From: Planctomycetia bacterium
Lineage (GTDB): Bacteria > Planctomycetota > Brocadiia > Brocadiales > Brocadiaceae
Reading direction: 5' to 3'
Assembly (NCBI GenBank): GCA_015075005.1
Contig: JABTVC010000001.1
Coordinates: 806,001 to 870,000 of the forward strand
DNA: 64,000 nucleotides
The notes beneath the pieces were generated by a model. It worked only from the letters and a program-made list of their open reading frames with translations, did no database searches and was not told where the DNA came from. The position numbers and the translations under genes are program-made. Position 1 is the first letter of the stretch. The number at the start of each line of letters is the position of its first letter. This document shows positions 1-64,000 of this stretch, in pieces.

Positions 1-2
1 CA

Positions 3-206
3 GGCAAGATCGCCAAACGCATCGTATGCGCCTGCAAGGTAGGAGATATCTTTGAACAAGGGCAGCGGTTTGGTATGATAAAGTTTGGCTCACGGGTGGA
101 GGTCTTTGTTCCACAATCGGTTAGATTTGAGGTAATGGTCAAGGTGGGTGAAAAGGTGGTTGCGGGAAAAACTATATTGGGTAGAATACATAATAATGAT
201 CTATAG
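3..206 (+). CDS. psd: Phosphatidylserine decarboxylase, C-terminal end (partial)
   Basis: The last 67 residues of an ORF that enters from the left edge. The segment carries the motif RFGMIKFGSRVEVFVP, which matches the short (type A) phosphatidylserine decarboxylase family. In that family the Gly-Ser bond of FGSR is cleaved autocatalytically and the Ser becomes the pyruvoyl cofactor; here the Ser codon is at 90-92. The tail (VKVGEKVVAGKTILGRI) is the usual biotinyl-like beta-strand ending. The enzyme converts phosphatidylserine to phosphatidylethanolamine at the inner membrane. The stop is TAG at 204-206. The N-terminal part lies outside the window, so start and neighbours upstream cannot be judged. 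Confidence 0.85.
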   Translation, partial: GKIAKRIVCACKVGDIFEQGQRFGMIKFGSRVEVFVPQSVRFEVMVKVGEKVVAGKTILGRIHNNDL

Positions 207-595
207 AGACTATAATAGCTCAAGGTTTCTATTTCTTTATTATACTATTGGCAAGGAATTGAGATTTACCATTTGTGACTTCAGATTAAATCAAAAAATC
301 ACAAATCACAAATCTAAAATTATTGTAACACTTTAGTCTTTTGAAAAACGTATCACCGATAAGCTCCGTAGGAGCAGCCTGTTTGTAGTAAGATAGGACA
401 CCATATAGCACATATGAGCTCCGTCAGGAGCGACCTGTCTCCCTGTCACTCGTATACAGGCCGCTCCTACGGAGATATTTACCCTATTGAATTTTATTGT
501 GCTACAAACAGACCGCCCCTAAACGGGGTTACATTGTTTTTTATGTTTTCCATGAATTTTTCAAAAAACTAAAGCATTACAAATTATTATCATTT
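207..595. other. Intergenic region between psd and ribE
   Basis: About 390 bases without a convincing gene. The left half is AT-rich and I see nothing in it. The right half holds the dispersed palindromic repeat units described separately. No FMN riboswitch signature is visible in front of ribE. Confidence 0.6.
362..530. repeat. Cluster of four REP-like palindromic units
   Basis: Units share the pattern 'stem, then agcctgtttgtag'. Unit A (about 362-388) has the palindrome gctccgtaggagc followed by agcctgtttgtag. Unit B (416-440) reads gctccgtcaggagc then gacctgt. Unit C (456-476) is the inverse, with acagg then ccgctcctacggag. Unit D (501-530) is also inverse, gctacaaacagaccg then cccctaaacgggg. 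So two units point right and two point left. The stem changes between units with compensating bases (ctccgtaggag versus ccccgtttagggg), which suggests that the hairpin is what is kept. Function is unknown; it resembles dispersed REP-type elements. Confidence 0.6.
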
Positions 596-1240
596 ATGTT
601 CACAGGTATAATTGAGCATGTAGTATCAGTAAAAAAGTTGTCGCTGAAGGCAGGGGGGGGAGAATTGTTTTTAGATTTTTCAGGCTTTTACGACGATCTT
701 ACATTAGGAGAGAGTATTGCCATTAATGGGACATGTCTCACGATAAGAGAGATTTCCGGCCAGGTCATTGGCTTTGACGTCTCCGGTGAAACCCTGAAAA
801 AAACCACACTGGGAAAATTACGCTATGGTGAAAATGTCAATATTGAAAGGGCGTTAAGGGTAGGCGACAGATTGGGAGGCCACTTTGTTACCGGCCATGT
901 GGATGGCATAGGTACCGTTAAAGGGAGGAAGCAATCGGCCAATCAATGTACCATGTCCATTTCGGTCGAAAAAAGACTTGCCGGCATGTTGATTGAAAAG
1001 GGTTCTGTTGCCATAGACGGTATCAGCCTCACGATTGTCGATCTTACGGACGTCACTTTTTCCGTGGCATTGATCCCCTATACATTAGCCGCGACTACAC
1101 TGGCATTCAAGAAAATAGGGGATCAGGTGAATATCGAAATCGACATGATGGGGAAGTGGATTAAAAAACTTTTGGCAAATACTCAAGAGGAAAAGAGCGG
1201 TATTACCAAAGAGCAATTGATAGAACAAGGGTTTCTATAA
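596..1240 (+). CDS. ribE: Riboflavin synthase, alpha subunit
   Basis: A 214-residue protein beginning MFTGIIEHV, the nearly invariant start of riboflavin synthase, so ATG 596 is chosen although the frame is open further upstream. The enzyme dismutates two molecules of 6,7-dimethyl-8-ribityllumazine into riboflavin. Two tandem lumazine-binding repeats are visible: repeat 1 with INGTCLTI and the second with IDGISLTI, and the join motif VGDRLGGHFVTGHVDG (GGHFVxGHVDG is diagnostic). Length is normal for the family (about 200-220). The other riboflavin genes are not adjacent. The gene stands between a repeat cluster and a diguanylate cyclase gene. Confidence 0.95.
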   Translation: MFTGIIEHVVSVKKLSLKAGGGELFLDFSGFYDDLTLGESIAINGTCLTIREISGQVIGFDVSGETLKKTTLGKLRYGENVNIERALRVGDRLGGHFVTGHVDGIGTVKGRKQSANQCTMSISVEKRLAGMLIEKGSVAIDGISLTIVDLTDVTFSVALIPYTLAATTLAFKKIGDQVNIEIDMMGKWIKKLLANTQEEKSGITKEQLIEQGFL

Positions 1241-1324
1241 GTACAGGTATCACACATAAAAAGGGTAAAGACGCATTGCAATACGTTTCTATTGGTTTAA
1301 TAAATTGTATAAGCAGGGCTGGGT

Positions 1325-1350
1325 GGCACGGACAAACTTGTTTGTCCGTG
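1325..1350. repeat. Palindromic hairpin, family also found at 44446
   Basis: CACGGACAAA, loop CTTG, then TTTGTCCGTG form a perfect 10-bp stem at 1327-1350, preceded by gggtgg. The reverse complement of the hairpin at 44446-44474 has the same order (gggtggcacgg, caaac, tttgtccgtg), so this is a dispersed element and not only a terminator of ribE. There is no clear T-tract on the plus strand. Confidence 0.6.
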
Positions 1351-1449
1351 TGAAATAAAAACAAAGCTATCATAATATGTGTTCGGCTTAAAACGAATGG
1401 TTCAGTCTACAAGATTGAACCAGCGGAAAAAAGTTACTGAGAGAAAACG

Positions 1450-2331
1450 ATGATTCTTAGATTTTTAGAAGGTCAATCTCAGCGCATTATATTTCTCATT
1501 TGCCTTGTTTTTACCGCGATCGTGGGCATTACGGACTATTTGACAGGCGCAGAGATTTCGTTTTCAATATTCTACGTAGCACCAATAGCAGTCGCTGTAT
1601 GGTATGGAACTAAACGTATTGGTATATCAATGTCAATCGTAGCGACGTTAATATGGCTTATTGCGGAAAAAACATTTGGAGGTCAATATTCTAATGCTGC
1701 TATACTTTACTGGAATATGCTTGTAAGATTAAGTACATTTCTGATTATAGCGTATTTATTATCTAATTTGCGTCACAGACTTAGGAAAGAGGAGGAACTT
1801 GCGGATACTGACCCATTGACGGGCGCTTTCAATTGCCGGGCATTCTATGAGCTGGTCGAGAAAGAGATCCAGAGGTTACGCAGATACAACCATCCCTTTA
1901 CCATCGCGTATATTGATCTCGATAATTTTAAAATGGTTAACGATAGGTACGGACATTCAGTAGGCGATGAGTTGCTTCAACAAATAGTACTGATTATAAA
2001 GACCAACAAGAGGAATACTGACATAGTGGCTAGGTTGGGAGGCGATGAATTTGTAATTATGTTTCTTGAAACAGGTTTGCATGATTCGGCTATTGCAGTA
2101 GGAAAAATAGTGGCATGTATGCTTGACAAAATGAGGCAAGCTGAACTGCCAGTCACATTCAGCGTGGGTGTAGTAACATACGAGGTTGCTCCAAATGAAG
2201 TTAATCAGGTGATTAAACTGGCTGATGATTTAATGTATTCTGTGAAAAAAAAGGGTAAGAACGCTATTGCCCACATCGTATGGAAAGGGGATGACGCTTG
2301 TCTTAATAATGAAAATATCAGTATACAATAA
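1450..2331 (+). CDS. Membrane-bound diguanylate cyclase (GGDEF)
   Basis: A 293-residue protein. Residues about 12-32, 38-52, 58-72 and 86-105 are hydrophobic and form a four-segment membrane sensor region. A GGDEF domain follows from about residue 119 (DTDPLTGAFN). The catalytic motif GGDEF is intact at 197-201, and an RxxD allosteric inhibition site (RNTD, 188-191) sits exactly five residues before it, so the enzyme should make c-di-GMP from GTP and be product-inhibited. No EAL domain is present. It is monocistronic in appearance. It may supply the signal for the c-di-GMP riboswitch at 28.4 kb, but nothing in the sequence links the two directly. Confidence 0.92.
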   Translation: MILRFLEGQSQRIIFLICLVFTAIVGITDYLTGAEISFSIFYVAPIAVAVWYGTKRIGISMSIVATLIWLIAEKTFGGQYSNAAILYWNMLVRLSTFLIIAYLLSNLRHRLRKEEELADTDPLTGAFNCRAFYELVEKEIQRLRRYNHPFTIAYIDLDNFKMVNDRYGHSVGDELLQQIVLIIKTNKRNTDIVARLGGDEFVIMFLETGLHDSAIAVGKIVACMLDKMRQAELPVTFSVGVVTYEVAPNEVNQVIKLADDLMYSVKKKGKNAIAHIVWKGDDACLNNENISIQ

Positions 2332-2406
2332 AATGTATTCTGACTGCTGGCTTTTTTTACACGTTAGTTGAATTTGGTCATTAGCCATATGTGATTTCAA
2401 AAATAA

Positions 2407-3417
2407 ATGAAGAAGAATAAAAAATCAAAATTACTGATTGGGATAACGATGGGTGATCCGTGCGGAATTGGACCAGAGATTATCTTGAAGTCGTTAAAAT
2501 CTCCAGCCGTTAGAAAGATTGCCAATTATGTCATTATTGGCAATAAGACCGTGTTTGAACAAGCGGCCAGGACTATAAAAATACCCTTACAATATCGAAT
2601 AATTTCTCATATATCAGAAATTGAGAACGCAGATCAACCGGTTTCATTTTTATCCATCGGTGATTTTAAATCAAATCTTATGAAGCAGAAGAAGCCCACA
2701 GCCGAAGGCGGGGAATTATCTGTTCAATGCGTGATCAGGGGAATCAATCTTGCCATGAGTGGACACATCGATGCCCTCGTTACTGCGCCAATTTGCAAAG
2801 AAGCTATACATCTCGGTGGATATGGCTACCCCGGTCACACAGAGATGCTCAAAATATTTTCTGGTGCTGAGCGTGTCGTGATGCTGATGGTGGGTGGAAA
2901 GCTAAGGGTAGCATTTGTTACCACGCATATTGCCTTAAAAGACGTATCTCAAGCAATTACCATCGAAGATGTATTGGGGACAATAATTATAAGTGACAAC
3001 AATCTCAAACAGTATTTTGGCCTTAAAAAGCCCAGGATCGCCGTCTGCGGTTTAAATCCCCATGCAGGGGAGGAAGGTATCTTTGGAGACGAGGAGAGGA
3101 AGGTTATTATTCCAGCAGTTGAAAAGGCAAAGAAAAAGGGCATACTATGTAATGGTCCAGTCTCAGCTGACACAGTATACTACAAGGCTTTAAAGGGTGC
3201 TTATGACGTGGTTGTAGCCATCTATCACGATCAGGGTGCAATTCCCTTAAAATTACATGCCTTCGAGACCGGGGTAAATATTACCCTGGGTATCCCGTTT
3301 GTCCGCACATCACCTGATCATGGTACTGCTTATGACATTGCGGGTAAGGGAATTGCTGATCCACATTCCATGACGGAGGCAATAAAGACAGCCGTAAAGA
3401 TGTCGAAATGCTTATAA
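2407..3417 (+). CDS. pdxA: 4-hydroxythreonine-4-phosphate dehydrogenase
   Basis: A 336-residue protein of normal PdxA length. It starts KLLIGITMGDPCGIGPEII, the family N-terminus, and has GYPGHTEML (substrate and metal-binding His), NPHAGEEG and the C-terminal YHDQGAIPLK and RTSPDHGTAYDIAGKG motifs with the metal-ligand histidines. It oxidises 4-phosphohydroxy-L-threonine with NAD in the DXP-dependent pyridoxal phosphate pathway. The next gene, a small cupin, begins 4 bases after the stop and is probably cotranscribed. Confidence 0.96.
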   Translation: MKKNKKSKLLIGITMGDPCGIGPEIILKSLKSPAVRKIANYVIIGNKTVFEQAARTIKIPLQYRIISHISEIENADQPVSFLSIGDFKSNLMKQKKPTAEGGELSVQCVIRGINLAMSGHIDALVTAPICKEAIHLGGYGYPGHTEMLKIFSGAERVVMLMVGGKLRVAFVTTHIALKDVSQAITIEDVLGTIIISDNNLKQYFGLKKPRIAVCGLNPHAGEEGIFGDEERKVIIPAVEKAKKKGILCNGPVSADTVYYKALKGAYDVVVAIYHDQGAIPLKLHAFETGVNITLGIPFVRTSPDHGTAYDIAGKGIADPHSMTEAIKTAVKMSKCL

Positions 3418-3421
3418 AAAC

Positions 3422-3766
3422 TTGCAAAACTGCGAAGAGTTTGTAGCTGGAGATAATGCGATCCTTCGCGAGCTTCTGCATCCCGATAAGGAAAATATAA
3501 AACTTCTTTATAGTTTAGCACATGCAATTGTTAAACCTGGAGAAACTTCATATCGGCATAAACTAAAGAATTCAGAGGTATATTACATTCTGGAAGGCGA
3601 AGGAATGATGTATATTGATAATGAGGCTGCAAAAGTTTGTCCTGATCAGGCCATTTATATCCCACCAAATTCAGTACAATGTATTAAAAATACCGGACAG
3701 GGGGACTTGAAATTCTTGTGTATTGTTGTCCCTGCCTGGCGACCAGAAGATGAAGAGGTATTGTGA
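3422..3766 (+). CDS. Small cupin-domain protein
   Basis: About 114 residues with one cupin fold: motif 1 is VKPGETSYRHKLKNSEVYYILEGEG (residues about 37-61) and motif 2 is DQAIYIPPNSVQCIKNTG (about 74-91). The metal-site His/Glu positions H46 and E52 are present, but the usual second His of motif 1 is not clear. Start is uncertain: no ATG is available after the in-frame stop at 3395, so TTG 3422 is used, without a good ribosome binding site. Function is not known; such proteins are often sugar or small-molecule binding. It lies immediately behind pdxA. Confidence 0.75.
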   Translation: MQNCEEFVAGDNAILRELLHPDKENIKLLYSLAHAIVKPGETSYRHKLKNSEVYYILEGEGMMYIDNEAAKVCPDQAIYIPPNSVQCIKNTGQGDLKFLCIVVPAWRPEDEEVL

Positions 3767-3826
3767 TTTCCGGCCTGGACATAGATAAACACAGATTTTT
3801 CCGTATTTTCGTTTAATTAAAAACTC

Positions 3827-4816
3827 ATGTCACAAAAAGAAATAGACTTTATTCCTCATACGCCGGCCGTGCTGAAGCAGATATTCGAACGAAGAGGAAT
3901 TGCACCCAATAAGCGGTTTGGTCAAAATTTTCTCATTGATCAGAATATTTTAGTAAGCATTCCCGATATTGCCACCCTGAAGGAAGATGACGTTATCATG
4001 GAGATAGGCACGGGAACAGGGGGGTTGACCAGATTATTGGCCTCCAGGTCCCGGCATGTATTTACGATCGAGGTGGATAAAAAGCTATTTGAATTATCAT
4101 CTGATATACTCAAATTATATAAAAATATAACCCTTATTAATGCGGATATTTTAAAAACAAAACACGAACTGAATCCAGATATTCTATCCCTGATACATAA
4201 TTGGATCAGGGAGCACAGCCAGGCCCAGATAAAAGTAGTCTCCAATCTTCCATACAATATTAGTACACCGGTGATCATAAACCTTTTAGAGGGTGATCTA
4301 CCGATCAGTTTCATGGTGCTTATGCTTCAGAAAGAAATTACGGAACGTATGAAGGCAATCCCCGGTACAAGGGAATACGGCATATTATCAGTAATTACCC
4401 AGTTGTTTTCTGAAGTAGAAGTCGTAAAGACCTTGTCCCCCGATGTGTTCTGGCCACGTCCCGCAGTACATTCGGCCCTTGTTAAGGTAGTTATTCATAA
4501 AGAGAAGTATGCAGGCAGGGTAACAGACTATCCGTTTTTCGGAAAGATTATTTATGCCATATTTACTTCCCGGCGCAAGACATTGATGAATAGTCTTGAA
4601 AAATTAAACTTGCCTATAGTTTCAAGAGAACACCTGAAGGTGATTATGAAAGAGATGCAACTGGATGAGCGAATAAGGGGGGAAAGTCTGAGCGTTGCTC
4701 AACTGATTCACCTTTCAGAGGCCATTGGTAAGCTGAAAAACCCTCCTGATGAAATTTCCAATAGGATCAAATTAGGCAAGATATCAGATGTTTTTGATCA
4801 ACATTTTATAGAATGA
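3827..4816 (+). CDS. rsmA: 16S rRNA dimethyladenosine transferase
   Basis: A 329-residue SAM-dependent methyltransferase that dimethylates two adjacent adenines in helix 45 of 16S rRNA. It shows the family start (RGIAPNKRFGQNFLIDQNIL, residues about 24-43), SAM motif I MEIGTGTGGLTRLL, and the catalytic NLPYNISTPVI (NxPY). The C-terminal domain has VFWPRPAVHSALVK. It is about 50 residues longer than the E. coli enzyme because of an extended tail. The last 33 bases overlap the convergent radical SAM gene. Confidence 0.95.
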   Translation: MSQKEIDFIPHTPAVLKQIFERRGIAPNKRFGQNFLIDQNILVSIPDIATLKEDDVIMEIGTGTGGLTRLLASRSRHVFTIEVDKKLFELSSDILKLYKNITLINADILKTKHELNPDILSLIHNWIREHSQAQIKVVSNLPYNISTPVIINLLEGDLPISFMVLMLQKEITERMKAIPGTREYGILSVITQLFSEVEVVKTLSPDVFWPRPAVHSALVKVVIHKEKYAGRVTDYPFFGKIIYAIFTSRRKTLMNSLEKLNLPIVSREHLKVIMKEMQLDERIRGESLSVAQLIHLSEAIGKLKNPPDEISNRIKLGKISDVFDQHFIE

Positions 4817-6238
4817 TTGTGGAAAGATTGATGCAATGCCTCTTATTAAACGACTTCCCATTGCACGCAGGACAAACCGTGGGGTGTATCGCCACAATCG
4901 CGGATGGCGACGTAAGCATTGAAACAGGAGAATCAGAATAGTTTCATAGTTTCTCTGATACGTGATTTTGTCTACCATGCCAAAGAATTTAAATGTTTTC
5001 TCATTATAAGGTTCTATGATACTGTCCTTGAGTGCCTTATTATAGATCGGCGTTCCAGGGAAAAAAGCCAGACAAAAAATATTGATTATTACGTGGAGGG
5101 GTAGGTTGACGAGGTATTGATAGGTTTGAATAATGTCATTCCCCTTTTCGTATGGATTATCAATGATAAAATCGAGGAGGAGATTCAGCCCATGCGTTTT
5201 ATAATATGGCTCAATCTCCCTGACAGTTTCTTTAGTCTTCGACACCTTAATCTTGCGGCCAAACACCTCATCAAGTATCCGTTGGCTTCCTGACTGTACA
5301 CCCAGTTGGATGAGTTTCAAGCCAGCATCCAAAAGTATTTCCATCTTTTCTCTTCGAAAGGTATTTGCACTTACACAGATGGCGAAAGGTCGCCCTATCT
5401 TTTTCTTGTACAGCTCGGCAAATTCCTCTAATTGCTTTTTATCCCGAAGGAGAAAGTCATCATCCCCGAAAGCTACAAACTGAAAAAAGTCAAAATATCT
5501 TATGGCGTATTCCAATTCACCAATAAAACGGTTGACACTTTGAAACCGTATAGGGGTATGGCCATGCATAGCAATATACCGAATGTTATTACAGTAAGAA
5601 CACTCATAAGGACATCCCCGGGACGTTGTTAAAATGAAAGTAGGGCTTCCAAACGGGTAATGCACATAATGGCCTTTAAACCTTTCCTTCGTCACATGGA
5701 GAAGTTCCTCATCCAGCAAGAATCGATCGTGTAGATCATAGTCATAATAGGGAAGGCTATCAAGATCAGAAAATGGTGGTAAAACATTGTTTATTTTGTA
5801 TGACCCATTTACATTAAAAGCCATGTTCGGGGTATTTAAATAATCGGTGCCTGTCTCCAACTTGCCTACGAAATCGACAATGGCCTTATCGCCCTCCGCA
5901 AAACAGACACCATCGGCGTAACGAAGGCTAAGCTCTGGCGCAGAAATGCAATGGGGTCCCCCCCAAATCACCTTCATTCCGGGATATTTTTTACGGATAA
6001 ATTCAGTAACTTGTATTGCCCGATCAGCATAGCTACTATAGACTGCAATCATAACCAGATCGGTCTCTTTCACTATTTCGTGCAACTGTTCGATCTCATC
6101 CGGCCTGTAAGGAAGTCTTCTATGCCTAGATAGTAATACATTCCTTACCGAGTGACCTGCTCGTTTCAGCAGTGCTGAAATGAGATGGGAACCATCACAA
6201 GCAAATACGTTGGTTGAGTTGATAAGGGTAATCTTCAT
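4784..6238 (-). CDS. B12-binding radical SAM protein
   Basis: A 484-residue protein. Residues 1-150 look like a cobalamin-binding domain (VWGGPHCISAPE and the Rossmann-like start MKITLINSTNVFA). A radical SAM domain follows with the cluster motif CPYECSYC at about residue 200, which ligates the [4Fe-4S] cluster that cleaves S-adenosylmethionine. The C-terminal part has the usual radical SAM strands (LIQLGVQSGSQRILDEVFGR). Substrate is unknown; the class includes methyltransferases and lipid- or hopanoid-modifying enzymes. It is the last gene of the minus-strand run and overlaps the end of rsmA. Confidence 0.88.
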   Translation of the reverse strand: MKITLINSTNVFACDGSHLISALLKRAGHSVRNVLLSRHRRLPYRPDEIEQLHEIVKETDLVMIAVYSSYADRAIQVTEFIRKKYPGMKVIWGGPHCISAPELSLRYADGVCFAEGDKAIVDFVGKLETGTDYLNTPNMAFNVNGSYKINNVLPPFSDLDSLPYYDYDLHDRFLLDEELLHVTKERFKGHYVHYPFGSPTFILTTSRGCPYECSYCNNIRYIAMHGHTPIRFQSVNRFIGELEYAIRYFDFFQFVAFGDDDFLLRDKKQLEEFAELYKKKIGRPFAICVSANTFRREKMEILLDAGLKLIQLGVQSGSQRILDEVFGRKIKVSKTKETVREIEPYYKTHGLNLLLDFIIDNPYEKGNDIIQTYQYLVNLPLHVIINIFCLAFFPGTPIYNKALKDSIIEPYNEKTFKFFGMVDKITYQRNYETILILLFQCLRRHPRLWRYTPRFVLRAMGSRLIRGIASIFPQSFYKMLIKNI

Positions 6239-6268
6239 CTTTTCCTACCTCTGATACAAACAAAATCT

Positions 6269-6773
6269 CTATGAAAAGCCATTTACCTTTACGTCAAACG
6301 TACAGCCAAGGAGTTTTGCTGCACGGCGGCAGGCAACCATGCGTGCAGTAAAGATCTCGAAGTACTCCACCAGATCAGAGATTTCCTCGTCAAGATCAAG
6401 CATAAGCGTGATTGTCTTGTTCCGGACATTCATTTGCAACGTGGTTTCTTACTGCACTCATAACGAGAACACGGTCTTCCACAGACATGTCTAATTCTTT
6501 TAAGAATTGGCTGGCTAAGTGAGCGCTGTGCTCCGGATGCGAATGGCGGCTAACCACATTTCCGATGTCATGAATATATCCGGCAATGGCTGCAAGTTCA
6601 CAGGTATTTGCGTTGTATCCGAGTTCTCGGAGGATTTTTCGTGTGTTCTTAGCCACATAATTCCCATGACGTTCCCCGTGTTCTGTGTAACCAATTACCC
6701 CTGGAAATTCATTTGCCTTTTTTATATATACTGTAACGTCCGGGTTGTATTTGACTTGTTCTAAGGTAATCAT
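6269..6773 (-). pseudogene. HD-domain phosphohydrolase, internally deleted and frameshifted
   Basis: The N-terminal 125 residues are in one frame and contain the metal site of HD proteins: H-HG-HD as HGNYVAKN, AAIAGYIHDIGNV and SRHSHPEHSA. The frame stops at 6396-6398. Reading one base over, the same strand continues as NVRNKTITLMLDLDEEISD and LVEYFEIFTARMVACRRAA up to a stop at 6269-6271. That tail is the normal C-terminus of this family. The segment usually in between (about 50 residues with ADKSDV and DIHDRVNYAV type motifs) is absent, so there is a deletion besides the frameshift. The gene lies 7 bases after cysS. Confidence 0.7.
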
Positions 6774-6780
6774 ATCTTCC

Positions 6781-8262
6781 TTATTTTATTTTTTTCCATG
6801 TGGTACCGTCTGATTTATCATCAAGGGTGATACCTATTTCCGAGAGTTTGTTACGGATAAAGTCAGATAATTGCCACTGTTTTGTCTTACGTAGTTCATT
6901 GCGGGTATCGATAAGTACTTTCATGATATCGTCAGGTGTTTTATCTTCTACCTGCCAACCAAATGAAAAGGTTGTAGCTAGTGGTTTAGGTTTAGGCTCA
7001 ATTATACCCAGGATATCTCCCCCAAGTTCCTGATACAGTTTGTCAATATCCTCCAGACATTTTTTGTTTATCGCCTGAGATGAATTGAGTAAACTATTTA
7101 CCTCTTTTGACAGATCAAAAAGAACGGCTATAGCGCTGGGGGTATTGATGTCTTCGTCCATTGCCTCAAGAAATGTCTTTTTGTAGTGTTCCAGTTTTTC
7201 ATAGATGTCGCCAGATGTTGAACCTTCCTTTGTCTGGTGTAACCGCTCCCGCAGATTTGTGATGGTGTTGTGCAGGCGTTCGAGCCCTCTGTTTGCAGCA
7301 TCCAACGCTTCGTCACTAAAGTCTAATGGGCTACGGTAATGGGTAGTGAGGATAAAAAACCGTATCGTTAACGGGTGGTATTTCTTAAAGGCATCCTTGA
7401 GGGTAATAAAATTACCCAGCGATTTCCCCATTTTTTGGCCGTTTACGGTTACCATGTTATTGTGAATCCAGTACCGTACAAAGGGTAAATCAGTTGCTGC
7501 CTCACTCTGTGCGATCTCACACTCGTGATGGGGAAAGGTATTTTCCAGTCCACCCCCGTGGATATCCAATGTCTGCCCCAGGTATTTCATTGACATGGCT
7601 GAACATTCAAGATGCCAACCCGGAAAGCCTTCTCCCCAGGGACTATTCCACCTCATAATATGAGCTGGTTCGGCCTTTTTCCAGAGCGCAAAATCGGAAG
7701 GATTTTTTTTCTCTGGATTGATTTCTATCCGGGCACCCGCCTCAAGTTCTTCCTGCTTCCTTCCGGAAAGTTTTCCATATTCTTTAAATTTATTAACATC
7801 AAAGTATACAGAACTATTTGACACATAGGCATACCCTTTTTCAATCAACCGTTCCACGAGTTCAATTTGTTCCGGGATATGTGCCTTTGCCCGCGGTGAG
7901 ATATTGGGTCGCACGTTGTTGAGTGCATCCATGTCCTCGAAATAGCTTCGGGTGTATATTTCGACAAGCTCAGCAGGTTCCAGGCGTTCTCTTTGGGCAC
8001 GTTTCAGTATTTTGTCTTCGCCGGTGTCGGCATTGTCAGTCAGATGACCAACGTCGGTAATGTTTTGTACGTAGCGCACTTTGTAACCCAAATATCGGAG
8101 ATAGCGGACAATTACGTCAAAACTCACATAACTCTTTGCATGTCCGATATGAGGATGGTCATATACGGTGGGACCACATACATACATGTTAACATGACCT
8201 TCATGTATTGGGGCAAAGGCTTCCTTTTTCCTGGTTAAAGAATTGTAAAATTTTAGTGTCAT
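6781..8262 (-). CDS. cysS: Cysteinyl-tRNA synthetase
   Basis: 493 residues from ATG 8262 (the frame can be read two codons further upstream, to a TTG). It charges tRNA-Cys in the cytoplasm. Class I signatures are HIGH as HPHIGHAKS near residue 37 and KMSKS as KMGKSLGNF near 280. The zinc ligands are CGPTVYD at about 28 and [10 protein letters not shown] plus HHECEIAQS further on. Length matches the family (about 460-500). It is followed 7 bases later by the broken HD gene. Confidence 0.97.
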
Positions 8263-8309
8263 AATCAATTTCTTAAAAAGATTCCAAGTGTTTTATAGCA
8301 GGGTGTTCG

Positions 8310-8867
8310 TTAAAATATATCCATTAATCCTATCTTTAAGCCTTCCATCAAGCTGGATTCGAGGGTATTACCCTTGCCGTATGCCTTATAAAGCCGGAAG
8401 GTATTATCCTTCAGGGTATAAATCTCTATCTCTTCCCCTTCTGGAATTACTATCCAGTATTCCTTTACACCAAATTTCGCATAAAGTTTCTTCTTTTGCA
8501 CCATATCCCTATAGGCACTATGCTCCGAGATTATTTCTATCACGAGGTCAGGTGCACCATGTACATTCTTTTCACCGATAATATTTAGCCTGTCTTTTGA
8601 AACGAATAGTATATCGGGTTGAACTACATTTTCATTATCAAAATATACATCGTATGGGGCATAAAAGAGCTCTCCGCGGTTATTTTCCGTTATGAATTTT
8701 TCAAGGATAAATTCAAGCCTTCTTGAAATTCTTTGATGATTCGTAACCGGAGAGGGCGTCATAAGTAATTCTCCTTCGATAAGTTCATACCTCTTGTCAT
8801 TTGAGATTTTGCAATAATCCTCGTAGGTATATTTTTTCGCTTCTTTTTCTACAACAATTTGTGCCAT
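8310..8867 (-). CDS. Uma2-type (DUF820) putative restriction endonuclease
   Basis: 185 residues from ATG 8867, chosen because GAGGAG at 8875-8880 gives a well spaced ribosome binding site; an upstream in-frame ATG at 8885 lies before that site. The family core of the PD-(D/E)xK fold is visible: YELIEGELLMTPSP, VVQPDILFVSKDR, GAPDLVIEIISEHSAYRDM and KLYAKFGVKEYWIV. The D...ExI...K residues are intact. The biological role of these abundant proteins is not known. It sits between gltX and cysS. Confidence 0.85.
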   Translation of the reverse strand: MAQIVVEKEAKKYTYEDYCKISNDKRYELIEGELLMTPSPVTNHQRISRRLEFILEKFITENNRGELFYAPYDVYFDNENVVQPDILFVSKDRLNIIGEKNVHGAPDLVIEIISEHSAYRDMVQKKKLYAKFGVKEYWIVIPEGEEIEIYTLKDNTFRLYKAYGKGNTLESSLMEGLKIGLMDIF

Positions 8868-8923
8868 AATAAATCTCCTCACCAAATGATTTATTCGGAT
8901 GAGCTGTTATGACGGCCGAATAG

Positions 8924-10369
8924 TTACTTTTTCACCACAAGGAATCGTTCGATCCTCTTCTCGCTCGTATTAATACCTAAGATATTGATAATGCCATAGA
9001 GCTCTGGCCCGTGTTCCCTGCCGGTTAAGGCTAAACGGACAGGCATATAAAGCCCTTTGCCATTTACTTTTGTCTCTGTTTGCACGGCCAAGAAGGCTTC
9101 TTTAAAGATTTCAGGAGATAGGGTATCCGGTTTTTGGAGTTCTCTGTAAAAGGACAAAAGTACTGATTGTGATATCTCCGACGATAAAAACTCAACATGT
9201 TTTTCACTAACGACAGGATCCTTGAAAAATATGTCTGCCTCCTGAACAATTTGAGAAATACAAGACATAGTGTTTCTTACTGTGTCTACTATCAATCTCA
9301 CGTGAGCTCTATCGATTTTATTTTCATCTGCAGAAATGAAATCTGCTGCTTGCAAGTAAGGCATTGCCAGGTTTGCAAGTCTTTCTATATCTGCTTCACG
9401 GATATATTGCCCGCTCAGCCAATCCAATTTTTGCTGATCGAACACAGATGATGCCTTACCCATCGTGCTTATCTCAAATGAGTTAATAATATCATCGGTC
9501 GTAAACTTCTCCTTTTTATTTCTGGGTGCCCAACCAAGAAGTATCATATAGTTGAGCAGTGCCTCTGGTAAATAACCCAATTTACGATACTCCGCAATGG
9601 AAAATGCCCCGTGTCGTTTACTCAATAAGGTGCGGTCGGCACCCATAGTAAGTGACAGGTGAGCAAATTGCGGGGGTTTTTGGTTTAATGCATGAAAGAG
9701 TAATATATGACACGGTGTATTTGATAAGTGGTCTTCCCCACGGATAACGTGGGTAATCTGCATCAGGGTATCATCAACTGCAACGGCAAAGTGAAAGGAG
9801 GGTGTTCCGTCTGACCGCATAATCACAAAATCGCCCGTCAGACTCATGTCGAATTGGCACGTCCCCCGAATCAGGTCGTCGAATACAAGCAGCTCTTCCG
9901 GTACTTTGAAACGAACAGTGAAATTCAGTCCAGATGTTTCAAATGCCTTTTTTTGCATATCCGTTAAATTACGGCAACGATTGTCGTATCGTGGAGGTTT
10001 TCCGGTTAGCCTGGCAATCTGTCTGCGTTCTTCCAATTCTTCAGGGGTACAATAGCAGCGATAGGCAAGCCCTTCTTTTAAAAATCTCTGGCAGATATCA
10101 TGGTAGATATGTAAACGTTCTGACTGTGAATAGGGACCGTATTGACCGCCTGTATCAGGCCCTTCCTGCCAGGTCAGTCCCAGCCAGCGCAGGTCGCCGA
10201 TGAGTTTGTCCATATACTTTTTCTCAGAACGGGCGACATCGGTATCTTCAATCCTCAGGATAAAAGTGCCTTTGTGCCGTCTTGCAAATAACCAGTTAAA
10301 AACGGCCATGCGTGCATTTCCGATATGCAAGAGACCTGTAGGCGAAGGTGCAAAACGAACTCGTACCAT
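8924..10369 (-). CDS. gltX: Glutamyl-tRNA synthetase
   Basis: A 481-residue class I synthetase. It begins MVRVRFAPSPTGLLHIGNAR, with HIGH as HIGN, and has LRIEDTD at about 43. KMSKS is present as LLSKRHGAFS near residue 245. The zinc-ribbon region with CYCTPEELEERR is present (residues 110-125). It attaches glutamate to tRNA-Glu and, if non-discriminating, to tRNA-Gln; the sequence alone does not decide this. It is upstream of the Uma2-type gene and downstream of sppA on the minus strand. Confidence 0.96.
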   Translation of the reverse strand: MVRVRFAPSPTGLLHIGNARMAVFNWLFARRHKGTFILRIEDTDVARSEKKYMDKLIGDLRWLGLTWQEGPDTGGQYGPYSQSERLHIYHDICQRFLKEGLAYRCYCTPEELEERRQIARLTGKPPRYDNRCRNLTDMQKKAFETSGLNFTVRFKVPEELLVFDDLIRGTCQFDMSLTGDFVIMRSDGTPSFHFAVAVDDTLMQITHVIRGEDHLSNTPCHILLFHALNQKPPQFAHLSLTMGADRTLLSKRHGAFSIAEYRKLGYLPEALLNYMILLGWAPRNKKEKFTTDDIINSFEISTMGKASSVFDQQKLDWLSGQYIREADIERLANLAMPYLQAADFISADENKIDRAHVRLIVDTVRNTMSCISQIVQEADIFFKDPVVSEKHVEFLSSEISQSVLLSFYRELQKPDTLSPEIFKEAFLAVQTETKVNGKGLYMPVRLALTGREHGPELYGIINILGINTSEKRIERFLVVKK

Positions 10370-10419
10370 AATTTTAATATTTAGCGATATTTGATAAATC
10401 GATATTTAATGTGTAAACT

Positions 10420-10509
10420 CTATGCATAAGACTCTCTGTCAACACCAGCATAAGAATGAGAAAATAACAATAACGCCAATAATGGCAACAAATAAATTAT
10501 CTGTTTCAT
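10420..10509 (-). CDS. Possible 29-residue signal-like small ORF after sppA
   Basis: ATG at 10509 lies three bases after the sppA stop, in the same frame. The product starts MKQIIYLLPLLALLLFSHSYAG and ends 7 residues later, so it is almost entirely a signal peptide or single membrane helix. The overlapping alternative frame also encodes a hydrophobic run (NLFVAIIGVIVIFSFLCWC) but has no start. It may be a tiny membrane protein, or the leftover of a longer gene cut by a frameshift. Confidence is low. Confidence 0.3.
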   Translation of the reverse strand: MKQIIYLLPLLALLLFSHSYAGVDRESYA

Positions 10510-10512
10510 AAA

Positions 10513-11598
10513 CTATTCCTTCCTGGAATAGCCATTCCAAAGGTACATGGGTCTGGTATCACCCCGCTCCTGTAATTGAGAAATATCCAGCCGTATTGTA
10601 TTGGTTTGGAAGAGTTTTCTGGATAGTAATCCAAACAGGTCTGCCAACCCGTAATGTTTTTCGTATCTTACGATGGTCGCTTCAGTAAGTCCCGCCAGTG
10701 TTTTTGTTGCATTGATGGCGTCTTCCAGGTAACCCAACTGGTCAACTAATCCATTTTCAAAGGCCTGTTTGCCGGTATAGATTCTTCCGTCGGCAATTTT
10801 TTTCACTGCTTCGATATCCAGTTTTCTTCCTGTAGAAACAACCGTTACGAATTGCATATACATTTCATCGATGATACCTTTTAAAATGGCTGTTTCGTCT
10901 GCCGTCATCTGTTTCAGAGGAGAGCCGATCTCTTTTAGATTGCCAGAGGTAATAGAATTATCCTTTATGCCATACCGGTTAATAAGTTCCGCCACATTGA
11001 TGAGTGGCATAATTACCCCGATACTCCCCGTAATTGTTGTTGGATGTGCAACGATGACATCGGCAGCAGAGGATATATAGTATCCGCCCGAGGCTGCGAT
11101 GTCCTGCATATAGACAACAACCTTTTTCTCCGTCCCTGCTTTAAATTTAAGAATCTGATTGTAGATAATGTCGCTGGCCGTAATACCACCGCCAGGGCTG
11201 TCTACTTCTAACAGTATGGCCTTTACATGGGTATCGTCTGCGGCTTGCTCGAGTTGTTGTTTCACAACATCGACAATACTGGGTTTTTCTATAAAGAGAC
11301 CTTCTGCAGATTCATTGCTCAATATACCTTTGATGGGGATTAAGGCAATCTTGTTTTCTCCGCTTCCTTCAATAACGGTTTCGGAAACGTGCTTTTTTGC
11401 ATTTGTCGCAGTGCCTGTGATGACTGCCTTACTGAGCACAAGAGAACCGATAAAGAGTATAAAAAACATTAAGGTGCATAAGAAAAAGAAAGAGGCAAGT
11501 CCTACTGCAACCCAAAACCCTGCACCTCTCCTCTTTTTTATATAGACAGGTTGCCACTCTGCCCCCGGTGATACATTGTTGTGTTGTATATCAGTCAT
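10513..11598 (-). CDS. sppA: Signal peptide peptidase SppA
   Basis: A 361-residue S49 peptidase of the short (single-domain) type. One transmembrane helix lies at about 29-55 after a cytoplasmic start. The Ser/Lys dyad region is visible: the Ser in DIAASGGYYISSAADVI and the Lys in SGNLKEIGSPLKQM. PGGGITASD is the strand-loop before the catalytic Ser, and TITGSIGVIM follows it. It degrades leftover signal peptides in the membrane. It is followed directly by the 29-residue ORF. Confidence 0.94.
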   Translation of the reverse strand: MTDIQHNNVSPGAEWQPVYIKKRRGAGFWVAVGLASFFFLCTLMFFILFIGSLVLSKAVITGTATNAKKHVSETVIEGSGENKIALIPIKGILSNESAEGLFIEKPSIVDVVKQQLEQAADDTHVKAILLEVDSPGGGITASDIIYNQILKFKAGTEKKVVVYMQDIAASGGYYISSAADVIVAHPTTITGSIGVIMPLINVAELINRYGIKDNSITSGNLKEIGSPLKQMTADETAILKGIIDEMYMQFVTVVSTGRKLDIEAVKKIADGRIYTGKQAFENGLVDQLGYLEDAINATKTLAGLTEATIVRYEKHYGLADLFGLLSRKLFQTNTIRLDISQLQERGDTRPMYLWNGYSRKE

Positions 11599-11673
11599 AA
11601 ACCGTCCTTACCTGCTTTCTCTTTACAAATACCAAGGAATATTTTACACACATCTACAAAATACAGAGTGAAT

Positions 11674-12306
11674 TCATGTGACTGCTGCATGGGTATACTC
11701 TTCACCATGCCATTCGGGAATCAGGGTATGTTTTATATTTAAAACATCCAATATCTTGGCTACAATAAAATTCACCTGATCGGCAAGAGTCTTTGGGTTG
11801 TGATAGAATCCAGGCATGGCTGGCAAGATACATGCCCCCAGGGAAGACAATTTCAGCATGGCTTCCAGATGGATGGCAGACAAGGGTGTTTCCCGGGGCA
11901 CTACCACAAGTTTGCGTCCCTCTTTGATGGTTATACTTGCCGCGCGTTGAATAAGATTACTTGAAATACCATGGGCAATAGAACACAGGGTGTTCATACT
12001 GCAGGGAACAATGACCATTGCCTTGATGGGATATCGGCTGCTGGCGATTGTTGCACCAATGTCCATGTTGTTATAATAGATAACATTGTCAGGAGTATAA
12101 CCCAGAAATTGAGTGAGATTCGGATAGTTGCACGTTACATCGATTCCTAATTCATGCTTAATAACCAAGGCTGAGGCATCCGATATGGATACATGGAGAT
12201 TGTATTCCATCTTGCAGAGGATTTGTAACAAACGTTGGGCGTAAATAGCGCCACTTGCTCCGGTAATACCGACCAAGATGTTTTCCACACAAATATCCTT
12301 ATACAT
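11674..12306 (-). CDS. ubiX: Flavin prenyltransferase
   Basis: Up to 210 residues. The family FMN-binding start VGITGASGAIYAQRLL is at about 11-26, and MVIVPCSMNTLCSIAHGISSNLIQRAA plus LVVVPRETPLSAIHLEAMLKL are diagnostic. The enzyme prenylates FMN with dimethylallyl phosphate to make the cofactor of UbiD-type decarboxylases. An internal GTG (12288) is an alternative start that would remove the overlap with the upstream CPBP gene. No ubiD partner is in the window. Confidence 0.95.
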   Translation of the reverse strand: MYKDICVENILVGITGASGAIYAQRLLQILCKMEYNLHVSISDASALVIKHELGIDVTCNYPNLTQFLGYTPDNVIYYNNMDIGATIASSRYPIKAMVIVPCSMNTLCSIAHGISSNLIQRAASITIKEGRKLVVVPRETPLSAIHLEAMLKLSSLGACILPAMPGFYHNPKTLADQVNFIVAKILDVLNIKHTLIPEWHGEEYTHAAVT

Positions 12307-13006
12307 GAAAAGGTTTTAACACCGAAAGCACGTCATAAATAGCATGAGTATAAACAGCGATACCCAATCCCCGGAACATAAAGATAGTGGACAAAACAAT
12401 GCCAGACAAAAATCGGAAAGTAAAACTCGTATACGTAAAACTATCGCTTAAGTTTCCCATATAGTGCATGGCTGTAAACAGTAAAGTACTCGTAATAATA
12501 CTTAGCGTCGCACTGAGGGGTTTGTTCATTTTTAAGAGGGTCGCAAGAAGAAAGTATAAAGATGTGATAAGGAGAAATCGAAATACAATTTCTTCGTAAA
12601 CCCCTGCCCCAACGGAAAGCAGGATTCCCATCCATATATCCATGGAAAAAGGACTGGCCAATAGGTGAGGAAATAAGCACTTGTAAACAATAAATCCAAC
12701 TACATAGCCCATAAATAGTGCATACAGTAGACTTTCTGTAAACATGTATATAAATATCAAAGAACTCAAACGATATTCTCTTTCTATATAGAATACCGAT
12801 ATCAGTAAAAAAGCGACAACCAGTGAATTAAAAATGAAAGAACCGTTCTTGCCAAATAGAGTCAAAGGGGTCTTCATGATAACATCAGCAGTATTTTTAA
12901 TACATGAACCGTGCAAGGCGATACCAACATCATATAAAACCAATAGAGGCAGAATAAATAAAAAACTATTGGCTAAACTCTTTGAACAACAGAAATACGA
13001 TTTCAT
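12299..13006 (-). CDS. CPBP-family intramembrane metalloprotease
   Basis: A 235-residue, strongly hydrophobic protein with about six to eight membrane segments. The three CAAX/CPBP motifs are present in order: EEIVFR (motif 1, about residue 138), TAMHYMG (motif 2 His, about 186) and YTHAIYD (motif 3 His, near the C-terminus). These Glu/His residues form the metal site. Substrate unknown. It overlaps ubiX by 8 bases, so the two are probably translated together. Confidence 0.85.
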   Translation of the reverse strand: MKSYFCCSKSLANSFLFILPLLVLYDVGIALHGSCIKNTADVIMKTPLTLFGKNGSFIFNSLVVAFLLISVFYIEREYRLSSLIFIYMFTESLLYALFMGYVVGFIVYKCLFPHLLASPFSMDIWMGILLSVGAGVYEEIVFRFLLITSLYFLLATLLKMNKPLSATLSIITSTLLFTAMHYMGNLSDSFTYTSFTFRFLSGIVLSTIFMFRGLGIAVYTHAIYDVLSVLKPFHV

Positions 13007-13148
13007 GAATCGGTGTTTTTTTGACAGAAATAGAGTGCAGAAGCGCGCTGGAGTTCTAGGTAATAGCGTAGTATATCAGCCAATTAAAAGGGTGTCAATA
13101 AAGTTTCAGAAGTGTGATGAGCTCTTGCTGTGTTAAACTAAAAAACAT

Positions 13149-13176
13149 TTGACAAAAGGGGTCGATGTGCTACAAT
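13149..13176 (+). promoter_or_regulatory. Sigma-70-type promoter
   Basis: TTGACA (13149-13154), a 16-base spacer, then TACAAT (13171-13176). It is about 80 bases upstream of the bifunctional-nuclease gene and in the right direction. Confidence 0.6.
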
Positions 13177-13258
13177 TTTAACAAGTTTGTCCATATCAGG
13201 CCAATGTGACGCCGCTTTTGCATTTATCGGGTTGTCTCTCTAAAGAAGGAAATGTTAT

Positions 13259-13666
13259 ATGGTCCCAATGGAACTTTCAAAGATCATAATCACAGAGACA
13301 AGCGATCATCAGATTATTGTCCTGAAGGAAATAAAGGGGCTGCGAAGTTTTCCTATCGTTATCGGTCTTCATGAGGCATGGGCAATTGATCGGGCAGTAA
13401 AAGGCGTTACCACTCCGCGTCCTTTAACGCATGACCTGATCAGCAACGTTATCGAAGGTTTGAATGCAGGAATTGTGAGAATCCTTATTAGCGACCTGCG
13501 AAATAATACTTTTTATGCAAAGATTGTATTGCAGCAAGATGATTCAACGGTGGAGATTGACTCCAGGCCTAGCGATGCTATTGCGCTTGCAATGCAAAAA
13601 AATACACCAATTTTTGTGGCTAAAAAGGTTTTAGAAGAAGTGTGCAAAACGGAAAGTGAGTTTTAA
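13259..13666 (+). CDS. Bifunctional nuclease family protein (DUF151)
   Basis: 135 residues of the BFN/DUF151 family: MELSKIIITETSDHQIIVLKE, then GLRSFPIVIGLHEAWAID and the conserved C-terminal core VEIDSRPSDAIALAMQKNTPIFVA. Members are reported to have DNase and RNase activity in vitro; the role in bacteria is unclear. AAGGAAATG upstream of ATG 13259 is an acceptable ribosome binding site; a second ATG three codons on is an alternative. Promoter at 13149. Confidence 0.88.
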   Translation: MVPMELSKIIITETSDHQIIVLKEIKGLRSFPIVIGLHEAWAIDRAVKGVTTPRPLTHDLISNVIEGLNAGIVRILISDLRNNTFYAKIVLQQDDSTVEIDSRPSDAIALAMQKNTPIFVAKKVLEEVCKTESEF

Positions 13667-13695
13667 AACGGTTCATGGCAAGTTCTCAAATACGA

Positions 13696-13785
13696 GGAGG
13701 GATGGCCGAGTGGACTATGGCGGCAGTCTTGAAAACTGTTGGAGGCGTGAGTCTCCCGTGGGTTCGAATCCTACTCCCTCCGCCA
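13696..13785 (+). tRNA. tRNA-Ser (anticodon TGA)
   Basis: Acceptor stem GGAGGGA pairs with TCCCTCC; the 3' CCA is encoded. The anticodon loop CTTGAAA places TGA at 13730-13732. A long variable arm and GGTTCGAATCC T-arm identify a type II serine tRNA. Confidence 0.97.
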
Positions 13786-13979
13786 TATATTAAAATTTGC
13801 GTATGCAGTTGATGTGACTAAGGGTTTGACATAAATATGCCATAATATGCCATGAGCATATTATTTATCTATTGCCTGGCGCGGCGTAGCAGCAACCAAA
13901 GTGCCTAAAGTTAATGGTTTACTTGAATACGTTTGACTTTTTATAACACAAAAAAACTTCTTAAGAATATCCAAATATA

Positions 13980-14072
13980 GGAGAGGTGGCTGAGCGGCTG
14001 AAAGCGACGGTTTGCTAAACCGTTGTGGAGACAAAATCTCTACCCCGGGTTCGAATCCCGGCCTCTCCGCCA
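13980..14072 (+). tRNA. tRNA-Ser (anticodon GCT)
   Basis: Acceptor GGAGAGG pairs with CCTCTCC; CCA is encoded. The anticodon loop TTGCTAA gives GCT at 14014-14016. It has the long variable arm of a serine tRNA and the GGTTCGAATCC T-arm. The antisense reading MAERPGFEPG is the usual tRNA shadow. Confidence 0.97.
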
Positions 14073-14196
14073 TGAAAGGTGTTTAAAGCACACTTACGAT
14101 GTTAATCCCGCCCCAAAGTATCGTTATGTTTATCAGTGGAAGATTTAAAAAAGCTTACGGCTGGAAGAGATATATACACCACCAACTCATCCGCGA

Positions 14197-14349
14197 TTAA
14201 TAACGTGTTAGTGGTAAAAAAACGAACCGCAAGGAATTATTCACAGCTTCTGAGTCGGGAAAATACTTTCGTATATCCGGCTCAAGCATCACTGCACCTT
14301 CTTCAAGTTTGAAATGTTCCGGAGGGGAATCAGGGGGGATTAGGGACAG
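14197..14349 (-). pseudogene. Antitoxin-like short protein fragment
   Basis: On the minus strand this frame reads PPEHFKLEEGAVMLEPDIRK then YFPDSEAVNNSLR and ends at a stop at 14197-14199. The pattern 'LEPDI..YFPDSEAVN.SLR' resembles small conserved proteins often found beside toxins, but the region before it has an in-frame stop and no start codon. No partner is visible. Recognition rests on pattern memory only. Confidence 0.35.
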
Positions 14350-14421
14350 ATACTATTTACTCCCGTTTTGTTTCTTCTGCCTGCCTCTTGGCAAAACACG
14401 TAACATTCTACCTACTTCATG
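14339..14421. repeat. Direct repeat, left copy (partner 14875-14959)
   Basis: About 83 bases starting attaggga and running through tttgtttcttctgcctgcctc and ggcaaaacac to cattctacctacttcat. The copy at 14875-14959 has the same order with roughly 80 percent identity. The two flank the 3D-domain gene in the same orientation. Confidence 0.6.
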
Positions 14422-14816
14422 ACAAATACGCGTAACCTTTTCTTGCCGAATTGTAAAGCTTTGTTGTGTGATTCCATCCATATCTCCATTCGTCTCCCTT
14501 TTACCGCCCTGCCAACGTCTTCTGCCCTGAAAATCTTGTTCCCAAACCCTTCTATTTTAAACTTCGTTCCAAGCTCTATTATCTTCGGGTACACAGCAAC
14601 GGTACCGTGCGAGGCGACCTTTCCGCTTTTGGTTATTCCATAGGCTTTATGCCTTGGGGTTTTCCCCGTGCATATTTTGCAATTATCATAAGCCCTTACC
14701 GTCATAAGATATACTTCAGCCGAAGCTGTTTCCGGGGGCAAAAGCATAAAAATAAGCATATAGATAATCTGTGGAAAAACATTTGCAGAAATCTGTGGTT
14801 TCAAACGCATTTTCAT
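14412..14816 (-). CDS. 3D-domain secreted protein
   Basis: 134 residues from the ATG at 14816, chosen because GAGGTG lies just before it. A signal peptide or membrane anchor covers residues about 8-35 (FPQIIYMLIFMLLPPETASA). The rest is a 3D domain, the double-psi barrel named for three conserved Asp: RAYDNCKICTG, then YGITKSGKVASHGTVAVYP and FRAEDVGRAVKGRRMEIWM. Such domains occur in lytic transglycosylases and resuscitation-type cell-wall enzymes, so a peptidoglycan role in the envelope is likely. It sits alone between direct repeats in an accessory patch. Confidence 0.82.
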   Translation of the reverse strand: MKMRLKPQISANVFPQIIYMLIFMLLPPETASAEVYLMTVRAYDNCKICTGKTPRHKAYGITKSGKVASHGTVAVYPKIIELGTKFKIEGFGNKIFRAEDVGRAVKGRRMEIWMESHNKALQFGKKRLRVFVMK

Positions 14817-14874
14817 GGGTCTAATGGTCACCTCACGAGTACCTTGAGAAACGTTAAAAACAGTCGTGGACAGA

Positions 14875-14959
14875 ATTAGGGACTGACTCTATGTATTCCT
14901 GCTTTTGTTTCTTCTGGCTGCCTCATGGCAAGACACTTAATATTCTACCTGCTTCATAA
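14875..14959. repeat. Direct repeat, right copy (partner 14339-14421)
   Basis: Same element as at 14339-14421, beginning attagggac and continuing with ttttgtttcttctggctgcc to tattctacctgcttcat. Confidence 0.6.
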
Positions 14960-14968
14960 AGTGGCTCT

Positions 14969-16125
14969 TCAGGCAGGTAGTGGGTAAATTTTTTGCATTT
15001 TATATCCCCGGTAGCATGCAGGTAAAATTTTCAGCCGAAGATATTCCTCATCTCTCAGACCGTATGCCCTTCTCTGTATCACCCGGATCTTGTTATTAGA
15101 TGACCTTCGACAAAAGCTAAAGTGCCTTGTTCTCAGGTCTGCTGTATGCAATGCCATCAGTGTTTCTCTATCATTTCTGCAAACTTCTCGTAAGGCTTTA
15201 ACCGTTGCCACTTCAACGGTTCCTTCCAGTTATCAAAAACGCTTGACCATCCCTCTGTCTTATAGCTCCATAACTGTCAAAGGATTCCCTCAACAGATGG
15301 GCAGTGTTGAGCCGTTTGTTTTGCCATGGTAAGCTCTTTAAGCGACTTGCGTCCATCAAAGGGTGAGGTTCTCTGTTCGATAGAAGCGTATGTTTGACCT
15401 TTGATGCTGATGAAGACGTTCTTTACCTGAAAGCCGTGCATATTCCATCTTCACACTTTGTCAACGCTTCCCCAAGATGCCTCATTACATGAAGCTTGTC
15501 ATAAGAATCGCAGCATAGAACGCATTTCTCCTCGTTGACTTCTCAAATGCCTTCCACATATCCATTACTGCCAACCGTATTTCTTTACCTTCTTTGCACA
15601 AGCCACTGGTAAAATAGATCAAGACTCTCTTTTGACCTATCCTTTCCTCAAACCAAATCGGCCTTCCACGCTCCGTCGCTTACCACTATCCGATGGGTAT
15701 GCCCTTTCATATAGATATTTCGTCTATACCAATTACACGAGGGTGCTGCTACTGGATACCTCCGAAGTTGCTTCTTCATGTATTCTTTGTCTAATGTCTT
15801 CACCATATCCAGTCCAGCCTGAGAAATCCTTCGCCATCCTTTACGGTCATAGTCCTGCACTTCCGTCCCACAGAACAGGCAAATCGCTTCGTGTAAAGGA
15901 TTGTCCGCAAGCCATTCAGTTTTCCCGCTTCACCTTTTCGCACTTCCGACATAATACTCGCCGTACCTCCACTTCCAGGTAAATCCGTGCATCTCCACAG
16001 GATAAATCCCGTACCGACGCTCCTTCTTGTCGTATTGGCTCCAATGAATCTTTCCACAACACCCGCATACCGTTTTTTGTGTCCGCTTAAGTCTTATATC
16101 GCGGGCATTTGATCTCAAATATCAT
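14969..16125 (-). pseudogene. Decayed ISL3-family transposase
   Basis: Fragments on the minus strand, read from high to low coordinates, follow an ISL3 transposase. A zinc-finger-like N-terminus comes first (KTVCGCCGKIHWSQYDKKER near 16.05 kb). The middle holds pieces of the catalytic core around 15.5-15.7 kb, with KGHTHRIVVSD visible. The C-terminus at about 15.0-15.1 kb is NNKIRVIQRRAYGLRDEEY followed by LRLK. At least five frameshifts and stops separate them. No clear terminal repeats were found, so the outer edges are unknown. Confidence 0.7.
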
Positions 16126-16373
16126 AATTTCTGCTCTCAGGAACAAACCAGGGGAATTGATATTCGTCCAGCAGGTCGTCTCTTTTTCCATTTAATTATC
16201 ATACAGTTTTTGCTCATATAAAACTCCTTTTTCCCTGTTCTATGCTATGTTGCAGTCACTTCATGGCTTATTTTTTTACCCTCCACTTGCCTGAAGGCCG
16301 AAATTTTAATAATTATATCCATTGAGAGAAAGCAAGAATTTATAATCTAAACGAATTGAGATTTATTTAGTTG

Positions 16374-16407
16374 TGTAGGTTGGGTTGAGCAAAGCGAAAC
16401 CCAACAA
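16374..16407 (+). repeat. REP palindrome, left of RAYT remnant
   Basis: TGTAGGTTGGGTTGAG, then caaagcga, then AACCCAACAA: the two GGGTT/AACCC arms form a hairpin. It is the inverted partner of 16976-17007. Confidence 0.75.
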
Positions 16408-16461
16408 CTGCGATTATTCATGTCCCACATTTTCATCAAATTTTATTTCAGTACTTGCCTT

Positions 16462-16968
16462 TTAATCACTATCATAAGTACCTTGTTTTACATGGCGATG
16501 AAAGCTAGAATAGGACCAGTCAATGGGTGATTTTACCAATCTGTGCTTAACCGGATTGAAATGAATATATTCAACATGCTTTGTAAAATCAATCTCATTC
16601 CTAATCTGATGTTCCCAGAAACGTCGTTGCCAAATTCCTTGTTCGCCTTTGCTTTGTCTTGAAGTTGATTGAAATTTTTTGTACTCACTCTTACATCGTC
16701 TGCTGAAATAACTCTTGATCAATCGCCATCGCATTGAGAAAGCGTTGTCGTTTTTCTGGTAATGTCAAATACCATGGATATGATCAGGAGTAAGACAAAG
16801 CCCGCATTCTAAAGGGGTGTTGCTTGATAACATACTGGAAAGCCTCTTTTATCAGCGCCACATTTGCCTTGTGACATAATATCCTCTTTCTATTGTATGT
16901 TATTACGGTAAAGAAGAACGTTGCACCTTGCGCTTGTGATCTGCGATATTGCACTATTTTCTCACCAT
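16462..16968 (-). pseudogene. REP-associated tyrosine transposase (RAYT), frameshifted
   Basis: From a possible ATG at 16968 the minus strand gives, across several frames, VQYRRSQAQGATFFFTVITY, the HUH motif PDHIHGIW, and then in one frame FWEHQIRNEIDFTKHVEYIH and FNPVKHRLVKSP to the stop at 16462-16464. This is the normal order of a RAYT (Y1 transposase, IS200/IS605-like). At least three indels break it. REP palindromes in inverted orientation lie 55 bases beyond one end and 8 bases beyond the other. Confidence 0.78.
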
Positions 16969-16975
16969 ATTAGGT

Positions 16976-17007
16976 TGTTGGGTTTCATTCCTCAACCCAA
17001 CCTACAA
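16976..17007 (-). repeat. REP palindrome, right of RAYT remnant
   Basis: TTGTTGGGTTTCATTC followed by CTCAACCCAACCTACA. Its reverse complement matches the left unit at 16374-16407 almost throughout apart from the loop. Confidence 0.75.
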
Positions 17008-17068
17008 TACTTTTAAAGTTAATCAAGCCACCAGCTTCACGCTTGTGGTTCTGACTGCATCTGATTAT

Positions 17069-18256
17069 TTAAGCTTTCTTATCTTTATCAACGATCTCGC
17101 CAGGCCCAGTGCCTACCCCGGGCCAAATCTTTCTTCCAGGATAGATGGTTGTGTTTATTCCGGTATGAACATCATCAGCGATTATAGTACCAAACTTCCT
17201 TCTGCCGGTATCAATCAGTTCTCCTTTCACCTCAGATTGCACATTTTTATTGTCATGTCTTAAATTGGCCGTTATTGTGCCAGCGCCCAGATTGCTGTTT
17301 TCTCCCACAATGCTATCTCCAACATAAGAAAGATGAGGGACTTTTGCCTTGTCCATAATGATACTATTCTTTATCTCAACCGCCTGTCCAATATGACAAT
17401 TATTTCCAATCGAGGTGTTTCCTCGTAAAAAACAGTTCGGTCCTATGGTGCAGTTCTCGCCAATAACAACATTCCCGTCTATATACGTCCCCGACAAGAT
17501 TACTGTCCCTTTTCCTACGTGAATTTTCCCTTTTACGGTAACGTTCTTCTCTAATGTTCCTTTTATCTCATCTTTTATTCCGGATACCAGGACGTTATTT
17601 GCCTGGATTAAGTCCCATGGGTACCCAACAGATAGCCAATGCCCTTTTACCGTTTCACATACCACTTTCTCTTCTTTAACAAGCTCGTTGATGTAGTCAA
17701 TTATTTCATATTCACCTCGCAGACTTTTTTTCAATTTAAAGTTGAATACATTTTTATCAAAGACATATAAACCGGTATTCGCTGTATCTGACACATAGGT
17801 TTGGGGTTTTTCAACGACCTTTCTGACCTCTTTCCCCGACAGGACGAAAACACCGAATCTGCTTGGATCCTCTACCTTGCATCCTAAAACAGCGTATTTA
17901 TGCTTTAAACATGCTTGTATATCCTTCCTGGAAAAGATATCGTCACCACCTAAAACGAGAAATTTGTTTTTAATGATATCTTCAACACACTCCACAGCAT
18001 GTCCTGTACCGAGTTGTGTTTTTTGTTCTATATACTGTATAGTTAATTTCCCATATTTAGGGCCTATCTCTTTTATGATCATTTCCTTCTTAAATCCTAC
18101 GATTACAATAACCTCGCTAACCAATCCCTGCAACGCATCGAGATTATGTTTGAGTATCTCTTTATTCATTACTTTCAGTAATGGTTTCGGCTTCGTTAAT
18201 GTCAGCGGCCACGTCCTTGTGCTTTTTCCCGCAGCCAAAATGATCGCTTGTATCAT
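17069..18256 (-). CDS. Bifunctional sugar-1-phosphate nucleotidylyltransferase/acetyltransferase (GlmU-like)
   Basis: 395 residues. Residues 1-220 are a nucleotidylyltransferase domain with AIILAAGKSTRTWPLTLTKP (the nucleotide-binding GxGTR-type loop) and the sugar-site NTGLYVFDK. From about 235 a left-handed beta-helix of hexapeptide repeats follows (VTVKGKIHVGKGTVI, IGENCTIGPNCFLRG). In line with archaeal-type GlmU it would acetylate glucosamine-1-phosphate and transfer uridylyl to give UDP-GlcNAc. It is shorter than E. coli GlmU (456). glmM ends 4 bases upstream, which supports the pathway assignment. Confidence 0.85.
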   Translation of the reverse strand: MIQAIILAAGKSTRTWPLTLTKPKPLLKVMNKEILKHNLDALQGLVSEVIVIVGFKKEMIIKEIGPKYGKLTIQYIEQKTQLGTGHAVECVEDIIKNKFLVLGGDDIFSRKDIQACLKHKYAVLGCKVEDPSRFGVFVLSGKEVRKVVEKPQTYVSDTANTGLYVFDKNVFNFKLKKSLRGEYEIIDYINELVKEEKVVCETVKGHWLSVGYPWDLIQANNVLVSGIKDEIKGTLEKNVTVKGKIHVGKGTVILSGTYIDGNVVIGENCTIGPNCFLRGNTSIGNNCHIGQAVEIKNSIIMDKAKVPHLSYVGDSIVGENSNLGAGTITANLRHDNKNVQSEVKGELIDTGRRKFGTIIADDVHTGINTTIYPGRKIWPGVGTGPGEIVDKDKKA

Positions 18257-18259
18257 ACT

Positions 18260-19612
18260 TTAAACACCTATCTCTTTTTTTATACCGTGTGCAATCTCAT
18301 GCGCCATTTTTTGGATTTCTTTTTTCTGCTCGCCTTCTATCATGACCCTGCATAAATTCTCTGTTCCTGAATATCTGACAAGTACCCTTCCCTTTTTTCC
18401 CAATTTTTCTTCTGTTTTTCTAACATACTTTATTGCTTCCAGGGTATTGATATCTCTCTTTTCTTTTACTTTAACGTTCATAAGCACCTGGGGCAGGGAT
18501 TCCATACATGCCTTTAACTTACTTAATATTTCGCCTTTCTCTTTCATAACTCTCAGCAATTGTAAGGCTGAGATTATTCCGTCACCGGTTGTTGTGTGAT
18601 TTGAAAATATGATATGCCCGGACTGTTCACCGCCTAAAACATATCCTTTCCTTCTCATCTCATCAATAACATATCTGTCGCCTACCTTTGTCTTAACAAC
18701 ACGGATATTCTTTTTGTCCATAGCAATGTCAAACCCTTTATTCGTCATGATCGTGGTAACAACGCAATTTTTCGTTAATGTGCCTTTCTCTTTCAGATAA
18801 ATAGCACATATGGCAATGATATGGTCTCCATCAACACTATTTCCCTTTTCATCACAAACAATAACCCGATCTGCATCGCCGTCTAATGCTATTCCAATAT
18901 CTGCCTTCTCTTTTTTCACCGCTTTCTTCATATTTTCCGGATGCAGTGCCCCGCAATTCAAGTTTATGTTAAGTCCGTCTGGTCTGTCGTTGAGCACAAT
19001 AACTTCGGCGCCTAACTCTCTCAATACCTGTGGTGCCGTATTATATGCGGCGCCGTTAGCACAATCTAAGACAATTTTTAATCCCTGGAGACTTAGGCCT
19101 TTTACCGAAGCCTTTGCAAATTCTATATACCTTCCTTTTGCATCGTCAACGGTATATGCATTTCCTATGAGACTTCCTGTAATATGTCCTGTTTTTACCT
19201 TTTCTGTTAAGATATATCTTTCAATTTCTTCTTCGACATTATCCGGCAACTTATAGCCATCATCACGAAAAATCTTTATTCCATTATCTGCGGCAGGATT
19301 ATGTGAAGCGCTAATTACCATACCTCCATCAACAGGTAACGATTTTGTTAAATGAGCAATGGCAGGCGTTGGCATATGACCAACAAGGAAAACATCAGCG
19401 CCTGCGGATAAAATCCCGGATGTTAAGGCATATTCGATCATACAGCCACTCAGCCGGGTATCTCTGCCTATGACGAGTTTAGGCCTTTTCTTCCCGTATA
19501 TTTTCCTGAAAACATGAGCAGTTGCTTTCCCAATGTTCAATACTACTTCAGGCGTCATGGGAAATATATTTGCTATACCCCGTATGCCATCTGTTCCAAA
19601 TAATTTTTCCAT
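18260..19612 (-). CDS. glmM: Phosphoglucosamine mutase
   Basis: 450 residues from ATG 19612 (MEKLFGTDGIRG, the classic start; the frame is open further upstream). All alpha-D-phosphohexomutase motifs are present: the catalytic phosphoserine loop VISASHNPAADNG at about 97-109, metal loop LDGDADR near 240, sugar loop GGEQSGHI near 325 and phosphate loop RYSGTEN near 412. It interconverts glucosamine-6- and -1-phosphate for UDP-GlcNAc. The glmU-like gene follows directly. Confidence 0.95.
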   Translation of the reverse strand: MEKLFGTDGIRGIANIFPMTPEVVLNIGKATAHVFRKIYGKKRPKLVIGRDTRLSGCMIEYALTSGILSAGADVFLVGHMPTPAIAHLTKSLPVDGGMVISASHNPAADNGIKIFRDDGYKLPDNVEEEIERYILTEKVKTGHITGSLIGNAYTVDDAKGRYIEFAKASVKGLSLQGLKIVLDCANGAAYNTAPQVLRELGAEVIVLNDRPDGLNINLNCGALHPENMKKAVKKEKADIGIALDGDADRVIVCDEKGNSVDGDHIIAICAIYLKEKGTLTKNCVVTTIMTNKGFDIAMDKKNIRVVKTKVGDRYVIDEMRRKGYVLGGEQSGHIIFSNHTTTGDGIISALQLLRVMKEKGEILSKLKACMESLPQVLMNVKVKEKRDINTLEAIKYVRKTEEKLGKKGRVLVRYSGTENLCRVMIEGEQKKEIQKMAHEIAHGIKKEIGV

Positions 19613-19673
19613 GGTAATTCTTAACCCGAACGAGTGAGAAAAGATAAAATCTGAAGCACGAAATTTATGAGTC

Positions 19674-19706
19674 AACCCTGTCAGGGTTTTAAACCCTGAC
19701 AGGGTT
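19674..19706. repeat. Palindrome AACCCTG-CAGGGTT
   Basis: aaccctgtcagggttt and then taaaccctgacagggtt form a near-perfect 16-bp inverted repeat with internal symmetry. It lies in the leader of glmM. It looks like a dispersed palindromic repeat rather than a terminator. Confidence 0.65.
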
Positions 19707-19846
19707 AAACATGAAGGATATTAAAACAAAAATGCATGAGATTGCAATCTATTTTCTGATAAGAAATTTTGGGGATTTCCGGGTAAATAAGACCAAGGAG
19801 TGCTCTCGGGTAACAATTTAGCTTTTTGAAAAAATATCTTTCAACT

Positions 19847-19936
19847 GCTTGCTCCCAAACTCCAGTTTGGGAGTGTAATGGACGAGAAACTCAGTTTCTC
19901 CGCAATAGTGTTCCCAAACAGGGTTTGGGAACAAGC
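19847..19936. repeat. MITE-like element with three nested palindromes
   Basis: Inverted ends gcttgctcccaaac and gtttgggaacaagc enclose about 90 bases. Inside are three hairpins: tcccaaactccagtttggga, gagaaactcagtttctc and ttcccaaacagggtttggga. No coding sequence. Region 19937-20117 holds nothing further that I recognise. Confidence 0.6.
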
Positions 19937-20117
19937 AATATTCTTTTAGTAAGTATTTTACAACCCCTCCATTGTTCGGCTGAGCGCTCGCTACGAATTC
20001 CCCTCTTTTACGGAGAAATCGGAAGGATTGTTAATACTTTACCACCCTTCATCCCTTCCTTGCGAAGGAGGAAAGAGGTGGTTGTTTTGATGCGGCTTTG
20101 TTGCGCTAAGAAATATA

Positions 20118-20137
20118 AGGCAATTTATGAATTGCCT
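20118..20137 (+). other. Hairpin at the 5' side of the group II intron
   Basis: AGGCAATT, loop TATG, AATTGCCT: a perfect 8-bp stem ending three bases before the intron's GTGCG. Class C group II introns typically insert just behind such terminator-like hairpins. Confidence 0.55.
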
Positions 20138-20140
20138 CTA

Positions 20141-21953
20141 GTGCGCCTGAAAGTGCGCAATGCCAGAAAGGTTGTCCCCTTCAGGAAAACGCTTTCCGCC
20201 CTGTAACCGACCGTAACTGCGTCATTGTGATGATGGTGGGGAGCAGCACGGGTGAAAAAAGCTAGTCCGTAGGATAACGAACTCAATTCGGCCTGTTGTA
20301 ACGGTGAGCCTGCTAGGGAATGGCGGAAGCCCAGACCTTTGGAAAAAAAAAACCTCAAAGCCTATCAAGCTGAGGGTAGCGTAATAAAGCGATGACAGGG
20401 AGCAACGGGTGGTTGGAGACGGAATGGCAGGAAGGCAATGCATGAATCAGGGATACCTGATAGAAAGTGACTGTATCAGGAGTCAGAGCTCCATAGGAGC
20501 GAAGAAACATCGTAACGGATGTGGAGCAAAGGGAGGCAGGAAGGTGGATGAGTGAAGACTATAGAAAGGAAGAAAGACCATCGGAAGTGGGAGAAAACCC
20601 TAAGCAAGATGGAGAAGTCCCAATCAGGGAAGGTGGAGATGGACAGAACCTTCTGTATGGGCCGGAACGGATGTTGACGGCTTTGGAGAAAGGAGTGAAA
20701 GGAGGCCAAATGGTTTAGTCTGGTGGACAAGGTGTACTCAAGCGAGAACCTGAGAGCGTCATGGGAGAAGGTGGAGAGTAATGGAGGGCTGCGGAGTAGA
20801 CCGACAGAGCATCGAGGCGTATGAGAAGAAAACGGAATCTTGTGGAATTAGAGAAGATACTCAGAGGGAGCTGGGAGCATCAAGAGGGTGTGGATACCGA
20901 AGATAGGAAGCAAAGAGAAGAAAGAATCACCGATCGAATTGTGAATTATGGAAAGATGTTGAGGTAATGACAGGGCAAAACGGAACAGAGCATCGAAGAT
21001 AGGAAGCAAAGAGAGGCGAGGAATGTAAAGAATGCGCTGAGGGCGACAGTGGAAAAACTCTTGAAGAATGGATACCATGGGTAGTAGATGCAGACATCAA
21101 GAGCTACTTTGACGAGTGGAAAACCCATGAAGAATGAGCTGATGGAAGGCCGATGGTATCAGATTTCCAGCAGACGGAAGGATGGGTAAAAAGATGAGAC
21201 GAAGGATATCTGAAGCGAGGAATAATGGGCGGGACTCAAAGAATGGGAAGCAGAGAGGGGACACCACAGGGGCAGTAATAAGTCCATTATTAGCGAACCT
21301 ATATCTGATAAGATAGACCACGAAATGGCAAGGCTGGGGCGATGAAAAATGGTCAGGTATGCGGATAATGGCGTTATCCTATATGCAGAAATGAAGAAGA
21401 AGCAAAGAGGGCATTGGAAGAAATGAAGGGAATGCTTTCAAGCAAGAGAATGACTGCATCCAGATGAAGACGTAAACAATAGATGGTCTACCCAAGAGGA
21501 GGTTTGACTTTCAGGGGTACCACTTTAGAACGAGGGATGAGGATGGCCACACAAAAGAGTATGGATAAGCTCAAAGCAATCCATACACAGACGAGACGAA
21601 CATCAGGAGAGAGCATGAGAATGTATAACAGGAGAACTCAACAAAGTCTCAGAAGGCTGGTATGAATAACTTTAAACACAACCACAAAACGACATTTCAA
21701 AGAATAGACCGTTGGATACAAATGAGACTGAGGAACATCCTGAAAAGCGTCGGGAGGAAAGGAAGAGGCGAGTTGCAGACCATCAGAGATGGCCAAATGC
21801 GTACTTTAGCTAATCTTGGGTTGTTCACATTAACCACAGCCCATGCATTAGTCTGTCAATCCCGAAGGGGTAACCACTGACTGGAGAGCTGTATGCGGGA
21901 GACCCGCCCGTACGGTTCGGAGGGAGGGGAGGCGAAAGCCTTTCCTACCCCTA
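20141..21953 (+). mobile_element. Group II intron (probably class C), decayed
   Basis: The 5' end reads GTGCGCCTGAAAGTGCGC, the GUGYG-type start. Domain V is recognisable at 21886-21918: GAGCTGTATGCGGG, loop GAGA-like, then CCCGCCCGTACGGTTC, the standard hairpin with its bulge. Domain VI follows with ggaggggaggcgaaagcctttcctacccc and the intron should end near 21953. The maturase ORF inside is broken. The exact 3' end is approximate. Confidence 0.85.
20521..21880 (+). pseudogene. Group II intron reverse transcriptase/maturase, frameshifted
   Basis: Fragments in changing frames: VDKVYSSENLRASWEKVESN near 20.73-20.78 kb (the N-terminal start of RT domain 0), TTGAVISPLLANLYL near 21.26-21.31 kb (RT domain), and at 21662-21880 the maturase X-domain end FKHNHKTTFQRIDRWIQMRL then LGLFTLTTAHALVCQSRRG. 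The YADD catalytic segment is not readable. At least six indels or stops occur, so it cannot self-splice with its own protein. Confidence 0.75.
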
Positions 21954-23799
21954 TTATGGCATCTATCACAAAATTAATTTCACCCTTTTTAAGGTAAATG
22001 TTTCATTCAACTCCTCTGCGATTTCCTTTTCATAATAAATTTATCGTCTTTGTTCATTACCTGGAGACTTCAACCTCACCCTGATAGGTCCATATCTGGT
22101 GGTTCCACCATAATAGTCTACCTGTTCTAACTTATAATAGTATGACCTGCTGCTGGAATCGCGTTCATCTGTAAATCTATATTTTTTAACAGGCTGATCA
22201 GTATCTATGGCAGCGATGAGCACATTATTGACCTTTCTATAACCCCCACTCTTGCTCCTGGAACGGTAGAGATTAAAGGCTGCCGTGTCTGTTTCAGAAG
22301 GAGTTTTCCAATGCAAGGTTATCCTGCCATCACGACAGGCTTTTGCACGGAATGATCTCAGGGTAATACCGGTTGCATGTGAAATGCGGGTATTCCCAGT
22401 ATTGCTCATATCATGAGAATCAAGTGATGGATGGGCAGTTGTCCTGCTGCCTTCATTGAAGGAATAGAAGGCACGATGCTTTGACAGCCACGTCCCTGAC
22501 AGCGTATATGTCTGCGTCTCATCAAATTCACCATCGTAACCATAAACGCTGATATAATAGATGCCTGGATTCAACGCCTGGTATTGGATACTCTCTGACT
22601 TACCCGCAAAGTTTTCCGAAAAATCAACCAGCTGGTACGAGGAATTGTAGAGCTCCAGGTCGTAATCTCTATCTGGCGGCACGCTGAGGTCCAGGGAGAC
22701 CGTTCCTGGGTTCGATACGCTAATCTGAAAATAGTCATTGTCGGCGGGACTGCATATCTTCCCCGCATAGCTCTTTCCCGATAGCAGTGAACCAAAGGCG
22801 GCGCTAAAATCGTCATTTGGCTCATAATCATCGGTGCAGTCGGTTTCCTTATTAAAGAGGATGCTGTCGCTGGCCACTTTTGAATGCACATCAGAGCCAT
22901 TTTTAACCTTGAAATAGACGGTCTTACGTCCGCTGCCCTTACTCAGCATAAAGCGGGGTTCTGCTGAATAATCCTGCCACGTGGCTCCTGTGAAATCTGG
23001 AGACTCGCTCGCAAGGTAGGCCGTGAGGTTGCCCGTTGCCGTATTATGGAGCGTTACCCTCCGGTTGGTGGTTCTGGCCGCACCATTATTGATACGAAAT
23101 GAAGTGACCTTGGGAGGCAGTGCTGAAGGCCACGTCCCTGACAGCGTATATGCCTGTGTCTCATCAAATGCACCGGCATAACCAAAGACCTTGATGTAGT
23201 ATGTGCCGGGCTCGGATGCATCGTATTGAATATCCTCGGGTTCATCTCCCCCATTTTCTGAGATGCCAATGATCCCCCGTGATGCATTGTAGAGTACAAG
23301 GTCATAATCTTTTCCTGATGGCACATTGAGATTTATGGTAATCATCCCGGCGCTTGACGTAGTTATTTGAAAATAGTCCATGTCGGCAGGACTGCATATC
23401 TTTCCCGAATAGCTATTTCCCGATACCAGCGGACCATAGGCGGCGCTAAAATCGTCATTTGGCTCATAAGCGTCTGTACAGTCTCCCGGGGTCGGCGTTG
23501 GACTCGGAGTTAGGGTTGGGGTTGGACTCGGAGTCGGGGTGGGATTTGTTACCGAGAGGAGGATGCTGTCGCTGACCGTGTTTGATGAATTATTGGAACC
23601 ATCTTTGACCTTGAAGTAGACAGTCTTTTCACCATTACCTGCGCTCAGGGTAAAATCAGGTTCCGCTAAGTAGGTCTGCCACGTTGCGCCGGTGAAGGAT
23701 AATGACTCACTGGCAATGTAGTGTGTGGGACTACCCGTTGCCGTATTATTGAGCTTCACCGTGCGGCTGGCAGTGCTGGAGGCGCCGTTGTTGATGCTG

Positions 23800-26150
23800 A
23801 ACGAGGTAACCGAAGGCGTCGTAACCCCCGATGCATTGGTGGCGTATTTGAGGTCATCATTAGTCCAATCATAATAGCTGATGTGAGCATTGCTATCATT
23901 GTCTAGCGCTATAGAGGTATACTCCCCAACAAATCCACTGCTATCAACTGTGGTTGTTACCCACGTACCTGACGCATTGGTGGCATATTTGAGTCTCCCA
24001 TAATCTGCAATATCATCATAAAAATAAGGTTCTTCTCCAAATTAGTTTGCAAAAGCTTGTATAATTTTTAATGAAAAGTACCGTTCGTCATGAAATCCAT
24101 AAGCTTTTCTTTTGATGTCTTGATCTTATTAACCCCTTCGGGTTTACTCGTATGAATTTTATAGTCACAGTGATTCAAGATTCCATAGCTATGTTTCATA
24201 AGCATGTTTGCAAACTTATGCACAACAGAATGGTTTATCGTTTTCGCTAAAAGGCACCATTCGTCAATGGCTTTTCTCGCCCACGTCCGTGAGGTATAGG
24301 TCAAATATGTTTGAGTTTGTCTTTAAGAATCAGAACGGTATTTATTGTTTCATTGAGTGACAAGAGCTGTTTGAGATGTTCCCAGTGTTTTCCTGCGAAT
24401 GTTTCGTTTGTTTTAACAAAGATATTTTGAACCCTTGAAGACGTCCTTGTCCTCTTTCGACGCTTTTTGGTATTCAGCATTTCGTTTTGTCAATAACTTT
24501 GCAAAACCTGATACTACATGAAACAGGTCAAAGACTATCTTGACATGCGGCACATGCTTTTACTGCAAGAATATAAAGGGTCCATATCCATGGCAGTGGC
24601 CTCAAGAGACTGTCTTTCCTCCTCTGTCATACCGGCAAGAAGGTTCCAGGGTTTCTTTTGTTCTTTCCTTACACACCCAGACTACCCGACCACTCAGATA
24701 GTCCAGAACAACGGTCAAATAGCGCTGTCCCTTCTTAACAGGATTTCGTCTACTGCCAGTATGCGAAGATGCTGATAGTCAGTCTGCGCGTATTGTCGTT
24801 CAAAAAAAACTTATCGATTGCTTTTACTGTTTTCGGTTCATTCAAAATGTTTTGGCTCGGTAATGGTTAACATTTTACACAGTTCGTGAATATACGCTGC
24901 TAAACGATGCGTAACACGACTGTAAGGTTGAAAAACCTAAGTCTTCAACTACGATTCGATTGCATGACTCACAGGCTATCTTACGATACGAACAATTTAT
25001 CATACGCGAACGGGCCAAGATTCATATCCCACAAAGCTCGTTTGTCGTGACGATAAATGCGCTGTGCTTTGCTGCCACACACATGACATATTGGGTGAAT
25101 CGTTCATCGGGCACTGCAATAAGCTGGGATATCTCAGCATCAGAAAAAACAGTTTGCTTTGTAGTTCTTACCCGCTGAAAGGAAAATATGGTAATATGCT
25201 TAACGTGGACGTTGCTGGCCTCCTGTAAATAATGGTTATATATCGGTATATAGGAAACACCAAATGTCCACTCTTTTCAATGATTTAATGAAATTTCTCC
25301 TCAATTTCTATTGACTAATTTGGAGAAGAACCAAAAATAATAATAATAGCTTATATGGAGATGTCCCTGACCGTCAAGTGCCAGGGAGGAATAGCTTCAA
25401 CATCGTCAGGCTATCTACCGTGGTTTGTGCCAAGCACCTGGGACATTGGTGGCATGTTGGGGTCACCATTAGTTGAATCAAAATAGCTGATGTGAGCATT
25501 GCTATCATTGTCTAGCGCGCTATAGAGGTATACTCCCCAACAAATCCACTGCTATCAACTGTGGTTGTCACCCAAGCACCTGAGGCATTGGTGGCGTGCC
25601 AGGTCGCCATTGGTTGAATCATAATAGCTGATGTGGACTTTTCTGTTACCGTCTAATGCAAGAGGTATATCCCCAACATCTCATTTGCTATCCACCGTGG
25701 TTGTCACCCAGTACCTGATGCATTGGTGGCGTACTTGAGGTCACCATTAGTTGAATCATAATAGCTGATGGGACTTTTCTTTACCGTCTAATGCAAGAGA
25801 GAATTATGTCCCCCAACATCTCATTGCTATCCACCGTGGTTGTCACCCAGGTGCCCGATGTATTGGTGGCGTGCCAGGGTCTCTGTTAGTATAATCACGA
25901 TAGCTGATGTGAACTTTTCCGTTACCGTCTAATGCAAGCGAGGTATCTCTCCCAACATCTCCCGTGCTATCCACCGTGGTTGTTACCCAAGTACCTGAGG
26001 CATTGGTGGCATATTTTAGGATATCATTAGTTGAATCATAATAGCTGATATGAGCATTGCTATAATTGTCTAGCGCTATAGAGGTCTTGTTCCAACCACA
26101 GGTGGTGTCTGCTGTGGTTATTACCCATGAACCTGGAATGGGATTGGCTA
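23800..26150 (-). repeat. Tandem repeats of about 123 bp coding for HISYYD units, split by the IS
   Basis: Each unit reads, on the minus strand, about 41 residues: ALD..G..HISYYD, then TN.DLKYATNASGTWVTTT, then VDS.GDVG.YTS. One and a half units lie at 23830-24010 left of the IS and about seven at 25341-26150 right of it. The units on the right carry many one- and two-base differences that change frame (for example gatgtggac versus gatgggac). They look like a beta-propeller or BNR-like stalk, but I cannot name the domain. Confidence 0.7.
24028..25332 (-). mobile_element. ISL3-family insertion sequence, 1305 bp, with 8-bp target duplication
   Basis: Terminal inverted repeats GGTTCTTCTCCAAATTAGT (24028-24046) and ACTAATTTGGAGAAGAACC (25314-25332) are perfect over 19 bp. 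AAAAATAA is duplicated at 24020-24027 and 25333-25340. The transposase is on the minus strand and frameshifted: a zinc-finger part with QRIYRHDKRALWDMNLGP and RKIACESCNRIVVEDLG near 24.9-25.1 kb, and a C-terminal part at 24068-24304 with NHCDYKIHTSK. Eight-base duplications and these motifs fit ISL3. Confidence 0.85.
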
Positions 26151-28318
26151 CCGAGTTTAACGCGGCGAGGATATTAAGATTACCATACCCGAAGGTATTA
26201 TCCTGGGTGCCATTATTACTTGCAGTTTGAAATAGGGCATTTTGAACAGCAGGAGGTTATCTTTTAAGGAGGGATTTGCCTGTATCAGTAAGGCTACTGA
26301 ACCAGCAACGATGGGACAGGCCATGCTGGTTCGTGCATTATCGTGTATTCTACAGGGACCATTGCCATCGTTGTTTCCATCGTTGTCTATCACCGTTTTA
26401 CCATTAGAGGTACTCATATCTGATATGTTTTTGCTTTGTGGAAATTATTTCTTGTCCTGGAGCAGCGATGTCCGGCTTTTTTGTCCCATCAATCCTGGGT
26501 CCACGACTGCTAAATGATGAAATAGCGCCAAGTGGTGTATAAGGAAGACCGAAATCTTCAGAATTATATCGTTCGTCTTTGTAATTCCACCACGCTGTCC
26601 GAGTTGCATATGAACCTACTGCAACAGTTTTATCTCCAAGGGCTGGTGATAAAATAGTATTGCTACTGTCTGGATTTTTAAAGGTTACTGATCCTAATCG
26701 ATCACGGGAATATATGTGAAATAATTGATTACTATTTGATTTGTTTTTTACTTTTAAATAAAACTTTTCCTTCCCAAAATATCCTTGTGAAAATGAATAA
26801 ATAATCTGTTCCAATTCAGTACCTCTCACACTTTCATTTAAGTTCGAAAAAAGAATAGATTGTGCTGTAATATCTATCGGATTGGTAAAACCTCCAAAAT
26901 CTGAATATAATTTTAAATCAAGATCGTTTCTTACGCCTACGCCATCAAACCAATTTAGTCGGAAATCGAAGGAAAAACCCGGCATCCAACTTGATGCAGT
27001 ATTCACGGTAAACTCAATAAGATCAGTCTCGCTGTTAGCAGAAACTGTTCCTGAATAATGTCTGCCTGAAGTAGCATCATTTCCTGCAGATGCAAAGACC
27101 AGCGTCCCTTTATTAAACGCATTAGCGATTGCCTGACACATCGGGTCAGAACCATCGGGATAGATGGGCATCTCTCCCATGCTGATAGATATAATGTCAG
27201 CGCCATGTTTGTCTACGGCATCATTTATGGCTGCTGAAAAAGCGGCATAGTTAAAGCCATATTTTGGTAAATATTCATCATCAGGTCCACTCATCCTAAA
27301 AAAGATCAAGTCTGCACCAGGGGCCATACCTTTGTATTTTCCATTAGACTGGGTACCTCTTCCGAGGGCACTTCCAGTCACATGAGTCCCATGTCCAATA
27401 CCAAACTCATCTGCAATCGAATTACTCGAATTATTAGGATAGTTTGAATAACTCTTACTTGCTACAGGTTCTGGAATGTCTGGATGTGTAGTATCTAAGC
27501 CCGAGTCCAATATGGCGATTTTAACACCGGCGCCATTGAATCCGTAGTTGTTCCAAATATCGACTGCGTGAATACTCTGTGCCGCCTTGTCATTTAGATA
27601 TTCCAACTTTTGTTCTGCCGTTTCAAGCCTAACAACAAAGCCTTTTTTTGCAAGGGCATATAACTGATCAATGGGCATATTCGCAAGAATAAAACCTGTA
27701 GGATAGTTTTCGAGGGGCGGTGTCCAAGAATCCTCATAGACAGTTATCCTCATCTTCCTTAAGACTTTGATTTTTGAGCCACTCAATTTTCTTTTTACAT
27801 GAATGAAAACTAATTGTTTATCAAATTCCTTAGTTCTCATGCCCATGCTTTGCATAACGTTTAATCTTGCGGATGTTGGCTGTTCCTTATAGCTATTTTT
27901 TAATTGTATTTGCAACTTCAATTGTGGGCATATCTTTTTCTCTAATGTACTATCCTTTTTAACTTCATTTTCCATCTTCTGCAAAATCCCTGGCAAGATT
28001 AGGGGTTCGTTTCCTCCTAGTGAGGATGGTTTGTTTTCCGCTGAGAAGGCAAAGGCAAAACAGGTCAACAATAAACTTACCAGCACAACAAAACTGCGCA
28101 CAGCATATCTCTTTCCCATTTTTTTCTCCTTTCCTATACTAATTACGGTGATTTCTAATCTTAAAATCCAATACAACTAATTCTATACCGTGTATATCTT
28201 TGATTGTGACAACGGATTCAATTCATTAACGAGACGGCAATATTCGTCCAGTTAAAGATTAAAGCCCTTTTTTGCCTACTCTTTTTTAAATAGATAATTA
28301 CCTCCTTTAAAACAAAAA

Positions 28319-28364
28319 AGCCTTACTGCAAAGATTTTTTTCAAAAATCTTCGGCAGTAAGGCT
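28319..28364 (-). terminator. Intrinsic terminator between riboswitch and protease gene
   Basis: AGCCTTACTGC at 28319-28329 pairs with GCAGTAAGGCT at 28354-28364, with a second inner stem of about nine bases (aagattttt/aaaaatctt). On the minus strand the stem is followed by a TTTTTTGTTTT tract. On the plus strand it is followed by gtctttttt, so it could act in both directions. It is the expected expression platform of the riboswitch at 28381-28480. Confidence 0.75.
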
Positions 28365-28380
28365 GTCTTTTTTCAAACGT

Positions 28381-28480
28381 ACGTCCTTATACGTCTTGGG
28401 ATATTCCTGTACGTCCGTGTACTGGAAAGACCCTGTACTTTGCGTCCCACAGTCACCCGTGGTTTGCCTTTGTCGCGACG
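28381..28480 (-). promoter_or_regulatory. Cyclic di-GMP-I riboswitch (GEMM)
   Basis: On the minus strand the core reads GACAAAGGCAAACC, then stem CCACGG with GNRA tetraloop GTGA and CTGTGG, then GGGACGCAAAG, then a second arm with ACAGGGTCT. The GGCAAACC / GNRA hairpin / GGGACGCAAAG order is the signature of the GEMM-I (c-di-GMP-I) aptamer. The other arm is closed by TTCC/GGAA and an outer TAC/GTA pairing. A terminator lies 17 bases downstream and the protease start about 260 bases downstream. A relaxed variant that binds cGAMP cannot be excluded from the sequence. Confidence 0.85.
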
Positions 28481-28549
28481 ATATTTTTACTTGTCGATAT
28501 TTGCGAAAAAACTATCACAACCTATCTTGTATGTCAAGAAATAAATAAT

Positions 28550-29215
28550 TTATCGTGTTTTGTTGTCAAATAGTGTGTCTTTGATTATCAACTTATCTGG
28601 AGAATGGCAGGGCTTTTCCACTACACATACATTGCAGAGCGGCTTTCGTGCAATGCAGGTGCGCCTGCCGTGGGTTCCCAGGACAAGGCATGATCGTGTC
28701 CATTCTTCCCGGGGGATGATCTTGCAGAGTTCCTGTTCGACCTTATCGGGATCGTTGGTTTTGGCAAGTTCTAAGCGGTGGGAGACGCGAAAGACGTGGG
28801 TATCCACGGCCATGGCCTGTTTCCCAAAGACGTTTCCTAAAAGTACACTGGCCGTCTTTCTGCCCACTCCTGACAAGGATATGAGGTCTTCCATGATATC
28901 GGGTACATTCCCATCAAATCTTTCGACGAGTTGGTTTGCGCACGCAATGATGTTCCTTGCCTTATTTTTGTAGAAACCGGTAGAACGGATTTCCTGCCCA
29001 AAGACTTCTTGTTTCTCATTGGCGTAATCCTTTGCTGACTTGTATCTTTTGAACAGTGTCTCCGTTACCTTATTGACCCGTTCATCGGTGCACTGTGCTG
29101 CCAGGATGGTGGCAATGAGTAATTCTAAGGGATTTTTGTAATGTAAGACAAGCGCAGCATCCGGGTATGCCTTTTTAAGGAGTGATAGTATCTTTTTTAC
29201 ACGATCTTCTGACAT
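28550..29215 (-). CDS. nth: Endonuclease III
   Basis: 221 residues. The helix-hairpin-helix LSGVGRKTASVLLGNVFG carries the catalytic Lys, and VDTHVFRVSHRL has the catalytic Asp. The iron-sulfur loop CIARKPLCNVCVVEKPC (C-x6-C-x2-C-x5-C) is complete. It removes oxidised pyrimidines from DNA and nicks the AP site. Length is normal (about 210). It is convergent in spacing with the riboswitch region but on the same strand. Confidence 0.96.
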   Translation of the reverse strand: MSEDRVKKILSLLKKAYPDAALVLHYKNPLELLIATILAAQCTDERVNKVTETLFKRYKSAKDYANEKQEVFGQEIRSTGFYKNKARNIIACANQLVERFDGNVPDIMEDLISLSGVGRKTASVLLGNVFGKQAMAVDTHVFRVSHRLELAKTNDPDKVEQELCKIIPREEWTRSCLVLGTHGRRTCIARKPLCNVCVVEKPCHSPDKLIIKDTLFDNKTR

Positions 29216-29282
29216 GGTCTTGCTCCAAATTGTTAAAACTTAAACACGGAAACCCGGAAGTGCGGAAGCACAGAATAGAACA

Positions 29283-29666
29283 TTAATTTACAACTCTTTT
29301 TATTTTTAAGACCGCCTTGGCGAAGTTCAGCAATAACCCAACTTTTAATCCTGTGGCTTTTAAATAAGAAATTAACTGTGCGATATGGCTATCATCAAAT
29401 TCTTTTGCCGTTTTCAATTCAACGATTATTTGGCCTTCTGCCACTATGTCGAGTCGATGAAAACTAATTTCTTTGCCGTCGTAAAAAATCTTTATTACCT
29501 TCTGGGTTTCTACGTTTAATATTTGTTTGACTAACTCCATTGGCAGGGCTGCATGGTAAATAGATTCTAAAAATCCTGGTCCCAATTTTTTGTGAACCTC
29601 TATTGCGCACAAAATACTTTTACCAGTAAGTCCCTTAAATTCTAAATCCTTTTTCGGTGCTTCCAT
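29283..29666 (-). CDS. GxxExxY-family protein
   Basis: 127 residues with the family motif in GPGFLESIYHAAL (G-x-x-E-x-x-Y as GFLESIY) and the PD-(D/E)xK-like core RLDIVAEGQIIVELKTAKEF and SYLKATGLKVGLLLNFA. The family occurs widely beside RNA-related and repeat genes; its role is unknown. It lies between nth and argS on the same strand. Confidence 0.85.
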   Translation of the reverse strand: MEAPKKDLEFKGLTGKSILCAIEVHKKLGPGFLESIYHAALPMELVKQILNVETQKVIKIFYDGKEISFHRLDIVAEGQIIVELKTAKEFDDSHIAQLISYLKATGLKVGLLLNFAKAVLKIKRVVN

Positions 29667-29708
29667 TTTCCCGTGTTTCCGTGGTATTCATAAAATTTTG
29701 GTATTATC

Positions 29709-31402
29709 TTACATCTGTTCAGGGGCATGCATGCCCAGGATATTAAGACCATTCTTTATGACTTGACGTGTAGCATCTACCAGGAATATCCGTGCCTTGG
29801 TTAGTTCTTCATTGTCCGACAGGACTCGATGTGCATTATAAAAACTATTCAGGCTGCCACATACGTCGATAAGATAATTGCATATAAGGGAAGGTTCGTA
29901 AAACTCGGCAGCCTTCATGATAACAGAGGGGAATTGTCCTAAATTCTTGATCAGGATAATCGTCTCGTCTTCTTTCAATAATTCAAACTGTATGTCCGCC
30001 GTAACAGACCTCCCGAATTTTCTCAGGATACTGCAAAGGCGGGCATGGGTATACTGGATGTAGGGGCCTGTTTCACCCTCGAAATTCAACACCTCATCCC
30101 AATCAAAGATCACGTCCTTGCTGCGTTTGGTGCACAGGTCGGCAAAGATGATGGCCCCGATACCTATGTCCCTCGCCACGGTCTCTTTGTTTTCCAGAGA
30201 AGGATTCTTTCCTTCTATAATCTTTCTGATACGTTCTACGGCCTCGATTAACAGGTCTTCCAGGAGAACGACCTTTCCCTTGCGGGTAGACATCTTGCCG
30301 TCCTTAAATTTCATGAGACCGAAGTCCACATGCACACAACGGTTTGCCCAGTCGTAACCTATCAACTCTAAGACCTTGAAGAATTGATTAAAATGCAGCT
30401 TTTGTTCAGAACCGACCACGTAAATCATCTTGTCAAAGTCGTAGGTCTTTTTTCTATATTCTGCGGCTGCAATATCGCGGGTGGCATAAAGGGTGGAATC
30501 GTCTTTTTTCCGTAAGAGGCATGGAGGCATATGGTAAGGCTCTAAGTCGACAATCAATGCCTGCTCGCTAACTTTAGCCAGCCCCTTTTCTTTGATTCTT
30601 GTTATGGTATCCTCAACCATGGTGTTGTAAAAACTCTCACCCACGAAGGCATCGAAGTGTATCTCAAGCATATCATAAATTTTTTGAAATTCCTTTAAAC
30701 TGATCTCCTTGAAGTGTTGCCATAGCTCTTTTGCCTCAGTGTCTCCGGACTCAAGCTTTTTGAACCATGCCCTTGCCTCGTCTTCTAAACCAGAATTTTT
30801 TTCTGCCTCCTGATGAAACCTTACGTAAAGATTATTTAAATCGGTAACGGTGTAAGATTTATGGGCATTTTCGCTTCCCCATTTTTTATAAGCAACGATC
30901 AATTGTCCGAATTGCGTACCCCAATCGCCAAGGTGATTGATCCCAACGCATGTATAACCAAGGGTTTTATAGATATTGCAAATGGCATTTCCTATGAGTG
31001 CGGAACGGGATGGTGAACGGCAAGGTGTTTGGCAATGTTTGGGAAGAGAAGTCGACAACAACAGTCTTTCTTTTGCCTAAGGTATTATTACCATACGCGT
31101 CGCGTTCTTCAGAGATTGTTTTCAGCGATAGCTCAGATAATATTACTTTATCCACAAAGAAGTTCACGTAAGGGCCGATGGCCTTTATCTCTGTGATTGG
31201 ACGAATGGCTTGTAAGGTATTCGATAGTTCTGTTGCGATGATGTTCGGGGATTTTTTAAGTATTTTTGTGAGGGTGTAACAGGGGAAAAGCATAATCACC
31301 CATTTTGGGTCAGGGGTATTTCTATAAGTCTTTCTATTTCATTTCCTGGAAGGTCTATTTTTCTTTTAATAGAGATACGATATGTCCTATAAAATGATCC
31401 AT
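29709..31402 (-). CDS. argS: Arginyl-tRNA synthetase, interrupted by frameshifts
   Basis: The 450-residue frame 29709-31061 is the main body (VCVGINHLGDWGTQFGQLI-type core at GINHLGDWGTQFGQLIVAYK, KMS-type loop MSTRKGKVVLLEDLL, C-terminal anticodon domain). A second frame, 30967-31299, carries the N-terminal domain (FPCYTLTKILKKSPN). Two further breaks upstream restore the start MDHFIGHIVSLLKEK at ATG 31402. Near 31.0-31.05 kb two missing bases turn the expected DFSSPNIAKHLAVHHLRSAL into broken frames. Repaired length is about 565, normal for the family. An essential gene with conserved codons in all pieces suggests sequence errors. Confidence 0.85.
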
Positions 31403-31530
31403 AATTACATAACCCGAACGAGCCGGTAGAGACATCTTTGTTGGACAACGAACGAAATGACGTGGGACGTCTGTTGTCAATTTTTGCTAAAAGGTCAAAA
31501 TTATCTTTGGAATATATTACATTTCTCGCA

Positions 31531-32535
31531 CTAGCCTTTGGTGGTAAATCTTTTACCTACATCAAACCCATCTTCCTCTTTTACATCTGCCATGGTACCA
31601 GCCGCCATCTCCTTACATTTCTTTGCACCGGCATACAAGATGCTTAATAGCTGTGCCGGGTCGCTGATCAATTGTTCGTACTGCAGGCGAATGGGAGTGA
31701 GTGCCTCAACGATATTATCTGACAGGATCTTTTTGCATTCGATACAACCGATTTCGGCAGAGCGACATACCACATTGATGCGGTCTATCTGGTCTTTTCT
31801 GGAAAAGTGTTTATGCAGGGTGAAGAGGTTGCAGATGTCGGGATTACCGGGGTCGGTGCGCCTCTTCCTGTTCTCATCAGTTACCGCAGTTGACAGTTTT
31901 TTCCAAATGGATTCAGGGGTTTCCACCAGGGAGATATAATTTCCCAGGCTCTTGCTCATCTTTGTCTTGCCGTCAAGTCCCATAATCCGTGGTGCCTCAG
32001 AAAGGACTTCGTTCGGTTCCGGGAATGTTTCTCCATATCGCATATTAAACTTTCGGGCAATTTCCCTGGCAAGTTCGATATGCTGTACCTGGTCTTCTCC
32101 CACGGGTACGGCTTCACCTCTGTAGATCAGGATGTCCGCAGCCTGCAAAACAGGATAGGTAAATAACCCTGCATTGATGTTGTCCCTGTGTTGTTTCGAC
32201 TTGTCTTTGAATTGGGTCATACGCTCCAAATGGCCCATAGGTGTAACCGTGTTAAGTATCCATGCGAGTTCCGTATGTTCGGGTACACAGGATTGAACAA
32301 AGATAATACATCGTTCCGGATCGAGGCCTGCTGCAATATTAACTGCCGCCGCATTCAGAATGCGTTTTTGCATGTCGCCCGGGTTATATTCGATAGTAAT
32401 TGCATGATAGTCCACGATGCAGAAGATGCAGTCGTACTGCTCAATCATCCGCACCCAATTCTTGATAGCGCCCAGGTAGTTACCGATGTGTACATCGCCG
32501 CTTGGTTGAATCCCGCTAAACAACCGCTTTTTCAT
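31531..32535 (-). CDS. trpS: Tryptophanyl-tRNA synthetase
   Basis: 334 residues. HIGH is present as SGIQPSGDVHIGNYLGAI (residues about 8-25), and KMSKS as KTKMSKSLGNYI near 193. GEDQVQHIELAREIARKFN is the class I core helix typical of TrpRS. The gene starts 12 bases after the aminotransferase stop and is probably cotranscribed with it. Next downstream is argS. Confidence 0.97.
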   Translation of the reverse strand: MKKRLFSGIQPSGDVHIGNYLGAIKNWVRMIEQYDCIFCIVDYHAITIEYNPGDMQKRILNAAAVNIAAGLDPERCIIFVQSCVPEHTELAWILNTVTPMGHLERMTQFKDKSKQHRDNINAGLFTYPVLQAADILIYRGEAVPVGEDQVQHIELAREIARKFNMRYGETFPEPNEVLSEAPRIMGLDGKTKMSKSLGNYISLVETPESIWKKLSTAVTDENRKRRTDPGNPDICNLFTLHKHFSRKDQIDRINVVCRSAEIGCIECKKILSDNIVEALTPIRLQYEQLISDPAQLLSILYAGAKKCKEMAAGTMADVKEEDGFDVGKRFTTKG

Positions 32536-32547
32536 GAAATCATCCCT

Positions 32548-33735
32548 TTATAAAATCTTTGGCAATATCTTTTTGATTCGTCGGGCGGCTTCCCTGGTAT
32601 CCCTGATACTAGGTACGAGGGCAAATCGTACATAACCTTCACCAGGATTCAGTCCGCTATCTGTCTTATCGCTAATCCAGGCGCCTGGAGTTGTTACAAT
32701 GGCAATATCGGGTGAAAGGAGTTTCCTGGCAAAGTCAACAGAGGTCATACCCGCTGGTACCTTTTGCCAGAGATAAATTGTTGCCTCCGGGGTACAATCG
32801 GGGAGTTTGATATCCTTAAATGCGTCCACCAATAAATCCCTTTTGATCCTGTATTCAGCCCTCATCTTTTCGACATGCGTCTCGTCGCTGAGGGCGGCAA
32901 TTGCCCCATCCTGGATAAACGTGGCCGTACCCGAATCAATGTTTGTCTTTACCTTTTTAAATATATCAATAATTTGCTTATCCCCCGCAACCCATCCAAC
33001 CCGGTAGCACGTCATGGCGCTCCTCTTGGAGAAAGAATTAAAGACAATGACTCCTTCTTTGGTAATTTCCAGGATGCTGTGCGGAGGTTCGTTAAAATAA
33101 ATCTCGCTGTAGGCCTCGTCCGAGGCGATGATGATGTTATATCTTTTACCAAATTCTACAACTTCTTTCAGGTATGATAAGGGCGCTACAGTTCCCGTGG
33201 GACTGTTGGGATAGTTAATCCACATAATTTTTGCCTTCTTGCTAACCTCTTCCGGAATGGGTATGGGGTCCATCAAAAACTTATTTTCTGGCAAAAGGGG
33301 TATGTAATAAGGAATCCCTTCGGCGAATAACGTACCTCGTGTGTAAGGCGGGTACCCGGGGGAAGGGATGATTACATAATCGCCGGGATTGACGATTCCC
33401 TCCGGAAAATTGAATACCGCCTCTTTTGAACCGATAGTGGATGAAATCTCCGTCGCCGGATCCAGGTGTACGCCAAACCTTTTCAGTGTCCACTGTGCGA
33501 TCGACTGCCGGAATTCAGGCATGCCAATATAGCTCGGGTAACCTGAAGATTTTCTGAGCGTTATTCCCTTTTGTGACGCCTTGCGCACAATATCAGGTGT
33601 TGGTGCGGTAGGGTCGCCAACGCCAAAATCAATCGGGGTAATCCCCAGGGTTTTTAATTTTTCTACTTCCTTGTCTACTTCTGCAAAGGCATACGCGCCG
33701 ATAGACTGTAATCTTTTTGATGCGATGATTTCCAT
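32548..33735 (-). CDS. Class I aminotransferase, LL-diaminopimelate aminotransferase type
   Basis: 395 residues of the fold type I PLP enzymes. The family start IDFGVGDPTAPTPDIVRKA, ISSTIGSKEAVFNFPEGIV, IPSPGYPPYTRGTLFAEG and the PLP lysine motif FNSFSKRSAMTCYRVGWVAG are those of DapL-like enzymes. WINYPNSPTG carries the conserved Asn, and RFALV the C-terminal Arg. It would make LL-diaminopimelate directly from tetrahydrodipicolinate. A related aminotransferase of other specificity is possible. Confidence 0.75.
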   Translation of the reverse strand: MEIIASKRLQSIGAYAFAEVDKEVEKLKTLGITPIDFGVGDPTAPTPDIVRKASQKGITLRKSSGYPSYIGMPEFRQSIAQWTLKRFGVHLDPATEISSTIGSKEAVFNFPEGIVNPGDYVIIPSPGYPPYTRGTLFAEGIPYYIPLLPENKFLMDPIPIPEEVSKKAKIMWINYPNSPTGTVAPLSYLKEVVEFGKRYNIIIASDEAYSEIYFNEPPHSILEITKEGVIVFNSFSKRSAMTCYRVGWVAGDKQIIDIFKKVKTNIDSGTATFIQDGAIAALSDETHVEKMRAEYRIKRDLLVDAFKDIKLPDCTPEATIYLWQKVPAGMTSVDFARKLLSPDIAIVTTPGAWISDKTDSGLNPGEGYVRFALVPSIRDTREAARRIKKILPKIL

Positions 33736-33820
33736 AAATTATGTTCATGTCCTTTCGTGCTTTTGTTATCTAAATCTTGCGTTTTTTTTGACGCAGGGTA
33801 ATCTATGGCAAATGACTCCT

Positions 33821-34324
33821 TTATTTTTTTGATGGGTCGGTAACAACGGGTTTAACGGGGCTTCTTTTCGCTGTTATTTCCTTGATTTCTATTTCAAGTA
33901 CCTGTGTCCTGTTCAGCGTTGTATCAGGAAAAGGGGTTTTGGGATTTTTAGGTGCATATTTGTCTGCAAGTTTCAGAAGGGCATAATTCTTTGCATTGAG
34001 ATCGGAAAGTAATTTTATAATGCCAAACAGAATAACCGATCTGTAAGCGACAGAGGAGGCACAGGTAGGCTGCTTTACAATTACCTCTTTAACTTCTTCT
34101 ACCTCAAAACAGACATTCGGGTTGTTTTTTATATTTTCCAGTTTTCTTCCTTCATGTGCACAATGGAGAAATATTTTAAAGGTTTCTTTGTCGTAGGTAA
34201 AATTCATAGGGGTAATATAGGGAATTCCATTGGCGCATGTCCCTAGCCTTCCTACCATGGACGTTAAAAGGATTTCGTCGATTTCGTTCCGACCAGTTAT
34301 TTCTTTGTCTTTTCTTCTCATCAA
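33821..34324 (-). CDS. FMN-binding split-barrel protein (pyridoxamine 5'-phosphate oxidase-like)
   Basis: 167 residues, starting with a barrel strand after RRKDKEITGRNEIDEILL. TSMVGRLGTCANGIPYITPM, NFTYDKETFKIFLHCAHEGR and VCFEVEEV are the usual NimA/PNPOx-like flavin-reductase motifs. Function unknown, probably an FMN-dependent reductase. It stands between the aminotransferase and aroF on the same strand. Confidence 0.8.
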   Translation of the reverse strand: MMRRKDKEITGRNEIDEILLTSMVGRLGTCANGIPYITPMNFTYDKETFKIFLHCAHEGRKLENIKNNPNVCFEVEEVKEVIVKQPTCASSVAYRSVILFGIIKLLSDLNAKNYALLKLADKYAPKNPKTPFPDTTLNRTQVLEIEIKEITAKRSPVKPVVTDPSKK

Positions 34325-34419
34325 GAATACCTTTTACCGCAGAGAACGCAGAGAAAAATTAGCCCCTTGCTTAAATATCTGTACAATCTGTGGTTTGTCT
34401 GTTTTGTATTAAATTATAT

Positions 34420-35436
34420 TTATATCTTTCTTCCAACCGCTTCGGCGACAGGTTTTAGTTCCTGCATAAGTTCTTCAAATGCCTCAAGGGTAATCGTTTG
34501 AGGCCCGTCCACAAATGACTTTTCGGGATCAGGATGGGTTTCAATTAACAAGCCGTCTGCACCTACCGCCACAGAGCCCTTGGCCATGGGGTTAACAAGG
34601 CTTCTTTTCCCTGTTCCATGGCTGGGGTCCACAATGATGGGTAGATGGGTCATCTCCTTAAGTTGTGGCACAATACTGAGCGACAAGGTAAAACGGGTAA
34701 AGGTCTCAAAGGTTCGGATACCCCTTTCGCACAGAATGACATTGGGATTATTTTGTGCCAGGATATATTCTGCAGCCAGGAGAAACTCTTCAATCGTAGC
34801 GGCCATGCCCCGTTTTAAAATCACTGGTTTACCCGCCTCGCCCACCGCACGCAGGAGCAAAAAATTCTGCATGTTCCGGGTTCCGATCTGTAATATGTCA
34901 GAATATTTGCTCACTAATTTTACGTGTTCCGGAGTGAGTACTTCTGTTACAATGGGAAGTCCCGATGCCTCACGGGCATGTGCCAGGTGAATGAGACCCT
35001 CTTCCATAAGGCCCTGGAAGGTATATGGGTTACTCCGTGGCTTGAATGCCCCGCCCCGTAATGCAGTAGCACCAGCATCTCTGACCCTTTTAGAGATTTC
35101 GATAATCTGCTCTTTGCTTTCTATTGCGCACGGTCCGGCAATAACGGCAACCTCTTCTCCGCCAATTTTTTTCCCATTCGAAAGATGGATGATGGTTTTG
35201 AAATCTTTTCCTTCCTTACTGGCTAGTTTGTATGGTGCAAGAATAGGTACCGATTTTTCCACGCCGGGCAGAACATCCCAAAAATTGGCGGGCAACACCC
35301 GCTCGTCTCCAATAACTGCGATTACGTTTCGATTCGTTCCTTGTAAGACAACCCCCTTTAAGCCGGCCTTTTCTATGCTTTCCAGGACATAATCGACGTC
35401 CTTTTTTGTAGATGTGGCCTTCATTACAATAATCAT
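34420..35436 (-). CDS. aroF: 3-deoxy-7-phosphoheptulonate synthase (DAHP synthase, AroF type)
   Basis: 338 residues from ATG 35436 with GGAGG at the right distance; the open frame extends 25 codons further upstream through the leader terminator. Residues 1-65 are a ferredoxin-like regulatory domain (VVLQGTNRNVIAVIGD). The TIM barrel has VIAGPCAIESKEQI, ALRGGAFKPRSNPYTFQG and PIIVDPSHGTGKRSLV. It condenses PEP and erythrose-4-phosphate, the first step of the shikimate pathway. The N-terminal domain type implies feedback control. Confidence 0.95.
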   Translation of the reverse strand: MIIVMKATSTKKDVDYVLESIEKAGLKGVVLQGTNRNVIAVIGDERVLPANFWDVLPGVEKSVPILAPYKLASKEGKDFKTIIHLSNGKKIGGEEVAVIAGPCAIESKEQIIEISKRVRDAGATALRGGAFKPRSNPYTFQGLMEEGLIHLAHAREASGLPIVTEVLTPEHVKLVSKYSDILQIGTRNMQNFLLLRAVGEAGKPVILKRGMAATIEEFLLAAEYILAQNNPNVILCERGIRTFETFTRFTLSLSIVPQLKEMTHLPIIVDPSHGTGKRSLVNPMAKGSVAVGADGLLIETHPDPEKSFVDGPQTITLEAFEELMQELKPVAEAVGRKI

Positions 35437-35465
35437 GAACAACACCTCCGCCAAATTTTGTGGGC

Positions 35466-35497
35466 AAAAAAAAACCCTAAAACCAACGGTTTCAGGG
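35466..35497 (-). terminator. Leader terminator (attenuator) of aroF
   Basis: On the minus strand CCCTGAAACC, loop GTT, GGTTTTAGGG form a 10-bp stem with one G-T pair, followed by nine T. It ends about 30 bases before the aroF start and there is no other minus-strand gene upstream, so it acts in the aroF leader. Confidence 0.75.
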
Positions 35498-35634
35498 CAA
35501 TATATTAACATCTATGAATTTAATATCGAACCCTTAGAACCCCCTTGTTTATAACAGCATCTAAAGTAATAAAATACACAAATAAAGGCTGTTTTTTTTA
35601 CTATGAATGGGGATAGAGATATCCGGCTGTGTGA

Positions 35635-35662
35635 ATTTTACATAACATGATTTTATTGTCAA
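35635..35662 (-). promoter_or_regulatory. Promoter of aroF
   Basis: On the minus strand TTGACA (35657-35662), a 16-base spacer and TAAAAT (35635-35640). The leader to aroF would be about 190 nt and includes the terminator at 35466-35497. Confidence 0.6.
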
Positions 35663-35800
35663 GTCTAATTTTTTTGTTGCAAAGAATGGTAAAGCTTTGC
35701 TATATTGATAGTCCTATAAACGGATTAATTAAGATTTTAAGAGCACTGTGAGTGATGAGAAGCGTTTTGAACATTTTATTTTATGTAAGGAATTGGTGTG

Positions 35801-36063
35801 ATGATAAGTAAAGAAGTAAAACAGCGGATCATTCATGATCTTAGGGTTCACAGAAAGTGACACGGGTTCGCCGGAGGTACAGGTGGCATTGTTAACGGAG
35901 CGGATTAATCATTTGCGCGGCATTTAAAGGAACACAAAAGACCACACGTCCCGCAGAGGTTGCTCCAAATGGTTGGGCACAGGTCAGCCTTACTGAAATA
36001 TTTGTCAAATAATGACAACGAAGATATAAAAAGCTTATTGCCAAACTTGGTATTAGGAAATAA
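35801..36063 (+). CDS. rpsO: Ribosomal protein S15, with several frameshifts
   Basis: The pieces read [13 protein letters not shown], then [27 protein letters not shown], then [20 protein letters not shown] and [10 protein letters not shown], ending in TAA at 36061-36063. They lie in changing frames: at least five single-base losses occur in 263 bases, seven bases short of the expected 270. The conserved residues of S15 are all there. It is a core small-subunit protein and single-copy in practice. The order rpsO-pnp is the standard operon. Confidence 0.8.
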
Positions 36064-36178
36064 AGCAAAATTTATAGGAGGAACTGTATACCTATTGAAA
36101 ATGTATAAAAATTTAAGGTATTCATATCTTTTGCTGGTCAAAAACAAGATATAATAAATAAAAATGCAGGAGGAATAG

Positions 36179-38264
36179 ATGACGTATTGTAAAGTTGAAA
36201 GGTTGATCGGCAAAAGATTCTTGAGTATAGAAACAGGTAAAATAGCAAAGCAAGCGGATGGTGCAGCTTTAGTTCGATATGGAGACACGATGGTGTTGGC
36301 TACAGCGGTATCTGCCCCCAGAAGAAAAGGAAGAAGCGGGTTTTCCCCTTACTGTTGACTATAGAGAGAAAACATATGCGGCGAGGCAAATTCCCCGGCG
36401 GTTTTCAAGAGAAAGGCAGGCCAACCTAAAAGAAATATTAACCATGCGGTTAATAGATCGTCCGGTGAGGCCTCTCTTTCCTGAAACATATCTTCGTGAA
36501 GTTCAGATCATGTCTATGGTCCTTTCTGCAGATAAAGAAAATGACCCTGATATTCTTGCAATGATAGGTGCATCTGCAGCGTTATCTATCTCAAGTATTC
36601 CTTTCGGCGGGCCTACAGGTTCTGTAAGGTAGGCCAAATCAATGGAGAGTTTGTTGTTAATCCAACCCATGCTGAGCTTGCTACGAGTAGCATCGATCTC
36701 GTTGTTTCCGGAACAGAAGAAGCGGTTATGATGGTTGAGTCGTCTGGTAAGGAGGTTCCCGGAAGAACGGATGGTTGATGCCATTATGTTTGGGCATACA
36801 TTCATTAAAGAAGTCGTTCAACTCCAAAAGGAGAGTTGTTGGTTACCTGTGGAAAAAGAAAAGCAGCATGTCCCACCGGATAAACTCGATGTGGCTCTCC
36901 TGGAAGAAATAAAAAAGGAATATTATTCTGATATATTGGAAAAGATCAAACACCGGGAAAAGATGCACGGAAAAGAGCCTTGAATGAGATACTTAATCAA
37001 GTTATCAATAAATATTGCGTAGACAAAGATGGTGCTCCTGCAAAACAAAACAATCTGGATATCTTCGAAAGAATTGAGACTATTGCTGTTCGTGAACCAA
37101 ATTGTGCAAGAGAAAGAGACCTGATGGGCGCGGACTAACCGATATCAGGCCAATTGCTTGTGAAGTGGGGATGTTGCCAGGACTCATGGTTCTGCTTTAT
37201 TTACCCAGGGTGAAACCCAGAGCTATTGTGGTAACGACATTGGGTACCACTATGGACGAGCAGAGGTGGATACCCTGGAGGATGAATATTCGAAGAAGTT
37301 TATGCTGGACTATAACTTTCCGCCTTTTGCGTTGGCGAGGTAAAACCTTTGCGCGGGCCTGGCAGAAGGGAGATCGGGCATGGGGCGCTGGCTGAACGAG
37401 CATTAGAGGCGGTACTCCCTCCATTAAATAGTTTTCCCTATACCATCAGAATTGTTTCTGATGTTACCGAATCCAACGGCTCGTCTTCCATGGCTACGGT
37501 TTGCGGGGAACTCTTTCTATGATGGATGCTGGTGTCCTGTAACTGCGCCGGTTGCCGGTATTGCGATGGGTTTGGTTAAAGAAGGAAAAGATGTCTGCAT
37601 TTTGTCAGATATCCTGGGAACAGAAGACCATCTTGGTGATATGGATTTTAAAGTTGCCGGAACATCCAAGGGTGTTACCGCGCTGCAGATGGACATAAAG
37701 ATAGCCGGGATTACCGAGAAGATTATGCGGGATGCCTTAAAACAAGCCAAAGAAGGTAGATTGCATATACTTCAGGAACTTGTAAAAGTTATTGATAAAC
37801 CAAGGGGAGAGATTTCCGAATATGCACCTAAGGTAGTACATATTAAGATTAATCCGGAAAAAATCGGAATGGTTATTGGGCCTGGCGGGAAAAATATCAA
37901 AAAAATACAGGAGGAAACAGGCGCAAAAATAGAGATTGAGGACGATGGCAGCGTTATTATTTCCGCTAGCCTTTCAGAAGCAGCGCAAAAAGCTAAAACG
38001 TGGATTGAGCGTATGACAGAAGAGATCCAGATTGGTAAAATCTATGCAGGAAAAGTTCTCTCTCTAAAAGAGTATGGTGCGTTTGTGGAAATCATTCCTG
38101 GTCATGATGGCTTGGTGCATATTTCTGAATTGTCTGATGGCTATATTGAAAAGGTTGAAGATGTAGTGAAAGTGGGGGAGGAAATTATGATAAAAGTAAT
38201 TGGAATAGATGACCAAAAAAGGGTTAAATTAAGCAGAAAAGCCGCCATGAAAGAAAAAGCGTAA
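36179..38264 (+). CDS. pnp: Polyribonucleotide nucleotidyltransferase, frameshifted in its first two thirds
   Basis: ATG 36179 has AGGAGGA before it. The repaired protein is about 695 residues. Both RNase PH domains can be followed through changing frames: [59 protein letters not shown]. From 37452 to the stop the frame is clean, with the KH domain [18 protein letters not shown] and the S1 domain [19 protein letters not shown]. PNPase degrades RNA phosphorolytically in the 3'-5' direction. At least ten indels lie between 36.3 and 37.5 kb. Confidence 0.88.
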
Positions 38265-38510
38265 CCAGACCCTTCTGGTTTATAGTACGGATAAATGTAT
38301 TTGACTATGAAAAAGTTGTTGTTTTGCCAGGTGAAAGGATTATTCACGACTTTTAGTAATAAGGAGGGTTTGTAAAAGGGATTATAAACTTTTATCATGT
38401 ATCTTTCGATCCTTTTTTGGAAAATAGAAAAGAGATGAAGGATAAAATGGGTGGTTGTAGGTACGGTTAATTGTTATACGTTGTATTTATTCAAATAGGA
38501 GAGCAAGATA

Positions 38511-38717
38511 ATGGCAACTGGTAAAGTAAAATGGTTTGATGCAAAAAAAGGGTTTGGTTTTATTGAACAAGAAGGTGGCGGTGATGATTTTGTTCACTAT
38601 TCAAATATTACAAGTGAAGGATTTAAGACGCTGGAAGACGGAGAAAAGGTGGAATTTGACATCGTTGAAGGGGAAAAAGGGTTGCAAGCCCAAAAAGTAT
38701 CACGTCTCAATTCCTAA
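38511..38717 (+). CDS. Cold-shock domain protein (CspA family)
   Basis: 68 residues: [20 protein letters not shown] carries RNP1 (KGFGFI), and DDFVHYSNI is RNP2, with Tyr where most family members have Phe. Typical length for CspA-type RNA chaperones. GGAGAGCAAGATA precedes the ATG. A strong terminator follows at 38741. Confidence 0.95.
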
Positions 38718-38740
38718 CAAATATATAAGCAATACTCTAG

Positions 38741-38786
38741 AGCCAGGAAGAAAGTGAGTTAAGCCGCCTTCCTGGCTTATTTTTTT
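38741..38786 (+). terminator. Terminator after the cold-shock gene
   Basis: AGCCAGGAAG at 38741-38750 pairs with CTTCCTGGCT at 38768-38777 and a T-run follows at 38780-38786. Confidence 0.85.
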
Positions 38787-38803
38787 AATTTGGTATAAAG
38801 AAT

Positions 38804-39605
38804 GTGACTCAGTACTTAACTGGTGCAGGAATTGCCATTATTACATTTGTTCCTATAGCTTATTTTTGTACGAAGAGCTATTGACAGGACAAGGGAACTG
38901 GAGAAACGGGCAATGCACTCTGAAAGGCTCGCTTTTTTTGGAACGATGGCAGGGGGGCTTGCCCACGAAATTAAAAATCCATTGAGTACACTCAGTATCA
39001 ATTTGCAACTCCTTCTCGAAGACGTACAAAGTATGACAGGGGAAAACTGCAAAAAGGTGCGTATAAGAATACAGGCTTTACAAAGAGAGATACAACGCCT
39101 GGAGGAAATCTTGAATGATTTTCTCAGATTTGCGAAGGGGCAAAAACTAGAACTTGAAGAAAGCGATATTAATGAGGTGGTCGATGAAGTGGTCGATTTT
39201 GTTACCCCTGAAACAAAACAAAAGAAGATATTGATACTAAAAAGCTATGATGCCTATCTTCCTCCCTGTCGTATAGACAGAAATCTCATAAAACAAGCAA
39301 TTTTGAATATTATTATCAATGCAGAGCAGGCAATGGAAAATGGTGGTGAACTCATGATTCGTACATCCGGGAATAAAAAATACCTGCAAATTGACATCGC
39401 AGATACAGGACATGGTATTCCACAAGATCTTACTGAAAAGATTTTCCAGGTCTATTTTTCTACCAAAAAGACAGGAACTGGCCTTGGACTGCCAACTGCA
39501 AAACGTATCATCGAAGAGCATAAAGGAACGATTTCTGTTCAAAGTGAAGAAGGCAAAGGAAGCAACTTTTCTATTCAATTACCTGTAGACTTAATAATTT
39601 ATTAA
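38804..39605 (+). CDS. Sensor histidine kinase (NtrB-like), frameshifted near its N-terminus
   Basis: The clean part, 38913-39605, has the H-box MAGGLAHEIKNPLSTLSIN (phospho-His), the N-box NIIINAEQAMENGG, DTGHGIPQDL and GTGLGLPTAKRI of the ATPase. Upstream, in another frame from a GTG at 38804, TGAGIAIITFVPIAYFC looks like one membrane helix. It is followed in the main frame by RRAIDRTRELEKRAMHSER. So the real protein is probably about 265 residues with one transmembrane helix. The partner regulator starts 4 bases after the stop. Confidence 0.85.
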
Positions 39606-39608
39606 GCC

Positions 39609-40967
39609 ATGACAGACCAAACGGTTATTCTGGTTGTTGACGATAAAAAAGAACACGCGACTGCTACCGCAGAGGCACTTCAAAAGGTTGGATATAAATG
39701 CCTTGTTGCTACGAGTGGCAGGGAAGGGTTGGAAATTATAGAAGCGGGAGAGGTTGATATTGTAATTACCGATTTAATTATGCATGACATCGACGGCCTG
39801 CAGTTACTCAAAACAACAAAAGAGATATTGCCGGATGCCGAAATTGTTCTGATCACAGGATATGGTACGGTAGAAACTGCAGTGGATGCTATGCAGAAGG
39901 GGGCTGCCACCTATCTTCTGAAACCTATTAATATTAATCACCTGCGGGCAGAGATAGCCAAGCTTGTTGAGAAGCAGGGGCTTGTAAGGAACAACAAAGA
40001 GCTTCACAAACAACTTGATGAAAGATTTGGACTGACCTGTATTATTGGTAACAGTTCCAGGATGCAAAAGGTATTTAATATCGTTAAACAAATTTCTGGT
40101 ACTACAGCAACAGTACTGATAACTGGTGAAAGTGGTACAGGGAAAGAGCTGATTGCAAAAACTATTCATAATAATAGTCCCAGAAAGAATAAGCCAATGG
40201 TCATTTTGAATTCTGCTGCAATTCCGGAACATCTCCTGGAGAGTGAACTTTTCGGACACGAAAAAGGCTCCTTTACAGGAGCCTTGTATCAGCGAAAGGG
40301 AAAATTTGAGTGCGCTCATCATAGCACATTATTTTTAGATGAGGTTGGAGACATGCCACTTTCCACGCAGGTTAAATTACTACGGGTAATAGAAGACGGC
40401 GTGATAACGCGTATTGGCAGCAATGACCCCATTGAGATTGATGTCCGTTTAATTGCCGCTACAAATCAGTGCCTTGAAAAACTCATAAAAGAAGGAAAAT
40501 TTAGAGAAGACTTGTACTTCAGGCTGAATGTCGTTTCTGTTAAATTACCACCTCTCAGGGAGAGACTAGAAGACACGACCTTGCTCATTGATGCATTTCT
40601 CCGCGAATTTTGCCAAATACACAATAAGAATATTTCTTGCATTTCTACCGAGGCAAGAAAAGTTCTGTATAAATATCCCTGGCCAGGAAATGTACGAGAA
40701 TTAAAAAATTGTATCGAAAGTATGGTTGTTGTAAGTACGAAAGATATCCTGGGTGTGGAGGAAATACCTGATCATATCCTGCAACGGAGCAGTGAATTAC
40801 CCCGTCCTCCCAGTTTCATGACCGGAATGACTGTCGAGGAAGTTGAGAGGGAGCTTATTAAAAACACATTGGCTTCGGTGGAAGGGAATAGAGAAGAAGC
40901 GGCAAAGATGCTTGGTATTGGTGAACGTACCCTTTACAGGAAGTTAGACCGGTATGGACTCAAATAA
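39609..40967 (+). CDS. Sigma-54-dependent response regulator (NtrC/AtoC type)
   Basis: 452 residues. Receiver domain 1-120 with phospho-Asp in DIVITDLIMHDIDG; AAA+ domain 140-370 with Walker A GESGTGKE, Walker B LFLDEVGDM and the sigma-54 contact loop as GSFTGA instead of GAFTGA. The C-terminal Fis-type helix-turn-helix is EEAAKMLGIGERTLYRKLDR. It activates sigma-54 promoters when phosphorylated by the kinase encoded just upstream. The Ser in place of the first Ala is unusual but occurs in the family. Confidence 0.93.
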   Translation: MTDQTVILVVDDKKEHATATAEALQKVGYKCLVATSGREGLEIIEAGEVDIVITDLIMHDIDGLQLLKTTKEILPDAEIVLITGYGTVETAVDAMQKGAATYLLKPININHLRAEIAKLVEKQGLVRNNKELHKQLDERFGLTCIIGNSSRMQKVFNIVKQISGTTATVLITGESGTGKELIAKTIHNNSPRKNKPMVILNSAAIPEHLLESELFGHEKGSFTGALYQRKGKFECAHHSTLFLDEVGDMPLSTQVKLLRVIEDGVITRIGSNDPIEIDVRLIAATNQCLEKLIKEGKFREDLYFRLNVVSVKLPPLRERLEDTTLLIDAFLREFCQIHNKNISCISTEARKVLYKYPWPGNVRELKNCIESMVVVSTKDILGVEEIPDHILQRSSELPRPPSFMTGMTVEEVERELIKNTLASVEGNREEAAKMLGIGERTLYRKLDRYGLK

Positions 40968-41050
40968 TCGTTTGAGCATTAGGTTATTTGTATCGTTATT
41001 TAAACCGTTGTTTACCCGAAAAATTTGTTTGTGGAATATTCCATATAGGT

Positions 41051-41428
41051 ATGCTGGAAATTAAACTTTGTAGTAATTGCAAAAAAAGTTTGTCGAAGAA
41101 TGATGTAGACTCTGGACGTGCACTGTATCAGGAAGACGGGAAATTGGTTTGCAGAGAATGTTTAACTTTAAAAATCAGGAAGGAAAAGGGATATGAGGAA
41201 AAAGATTTTATTCTGGAATCTCTGTTAAACGAAGTCAAAAACATAAACCGCACCTTAACGTACGAGCCTGTTTCATGGTTAAACATTTTGGCCGCAGTCA
41301 TTCAATGCTTTGCCTTTGGCGCTCTTGTATTTGCTTATCTTTACCGCAATAGCGATGTCCATGCATATCTATTACTTGCTTTGGTGTTTCAGGTAATGGC
41401 GTTAACCTTTTTTGTAATAAAAAAATAA
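41051..41428 (+). CDS. Zinc-ribbon membrane protein of unknown function
   Basis: 125 residues from ATG 41051, taken because it begins directly at the first zinc motif; an upstream in-frame start at 40988 is less likely. CSNCKKS (about 7-13) and CREC (about 35-38) suggest a zinc ribbon. Two hydrophobic stretches (ILAAVIQCFAFGALVFAYLY and AYLLLALVFQVMALTFFVI) make a small hairpin in the membrane. I do not recognise the family. Confidence 0.6.
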   Translation: MLEIKLCSNCKKSLSKNDVDSGRALYQEDGKLVCRECLTLKIRKEKGYEEKDFILESLLNEVKNINRTLTYEPVSWLNILAAVIQCFAFGALVFAYLYRNSDVHAYLLLALVFQVMALTFFVIKK

Positions 41429-41429
41429 C

Positions 41430-41459
41430 TTGACATTAGTGTGTGTGTGTTTTTATAAT
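41430..41459 (+). promoter_or_regulatory. Promoter of the peroxiredoxin gene
   Basis: TTGACA (41430-41435), 18-base spacer containing a GT run, TATAAT (41454-41459). Confidence 0.7.
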
Positions 41460-41476
41460 GAGTATCGATGTCTTTT

Positions 41477-41491
41477 TGATAATGATTACAA
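41477..41491 (+). promoter_or_regulatory. PerR/Fur-like box
   Basis: TGATAAT-G-ATTACAA matches the 7-1-7 inverted consensus TTATAAT-n-ATTATAA at 12 of 14 positions. It lies about 11-25 bases after the likely transcription start and before the ribosome binding site (AAGGAG at 41501-41506), a position where a repressor would block transcription. The family of regulator is inferred from the target and box only. Confidence 0.6.
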
Positions 41492-41512
41492 TTTGCAGAA
41501 AAGGAGTGTGTT

Positions 41513-42034
41513 ATGAGTGTTAGAGTTGGACAAACGGCGCCTGAGTTTACCGTACAAGGTCTTGTGGATGAAAAGTTTCAAGATATAAGCCTGAATAATT
41601 ATAGGGGCAAATGGGTCGTACTTTTTTTCTATCCCCTTGATTTTACGTTTATCTGTCCTACGGAAATTACAGAATTTTCAAAGAGAGACGGCGAGTTTAA
41701 GGAGCTGAATGCCCAGGTACTGGGATTGAGTGTTGACAGCGTGTTTTCTCACAAGGCATGGTTAAAAGAACTTGGCAAAATTAATTTTCCATGGCTTAGT
41801 GACATGACAAAAGAGGTTTCGAGAAAGTATGGAGTCCTTATGGAAGAAAAGGGCATTGCCTTAAGGGGCACATTCATCATTGATCCGGAAGGAAAGCTCA
41901 GGTATCAATTAGTTCATGATTTGGGTATCGGTCGGAGTATAGAAGAGGTTCTCAGGGTATTGAGGGCATTACAGACAGGGGAGCTTTGTCCGGTTGAATG
42001 GAAGCCCGGCAAAAAGACATTAGGCAAGGCATAG
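41513..42034 (+). CDS. Typical 2-Cys peroxiredoxin (AhpC/TSA family)
   Basis: 173 residues. The peroxidatic Cys is in FYPLDFTFICPTEITEF (about residue 49), and the resolving Cys in GELCPVEWKPGK near the C-terminus. RGTFIIDPEGKLRYQ is the usual central segment. It reduces H2O2 and organic peroxides. Slightly shorter than E. coli AhpC (187). It has a good promoter and a PerR/Fur-like box, so peroxide- or iron-dependent repression is likely. Confidence 0.95.
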   Translation: MSVRVGQTAPEFTVQGLVDEKFQDISLNNYRGKWVVLFFYPLDFTFICPTEITEFSKRDGEFKELNAQVLGLSVDSVFSHKAWLKELGKINFPWLSDMTKEVSRKYGVLMEEKGIALRGTFIIDPEGKLRYQLVHDLGIGRSIEEVLRVLRALQTGELCPVEWKPGKKTLGKA

Positions 42035-42109
42035 GATTCACGTGACAGCAAGAGAGTAAAAATTTGTGCGTTTTTTCTCCATGGTTTGTCTTTTAAAAAG
42101 CCACGATTC

Positions 42110-42181
42110 AAAAAACCACAGGTTTCGCAGATTTCCTGTAATAATTACAGAGATTGTCTGTGGAGTCTGTGGTTTTTTTTT
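42110..42181 (+). terminator. Terminator after the peroxiredoxin gene
   Basis: AAAAAACCACAG pairs with CTGTGGTTTTTT across about 70 bases, with further smaller palindromes inside and a T-run at 42173-42181. Confidence 0.65.
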
Positions 42182-42567
42182 GTGAATAAAAAGTTAGAAC
42201 GGAAGAAGATATGCAGATGTGGAACGAGGTAATGGTTCACGGACATCCGCGGAAAGCAGGGCTGTTGGTGGGGTGTCAGCTCTTTTATCTGATGAAACAT
42301 CCATGACCTATTTGTCACAAGGGGTCATGAAGATGTTTATCCTTTAGACAACCGGCTTCATTTTCAGGTGGAATGTATAAATAATTACGAAACATTAAAA
42401 TAGAATAAAAGCCTAACTAAACAACCCATTGGACGGCGAGGAAAAGCACTCGTCTCCGCTGATTTTTGGCATTATGTTTAGCCATCTACAGAAATTTTAC
42501 CAAAAATCAGAATATACGTTGTAACTAAATTGTTGATACTGTAACAGAATATGCTACTATATTGAGT
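42182..42567. other. Intergenic region before the toxin remnant
   Basis: About 385 bases. I see no gene. No repeat of the families found elsewhere was noticed. Confidence 0.4.
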
Positions 42568-42718
42568 ATGATCAAAAGCTTTAAACACAAGGGGCTTGCT
42601 GAGCTGTTTGAAGCCGGACGAACTCGCCGAGCCGGCAGGATTTGCGGTCACGTTGCTTGCGACGCTTGGAAGCTTTGGATCAAACGGAGATTTTAGTTGC
42701 ATCGGCAGGTTCCAACTC
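42568..42718 (+). pseudogene. HigB/RelE-type toxin remnant
   Basis: The first frame reads MIKSFKHKGLAELFEAGRTR and continues for about ten residues. After a shift the same strand gives RCLRRLEALDQTEILVASAG. MIKSFKHKGL and the RRL..L motif are typical of HigB-type mRNA interferases of toxin-antitoxin systems. The C-terminal catalytic part is missing and no complete antitoxin gene follows. Confidence 0.65.
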
Positions 42719-42922
42719 CTAACCATGCCCTTGCGCTGAATAAAATATGTGAACATCTGCGGCAGTAACTTGCTAAATGCCGTAAGGATCTTTGCCAAAC
42801 TGCACTCTCCTATCTCCACTCTAAATTGACAACCAAATTGTATTGTGATACTATTTGTGCAGGGATAGCTCCCATATCGCCCTCTTTTTCTCCTTTACCA
42901 AATATTTGACATTGCTATATTT

Positions 42923-44311
42923 ATGCCTGAGCCTCTTGAATTTAAAAATAAAAGGATCACCGTTATGGGGTTGGGATTGTTTGGGGGTGGGGCAGGCATT
43001 GCTCAATTTCTTGCAAGACAAGGCGCTCAGGTTACCGTAACCGACTTGAGAAATGTAACGGAACTCGCCCCATCCATAAAACAACTTGAGGGTCTTCCTG
43101 TTACCTATAGACTCGGGGGACACTGCGACGAGGATTTTATCAATACAGACATGGTTATTATTAATCCCGCCGTACCAAAGGATTCACGGTTTATCCGGAT
43201 TGCAAGAAATAACCATGTGCCGATGGATACGGAAATACATATCTTCTTTCAATTATGTCCTGCCCCTATTATCGGCATTACTGGTAGCAATGGGAAGTCT
43301 ACCACTACCACCCTTACTGGCAAAATATTGCAACAAACTCAGCGTGTGACGTGGGTCGGAGGAAATATCGGGAAATCACTCCTGCTGGAGCTTAATGAAA
43401 TAAAACCATCCGACATCGTAGTCCTTGAGCTTTCCAGTTTTCAGCTGGAAGAACTCCATAATGCGAAAAAAAGTCCAGTCATCAGTGTGGTAACGAATAT
43501 ATCTCCCAACCACCTCGACAGATATTCGGACATGGCCGGCTATATTCAGGCAAAAAAAGGCGTCATCTTACACCAGAAGTCAGGCGATTATGCTATCCTC
43601 AATTACGACGACCAGGAATTAAAAAGGTGGGAGAAGGAGTGTAAAGGCAATGTTTTGTGGTATAGTACAAAGGATGTATTAACAAACGGTGCCTTTGTAA
43701 AAGGAAATGATATCGTGTTATCCGTGAAGGGTACGACTATCACAGTATCGTGCGTATCCAGGATCAAGATACCCGGCGTCCATAATCTTCAAAATATCCT
43801 GGCTGCTTCCTGTGCTACTTATCTGGCTGGTGCGAATGGACAGCATATTGAGAAGGTTGTAGCCACCTTTCCTGGATTAGAGCATCGGTTAGAATTTGTC
43901 CGGGAGGTTAATAGTGTACGGTATTACAACGATTCCAAGGCCACTACACCAGAATCGGCAATAGCCGCCATTACGGCATTTCAAACACCGGTAATACTCA
44001 TTGCCGGGGGATACGACAAGGGAAGTGATTTTGGGGAATTTGCCGGGGCATGTGCAAAACGCACCAAGTCTGTAGTCCTTATAGGAAAAACAGCGGGGAA
44101 AATAAAGGAACTCATCATACAGAAAAAGACACAAAAAGAACCCCTGCCACTATTCACACCAAACACATTCAAAGAGGCTTTTCAACAGGCAAATGCCCTG
44201 GCAAAGTCAGGAGACATTGTATTACTTTCCCCTGCCTGTGCAAGTTATGATATGTTCCTTAATTATGAAGAACGCGGAAGGCAATTTAAGACCATGGTAC
44301 AAGCCTTATAA
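42923..44311 (+). CDS. murD: UDP-N-acetylmuramoylalanine-D-glutamate ligase
   Basis: 462 residues. ATP loop GITGSNGKSTTTTL (about residues 115-128), LELSSFQLEEL, SPNHLDRY and YYNDSKATTPESAIAAI are the Mur ligase motifs. It adds D-Glu to UDP-MurNAc-L-Ala in peptidoglycan synthesis. The N-terminal UDP-binding part has VMGLGLFGGGAGIAQFLARQ. It is alone here, not inside a division cluster. Its presence argues for at least some peptidoglycan. Confidence 0.95.
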   Translation: MPEPLEFKNKRITVMGLGLFGGGAGIAQFLARQGAQVTVTDLRNVTELAPSIKQLEGLPVTYRLGGHCDEDFINTDMVIINPAVPKDSRFIRIARNNHVPMDTEIHIFFQLCPAPIIGITGSNGKSTTTTLTGKILQQTQRVTWVGGNIGKSLLLELNEIKPSDIVVLELSSFQLEELHNAKKSPVISVVTNISPNHLDRYSDMAGYIQAKKGVILHQKSGDYAILNYDDQELKRWEKECKGNVLWYSTKDVLTNGAFVKGNDIVLSVKGTTITVSCVSRIKIPGVHNLQNILAASCATYLAGANGQHIEKVVATFPGLEHRLEFVREVNSVRYYNDSKATTPESAIAAITAFQTPVILIAGGYDKGSDFGEFAGACAKRTKSVVLIGKTAGKIKELIIQKKTQKEPLPLFTPNTFKEAFQQANALAKSGDIVLLSPACASYDMFLNYEERGRQFKTMVQAL

Positions 44312-44445
44312 TCACATTACAATAAACATGAATTCCTTATCATTAAATAATGATTGACAAAGGTATTTATATCGCTAATATAATACAACCTTTTTTGGAT
44401 CATGAATAAAAGCTGTTTTGGGTAGCGCAGTTTCAAGTTAAGTTA

Positions 44446-44474
44446 GGCACGGACAAACAAAGTTTGGCCGTGCC
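44446..44474. repeat. Palindromic hairpin, family also found at 1325
   Basis: GGCACGGACAAAC, loop AAA, GTTTGGCCGTGCC: a 13-bp stem with one mismatch. The reverse complement matches the hairpin at 1325-1350 in order. It lies in the 298-base gap between murD and the antiporter, which otherwise shows nothing. Confidence 0.65.
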
Positions 44475-44609
44475 ACCCAGAAACTCGCTTATGTTAAAAA
44501 TGAAAATTCCTGCATAATAAATTTACTGTACCTCTAAACAATAAAGGCGAAGTCGTTTTTCACCATGAGGGATATTTCAGTTTGAAAATTTTTCTTCTAA
44601 AGCGATACC

Positions 44610-45554
44610 ATGCTATTACAAATAGTGCTGTTTTTTGTAGGGCTTGCAGGGCTCTATTTTGGGGCTGAATGGCTCGTCAGGGGGGCGTCAAGATTCGCTT
44701 CTTCCTTCAATATCAAACCCGTGGTTATAGGACTCACGATAGTAGCTTTTGGTACTTCAACACCAGAACTCGTTACGAGTGTGATAGCCGGTATGAAGCA
44801 TCTAAGCGATATTGCCATGGGGAATATCATTGGAAGTAACATTGCAAACATTGGTCTTATATTGGGGCTATCGGCGCTAGTTCGACCCCTTGTCATTGAC
44901 ATGAAACTCCTTTATCGCGAGATGCCAATTGTGGTTGGTATTTCAGGGCTTTTGTATTTTATGGGATGGGATGGCACGCTGAGCCGTCAGGAAGGTGGCA
45001 TACTCCTTGTGGGTATTTTGGTGTATATCTGTTATGTGTATCGTGTTGCCATAAAGGAAGCAAACTCTGTTGAACAGGAATTTAAAGAGTTTATTGGAAC
45101 ATCGAATGATAGCATCAAAAAGGATCTATTCCTGATTATCCTTGGACTTGGGACACTCATAGGTGGTGCGCATTTCCTGGTTCATTCGGCGATATATATC
45201 GCCAGAGTCGTGGGGATCAGCGAACTTGTTATAGGACTTACGGTTATTGCAATCGGTACATCGCTTCCGGAACTTGCTACATCAATGATTGCAGCCATTC
45301 GCAAGGAATCTGACATAAGCGTGGGCAACGTACTTGGCAGTAACATCTTTAATATTCTTGCCGTTCTTGGAATTGCCGCAATTATTCAGCCATTGCAGGT
45401 TAATACGGCTTCTCTCATCATCGATATGCCCGTCATGCTCATGTTTAGTATCTTTCTGATCCCTATGATTACCTGGAAGTTTGTCCTTACCCGGGGACAG
45501 GGTGCATTTTTATTGCTTGGATACAGTGTCTATATACTCTGGCTATTTAAGTAA
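44610..45554 (+). CDS. Calcium/sodium antiporter (CaCA family, YrbG-like)
   Basis: 314 residues with about ten membrane helices and the two inverted alpha repeats: GLTIVAFGTSTPELVTSVIAG in the first half and GLTVIAIGTSLPELATSMIAA in the second. GNIIGSNIANIG and GNVLGSNIFNIL are the partner sites. These ion-coordinating motifs define the family. It exports Ca2+ against Na+ (or K+) at the inner membrane. It overlaps the convergent glycosyltransferase gene by 12 bases. Confidence 0.95.
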   Translation: MLLQIVLFFVGLAGLYFGAEWLVRGASRFASSFNIKPVVIGLTIVAFGTSTPELVTSVIAGMKHLSDIAMGNIIGSNIANIGLILGLSALVRPLVIDMKLLYREMPIVVGISGLLYFMGWDGTLSRQEGGILLVGILVYICYVYRVAIKEANSVEQEFKEFIGTSNDSIKKDLFLIILGLGTLIGGAHFLVHSAIYIARVVGISELVIGLTVIAIGTSLPELATSMIAAIRKESDISVGNVLGSNIFNILAVLGIAAIIQPLQVNTASLIIDMPVMLMFSIFLIPMITWKFVLTRGQGAFLLLGYSVYILWLFK

Positions 45555-46631
45555 ATCCAAACACGTAGCCGCAACCCTTTCTGGTTTTATCTGAGTCATA
45601 CACCGATGATCTTTCGGGCATACTTTCAGATGACAGGCAAGACAATCTACCTCAGCCCGTAATACCCGCCCGACCTCTGCCGGGGTATTAGTATACCTCG
45701 GGTCGTTTGGCCCCATGAGAGTTACCACTGGCTTCTTAAAGGCAACGGCAATATGTCGTGGGCCGGAATCAACAGTAATCATTAAGGAGCATCTTTTGAT
45801 TAGCGCTTTCAGGACGTCCAGAGAAATAATTTGATTTGCCAGATTTATCAATTTTGATCTTGCTGCCTGCTCAATGTCCATTGCCAATTTCTTTTCATGG
45901 GGGGCACATACAATAGCCGTTGTGCACTCCAATTGGTCATGTATGAGGTCAGCAGTCCGGGCAAATCCCTCTGCTGTCCAGCATTTCGAAGAGCCGTATG
46001 CCGCTCCGGGATTTAACAAGATAAGAGGATGGCCGTTGTGCAGGTGGTATTTTTCAAATATTTCATCTACGCGATGCCGGCCATGTTCAGTAAGAAACAA
46101 TTCCAAGTCTTTCGACTTTACTTCACAGCCAACAGCGGTACACAGATGCAGGTAATAGTCGCCCATATAGGTTGGGGAAAAATGGCCATTTTCATATAAT
46201 CGATTTATTCCGTTGGTAAGAAACCATGTACGTGCATCCCTTTTATACCCCACACGCCGTTTTACACCACCCAACCAAAACATGAATGCAGAACTAAAGG
46301 AATTGGGGAACAAAAAACCTAAATCGAATTTTTGGGCTCGCATGTACTTCACAACCGGAAGGTATTGTATGCCTCCCGGCAGATGGTCTTTTGAATCTAT
46401 AAGGAGTGATTTGTCAAACCAGGGAGCACCCTCAATGAGCTTCTGAATATAAGATTTCATGGCAAGTGTTATTGTTGCGTCCGGAAAGTTTTCTCTGATA
46501 CAGCGGAAGGCAGGCGTCGCCATAACAACATCACCCACCCAGTTTGGAGCACGAATGATGATTTTGTGTATATTGGTTGGTTTTTTCAATTGAATTCCGT
46601 ACCTGAAAAATAGATAGTAATATCTGTTCAT
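45543..46631 (-). CDS. Glycosyltransferase family 9 (ADP-heptose:LPS heptosyltransferase type)
   Basis: 362 residues. IIIRAPNWVGDVVMATPAFR (the GT9 start) and TVDSGPRHIAVAFKKPVVTLMG with the nucleotide-sugar pocket are the family motifs, as are GAAYGSSKCW and CLACHLKVCP. It would add heptose to the LPS inner core on the cytoplasmic face. The N-terminal 20 residues before the first strand may be spurious; a later start is possible. It implies an outer membrane with LPS. Confidence 0.88.
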   Translation of the reverse strand: MNRYYYLFFRYGIQLKKPTNIHKIIIRAPNWVGDVVMATPAFRCIRENFPDATITLAMKSYIQKLIEGAPWFDKSLLIDSKDHLPGGIQYLPVVKYMRAQKFDLGFLFPNSFSSAFMFWLGGVKRRVGYKRDARTWFLTNGINRLYENGHFSPTYMGDYYLHLCTAVGCEVKSKDLELFLTEHGRHRVDEIFEKYHLHNGHPLILLNPGAAYGSSKCWTAEGFARTADLIHDQLECTTAIVCAPHEKKLAMDIEQAARSKLINLANQIISLDVLKALIKRCSLMITVDSGPRHIAVAFKKPVVTLMGPNDPRYTNTPAEVGRVLRAEVDCLACHLKVCPKDHRCMTQIKPERVAATCLDLLK

Positions 46632-46731
46632 GACGGGCGCAGATGCTCGAGTTGAATTTTACTGAAACAGTTCGTACGTTGTCAAGGTAACTATAATATT
46701 GCGGCAAGATTCCTTTGTGCTGTTTTTTCTA

Positions 46732-46760
46732 TTGACAGTTGCTTTCTTCACCAATATCAT
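46732..46760 (+). promoter_or_regulatory. Promoter in front of the second two-component operon
   Basis: TTGACA (46732-46737), 17-base spacer, TATCAT (46755-46760), directed towards the kinase at 47034. Confidence 0.5.
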
Positions 46761-46920
46761 AAATTATCAGGAACAGGTTGTCATCGTCTGGAATTATCTG
46801 TCATCTGTCTGGTTTTCCCTGACCCCTGCTACTGGTAAACTGCCGAATTCTTTTTGTAATAGAAACCGTGGGAAAAATCGTGTATTTATCGTAAGCGTAA
46901 TAAATAAGTTTCTGTGCAAA

Positions 46921-46988
46921 CGTCATTGCGGGAGCGACAGCCTGAAACAATCTTTAAGGGTTGGATTGTTTCGCTCCGTTTGCAAGGA
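46921..46988. repeat. Dispersed palindrome of the cattgcgggagcga type
   Basis: cgtcattgcgggagcgac...gaaacaatctttaa is mirrored by ggattgtttcgctccgtttgcaa. The outline matches the common chromosomal repeat 'cattgcgaggagcgaagcga...gcttcgctccgctcgcaatg' but is diverged. Confidence 0.55.
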
Positions 46989-47033
46989 CAACTTTTTTTT
47001 GCATATACCAGTGTACCAATATTTAACTATATT

Positions 47034-49149
47034 ATGCCCCTGTACGAAATTATATCACTCATAGGTTTTATCCTTGGCACCATCTTGCATATAGTTCTTT
47101 CAATCCTGATTGTGCAAAGAAAACATAAGACACGGAGCGAATTGATTTTCCTCTTCCTCGTTATCAATTGTGGCTATGTGGCATTTTGGGAATACCATTT
47201 CTCTGTTTAGTTTTATCCTGTTTGGAAAATATTTTCTTTCGGTAAATTATATTGCTGCTGCAATTTCTTATGCAGGAATTGGTTTCATGCCCAGCTTGTT
47301 ACTTCACACGGCGGTATCCTTTCTTTTTGAGAGCAACCCGCAGATAAAAAAATCTTTGCAACGGCTTATCGTAATGGCTATTTATCTTCCCGTTATTCCA
47401 TTTTCCATGGTTATAAAGAAATTTATAACCTTTGAAGCCCCCGATTTGATTGCAACCACATCTAATTACGTAAAACCGTTTGTTTTTTGGTTAATACTAT
47501 CGCTGTTTATAGCAGCGGGTATTTCCCGATGGCTCTCGAAAATGGTAGATGAGAAGGAAGAGCGTAAGTTCCACCTGGCCATCTTCTGGGTGGTAACAAT
47601 AATCGCTGTGTTTATTGGATTTACGGTACTCCTTGATGGAAACAAGATTCCTTATGGGGGAGATTATCTTGTATTGGTTTCTATGTTGTCATCGATCTTT
47701 CCCAGCATTATTTTCTCCTATTATGTATACCGGTATAATTATATGGAATTTGTGCTTCGTCGCAGTGTCTTTTATTCGTTTCTTACCCTCATCCTGATTT
47801 GTCTTTATTATTTCGGGATCAAGCAATTGAGTAAATTCCTTGAGCGCCACTATCTGATAAATGCAAAGATGTTGGAAGCTGTATTTGTCATCGCTCTTGT
47901 ATTCTGGTTTCCAACAGGCAAGGAAAGGATACAGAAACTTTTAAGGAAACTGATATTTTATCGTGCTGCGGATAGTGAGTACCTATTAAACGAATTGAGC
48001 CACGTTATTAGCACAGATCCCCTCGTTAACTTCACAAAGCTGCTTGAATGTGTGGTCGAATCCATTCAAAAGGCCACAGCCATCAAATCTACCAACCTTC
48101 TCCTCTTTAAGAGTGAACGGATTCAGATTATTGGAGATAAAAAATACGCGCCTATCACCCAGTCGAATATACTGCACATAGTACAATATTTTGCCAACGG
48201 GGAATTTATGGCGCTGAACCGATACGAGGCAAGGGAGGTTCCGATCATAAACGAAATGAGACTGCTGGAAGCAGTCCTCATATTCCCGATATTTGTCAAT
48301 CGTAAACTTACAGGTCTTTTAAGCCTGGGACGAGCCAGGAGAGGTGTGCAGATTGCCTCAGATAATCTGGATCAATTGATGATAATCGCTAATGAAATTG
48401 GTTCCGCAGTAGAAAAATCAAAGATTATCGAGGAAAAGCTTGCCCTGGAAAGAAAAATGTATGAGAATGAAAAACTATCCAGCCTTGGACGTCTCTCTAC
48501 CAGTGTCGCCCATGAAGTAAAAAACCCACTGAGCTCTATAAAGGCTATTGTACAGGTCATGCGGGAAGATGTAAGAAAAAATGATCCTATGCAAGAAGAT
48601 CTCACCATTATCGTGGATGAAATAGACCGGCTGACTAAGGTGGTCAATCAGCTGTTGCAATTTGCAAAACCTGGCAGTGAGGTAAAAACGAGTGTCAGAA
48701 TCGGTGCCGTCATTCATTCGACGCTGATTGTGATCAATCACGAGGCAAAGCAAAATAAGATCACAACCATTTGCCAAATTCCCAACGACCTTCCGGAAAT
48801 CGCTGCCGATGAAGGGGCGCTCAAGGAGGTATTTTTTAATTTACTGCGTAATGCTGTCCAGGCGATGCCTTCTGGTGGAGAGATACATATTAGTGCCCAT
48901 TATCAGCCCGATAGTGATGCGATTCAGATAACGGTTGCCGACACAGGTATTGGCATACCACAAGAGTCCTTCCAGAAAATATTCGAACCATTTTATACGA
49001 CAAAACAAACAGGTACAGGGCTGGGGCTCTCCATCGTAAAGAAAAAACTGGAAGATATGGAAGCCACCATCCATGCGGAGAGTAACGGGCGCGGTGCGTC
49101 ATTTGTAATAAACTTTCCTTTATCTGAATCAATGTTAGTACAAACATAA
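47034..49149 (+). CDS. Membrane sensor histidine kinase with GAF domain, one frameshift
   Basis: From ATG 47034 (MPLYEIISLIGFILGTILHI) the frame runs to 47210, while the main frame takes over near 47185. Joined, the protein is about 705 residues. It has about eight to nine N-terminal membrane helices, a GAF-like region at about 330-440, the H-box STSVAHEVKNPLSSIKAIVQ, NLLRNAVQAMPSGG and GTGLGLSIVKKKL. The layout recalls PrsK-type kinases of exosortase-linked systems, but no exosortase genes are present. The sigma-54 regulator begins 5 bases later. Confidence 0.85.
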
Positions 49150-49153
49150 GATC

Positions 49154-50554
49154 ATGCTCAATCCTTCAGTATTAATTGTAGATGATGAAAAAGCCGCACG
49201 CTACGGAATGAGAAAGATACTTCAAAGGGATAGCTATATTGTTTACGAGGCAAAAGATGGAGCCGATGCACTTCACATGATAAAAACCCTGCGGCCAGCT
49301 TTGGTGCTTTTAGATATCAATATGCCCCATCTCGATGGTATGAAAACTCTTGAGACAATCAATACGATAAAAAACCCACCCCTGGTGGTCATTGTTACTG
49401 CGTATGGCTCAGAAAAAATTGCCGTTGATGCCATGAAGAAAGGCGCCTATGACTATATTGCAAAGCCATACGAAATCGACGAGCTTCGGATTATTGCCAA
49501 AAATGCCTTTGAACGACTTGCCCTGCAGGAAGAAAACGCCAGACTTCGTTTAGAAATTGGCCGATTGGAAGGTATGGGTGAACTCATCGGCCAAAGTGAT
49601 GCCATAAAGGACGTTTTTGAAAAGATAGAAAAAGTTGGCGCGACAGACGTTACAGTACTCATCCAGGGTGAAAGCGGCAGTGGAAAAGAACTCGTCGCGC
49701 GGGAAATTCATAAACGCAGTAAACGCCGGAATGAGGCTCTCATTATTATGAATTGTGCCGCAGTACCAGAGACCTTGGTAGAAAGCGAACTCTTTGGACA
49801 TGAAAAAGGGGCATTTACTGGCGCTGCAGAGAGGCGATTAGGCAAATTCGAGTTGGCCGATAAGGGATCTATATTCCTTGATGAAATCGGAGACATGAGT
49901 GCCAACACACAATCAAAACTTCTGCGAGTATTGCAGGAACAAAAGTTTGAACGTTTAGGCGGTACCGAAACGCTTGCAGTGGACGTCCGCATTATCAGCG
50001 CTACGCACTGTGACCTTGAAGAAGAAATCGAGGAAGGTAGATTCAGGGAAGACTTGTACTATCGGATTAAGGTGGTAAATATAAAGCTCCCACCCCTGAG
50101 ACACAGGAAAGAAGATATCCCCCTGCTTGTAAACCGTTTTTTACACTATTTTTCAGAGAAACATAAAAAACATGCTGTATCACTTTCCAATGAGGCAATG
50201 AAGTTTTTGGTGTCTTATGATTGGCCGGGCAATGTTCGTCAACTCAAAAACGTTATTGAGAGTGCTATCGTCCTTTCTCATAATGAAATCCTTGATACAA
50301 TAGACCTGCCGGAAGAGATAAAACATCCAGCTAATACGGTACTACCATTAAAAAATATTAATTATAATCTTTCTTTCCGTGATGCAAAGAAAATACTTAT
50401 TGAAAACTTTGAACGTGAATTTATAAAAAAGAAACTGGAAGAATGTGACGGAAACATTAGCCGTGCTGCAGAGGCACTTGATATGCATCGACAAAATCTC
50501 CAGCAAAAGATACGTGACCTCCGGATCAGCAAAGAAAGGAATTACCATGAGTAA
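49154..50554 (+). CDS. Sigma-54-dependent response regulator
   Basis: 466 residues. Phospho-Asp in ALVLLDINMPHLDG; Walker A GESGSGKE; the sigma-54 loop is canonical (KGAFTGAAERR); IFLDEIGDM is Walker B. The C-terminal helix-turn-helix is ISRAAEALDMHRQNLQQKIR. It is the partner of the GAF kinase immediately upstream and overlaps the start of the PpiC gene by 8 bases, so the three genes are probably one operon. Confidence 0.94.
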   Translation: MLNPSVLIVDDEKAARYGMRKILQRDSYIVYEAKDGADALHMIKTLRPALVLLDINMPHLDGMKTLETINTIKNPPLVVIVTAYGSEKIAVDAMKKGAYDYIAKPYEIDELRIIAKNAFERLALQEENARLRLEIGRLEGMGELIGQSDAIKDVFEKIEKVGATDVTVLIQGESGSGKELVAREIHKRSKRRNEALIIMNCAAVPETLVESELFGHEKGAFTGAAERRLGKFELADKGSIFLDEIGDMSANTQSKLLRVLQEQKFERLGGTETLAVDVRIISATHCDLEEEIEEGRFREDLYYRIKVVNIKLPPLRHRKEDIPLLVNRFLHYFSEKHKKHAVSLSNEAMKFLVSYDWPGNVRQLKNVIESAIVLSHNEILDTIDLPEEIKHPANTVLPLKNINYNLSFRDAKKILIENFEREFIKKKLEECDGNISRAAEALDMHRQNLQQKIRDLRISKERNYHE

Positions 50555-51473
50555 GTTATTTGTACTGCCGGTATGTTTGGTGTTAGCATTTTTGCAACCA
50601 CATACATTTTCTGCAGAAAAAGAGCAGTCTGGTAATATTGTTGCAACGGTAAACGGTAAAATAATAACAAATGAGGTGTTGATTCATAGACTTAAAATGT
50701 TTACAGATACAAACCCTGAAACAGTTGCCGCGAGGAGACAGGAAATTCTGGACCAGCTGGTTACCGATATATTGCTGGATGAATTCATTGATAAACAAGG
50801 GTTGATTGTTAGCCAGGCGGAGATTGAAAGGGAGGTAGACCAGATTCGAAATACTATCAATAGTAATCAGAAGAATGCCATTCAATCATTGGAACAAATT
50901 CTGGCATCTATCGGTTCTAATATCGATGAGTTTAAAAAAAGCGTAAAATACTCTATTGCACTTGAAATGTATTTTCATAATAAACTCGACGATAAGACCC
51001 TGAAAAAATATTTTGACGAGAATAAGAGCGTCTTTAACGGTGAAACTGTTAAGGTGAGCCATATCCTTATAGATACAAGAAATATGAAGACAGAGGAAGA
51101 ACTTTCCCGTGCACTGGAACAAATTAAAACGATCAAAAGAGAAATCGACAGGGGGATACCTTTTGATGAAAACGCAAAAAGGTATTCAAACTGTCCTTCT
51201 GCTCAAAATGGAGGGGATTTAGGATTTATTCAAAGAAAAGGAACTTTCGCAAAGTCCTTTTTAGATGCTGCATTTTTATTAAAAGTAGGTCAGGTAAGTG
51301 AACCGGTTCAGACGGAATATGGGTATCATCTGATAAAAGTCACCGACAAAAAAGAAGGTGACAATATTCAATTTAACGATATGAAGGAAAAGGTGCGTTT
51401 GGAAGCGTTAGATGCGGAAATACTCAATTTACTCGATCGCCTTCACAAAGAGGCCAAAATAGTGTTGCATTAA
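50547..51473 (+). CDS. Peptidyl-prolyl isomerase, SurA/PpiC type
   Basis: 308 residues from ATG 50547, which starts a signal peptide (LFVLPVCLVLAFLQPHTFSA). A SurA-like N-terminal region (NIVATVNGKIITNEVLIHRL) is followed by a parvulin domain: VKVSHILIDTRNMKTEEELS, KRYSNCPSAQNGGDLGFIQR and YGYHLIKVTDKKEG. A periplasmic foldase for outer-membrane or secreted proteins is likely. Cotranscribed with the two-component genes. Confidence 0.9.
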   Translation: MSKLFVLPVCLVLAFLQPHTFSAEKEQSGNIVATVNGKIITNEVLIHRLKMFTDTNPETVAARRQEILDQLVTDILLDEFIDKQGLIVSQAEIEREVDQIRNTINSNQKNAIQSLEQILASIGSNIDEFKKSVKYSIALEMYFHNKLDDKTLKKYFDENKSVFNGETVKVSHILIDTRNMKTEEELSRALEQIKTIKREIDRGIPFDENAKRYSNCPSAQNGGDLGFIQRKGTFAKSFLDAAFLLKVGQVSEPVQTEYGYHLIKVTDKKEGDNIQFNDMKEKVRLEALDAEILNLLDRLHKEAKIVLH

Positions 51474-51480
51474 TAACATT

Positions 51481-52173
51481 TTATTGTTTTCCTTTGTGGA
51501 TATAATCTGATATCTCTTTCGATGCAGTAATCTTTTTGGCAAGATCATAAGTGAGCTTACAAATAGCATCGTCAACTGCAGGGCCAAATTTAGGCCCAGC
51601 TGTAACCCACCACTCGAATTCAACCTTACTTGTTACAAAGTCCAATCCCTTCCCTTCCACAGCAACTTCTGACTCCCATACCTTATTTAGCCCGGGATCT
51701 AAAAATGACGATAGAACTGAAAGATTGTGTTGCCCAATCGCCCGCCATACAGAGGATTCTATATAAAGTTTTATATCAGAATTCTTTAACGTAACGGCCA
51801 GGATTCCATCCAAAGCCTTTCTATTCAAACTTTCCTTGTCTTGCAGATTATCTATTACTACTACCTCTTTGAATATAATTTTTGACATTTCTTCAATCTT
51901 CAAAGCGAGGGGTTCTCCGAAGGAGAAAATAAAATCCGGAAAAGTAAACTGAGGTGAACCAGCTTCATATTCTCTCAACGGTACTTCTTGAACATAGCTA
52001 CGCAACGCAGGTTCTATGTAAAGACCCACCGTAATGGGTAACGGAGTGATTTGGTAGACCCTTTTGTCAAGTTGTGGGGAAAGCATTACTCCTGGTCTTT
52101 TCCCGCTTAAGCACCCCGCAAAGATGAGAAAAGAGAGAAGAATTAACCAGTAGGTATATAAAACAGATTTCAT
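51481..52173 (-). CDS. Outer-membrane lipoprotein of unknown function
   Basis: 230 residues with a signal peptide and lipobox FAGC at about residue 21. The rest is soluble (VYQITPLPITVGLYIEPALR, then ILAVTLKNSDIKLYIESSVW). The strand pattern faintly recalls LptE/YajG-like lipoproteins but I cannot name a family. It is convergent with the PpiC gene, 7 bases away. Confidence 0.6.
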   Translation of the reverse strand: MKSVLYTYWLILLSFLIFAGCLSGKRPGVMLSPQLDKRVYQITPLPITVGLYIEPALRSYVQEVPLREYEAGSPQFTFPDFIFSFGEPLALKIEEMSKIIFKEVVVIDNLQDKESLNRKALDGILAVTLKNSDIKLYIESSVWRAIGQHNLSVLSSFLDPGLNKVWESEVAVEGKGLDFVTSKVEFEWWVTAGPKFGPAVDDAICKLTYDLAKKITASKEISDYIHKGKQ

Positions 52174-52298
52174 CTGCCACCCTTAATAAACTAAAATTTG
52201 CGTTATGTAACAAGACTCCTTAGCCGCATCACGCCTTTCATAGGAATCAATAGGAAACGAAAGTTTGAATTACTATCAATAGTTTTTCTATCTCTTCG

Positions 52299-52760
52299 CT
52301 ATGGCATTGAAAATACTTGTTTTGGGAGCCTTATACTGAGCACAGGACACGGGGCACTTCGGATTACTCTTTCTGCGACACTTCCAATCAATATATGTTC
52401 CAATCCAGTCCTGCCGTGAGTACCCATGATTATTAGGTCTATATGGTTATACCTGGCAGTCTTTATTATCTCAACAAAAGGAACACCTTTTTCCACAATA
52501 GGTTGTATGTGAATATTTGGCCGTATGTTATCTGGTATCAGATTCGTAAGTCTCACCTTAAGATTGTCTATCTGTTTATCATCCAATAACAAGTCAATTT
52601 GCTTCACTATATCTCTTATATCACTTATATGTGTTTCTATAACATGTATGAGATATAACGAAGCGCGTTCTTTGGTTGTTAGATCAATTGCATAGCTTAA
52701 TGCATAGGTAGAGCATGCTGAAAAATCGACAGGACAGAGTATTTTCTTTAATTTAATCAT
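52299..52760 (-). CDS. Universal stress protein (UspA family)
   Basis: 153 residues. KKILCPVDFSACSTYALSYA is the start and GTHGRTGLEHILIGSVAERV followed by IRSAPCPVL is the ATP-binding G-x2-G-x9-G(S) loop, complete. So it is probably the ATP-binding type. Function is a general stress role in the cytoplasm. Confidence 0.93.
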   Translation of the reverse strand: MIKLKKILCPVDFSACSTYALSYAIDLTTKERASLYLIHVIETHISDIRDIVKQIDLLLDDKQIDNLKVRLTNLIPDNIRPNIHIQPIVEKGVPFVEIIKTARYNHIDLIIMGTHGRTGLEHILIGSVAERVIRSAPCPVLSIRLPKQVFSMP

Positions 52761-52772
52761 TTTATGAATGGA

Positions 52773-52811
52773 AAAGGCAGTTGTTAATTATTTCTCTTAA
52801 CAACTGCCTTT
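52773..52811 (-). terminator. Hairpin between the small secreted protein and UspA genes
   Basis: AAAGGCAGTTGTTAA pairs perfectly with TTAACAACTGCCTTT (15 bp, nine-base loop). On the minus strand it follows the gene at 52852 and is followed by tttt. Confidence 0.7.
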
Positions 52812-52851
52812 AAATTACAAAGTTAGTAAATATTCCGGCATGCTACCACGA

Positions 52852-53196
52852 TTAGTGATGTCCGCTTGGATGAAGCGCAGCAGCGCCCAGATCCAAGGAT
52901 ATAAACCGAATATCTTTTTCTTCAAGGTTGACACTGGTATGTGCACTAGCGCCACCATGTTCATGTACGGTAATTTCATACATCCCTGGTTTCAATTCAA
53001 ATACACAGGTACCATTCTTACCGGTTGTACACGTATTATCACCTACCTTAATTTCCGCACCCTCAATAGGTGTACCAATAGCAGTTACAGTAACCAATAA
53101 TTTTGCAGGCTTAACCTGGTACGCTTGAACCTCTGCCATGCCAATTCCTGTGACCAGTGCGACACCCATGAACCCTGCAAATATCTTCTTAAACAT
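52852..53196 (-). CDS. Small secreted protein with carboxypeptidase-regulatory-like beta domain
   Basis: 114 residues. A signal peptide (about 1-25, ending VQA) is followed by a beta-sandwich of the CarboxypepD_reg type: LLVTVTAIGTPIEGAEIKVG and CVFELKPGMYEITVHEHGG. The C-terminus has two Cys (NTCTTGKNGTC) and ends HPSGHH. AAGGAGAAAGAGG is a strong ribosome binding site. Role unknown; it may be a periplasmic binding or stalk protein. Confidence 0.6.
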   Translation of the reverse strand: MFKKIFAGFMGVALVTGIGMAEVQAYQVKPAKLLVTVTAIGTPIEGAEIKVGDNTCTTGKNGTCVFELKPGMYEITVHEHGGASAHTSVNLEEKDIRFISLDLGAAALHPSGHH

Positions 53197-53461
53197 AACC
53201 TCTTTCTCCTTTCTTCTGTAGATTTAGATATTAAAGTCATATATCAAAGCGGTAATGCATATTCTCATTTAATCTCCCCCCTCCAATTCCACCCCCTTTC
53301 ACCATATATATTACTTTTCTATACTTCATAGTTAAGAAATACTAAATTATTATACATTTTAATATTTCTTCGTCAAGGTATAATATTTGTTTCAGAATAA
53401 GAACCAGCCGTCTTCATTCGGAAGAATATGGACGGATTCGGACATTCCCATTGTGATTTCA

Positions 53462-54100
53462 TCATAATTCCCTGATTACAAACATTCCCTTCATCGGATT
53501 CATCAGCACCGTCTTAATTCTTTCATGCCACAGTTCTCCAAATTCTCTTATCTCAGCATCGGTGCCTTTACCCGTTACAGCCAATGGCATTAAATCACCC
53601 ATTTTAGGATTTGCAGGGAGCATGGAATTGTTGTAAGAAATTTCTATCTTTTTGTTATTATCCATCCTTTCAAATATTACCGTACATACTGCATCTTCAT
53701 CTGCTTCTTTTGTTTCATCAAAGGAGAGTAAATTATGCCTGTTATATCGCCCCCCGCCCAATCCTTTAAAACCAGTCTCACCCGAGGCGCCTGTAATCAA
53801 AGTAACCACTTGTGATATCGGACCATTTACTTTATAGCCAACACCGCCTTTAAACGTTACCCTTATTTGTCCGCGCACGGGGGTTTCATTGCCGTATAGG
53901 CTTTTCAATGCCACCTGGGTTAATTTATACGCGCCAGAAACAGCAGGACATGAATGGCCGGCAAGCTTTACCGCATCCGTGTATGTAAATACAAATGGTT
54001 CATTTTTATCAATAGCACCTAGTGCCATGGCAAGCGGGTCTTTCGTCTTGATCGGTTCTACGGAGTCAAAAAATGATTTATTAAATTTTGTCTGTTCCAT
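53462..54100 (-). CDS. FmdE-like protein
   Basis: 212 residues with the FmdE-type core TDAVKLAGHSCPAVSGAYKL (a conserved His and Cys) and GGVGYKVNGPISQVVTLITG, then GGGRYNRHNLLSFDE. FmdE is named for a subunit found beside formylmethanofuran dehydrogenase; its biochemical role is not settled and distant members occur in many bacteria. A good ribosome binding site precedes it. The long C-terminal tail may be a second subdomain. It lies downstream of the acetyl-CoA synthetase gene on the same strand. Confidence 0.75.
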   Translation of the reverse strand: MEQTKFNKSFFDSVEPIKTKDPLAMALGAIDKNEPFVFTYTDAVKLAGHSCPAVSGAYKLTQVALKSLYGNETPVRGQIRVTFKGGVGYKVNGPISQVVTLITGASGETGFKGLGGGRYNRHNLLSFDETKEADEDAVCTVIFERMDNNKKIEISYNNSMLPANPKMGDLMPLAVTGKGTDAEIREFGELWHERIKTVLMNPMKGMFVIREL

Positions 54101-54162
54101 TGATATGTTCCTCTCCTTAAATTAAAAATTTAGTCTGCTGGTTATCGAAACATTGATTCTGT

Positions 54163-55914
54163 CTAGTCTTCGAGTGTGGATATATCCCCCGTGGGTAATC
54201 CAAGGTCTCTTGCCTTTAATAACCGGCGCATAATTTTGCCACTCCTGGTTTTGGGCAAATTTTCACAAAATTCAATTTCTCTCGGGTAAGCATGGGCTGC
54301 CAAACGGTGCTTGATAAATATTTTTATTTCTTCTTCCAATCCCTTTGAGGTCTTAAAACCTTCCCGAAGTACCACAAATGCCTTGATAATTTCTCCCCGT
54401 TCTGCATCGGGCTTCCCAATTACACCTGCCTCCGCTACTGCCCTATGTTCGAGTAAGGCACTTTCTACCTCAAAAGGTCCCACTCTGTGGCCAGATGTAT
54501 TAATTACATCATCTGCCCTCCCTACAAACCAGAAATAGCCATCCTCGTCCCGATATGCGGTATCGCCGGTACTATACCACCCCTGGATAGTGAAATATTC
54601 CTTAAACCGTTTTTCATCACCCCACACTGCCCTCAGCATGGAAGGCCATCCTGGTTCTAACGCTAAAAGACCATGTTGTCCTGCAGGCAACTCGTTTCCT
54701 TTGCCATCAACGATGGTTGCTTTAATGCCAGGAAATGGCTTACCCATGGAGCCTGGCTTTATCGGCAAACATGGATAATTGGCGATCATAATGGAACCCG
54801 TTTCCGTCTGCCACCACGTATCATGAATGGGTAAATGGTAAACTTTTACCCCCCATCGTATTACCTCCGGGTTAAGGGGTTCTCCTACACTGCAGATATA
54901 CCGCAAACTGCTTAAGTCGTATTTTTTTGCCAGATCATCGCCGGACTTCATCAACATACGCAAGGCCGTGGGAGCAGTATACCATGCCGTGATTTTATAG
55001 GTCTGAATAATCTCGTACCACTTTGCTGTATCAAACCGGCCATCGAAAACATAAGAAGAGATACCATTCAGCCACGGCCCCCACAATCCATACACGGTTC
55101 CTGTCACCCAACCTGGGTCTGCCGTACACCAATAGACATCATCGTCTCGCAAGTCAAGCACCCATTTGGTAGTAATATAATGTGAAATCATATCGTTGTG
55201 AACGTGCGTTATACCCTTCGGTTTCCCTGTTGTACCGGAAGTATACAGGATATAAAATGGATCTTCGTATTCCATCCATTCCATCTCAAACTTATCAGAA
55301 GCGTCTTTCATCAACGTGGCATAACATACATCCCTTTCTTCTAATTCGTATCCCTCTGTGTTGTTGACTAATACGATATGCTCTAACTTGGGTAATTCCC
55401 ATAGCACGGTGTCAACACGCTCTTTCAATTCCGGCGTGGTAATCAATATCCTGGTCTCGCTATTTTGCAGACGGTCGCGAACGGCATCTGGTCCAAAGGC
55501 AGAAAACATAGGGCCGGCAATGGCCCCAAGCTTTGCGATTGCTATTATGGCGATATAAAGTTCAGGCAAACGCGGTAGAAAAATGAAGACCCTGTCTCCT
55601 TTTTTCACGCCTATCCGCCGGAGCATATTTGCACACGTATCAGAGAGTCTTTTTAATTCAAGGAATGTATACTTCTGGCAGGTCCCATCGGCGCCCTCCC
55701 AATACAATGCCACTTTATTCTTCCTCCAGGTTTGGGCATGTTTATCAATGGCCTCATAGGCTATATTTACTTTATTTGTGGAGTTACCGGCTATTGATAA
55801 TTCTTTTTTAACGATGTCCCAGGAAAATTCTCTATAGGTCTTTTCGTAATCAACAAGACCCTCTGCCACGGGTTTTTTATTTATGATTTCTCCGCTTTTC
55901 ATAGATAATACCAT
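54163..55914 (-). CDS. acsA: Acetyl-CoA synthetase (AMP-forming)
   Basis: 583 residues of the ANL superfamily. Motif A3 FYILYTSGTTGKPKGITHVH near residue 220, A5-like WYSTGDTAYRDEDGYFWFVG, and the A10 lysine in PKTRSGKIMRRLLKAR. VYWCTADPGWVTGTVYGLWG and TWWQTETGSIM are the acetyl-CoA/propionyl-CoA synthetase pocket type. It would activate acetate with ATP and CoA. The length is nearer the Bacillus AcsA (570) than E. coli Acs (652). Confidence 0.92.
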   Translation of the reverse strand: MVLSMKSGEIINKKPVAEGLVDYEKTYREFSWDIVKKELSIAGNSTNKVNIAYEAIDKHAQTWRKNKVALYWEGADGTCQKYTFLELKRLSDTCANMLRRIGVKKGDRVFIFLPRLPELYIAIIAIAKLGAIAGPMFSAFGPDAVRDRLQNSETRILITTPELKERVDTVLWELPKLEHIVLVNNTEGYELEERDVCYATLMKDASDKFEMEWMEYEDPFYILYTSGTTGKPKGITHVHNDMISHYITTKWVLDLRDDDVYWCTADPGWVTGTVYGLWGPWLNGISSYVFDGRFDTAKWYEIIQTYKITAWYTAPTALRMLMKSGDDLAKKYDLSSLRYICSVGEPLNPEVIRWGVKVYHLPIHDTWWQTETGSIMIANYPCLPIKPGSMGKPFPGIKATIVDGKGNELPAGQHGLLALEPGWPSMLRAVWGDEKRFKEYFTIQGWYSTGDTAYRDEDGYFWFVGRADDVINTSGHRVGPFEVESALLEHRAVAEAGVIGKPDAERGEIIKAFVVLREGFKTSKGLEEEIKIFIKHRLAAHAYPREIEFCENLPKTRSGKIMRRLLKARDLGLPTGDISTLED

Positions 55915-56201
55915 GAGTCTAAAGGAATTTTGGATGAAAAAATGTAATCTTATATCACTTATGTTGATAAGTCAATTGTAAAGATTTCAACACTCAATGA
56001 GGCCTTCTGCAACTAAGTAGTTCCTTTCCTTTTAAATTTTAGAAAAGTAGATACTTTTTGCTATAATTCTTTACCACGAAACCATGTGATAGCCAAAAAT
56101 TTCAACGAATGACTGGTATAATTCTCCTTGAATTTGTGGATAACTGATGTCAAAATGAAAACCATGAGCGTCATATAAGGGGGTAATACTAGGGTATCTG
56201 T

Positions 56202-57269
56202 ATGAATCTAAAATTTAACGATCATCTCCTTCCTGTACTTCCCGCCATGGATAACCTTCCTCTGGACAGGATTATTGGGATTACATCGACCGTTCCCATT
56301 GAGATTGTCTTTGCCGCCGGGTTTATTCCCTTAGACCTGAATAACCTGTTTATCGGTGACGCACTTTCTTACAAAATGGTTGAAGATGCCGAGTCGTCAG
56401 GCCTCCCAAGAAATACCTGTGCCTGGATCAAAGGAATGTATTCGGCTACAAGGAAATACCATATCCAGAGGATCATAAGTGTCATTCAGGGAGATTGTAG
56501 TAATAACGAGGCGCTGATGGAAATATTTCAATCGGAAGGCATTAAAACCATTCCTTTTGCCTACCCACATGACAAGGCGGATACAGGATTCCTGCACGAC
56601 CAGTTGATGATGCTGGCTGATAATCTGAGGGTACCGTATTCAAAGGCTGAAGAGATGAAAAAACACCTGGACGCCATTCGGGAAAAGGTGCATAAAATCG
56701 ATGAACTTACGTGGAAAGAGGATAGGGTAACGGGTGAAGAAAACCACATCTGGACGGTATCCACAAGCGATCTCATGGGAGACTATACCACGTTTAATGA
56801 GCGCGCGATAAGGTTTTTAAAACTGGCGCGAGGACGTGAACCCGTCCGATACGACCTTCGAATCGGCGTTATCGGCATACCCCCTATATGCGAAGACCTC
56901 TATCCCTTTCTTTCTACCATTGGAGCTCACGTTGTATTCAACGAGATTCAAAGGCAGTTCAGTATGCCCTATCACACAAAAACCCTTGTCGAACAGTACA
57001 GTCAATATACCTATCCCTATGATATCTTGTCACGAATGGAAGATATTCAACAAGAAATAAAACAAAGAAACATCAGGGGACTCATTCACTACGTTCAAAG
57101 TTTCTGCCATCGGCACATCCATGACAAGATTATCAGAAAACACATTCGATTACCGATTCTCACCCTGGACTGTGACCGCCCTGGCCCTGGACGCATGAAG
57201 ACCCGTATTGAGGCCTTTATTGAAATGCTGAAATACCATGAACCTAAAACACCGGTTATTAGTGGCTGA
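56202..57269 (+). CDS. 2-hydroxyacyl-CoA dehydratase-like subunit (HgdB/BcrC family)
   Basis: 355 residues. The family fold is recognisable: IGITSTVPIEIVFAAGFIPLD at the start, and three conserved Cys positions (RNTCAWIKG about residue 72, QGDCSNN about 99, VQSFCHRHIHD about 298) that would bind an iron-sulfur cluster. Neither the second subunit nor the ATP-dependent activator gene is nearby. So a full dehydratase or benzoyl-CoA reductase cannot be claimed. It may be a stand-alone relative of unknown substrate. Confidence 0.78.
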   Translation: MNLKFNDHLLPVLPAMDNLPLDRIIGITSTVPIEIVFAAGFIPLDLNNLFIGDALSYKMVEDAESSGLPRNTCAWIKGMYSATRKYHIQRIISVIQGDCSNNEALMEIFQSEGIKTIPFAYPHDKADTGFLHDQLMMLADNLRVPYSKAEEMKKHLDAIREKVHKIDELTWKEDRVTGEENHIWTVSTSDLMGDYTTFNERAIRFLKLARGREPVRYDLRIGVIGIPPICEDLYPFLSTIGAHVVFNEIQRQFSMPYHTKTLVEQYSQYTYPYDILSRMEDIQQEIKQRNIRGLIHYVQSFCHRHIHDKIIRKHIRLPILTLDCDRPGPGRMKTRIEAFIEMLKYHEPKTPVISG

Positions 57270-57503
57270 AATATCCCAGAAATTACCCTGTTCCTGAAAG
57301 TCCATAACCTGCTGGTGCATAGCCACTACCAGAATGAACCATTACTCTCTTTCCTCCTTTGCAAGGGAGAGATGAGGGGGAGATAGAAAATCCATAAAAA
57401 AAGAAGCTTTTATAAGGCATACTTTAAATCACCTATTTTTTACAAAAAAGCATCTTAACTACTGATCTGAAAAAGCCCGTCCATTATAATACTTCCCGAG
57501 GGA

Positions 57504-58334
57504 TTGAGAAGTTGGCTTTACTCACTCACGATCAATGAGTTTGGTTTTTTCTCCCGCTCATTTGATTTTATTGATCAGTTTCTCGGTCTGAAACTCCTTC
57601 GTTATGACAGGAAAGCTGTGCGTCGCTTCGCTATCATGGTTGCCTCAGTATGGGTAGTCTTTAGCATCGTGATGTTCCTTCTCAACAGGAATCTTTTCAT
57701 TATAGAATGTACCGCTGATAGTGGCGGTAACACCGTCACGGCTTTTATTATCAAATGGAAATATTTCAACCACAAAGATGAAATATTACTGGCATTGTCA
57801 GTGGGTTTCAGCGTTTTATGTCTTTATAATATTCGTAAAGTGGGCATGTTTTTCACGACCCTTGCTTGCTCCGTGTCCACAATAGGAATCGAACACGCGT
57901 TGTTACTGTCAAGGTATCTGGATGCGTCAAATCTCCTTTACTGGGTGGCCGTGATTGTCCTTGCCGTAGTTTTTGCGGGGCTGGCCTTCTACTCGTCGTA
58001 TACCTTTTCAAATGGGATCGAGAATCACCCAAGCTATACCGCGAGGCTCTCTCGTTCTCCTCTGATGAACTTACTGTTGTTTGCCATCGGTCTCTCCATT
58101 GTGGGCGTGCCTGGTCTCGGCATAGTTCTGGCCTGGGAATATCTGATCCACTATACTGCGCAGGTCTCACCCCATATTGTCGTAAAGGGATTCTTTATCA
58201 TTAAGGTGGATACCCTGCTGGTATTCCTGTTTTACTTCAGCAATTTCCTCGGCTTTCCCGACCATAAGGTGCAGGTGTTACATCACTACAAGCGCGATAC
58301 CTTGCATCTCCGCTGGGCACAGAAGCACTCTTAG
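57504..58334 (+). CDS. Membrane protein, faint resemblance to proton-pumping NADH dehydrogenase subunits
   Basis: 276 residues from TTG 57504; the frame is open a little further upstream. About six membrane helices. LLFAIGLSIVGVPGLGIVLA and EYLIHYTAQ recall the last helices of NuoL/NuoM-type proton antiporter subunits, but the conserved Lys/Glu of the channel are not clear. I would not name it. It may be a truncated relative. It is convergent with pyruvate carboxylase. Confidence 0.45.
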   Translation: MRSWLYSLTINEFGFFSRSFDFIDQFLGLKLLRYDRKAVRRFAIMVASVWVVFSIVMFLLNRNLFIIECTADSGGNTVTAFIIKWKYFNHKDEILLALSVGFSVLCLYNIRKVGMFFTTLACSVSTIGIEHALLLSRYLDASNLLYWVAVIVLAVVFAGLAFYSSYTFSNGIENHPSYTARLSRSPLMNLLLFAIGLSIVGVPGLGIVLAWEYLIHYTAQVSPHIVVKGFFIIKVDTLLVFLFYFSNFLGFPDHKVQVLHHYKRDTLHLRWAQKHS

Positions 58335-58433
58335 ATGTATCTGTTTACAAAACATACGCATTCCTCTAAAGGTCTGAAGGAATAGCGAAGATACTCCCAA
58401 TATATTTTTGTCGTTAGGTTTTTCAATGCATGT

Positions 58434-61400
58434 TTATGTATAGACAATCAGAAGGTCTCTCGCATCGACACATTCCTTTGTCTTAACCAGCACCTGAGCA
58501 ATCTCACCATCGTGTTCGGCATAAATAGTTGCCTCCATCTTCATGGCCTCCATAATCAGAAGAGGGTCATTTATGGCAACTTTCTCACCACGGGAAACTT
58601 TCACGGCAACAATCATGCCTGGCATGGGCGCACCGACGTGTTTGATGTTTCCTTCTTCCGCCTGAGGACGTTTGATTACTGAAGCAGCCACCTTGCGGTT
58701 GGAAATCACCACCTCACGAGGCTGGCCGTTCAGCTCAAAAAAGACGGTACAGTTTCCTTCGGCGTTTACCGGACTTATGGCTACCAGCTTGAAAATCAAG
58801 GCCTTTCCTTCTTCGATGTCAATGGTAACCTCTTCGTTCATGGGCAGACCGTAAAAAAATACATCCGTGGGAATGACGGAAACGTCGTCGTATTTTTTTC
58901 TGTGCTCAGCATGCTGGATGAAAACGTCAGGATACATCAGGTATGACATGAGTTCTTCATTGGTGATGGGTCTGGATATCCTTTCCTCAACTTTTAATTT
59001 GGTCTTTTCAAGGTCAACCGGCGACAGATTGGCTCCGGGCCTCTCCGCGTAAGCAGTGGCTCCGCGCAATATTTTATCCTGCACATCTTTTGGGAACCCT
59101 CCGGTAGGCTGACCGAGACGGCCTTCAAAGAACTCAACAACAGAATTGGGAAATGAAATGTCCCTGTTGCCGGCAACGATATCCTGAGCATTGATATTGT
59201 TTGTCACCAGGCAAAGTGTCAGGTCACCAACAACCTTTGAAGATGGCGTAACCTTCACAATATCTCCGAAAAGCTGGTTAACATCCGCATAAACGTCAGT
59301 GATCTCATGCCATCTATGCGCCAGACCCATAGAATGTGCTTGCTGGAAAAGGTTAGTAAACTGGCCGCCGGGGATTTCGTGGTGGTACACCTCGGCAGTG
59401 CTTGACTTTTGAATGGATTCAAAAGGCGCATAGTACTCCCTGACAACTTCCCAATAGTCAGAAAGTAACCCCAGTGCCCTGAAGTCCATGCCCGTATCGC
59501 GCTCGTGAAAACGAAGCATTTCTACGAGGGTGTTAAGATTAGGCTGGGATGTAAGTCCGGAAAGGGGACCCATGGCTACATCCACAATGTCCACACCGGC
59601 CTCTGCCGCCTTGATGAGGGTGGCGATCTGGCCACCTGACGTATCATGGCTGTGAAGGTGTATGGGAATCTTCAGCTCTGACTTCAAGGCGCGCACCAGA
59701 TTATAGGCGGCATAGGGTTTTAAAAGGCCTGCCATGTCCTTGATCGCGAGAATGTGCGCGCCGTGGCCTTCCAGTTCTTTTGCCATAGTTACGTAATAGT
59801 CGATCGTATATTTGTTTCGCTTCGGGTCAAGAATGTCGCCGGTATAACATATGGCGGCTTCACAGAGTGCATTGGTTTCAAGGACGGCATCCATCGCAAT
59901 TTTCATGTTGGTGACCCAGTTCAGTGAGTCAAAGACGCGGAATATATCGATGCCGCTTTCTGCCGCCTGTTTTATAAATGCCTTGACGACGTTGTCAGGA
60001 TAGTTGGTATAGCCCACGCCATTGGATGCCCGGAGCAGCATCTGGAACAAAATGTTGGGTGCCAATTTACGCATGGAGCGCAGGCGTTCCCAGGGACACT
60101 CCGTAAGAAATCTCATGGCGGTGTCAAAGGTTGCTCCGCCCCACATTTCAAGCGAAAAGAAATCTGCATGATTTCTGGAGTAAACCTCGGTTATTTTCAG
60201 CATGTCTATGGTCCTCATACGGGTAGCCAGCAGAGACTGATGCGCATCGCGGAATGTCGTGTCTGTCAGCAGTACTTTTTTCTCATGAAGGATATACTGA
60301 ACAAATTTTTCAGGCCCTATTTCCATGAGAAGGTCACGCGTGCCTTTTGGTCTTGGTATTTTACGGTCAACGAGCGGAACCGGAGCTTTGCGACGGCATA
60401 GAGATTTCGGCATTTCCCTGATTAGCGGATGTCCGTTGACCATGATGTCTCCCATATAACGTATAATGCGGGTGGCACGGTCCCTGCGGTAAGGAAATTG
60501 GTAGAGATTATGATTTTCGTCAATGAATCGCGTGGTGCATTTACCTTTCAGAAAATCTTTGTGATTCACCAGATTGATGAGAAACGGGATATTGGTTTTC
60601 ACGCCGCGTATCCGGAACTCATGCAATGCACGGTCCATACGGCATGCTGTTTCTTCAAAGCAGGTTCCGAAGGCTGTAACCTTTACGAGCAGGGAGTCGT
60701 AGTAAGGAGAAACGAGTGCCCCGGAGAATGCAGTGCCTGCGTCAAGACGAATGCCCATGCCACCTGCAGAACGGTAATGCTGGATGCGACCATAGTCTGG
60801 AATAAACTTGTTGGAAGGGTCCTCTGTGGTAATCCGGCACTGGAACGCAATACTGTGTATCTGAATTGCATCCTGGTTCGGTATGCGGATTTCCGGTGAA
60901 TTCAGCGGGAACCCCTCACTGATTAATATCTGCCTCTTCACCAGATCGAACCCGGTAACAGTTTCTGTGACGGTGTGTTCGACCTGAATTCTGGGGTTGA
61001 TTTCGATGAAATAATATTTACTGGTTTCCGTATCAAGGAGAAACTCTACGGTACCGGCGTTATCGTAGTTCACTGATTTGCATATTTTTACTGCTGCATC
61101 ACAGATGCGCTGCCTGATGCTTCTTTCGAGATTCTGAGCAGGGGCAATCTCAACGACTTTCTGATGGCGTCTTTGAAGAGAACAGTCACGTTCAAACAGG
61201 TGTACAATATTGTTGTGCTTGTCACCGAGGATCTGTACCTCAATGTGGCGTGCCTTTTCGATGTATTTTTCTATGAAGCATTCATCAGAACCGAAGGCCG
61301 TCAGGGATTCACGCTGCGCCTCATTCAGGCGATGTCCCAATTCCAGCTCACTGCGAACCACACGCATGCCGCGGCCACCTCCGCCATGGGCAGCCTTGAT

Positions 61401-61883
61401 GATTACAGGGTATCCCAGTTTGCCGCAGATATCCCTGGCCTCATCCAGGCTTTTCACGGGGTGATCAGATCCGGAAAGTATAGAAACCTGCGATTCTCCG
61501 GCAATCTTTCTGGCTGAGATTTTATCACCGAGCATCTGGAGAATTTCCGGACGGGGACCGATAAAGGTAATACCTGCCTGCTCGCAAGTTGTGGCAAATC
61601 TGGCATTCTCCGAGAGAAATCCATACCCTGGATGTATGGCATCGACCTCCTTTTCTTTGGCTATCTGAATAATCCCTTCGATGTCCAGGTAAGCCTTGAC
61701 AGGCTCTTTGCCCTTACCGATCTGATACGCTTCGTCTGCTTTAAATTTATGAAGTGCAAAGCGGTCTTCGTGGGAGTATATTGCCACGGTTCTTATATCA
61801 AGTTCATGCGCTGCCCGGCAGACCCGTATCGCTATTTCGCTCCGGTTGGCAACGAGAAGCTTTTTAAATTTTCTGATTTCCAT
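58434..61883 (-). CDS. pyc: Pyruvate carboxylase
   Basis: 1149 residues, normal for the single-chain enzyme. Biotin carboxylase 1-450 (HPGYGFLSENARFA, AAHGGGGRGMRVV, FIEINPRIQVEHTVTE), carboxyltransferase about 535-830 (LLTDTTFRDAHQSLLATRMR, DSLNWVTNMK, HLHSHDTSGGQIATL), and a C-terminal biotinyl domain with the biotin Lys in IMEAMKMEATIYAEH. It makes oxaloacetate from pyruvate, bicarbonate and ATP. It supports anaplerosis and gluconeogenesis, consistent with the acetyl-CoA synthetase nearby. Confidence 0.96.
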   Translation of the reverse strand: MEIRKFKKLLVANRSEIAIRVCRAAHELDIRTVAIYSHEDRFALHKFKADEAYQIGKGKEPVKAYLDIEGIIQIAKEKEVDAIHPGYGFLSENARFATTCEQAGITFIGPRPEILQMLGDKISARKIAGESQVSILSGSDHPVKSLDEARDICGKLGYPVIIKAAHGGGGRGMRVVRSELELGHRLNEAQRESLTAFGSDECFIEKYIEKARHIEVQILGDKHNNIVHLFERDCSLQRRHQKVVEIAPAQNLERSIRQRICDAAVKICKSVNYDNAGTVEFLLDTETSKYYFIEINPRIQVEHTVTETVTGFDLVKRQILISEGFPLNSPEIRIPNQDAIQIHSIAFQCRITTEDPSNKFIPDYGRIQHYRSAGGMGIRLDAGTAFSGALVSPYYDSLLVKVTAFGTCFEETACRMDRALHEFRIRGVKTNIPFLINLVNHKDFLKGKCTTRFIDENHNLYQFPYRRDRATRIIRYMGDIMVNGHPLIREMPKSLCRRKAPVPLVDRKIPRPKGTRDLLMEIGPEKFVQYILHEKKVLLTDTTFRDAHQSLLATRMRTIDMLKITEVYSRNHADFFSLEMWGGATFDTAMRFLTECPWERLRSMRKLAPNILFQMLLRASNGVGYTNYPDNVVKAFIKQAAESGIDIFRVFDSLNWVTNMKIAMDAVLETNALCEAAICYTGDILDPKRNKYTIDYYVTMAKELEGHGAHILAIKDMAGLLKPYAAYNLVRALKSELKIPIHLHSHDTSGGQIATLIKAAEAGVDIVDVAMGPLSGLTSQPNLNTLVEMLRFHERDTGMDFRALGLLSDYWEVVREYYAPFESIQKSSTAEVYHHEIPGGQFTNLFQQAHSMGLAHRWHEITDVYADVNQLFGDIVKVTPSSKVVGDLTLCLVTNNINAQDIVAGNRDISFPNSVVEFFEGRLGQPTGGFPKDVQDKILRGATAYAERPGANLSPVDLEKTKLKVEERISRPITNEELMSYLMYPDVFIQHAEHRKKYDDVSVIPTDVFFYGLPMNEEVTIDIEEGKALIFKLVAISPVNAEGNCTVFFELNGQPREVVISNRKVAASVIKRPQAEEGNIKHVGAPMPGMIVAVKVSRGEKVAINDPLLIMEAMKMEATIYAEHDGEIAQVLVKTKECVDARDLLIVYT

Positions 61884-62003
61884 AAAAAACCTTTACATAA
61901 TAAATCCACTGAAGAAAATTATACCCTCCTGGTAATACCCTTCAACTAAAATTACGAACGATACAAGATTTATCCTTTCCCATCGTCAGGCAAATTGATA
62001 TCC

Positions 62004-63020
62004 CTATATTTTGTCAAGTACGAGAACACACTGGTCAATCTGCAACCTTAAAAAATCATTGTGCTTTAATCTCTCTTGCAATCTCTTTCTGGCATGACTC
62101 ATACCGCCAACCGTCAGGCCGCCTAATTCCCGGCCTATTTCTCTTAAACTTTTATGGATTAATAAATAACGGCAACATAATTCTATAAGTACCATCCTTG
62201 CCTCTTGAGCGGTCGACCGGCGTTTTAATAAATTGTTCCTCTCTACCATAAAAATCTCACATACCTGATCCACTATGGTATCCAAGGGTATTTCCTTGAT
62301 GAGTTTCTTTGACCTTGGTTGTTCGGTTAAATCAAAATTGCCCTTCTTTTTCTTTAATATATTTGCATAAACCCAATCAACAAAACCTTTCTCCCCAAGA
62401 ACCACTTGTCCTTTAACGTCTTGAAAGGGCGATTCAATTCCCATCGTGATTCCTTCTTCAATAAATCCTCTATATCGTTTGCGTCCATCACTCTGATCAC
62501 CGCCCAAATATCCAAGAACGCTGCTATAGCAAACAAAAGTATCCCGATATCGTTTCAATCCATATCCGCGATTGCTGCTCCATTGATAATTGCCTAACCA
62601 GGCAAGCCGGTCGGATAACTTCTGCTTATAAACTTTATGTATCCTGACAGGATTTAAATGAATATAACGGGAAAGCTCCAGAAGATAAGAATCCTTATCA
62701 ACAAGAACCGCTTTATAACGTCCCTGATAGAGATGCCCTGATCGTTTATGCCTTCTGTTGTAATACCCTGAGTAAGCAGTGTTAAACCGTTGTGCAAATC
62801 GATTGAGATTTCCCAGAGGCGTATGGAGAATAAGGTGGAAGTGATTATCCATTAGGACATAGCCATGTAATTCCACCTTGTATTTATCAATGCTTTCTTG
62901 TAGTATATTTAAGAAAGTTTTCCTGTCTCCGTCGTCTTTAAATATAACATTCTTCTCATTACCACGACAGGTAAAATGATACCATGCTCCCTGATATTCA
63001 ATGCGTAAAGGTCTTGCCAT
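62004..63020 (-). CDS. REP-associated tyrosine transposase (RAYT) with DnaA-like C-terminal region
   Basis: 338 residues, intact. The Y1 transposase domain starts MARPLRIEYQGAWYHFTCRG and has the HUH motif MDNHFHLILHT, with the catalytic Tyr probably in YSGYYNRRH, then GHLYQGRYKAVLVDKDSYLL and RYIHLNPVR. The C-terminal 90 residues (ARMVLIELCCRYLLIHKSLR, EIGRELGGLTVGGMSHARKR) resemble DnaA domain IV. It probably cuts and moves REP hairpins. Unlike the copy at 16.5 kb, no REP pair was noticed at its edges. Confidence 0.88.
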   Translation of the reverse strand: MARPLRIEYQGAWYHFTCRGNEKNVIFKDDGDRKTFLNILQESIDKYKVELHGYVLMDNHFHLILHTPLGNLNRFAQRFNTAYSGYYNRRHKRSGHLYQGRYKAVLVDKDSYLLELSRYIHLNPVRIHKVYKQKLSDRLAWLGNYQWSSNRGYGLKRYRDTFVCYSSVLGYLGGDQSDGRKRYRGFIEEGITMGIESPFQDVKGQVVLGEKGFVDWVYANILKKKKGNFDLTEQPRSKKLIKEIPLDTIVDQVCEIFMVERNNLLKRRSTAQEARMVLIELCCRYLLIHKSLREIGRELGGLTVGGMSHARKRLQERLKHNDFLRLQIDQCVLVLDKI

Positions 63021-63096
63021 AATAAGGGTATCAATTTAGCATTCTTTACTTTGTTTGTCAATAGATAAGGTTTGACCCCATTTTGGAGGTGTGCCC

Positions 63097-64000
63097 ATGA
63101 GTAATCAATCGAACAAAATCATCTATTCCATGTTTAAGGTAAGTAAACATTATGATAAAAAGCCTGTGTTGAAGGATATATCCCTTTCGTATTTTTACGG
63201 AGCGAAGATCGGTGTGTTAGGTTTAAATGGTTCAGGAAAGAGTTCTCTCCTGCGCATTCTTGCAGGAAAAGATAAGGATTTTAACGGGCAGGCAACCCTT
63301 TCTCCCGGATACACGGTTGGATTTTTGGAGCAGGAACCACAACTGGATGAGACAAAAACGGTGCGTGAAATTGTGGAGCAAGGCATTCAGGACCTGGTAG
63401 ACCTACATAATGAGTATAACCGGATCAACGAACGATTTGCTGAGCCGATGCCAGCTGATGACATGAACAAGTTGATAGAACGTCAGGGGGAGGTACAGGA
63501 AAAAATTGATGCACTTAGCGCATGGGACCTGGATGCTCGTCTGGAAATGGCGATGGATGCCTTACGTTGCCCCGAAGGGAACATGCCAATAAAGGTATTA
63601 TCCGGGGGAGAAAGACGCCGTGTGGCGCTTTGCCGGTTATTATTACAAAAACCTGACATTTTACTTTTAGACGAGCCGACGAACCACCTTGACACCGAAT
63701 CGGTCGCATGGCTGGAGCACCATTTGAAAAATTATGAAGGAACCGTAATCGCGGTAACCCATGACCGTTATTTTCTCGATAATGTAGCCGGCTGGATATT
63801 GGAGCTGGACAGGGGATATGGAATTCCCTGGAAAGGGAATTATACATCATGGCTTGAGCAAAAGCAAAACAGGTTGCAGCAGGAAGAAAAGCAGGAGACA
63901 GAACGGCAAAAGACCTTACAGCGCGAGCTGGAATGGATCAGAATGACTCCAAAGGGCAGGCACGCAAAATCGAAGGCGCGCATTAACTCCTACGAATCGC
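63097..64000 (+). CDS. ettA: ABC-F ATPase, energy-dependent translational throttle protein (partial)
   Basis: The first 301 residues of an ORF that runs off the window. GGAGGT at 63085-63090 sets ATG 63097. Walker A is GLNGSGKSSLL, and LSGGERRRVALCRLLLQKPD followed by ILLLDEPTNHLD are signature and Walker B. The arm between domains contains KQNRLQQEEKQETERQ and LEWIRMTPKGRHAKSKARI. This linker is characteristic of EttA, which binds the ribosomal E site and couples translation to ATP level. The second ATPase domain is beyond the edge. Confidence 0.93.
   Translation, partial: MSNQSNKIIYSMFKVSKHYDKKPVLKDISLSYFYGAKIGVLGLNGSGKSSLLRILAGKDKDFNGQATLSPGYTVGFLEQEPQLDETKTVREIVEQGIQDLVDLHNEYNRINERFAEPMPADDMNKLIERQGEVQEKIDALSAWDLDARLEMAMDALRCPEGNMPIKVLSGGERRRVALCRLLLQKPDILLLDEPTNHLDTESVAWLEHHLKNYEGTVIAVTHDRYFLDNVAGWILELDRGYGIPWKGNYTSWLEQKQNRLQQEEKQETERQKTLQRELEWIRMTPKGRHAKSKARINSYES

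Follow-up and report, generated by a model that had tools for sequence, protein, structure and literature searches.

We consider it about 85 % probable that the minus strand of the window studied here carries a canonical c-di-GMP-I riboswitch acting as a transcriptional ON-switch, in which bound ligand prevents formation of an overlapping terminator. The window is a 64,000-nt stretch of contig JABTVC010000001.1 (positions 806,001 to 870,000) from a Planctomycetia bacterium of the Brocadiaceae. The unusual part is not the single copy at 28477-28349 but the size of the riboswitch set to which it belongs. The features of the locus are collected in Table 1.

Table 1. Features of the riboswitch locus and of the gene behind it (window coordinates)
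Feature	Position	Strand	Basis
Likely sigma-70 promoter	28509..28537	-	Read by eye
c-di-GMP-I riboswitch aptamer (P1, P2, P3)	28349..28477	-	RF03167 and RF01051 above cut-offs
G20 equivalent, ligand-specificity residue	28468	-	G in 52/52 scored cassettes
P2 hairpin CCACGG-GTGA-CTGTGG, GNRA tetraloop	28447..28462	-	Sequence and two-sided changes in relatives
A47 equivalent, stacks between ligand guanines	28441	-	A in 52/52 cassettes
61-nt insert at the P3 tip, two predicted hairpins	28368..28428	-	cmscan insert, RNAfold, BLASTN
C92 equivalent, pairs with ligand; terminator partner instead G28329	28354	-	C in 53/53 cassettes; fold
Expression platform: 21-bp intrinsic terminator (28364-28319) and U-tract	28314..28364	-	Hairpin energy, co-transcriptional fold series
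S8 subtilase open frame, 571 aa, ends within catalytic domain	26404..28119	-	PF00082 E 2.7e-33, profile 1-220/288
141-bp (47-aa) tandem repeats of the S8 gene, 4.6 copies	25410..26049	-	
ISL3-family insertion sequence splitting the S8 gene in its repeat region	24028..25332	-	Inverted repeats, DDE_Tnp_ISL3, target site duplication
3' part of the split S8 gene, two PPC domains	22041..24027	-	

The initial annotation, made from the letters alone, had proposed a c-di-GMP-I (GEMM-I) riboswitch with a transcription terminator and named a covariance model search among the checks. An Rfam covariance scan places two c-di-GMP-I models on 28477-28349 above their curated cut-offs: RF03167 (c-di-GMP-I-GGC) with 60.3 bits (gathering cut-off 59, E 9.7e-12) and RF01051 (c-di-GMP-I) with 58.7 bits (cut-off 35), the two placements being offset by one base. 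Judged by these scores, chance is excluded as the source of the match. The motifs that had been read on the minus strand are all there, with GGCAAACC at 28468-28461, the CCACGG-GTGA-CTGTGG hairpin at 28462-28447 and GGGACGCAAAG at 28448-28438, and the assignment to class and to a terminator-based platform was right.

To number the residues of the pocket we combined the Rfam consensus alignment with published numbering (PMC3764141, PMC4744006). For comparison, 74 cassettes were collected from this genome and from the closed same-genus genome G002; 53 of them matched the anchors and were scored. At G20, A47 and C92 the pocket has the canonical residues. C22, A23, A25, G32, A35, G42, C44, G45, A47, A48 and A49 all occur, spaced as in Vc2, the type aptamer of Vibrio cholerae (RF01051); with Vc2 the RNA shares G20, A47, C92 and, identically spaced, the conserved residues from C22 to A49. 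It differs from Vc2 in its terminator-based expression platform and in its P3 insert. On the 3' side G79, G83, C92, C93 and A95 are present. The G14-C93/A95 set and the C44-G83 interhelical pair, both among the conserved residues defined in PMC3764141, are found as well, the latter as C28444 and G28363, and the P2 tetraloop is GTGA at 28456-28453. By the numbering used, G90, conserved according to PMC3764141, is a U in this aptamer; either the numbering or the RNA may differ there.

Two other ligand classes have to be weighed. RF03167 is the top-scoring Rfam model and its family cut-off of 59 bits is reached, which could point to the c-di-GMP-I-GGC variant, a class whose ligand specificity may be altered. 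That cut-off is passed by 1.3 bits only, whereas the cut-off of RF01051 is passed by 23.7 bits, and the position-47 column, where the consensus of the RF03167 model has the G that we took as the mark of the GGC class, holds A at 28441 and in 52 of 52 cassettes. Because A47 of this RNA stands in the column in which the GGC model has G, we label the aptamer canonical c-di-GMP-I and regard membership in the variant class as highly improbable.

The second possibility is that the RNA senses 3',3'-cGAMP, as the GEMM-Ib riboswitches of Geobacter do. GEMM-I covariance models do not tell the two ligands apart, and the P3/P1 sequence and the ON architecture (PMC9262584) resemble those of Geobacter cGAMP switches. 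Position 20 sets ligand specificity, and an A there would favour cGAMP (PMC4744006, PMC3764141, PMC7288161); it is G at 28468 and in every scored cassette (52/52). The GGDEF domains of the genome point the same way. A Ser or Thr at the substrate-selecting Asp position of GGDEF domains marks the Hypr cGAMP synthases (PMC6456294), and it occurs in none of the 11 GGDEF domains that can be read at this position among 12 matches in the genome (L109 being the exception); ten have the Asp of GHxxGD and the eleventh, a degenerate copy interrupted by a stop, has Asn. We consider cGAMP a very unlikely ligand. On sequence grounds, then, the aptamer appears to be an ordinary canonical c-di-GMP-I aptamer, neither of the GGC variant nor of the cGAMP type. 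One of the GGDEF diguanylate cyclase genes lies within the window itself, at 1450-2331 on the plus strand.

The P3 helix is formed by AGUA-c-AGGGUC (28439-28429) with GAC-ag-CCUUACU (28367-28356), and its tip is extended by the 61-nt insert, which BLASTN matched to none of the other loci compared. The insert contains a GGG/CCC hairpin that competes in the predicted minimum-energy fold and could push up the ligand concentration needed. The P3 tips of other cassettes (L004, L008, L012, L021, L022, L035, L040 and L042) carry runs of GTTTAAACGG-like repeats of very different lengths, which look as if they were expanding inside the riboswitch.

Transcription would start from a likely sigma-70 promoter with a -35 box TTGACA at 28537-28532, a spacer of 17 nt and a weak -10 box TAGTTT at 28514-28509. 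A generic promoter scan listed none on the minus strand near the aptamer. Of 44 paralogous aptamers, 23 have an exact TTGACA in the 110 nt before them, compared to 21 of 880 shuffles.

Downstream, the terminator is a single 21-bp hairpin with one bulged C (AGCCUUACUGC-c-GAAGAUUUUU / AAAAAUCUUU-GCAGUAAGGCU), a predicted energy of -25.6 kcal/mol and a U-tract behind it. A two-stage terminator with a U-tract had been proposed; terminator and U-tract are real, and the stages are the two halves of one hairpin. Weak Rfam matches of mir-999 and mir-722 on this hairpin were set aside as chance. The 5' arm (28364-28343) begins in P3, takes C92 and the 3' strand of P1 and ends in an extension past P1. 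Its part at 28364-28354 is the P3/J3-1 segment of the aptamer, an overlap like that of pilM, and 16 nt in all (28364-28349), including C92 and the P1 3' strand, are common to both structures. In folds of the growing transcript, in which free energy cannot score the ligand, P2 and the pairs closing P3 persist until the 3' arm of the terminator has been made (about 28328-28320), and the structure then switches. Because the terminator 5' arm uses the 3' strand of P3 and P1 with C92, aptamer and terminator are mutually exclusive.

The initial annotation held that the sign of the effect cannot be read from the sequence, which seems too cautious, since ligand binding to a strand shared with the terminator, C92 included, should block termination. 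The closest precedent is pilM of Geobacter metallireducens, a cGAMP-responsive GEMM-I ON-switch with exclusive aptamer and terminator folds whose terminator sequesters the ligand-pairing C75 (PMC9262584). Our RNA resembles it in aptamer fold, in transcriptional ON logic and in a terminator that is made of the aptamer-stabilising 3' strand and sequesters the ligand-pairing C; it differs in having G20 in a genome with no cGAMP-synthase-type GGDEF found, which argues for c-di-GMP, in its 61-nt P3 insert and in its anammox host. Near-identical GEMM-I aptamers can also be OFF-switches in which the ligand favours termination, as Cd1 of C. difficile demonstrates (PMC9262584). The aptamer and terminator of Cd1 can coexist, whereas here the 16 shared nucleotides make the two exclusive, and we give an OFF-switch only a very small chance. 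By the logic of pilM and Cd1 we strongly infer that the sign is ON.

In the mechanism that we propose, RNA polymerase would begin just upstream and make the aptamer. With c-di-GMP bound, P1 and the 3' strand of P3, C92 included, would stay part of the aptamer; deprived of this strand, the 21-bp terminator could not form, and the polymerase would read through into the gene behind. In the absence of c-di-GMP, the terminator would form and transcription would end at about 28314.

The overlap is conserved. In 49 of the 53 scored cassettes the C92 strand is part of the terminator, compared to 112 of 1060 controls (11 %) in which the sequence downstream had been shuffled. The four exceptions are L006 and L033, which are without a 3' arm, L023, without a hairpin followed by a U-tract, and L040, in which the hairpin is present in downstream sequence outside the scored segment. 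In P2 both partners change at pair 3 (C-G/A-U), pair 4 (U-A/C-G) and pair 6 (A-U/G-C), and 50 of 52 cassettes have a GNRA loop. A shorter, second type of aptamer occurs without an overlapping terminator (L001, L010 and L019, at C1:1315972, 1366672 and 1366778). Two of the three form a tandem with a gap of about 30 nt; this type possibly acts by translational control.

The gene behind this copy is in poor condition. It had been described as a giant secreted S8 protease with adhesin-like repeats whose ATG follows the terminator. The ATG is indeed there, at 28119-28117, 200 nt past the terminator, and the first frame has a signal-peptide-like start and an S8 domain. The giant gene is not intact, since the frame stops at 26404 and an insertion sequence interrupts what follows; from coordinates, the gene minus the insertion would span about 1,590 codons. 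The repeats are real, as 47-aa units followed by two PPC domains, and "adhesin-like" is a loose term for units with no Pfam match. Comparison with homologues shows that a catalytic stretch of 46 residues with TSMACP is encoded in a different frame; it is enclosed by two 1-nt shifts that compensate each other, the first of which falls in an A-tract. Directly after the terminator, at 28310-28230 on the minus strand, lies AAAGGAGG, without a start codon at normal distance, which may be left over from the start of an earlier gene.

The insertion sequence is 1305 bp long with perfect inverted repeats of 19 bp, carries an ISL3 transposase and is flanked by an 8-bp target duplication, AAAAATAA, at 24020-24027 and 25333-25340. 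An 8-bp duplication is a trait of ISL3 elements. About 20 near-full-length copies are found elsewhere in the genome at 91-96 % identity. At 21884-21954 on the plus strand there is a match to group II intron domain V/VI with only short open frames upstream on that strand; the intron-encoded protein looks decayed or mis-sequenced.

These observations raise the possibility of a decaying orphan, a working riboswitch with a pseudogene behind it and no output, which would be compatible with the ON-switch explanation. The insertion with its target duplication, the two frame breaks in the catalytic domain and the absence of the riboswitch at S8 homologues all favour it. The indels may instead have arisen in assembly: the reading frame of arginyl-tRNA synthetase, another gene in the window, is interrupted at the catalytic region too, and the copies of the insertion sequence differ from one another mainly by homopolymer indels. 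Furthermore, the S8 domain and some repeats lie upstream of the insertion and could still be made. We put this possibility at a little under an even chance. In the arginyl-tRNA synthetase gene (29709-31338, minus strand) the coding sequence changes frame close to the catalytic start, a pattern that suggests indel errors in the assembly. We dropped the view that all frame breaks are true pseudogene decay, given that assembly indels are likely. The disruption by the insertion sequence is firmer than the frame shifts. Facing a disrupted gene, this riboswitch copy may now control little.

The pairing of riboswitch and protease does not look old either. No riboswitch scored above threshold at 12 loci of S8 homologues or paralogues, some of which have short or truncated flanks (L095 and L045 have little upstream sequence), and we dropped the pairing as a conserved unit (0/12). 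In genome G006, nth is directly followed by the phosphoglucosamine-mutase gene, whose counterpart lies at 18260-19675 in the window. In G002 the riboswitch stands behind nth and before an unrelated gene of 186 aa, and window positions 29215-28308 align throughout at 78 % identity. The riboswitch is behind nth in two species with different downstream genes. This synteny and the riboswitch-free S8 loci together argue that switch and protease are not an old pair. With a gene that is frame-broken and split, and homologues elsewhere without the riboswitch, the initial proposal of c-di-GMP control over a giant surface protease is doubtful.

The genome encodes two copies of hydrazine synthase alpha, from which we conclude that the host is an anammox bacterium; the two matches (C1:203955 and C1:1064798) have identical scores and frame lengths. 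The nearest named matches to the S8 protein come from Planctomycetota MAGs, one of them labelled Candidatus Brocadiaceae. The 3.9-Mb genome contains 44 c-di-GMP-I aptamers, the same count by RF01051 and by RF03167. The closed genus-mate G002 has 45 and genus-mates overall have 19-56; since G002 is closed, the high number is not an effect of assembly. In a phylum-wide sample, planctomycete genomes outside the order have at most 5, compared to at least 14 in many family members.

Genes were assigned to the sister cassettes as the first long open frame downstream, so the following list is provisional: autotransporter, Ig-like, DUF11 and beta-propeller proteins, caspase-like and papain-like peptidases, an amidase, a NapC/NirT cytochrome, a polysaccharide-synthesis protein, a dCache-HAMP sensor, a sigma-54 activator and an ATP-synthase subunit. 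About 44 cassettes of promoter, aptamer and, in most, overlapping terminator would jointly put surface, secreted and envelope genes under c-di-GMP.

About 30 GEMM-I copies are present in G. uraniireducens, and the set described here would rank among the largest one-class riboswitch regulons known to us. G. sulfurreducens, with 17 copies, is similar in that one cyclic-dinucleotide class serves many surface and cytochrome genes, sometimes in tandem (PMC6456294); the present set differs in its 44 copies (19-56 in the genus), in its use of c-di-GMP and in its planctomycete host. Literature searches on riboswitches in anammox bacteria or Brocadia found no paper on such a set in the library searched, which is not proof of absence. 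The set is unusually large and its regulon apparently undescribed.

Anammox bacteria grow in granules and biofilms, and routine genetics is lacking for them. One RNA class that is present about 40-50 times per genome and has a readable ON logic would provide a direct list of genes that c-di-GMP should turn on, and this list is testable by RNA-seq alone. We tentatively hypothesize, at odds somewhat short of even, that in the Brocadiaceae a self-contained cassette of promoter, aptamer and terminator has multiplied until each genome holds 19-56 copies, and that the cargo genes behind it change. c-di-GMP would then act as an ON signal across the whole genome, for the cell surface and possibly for growth in granules or biofilms.
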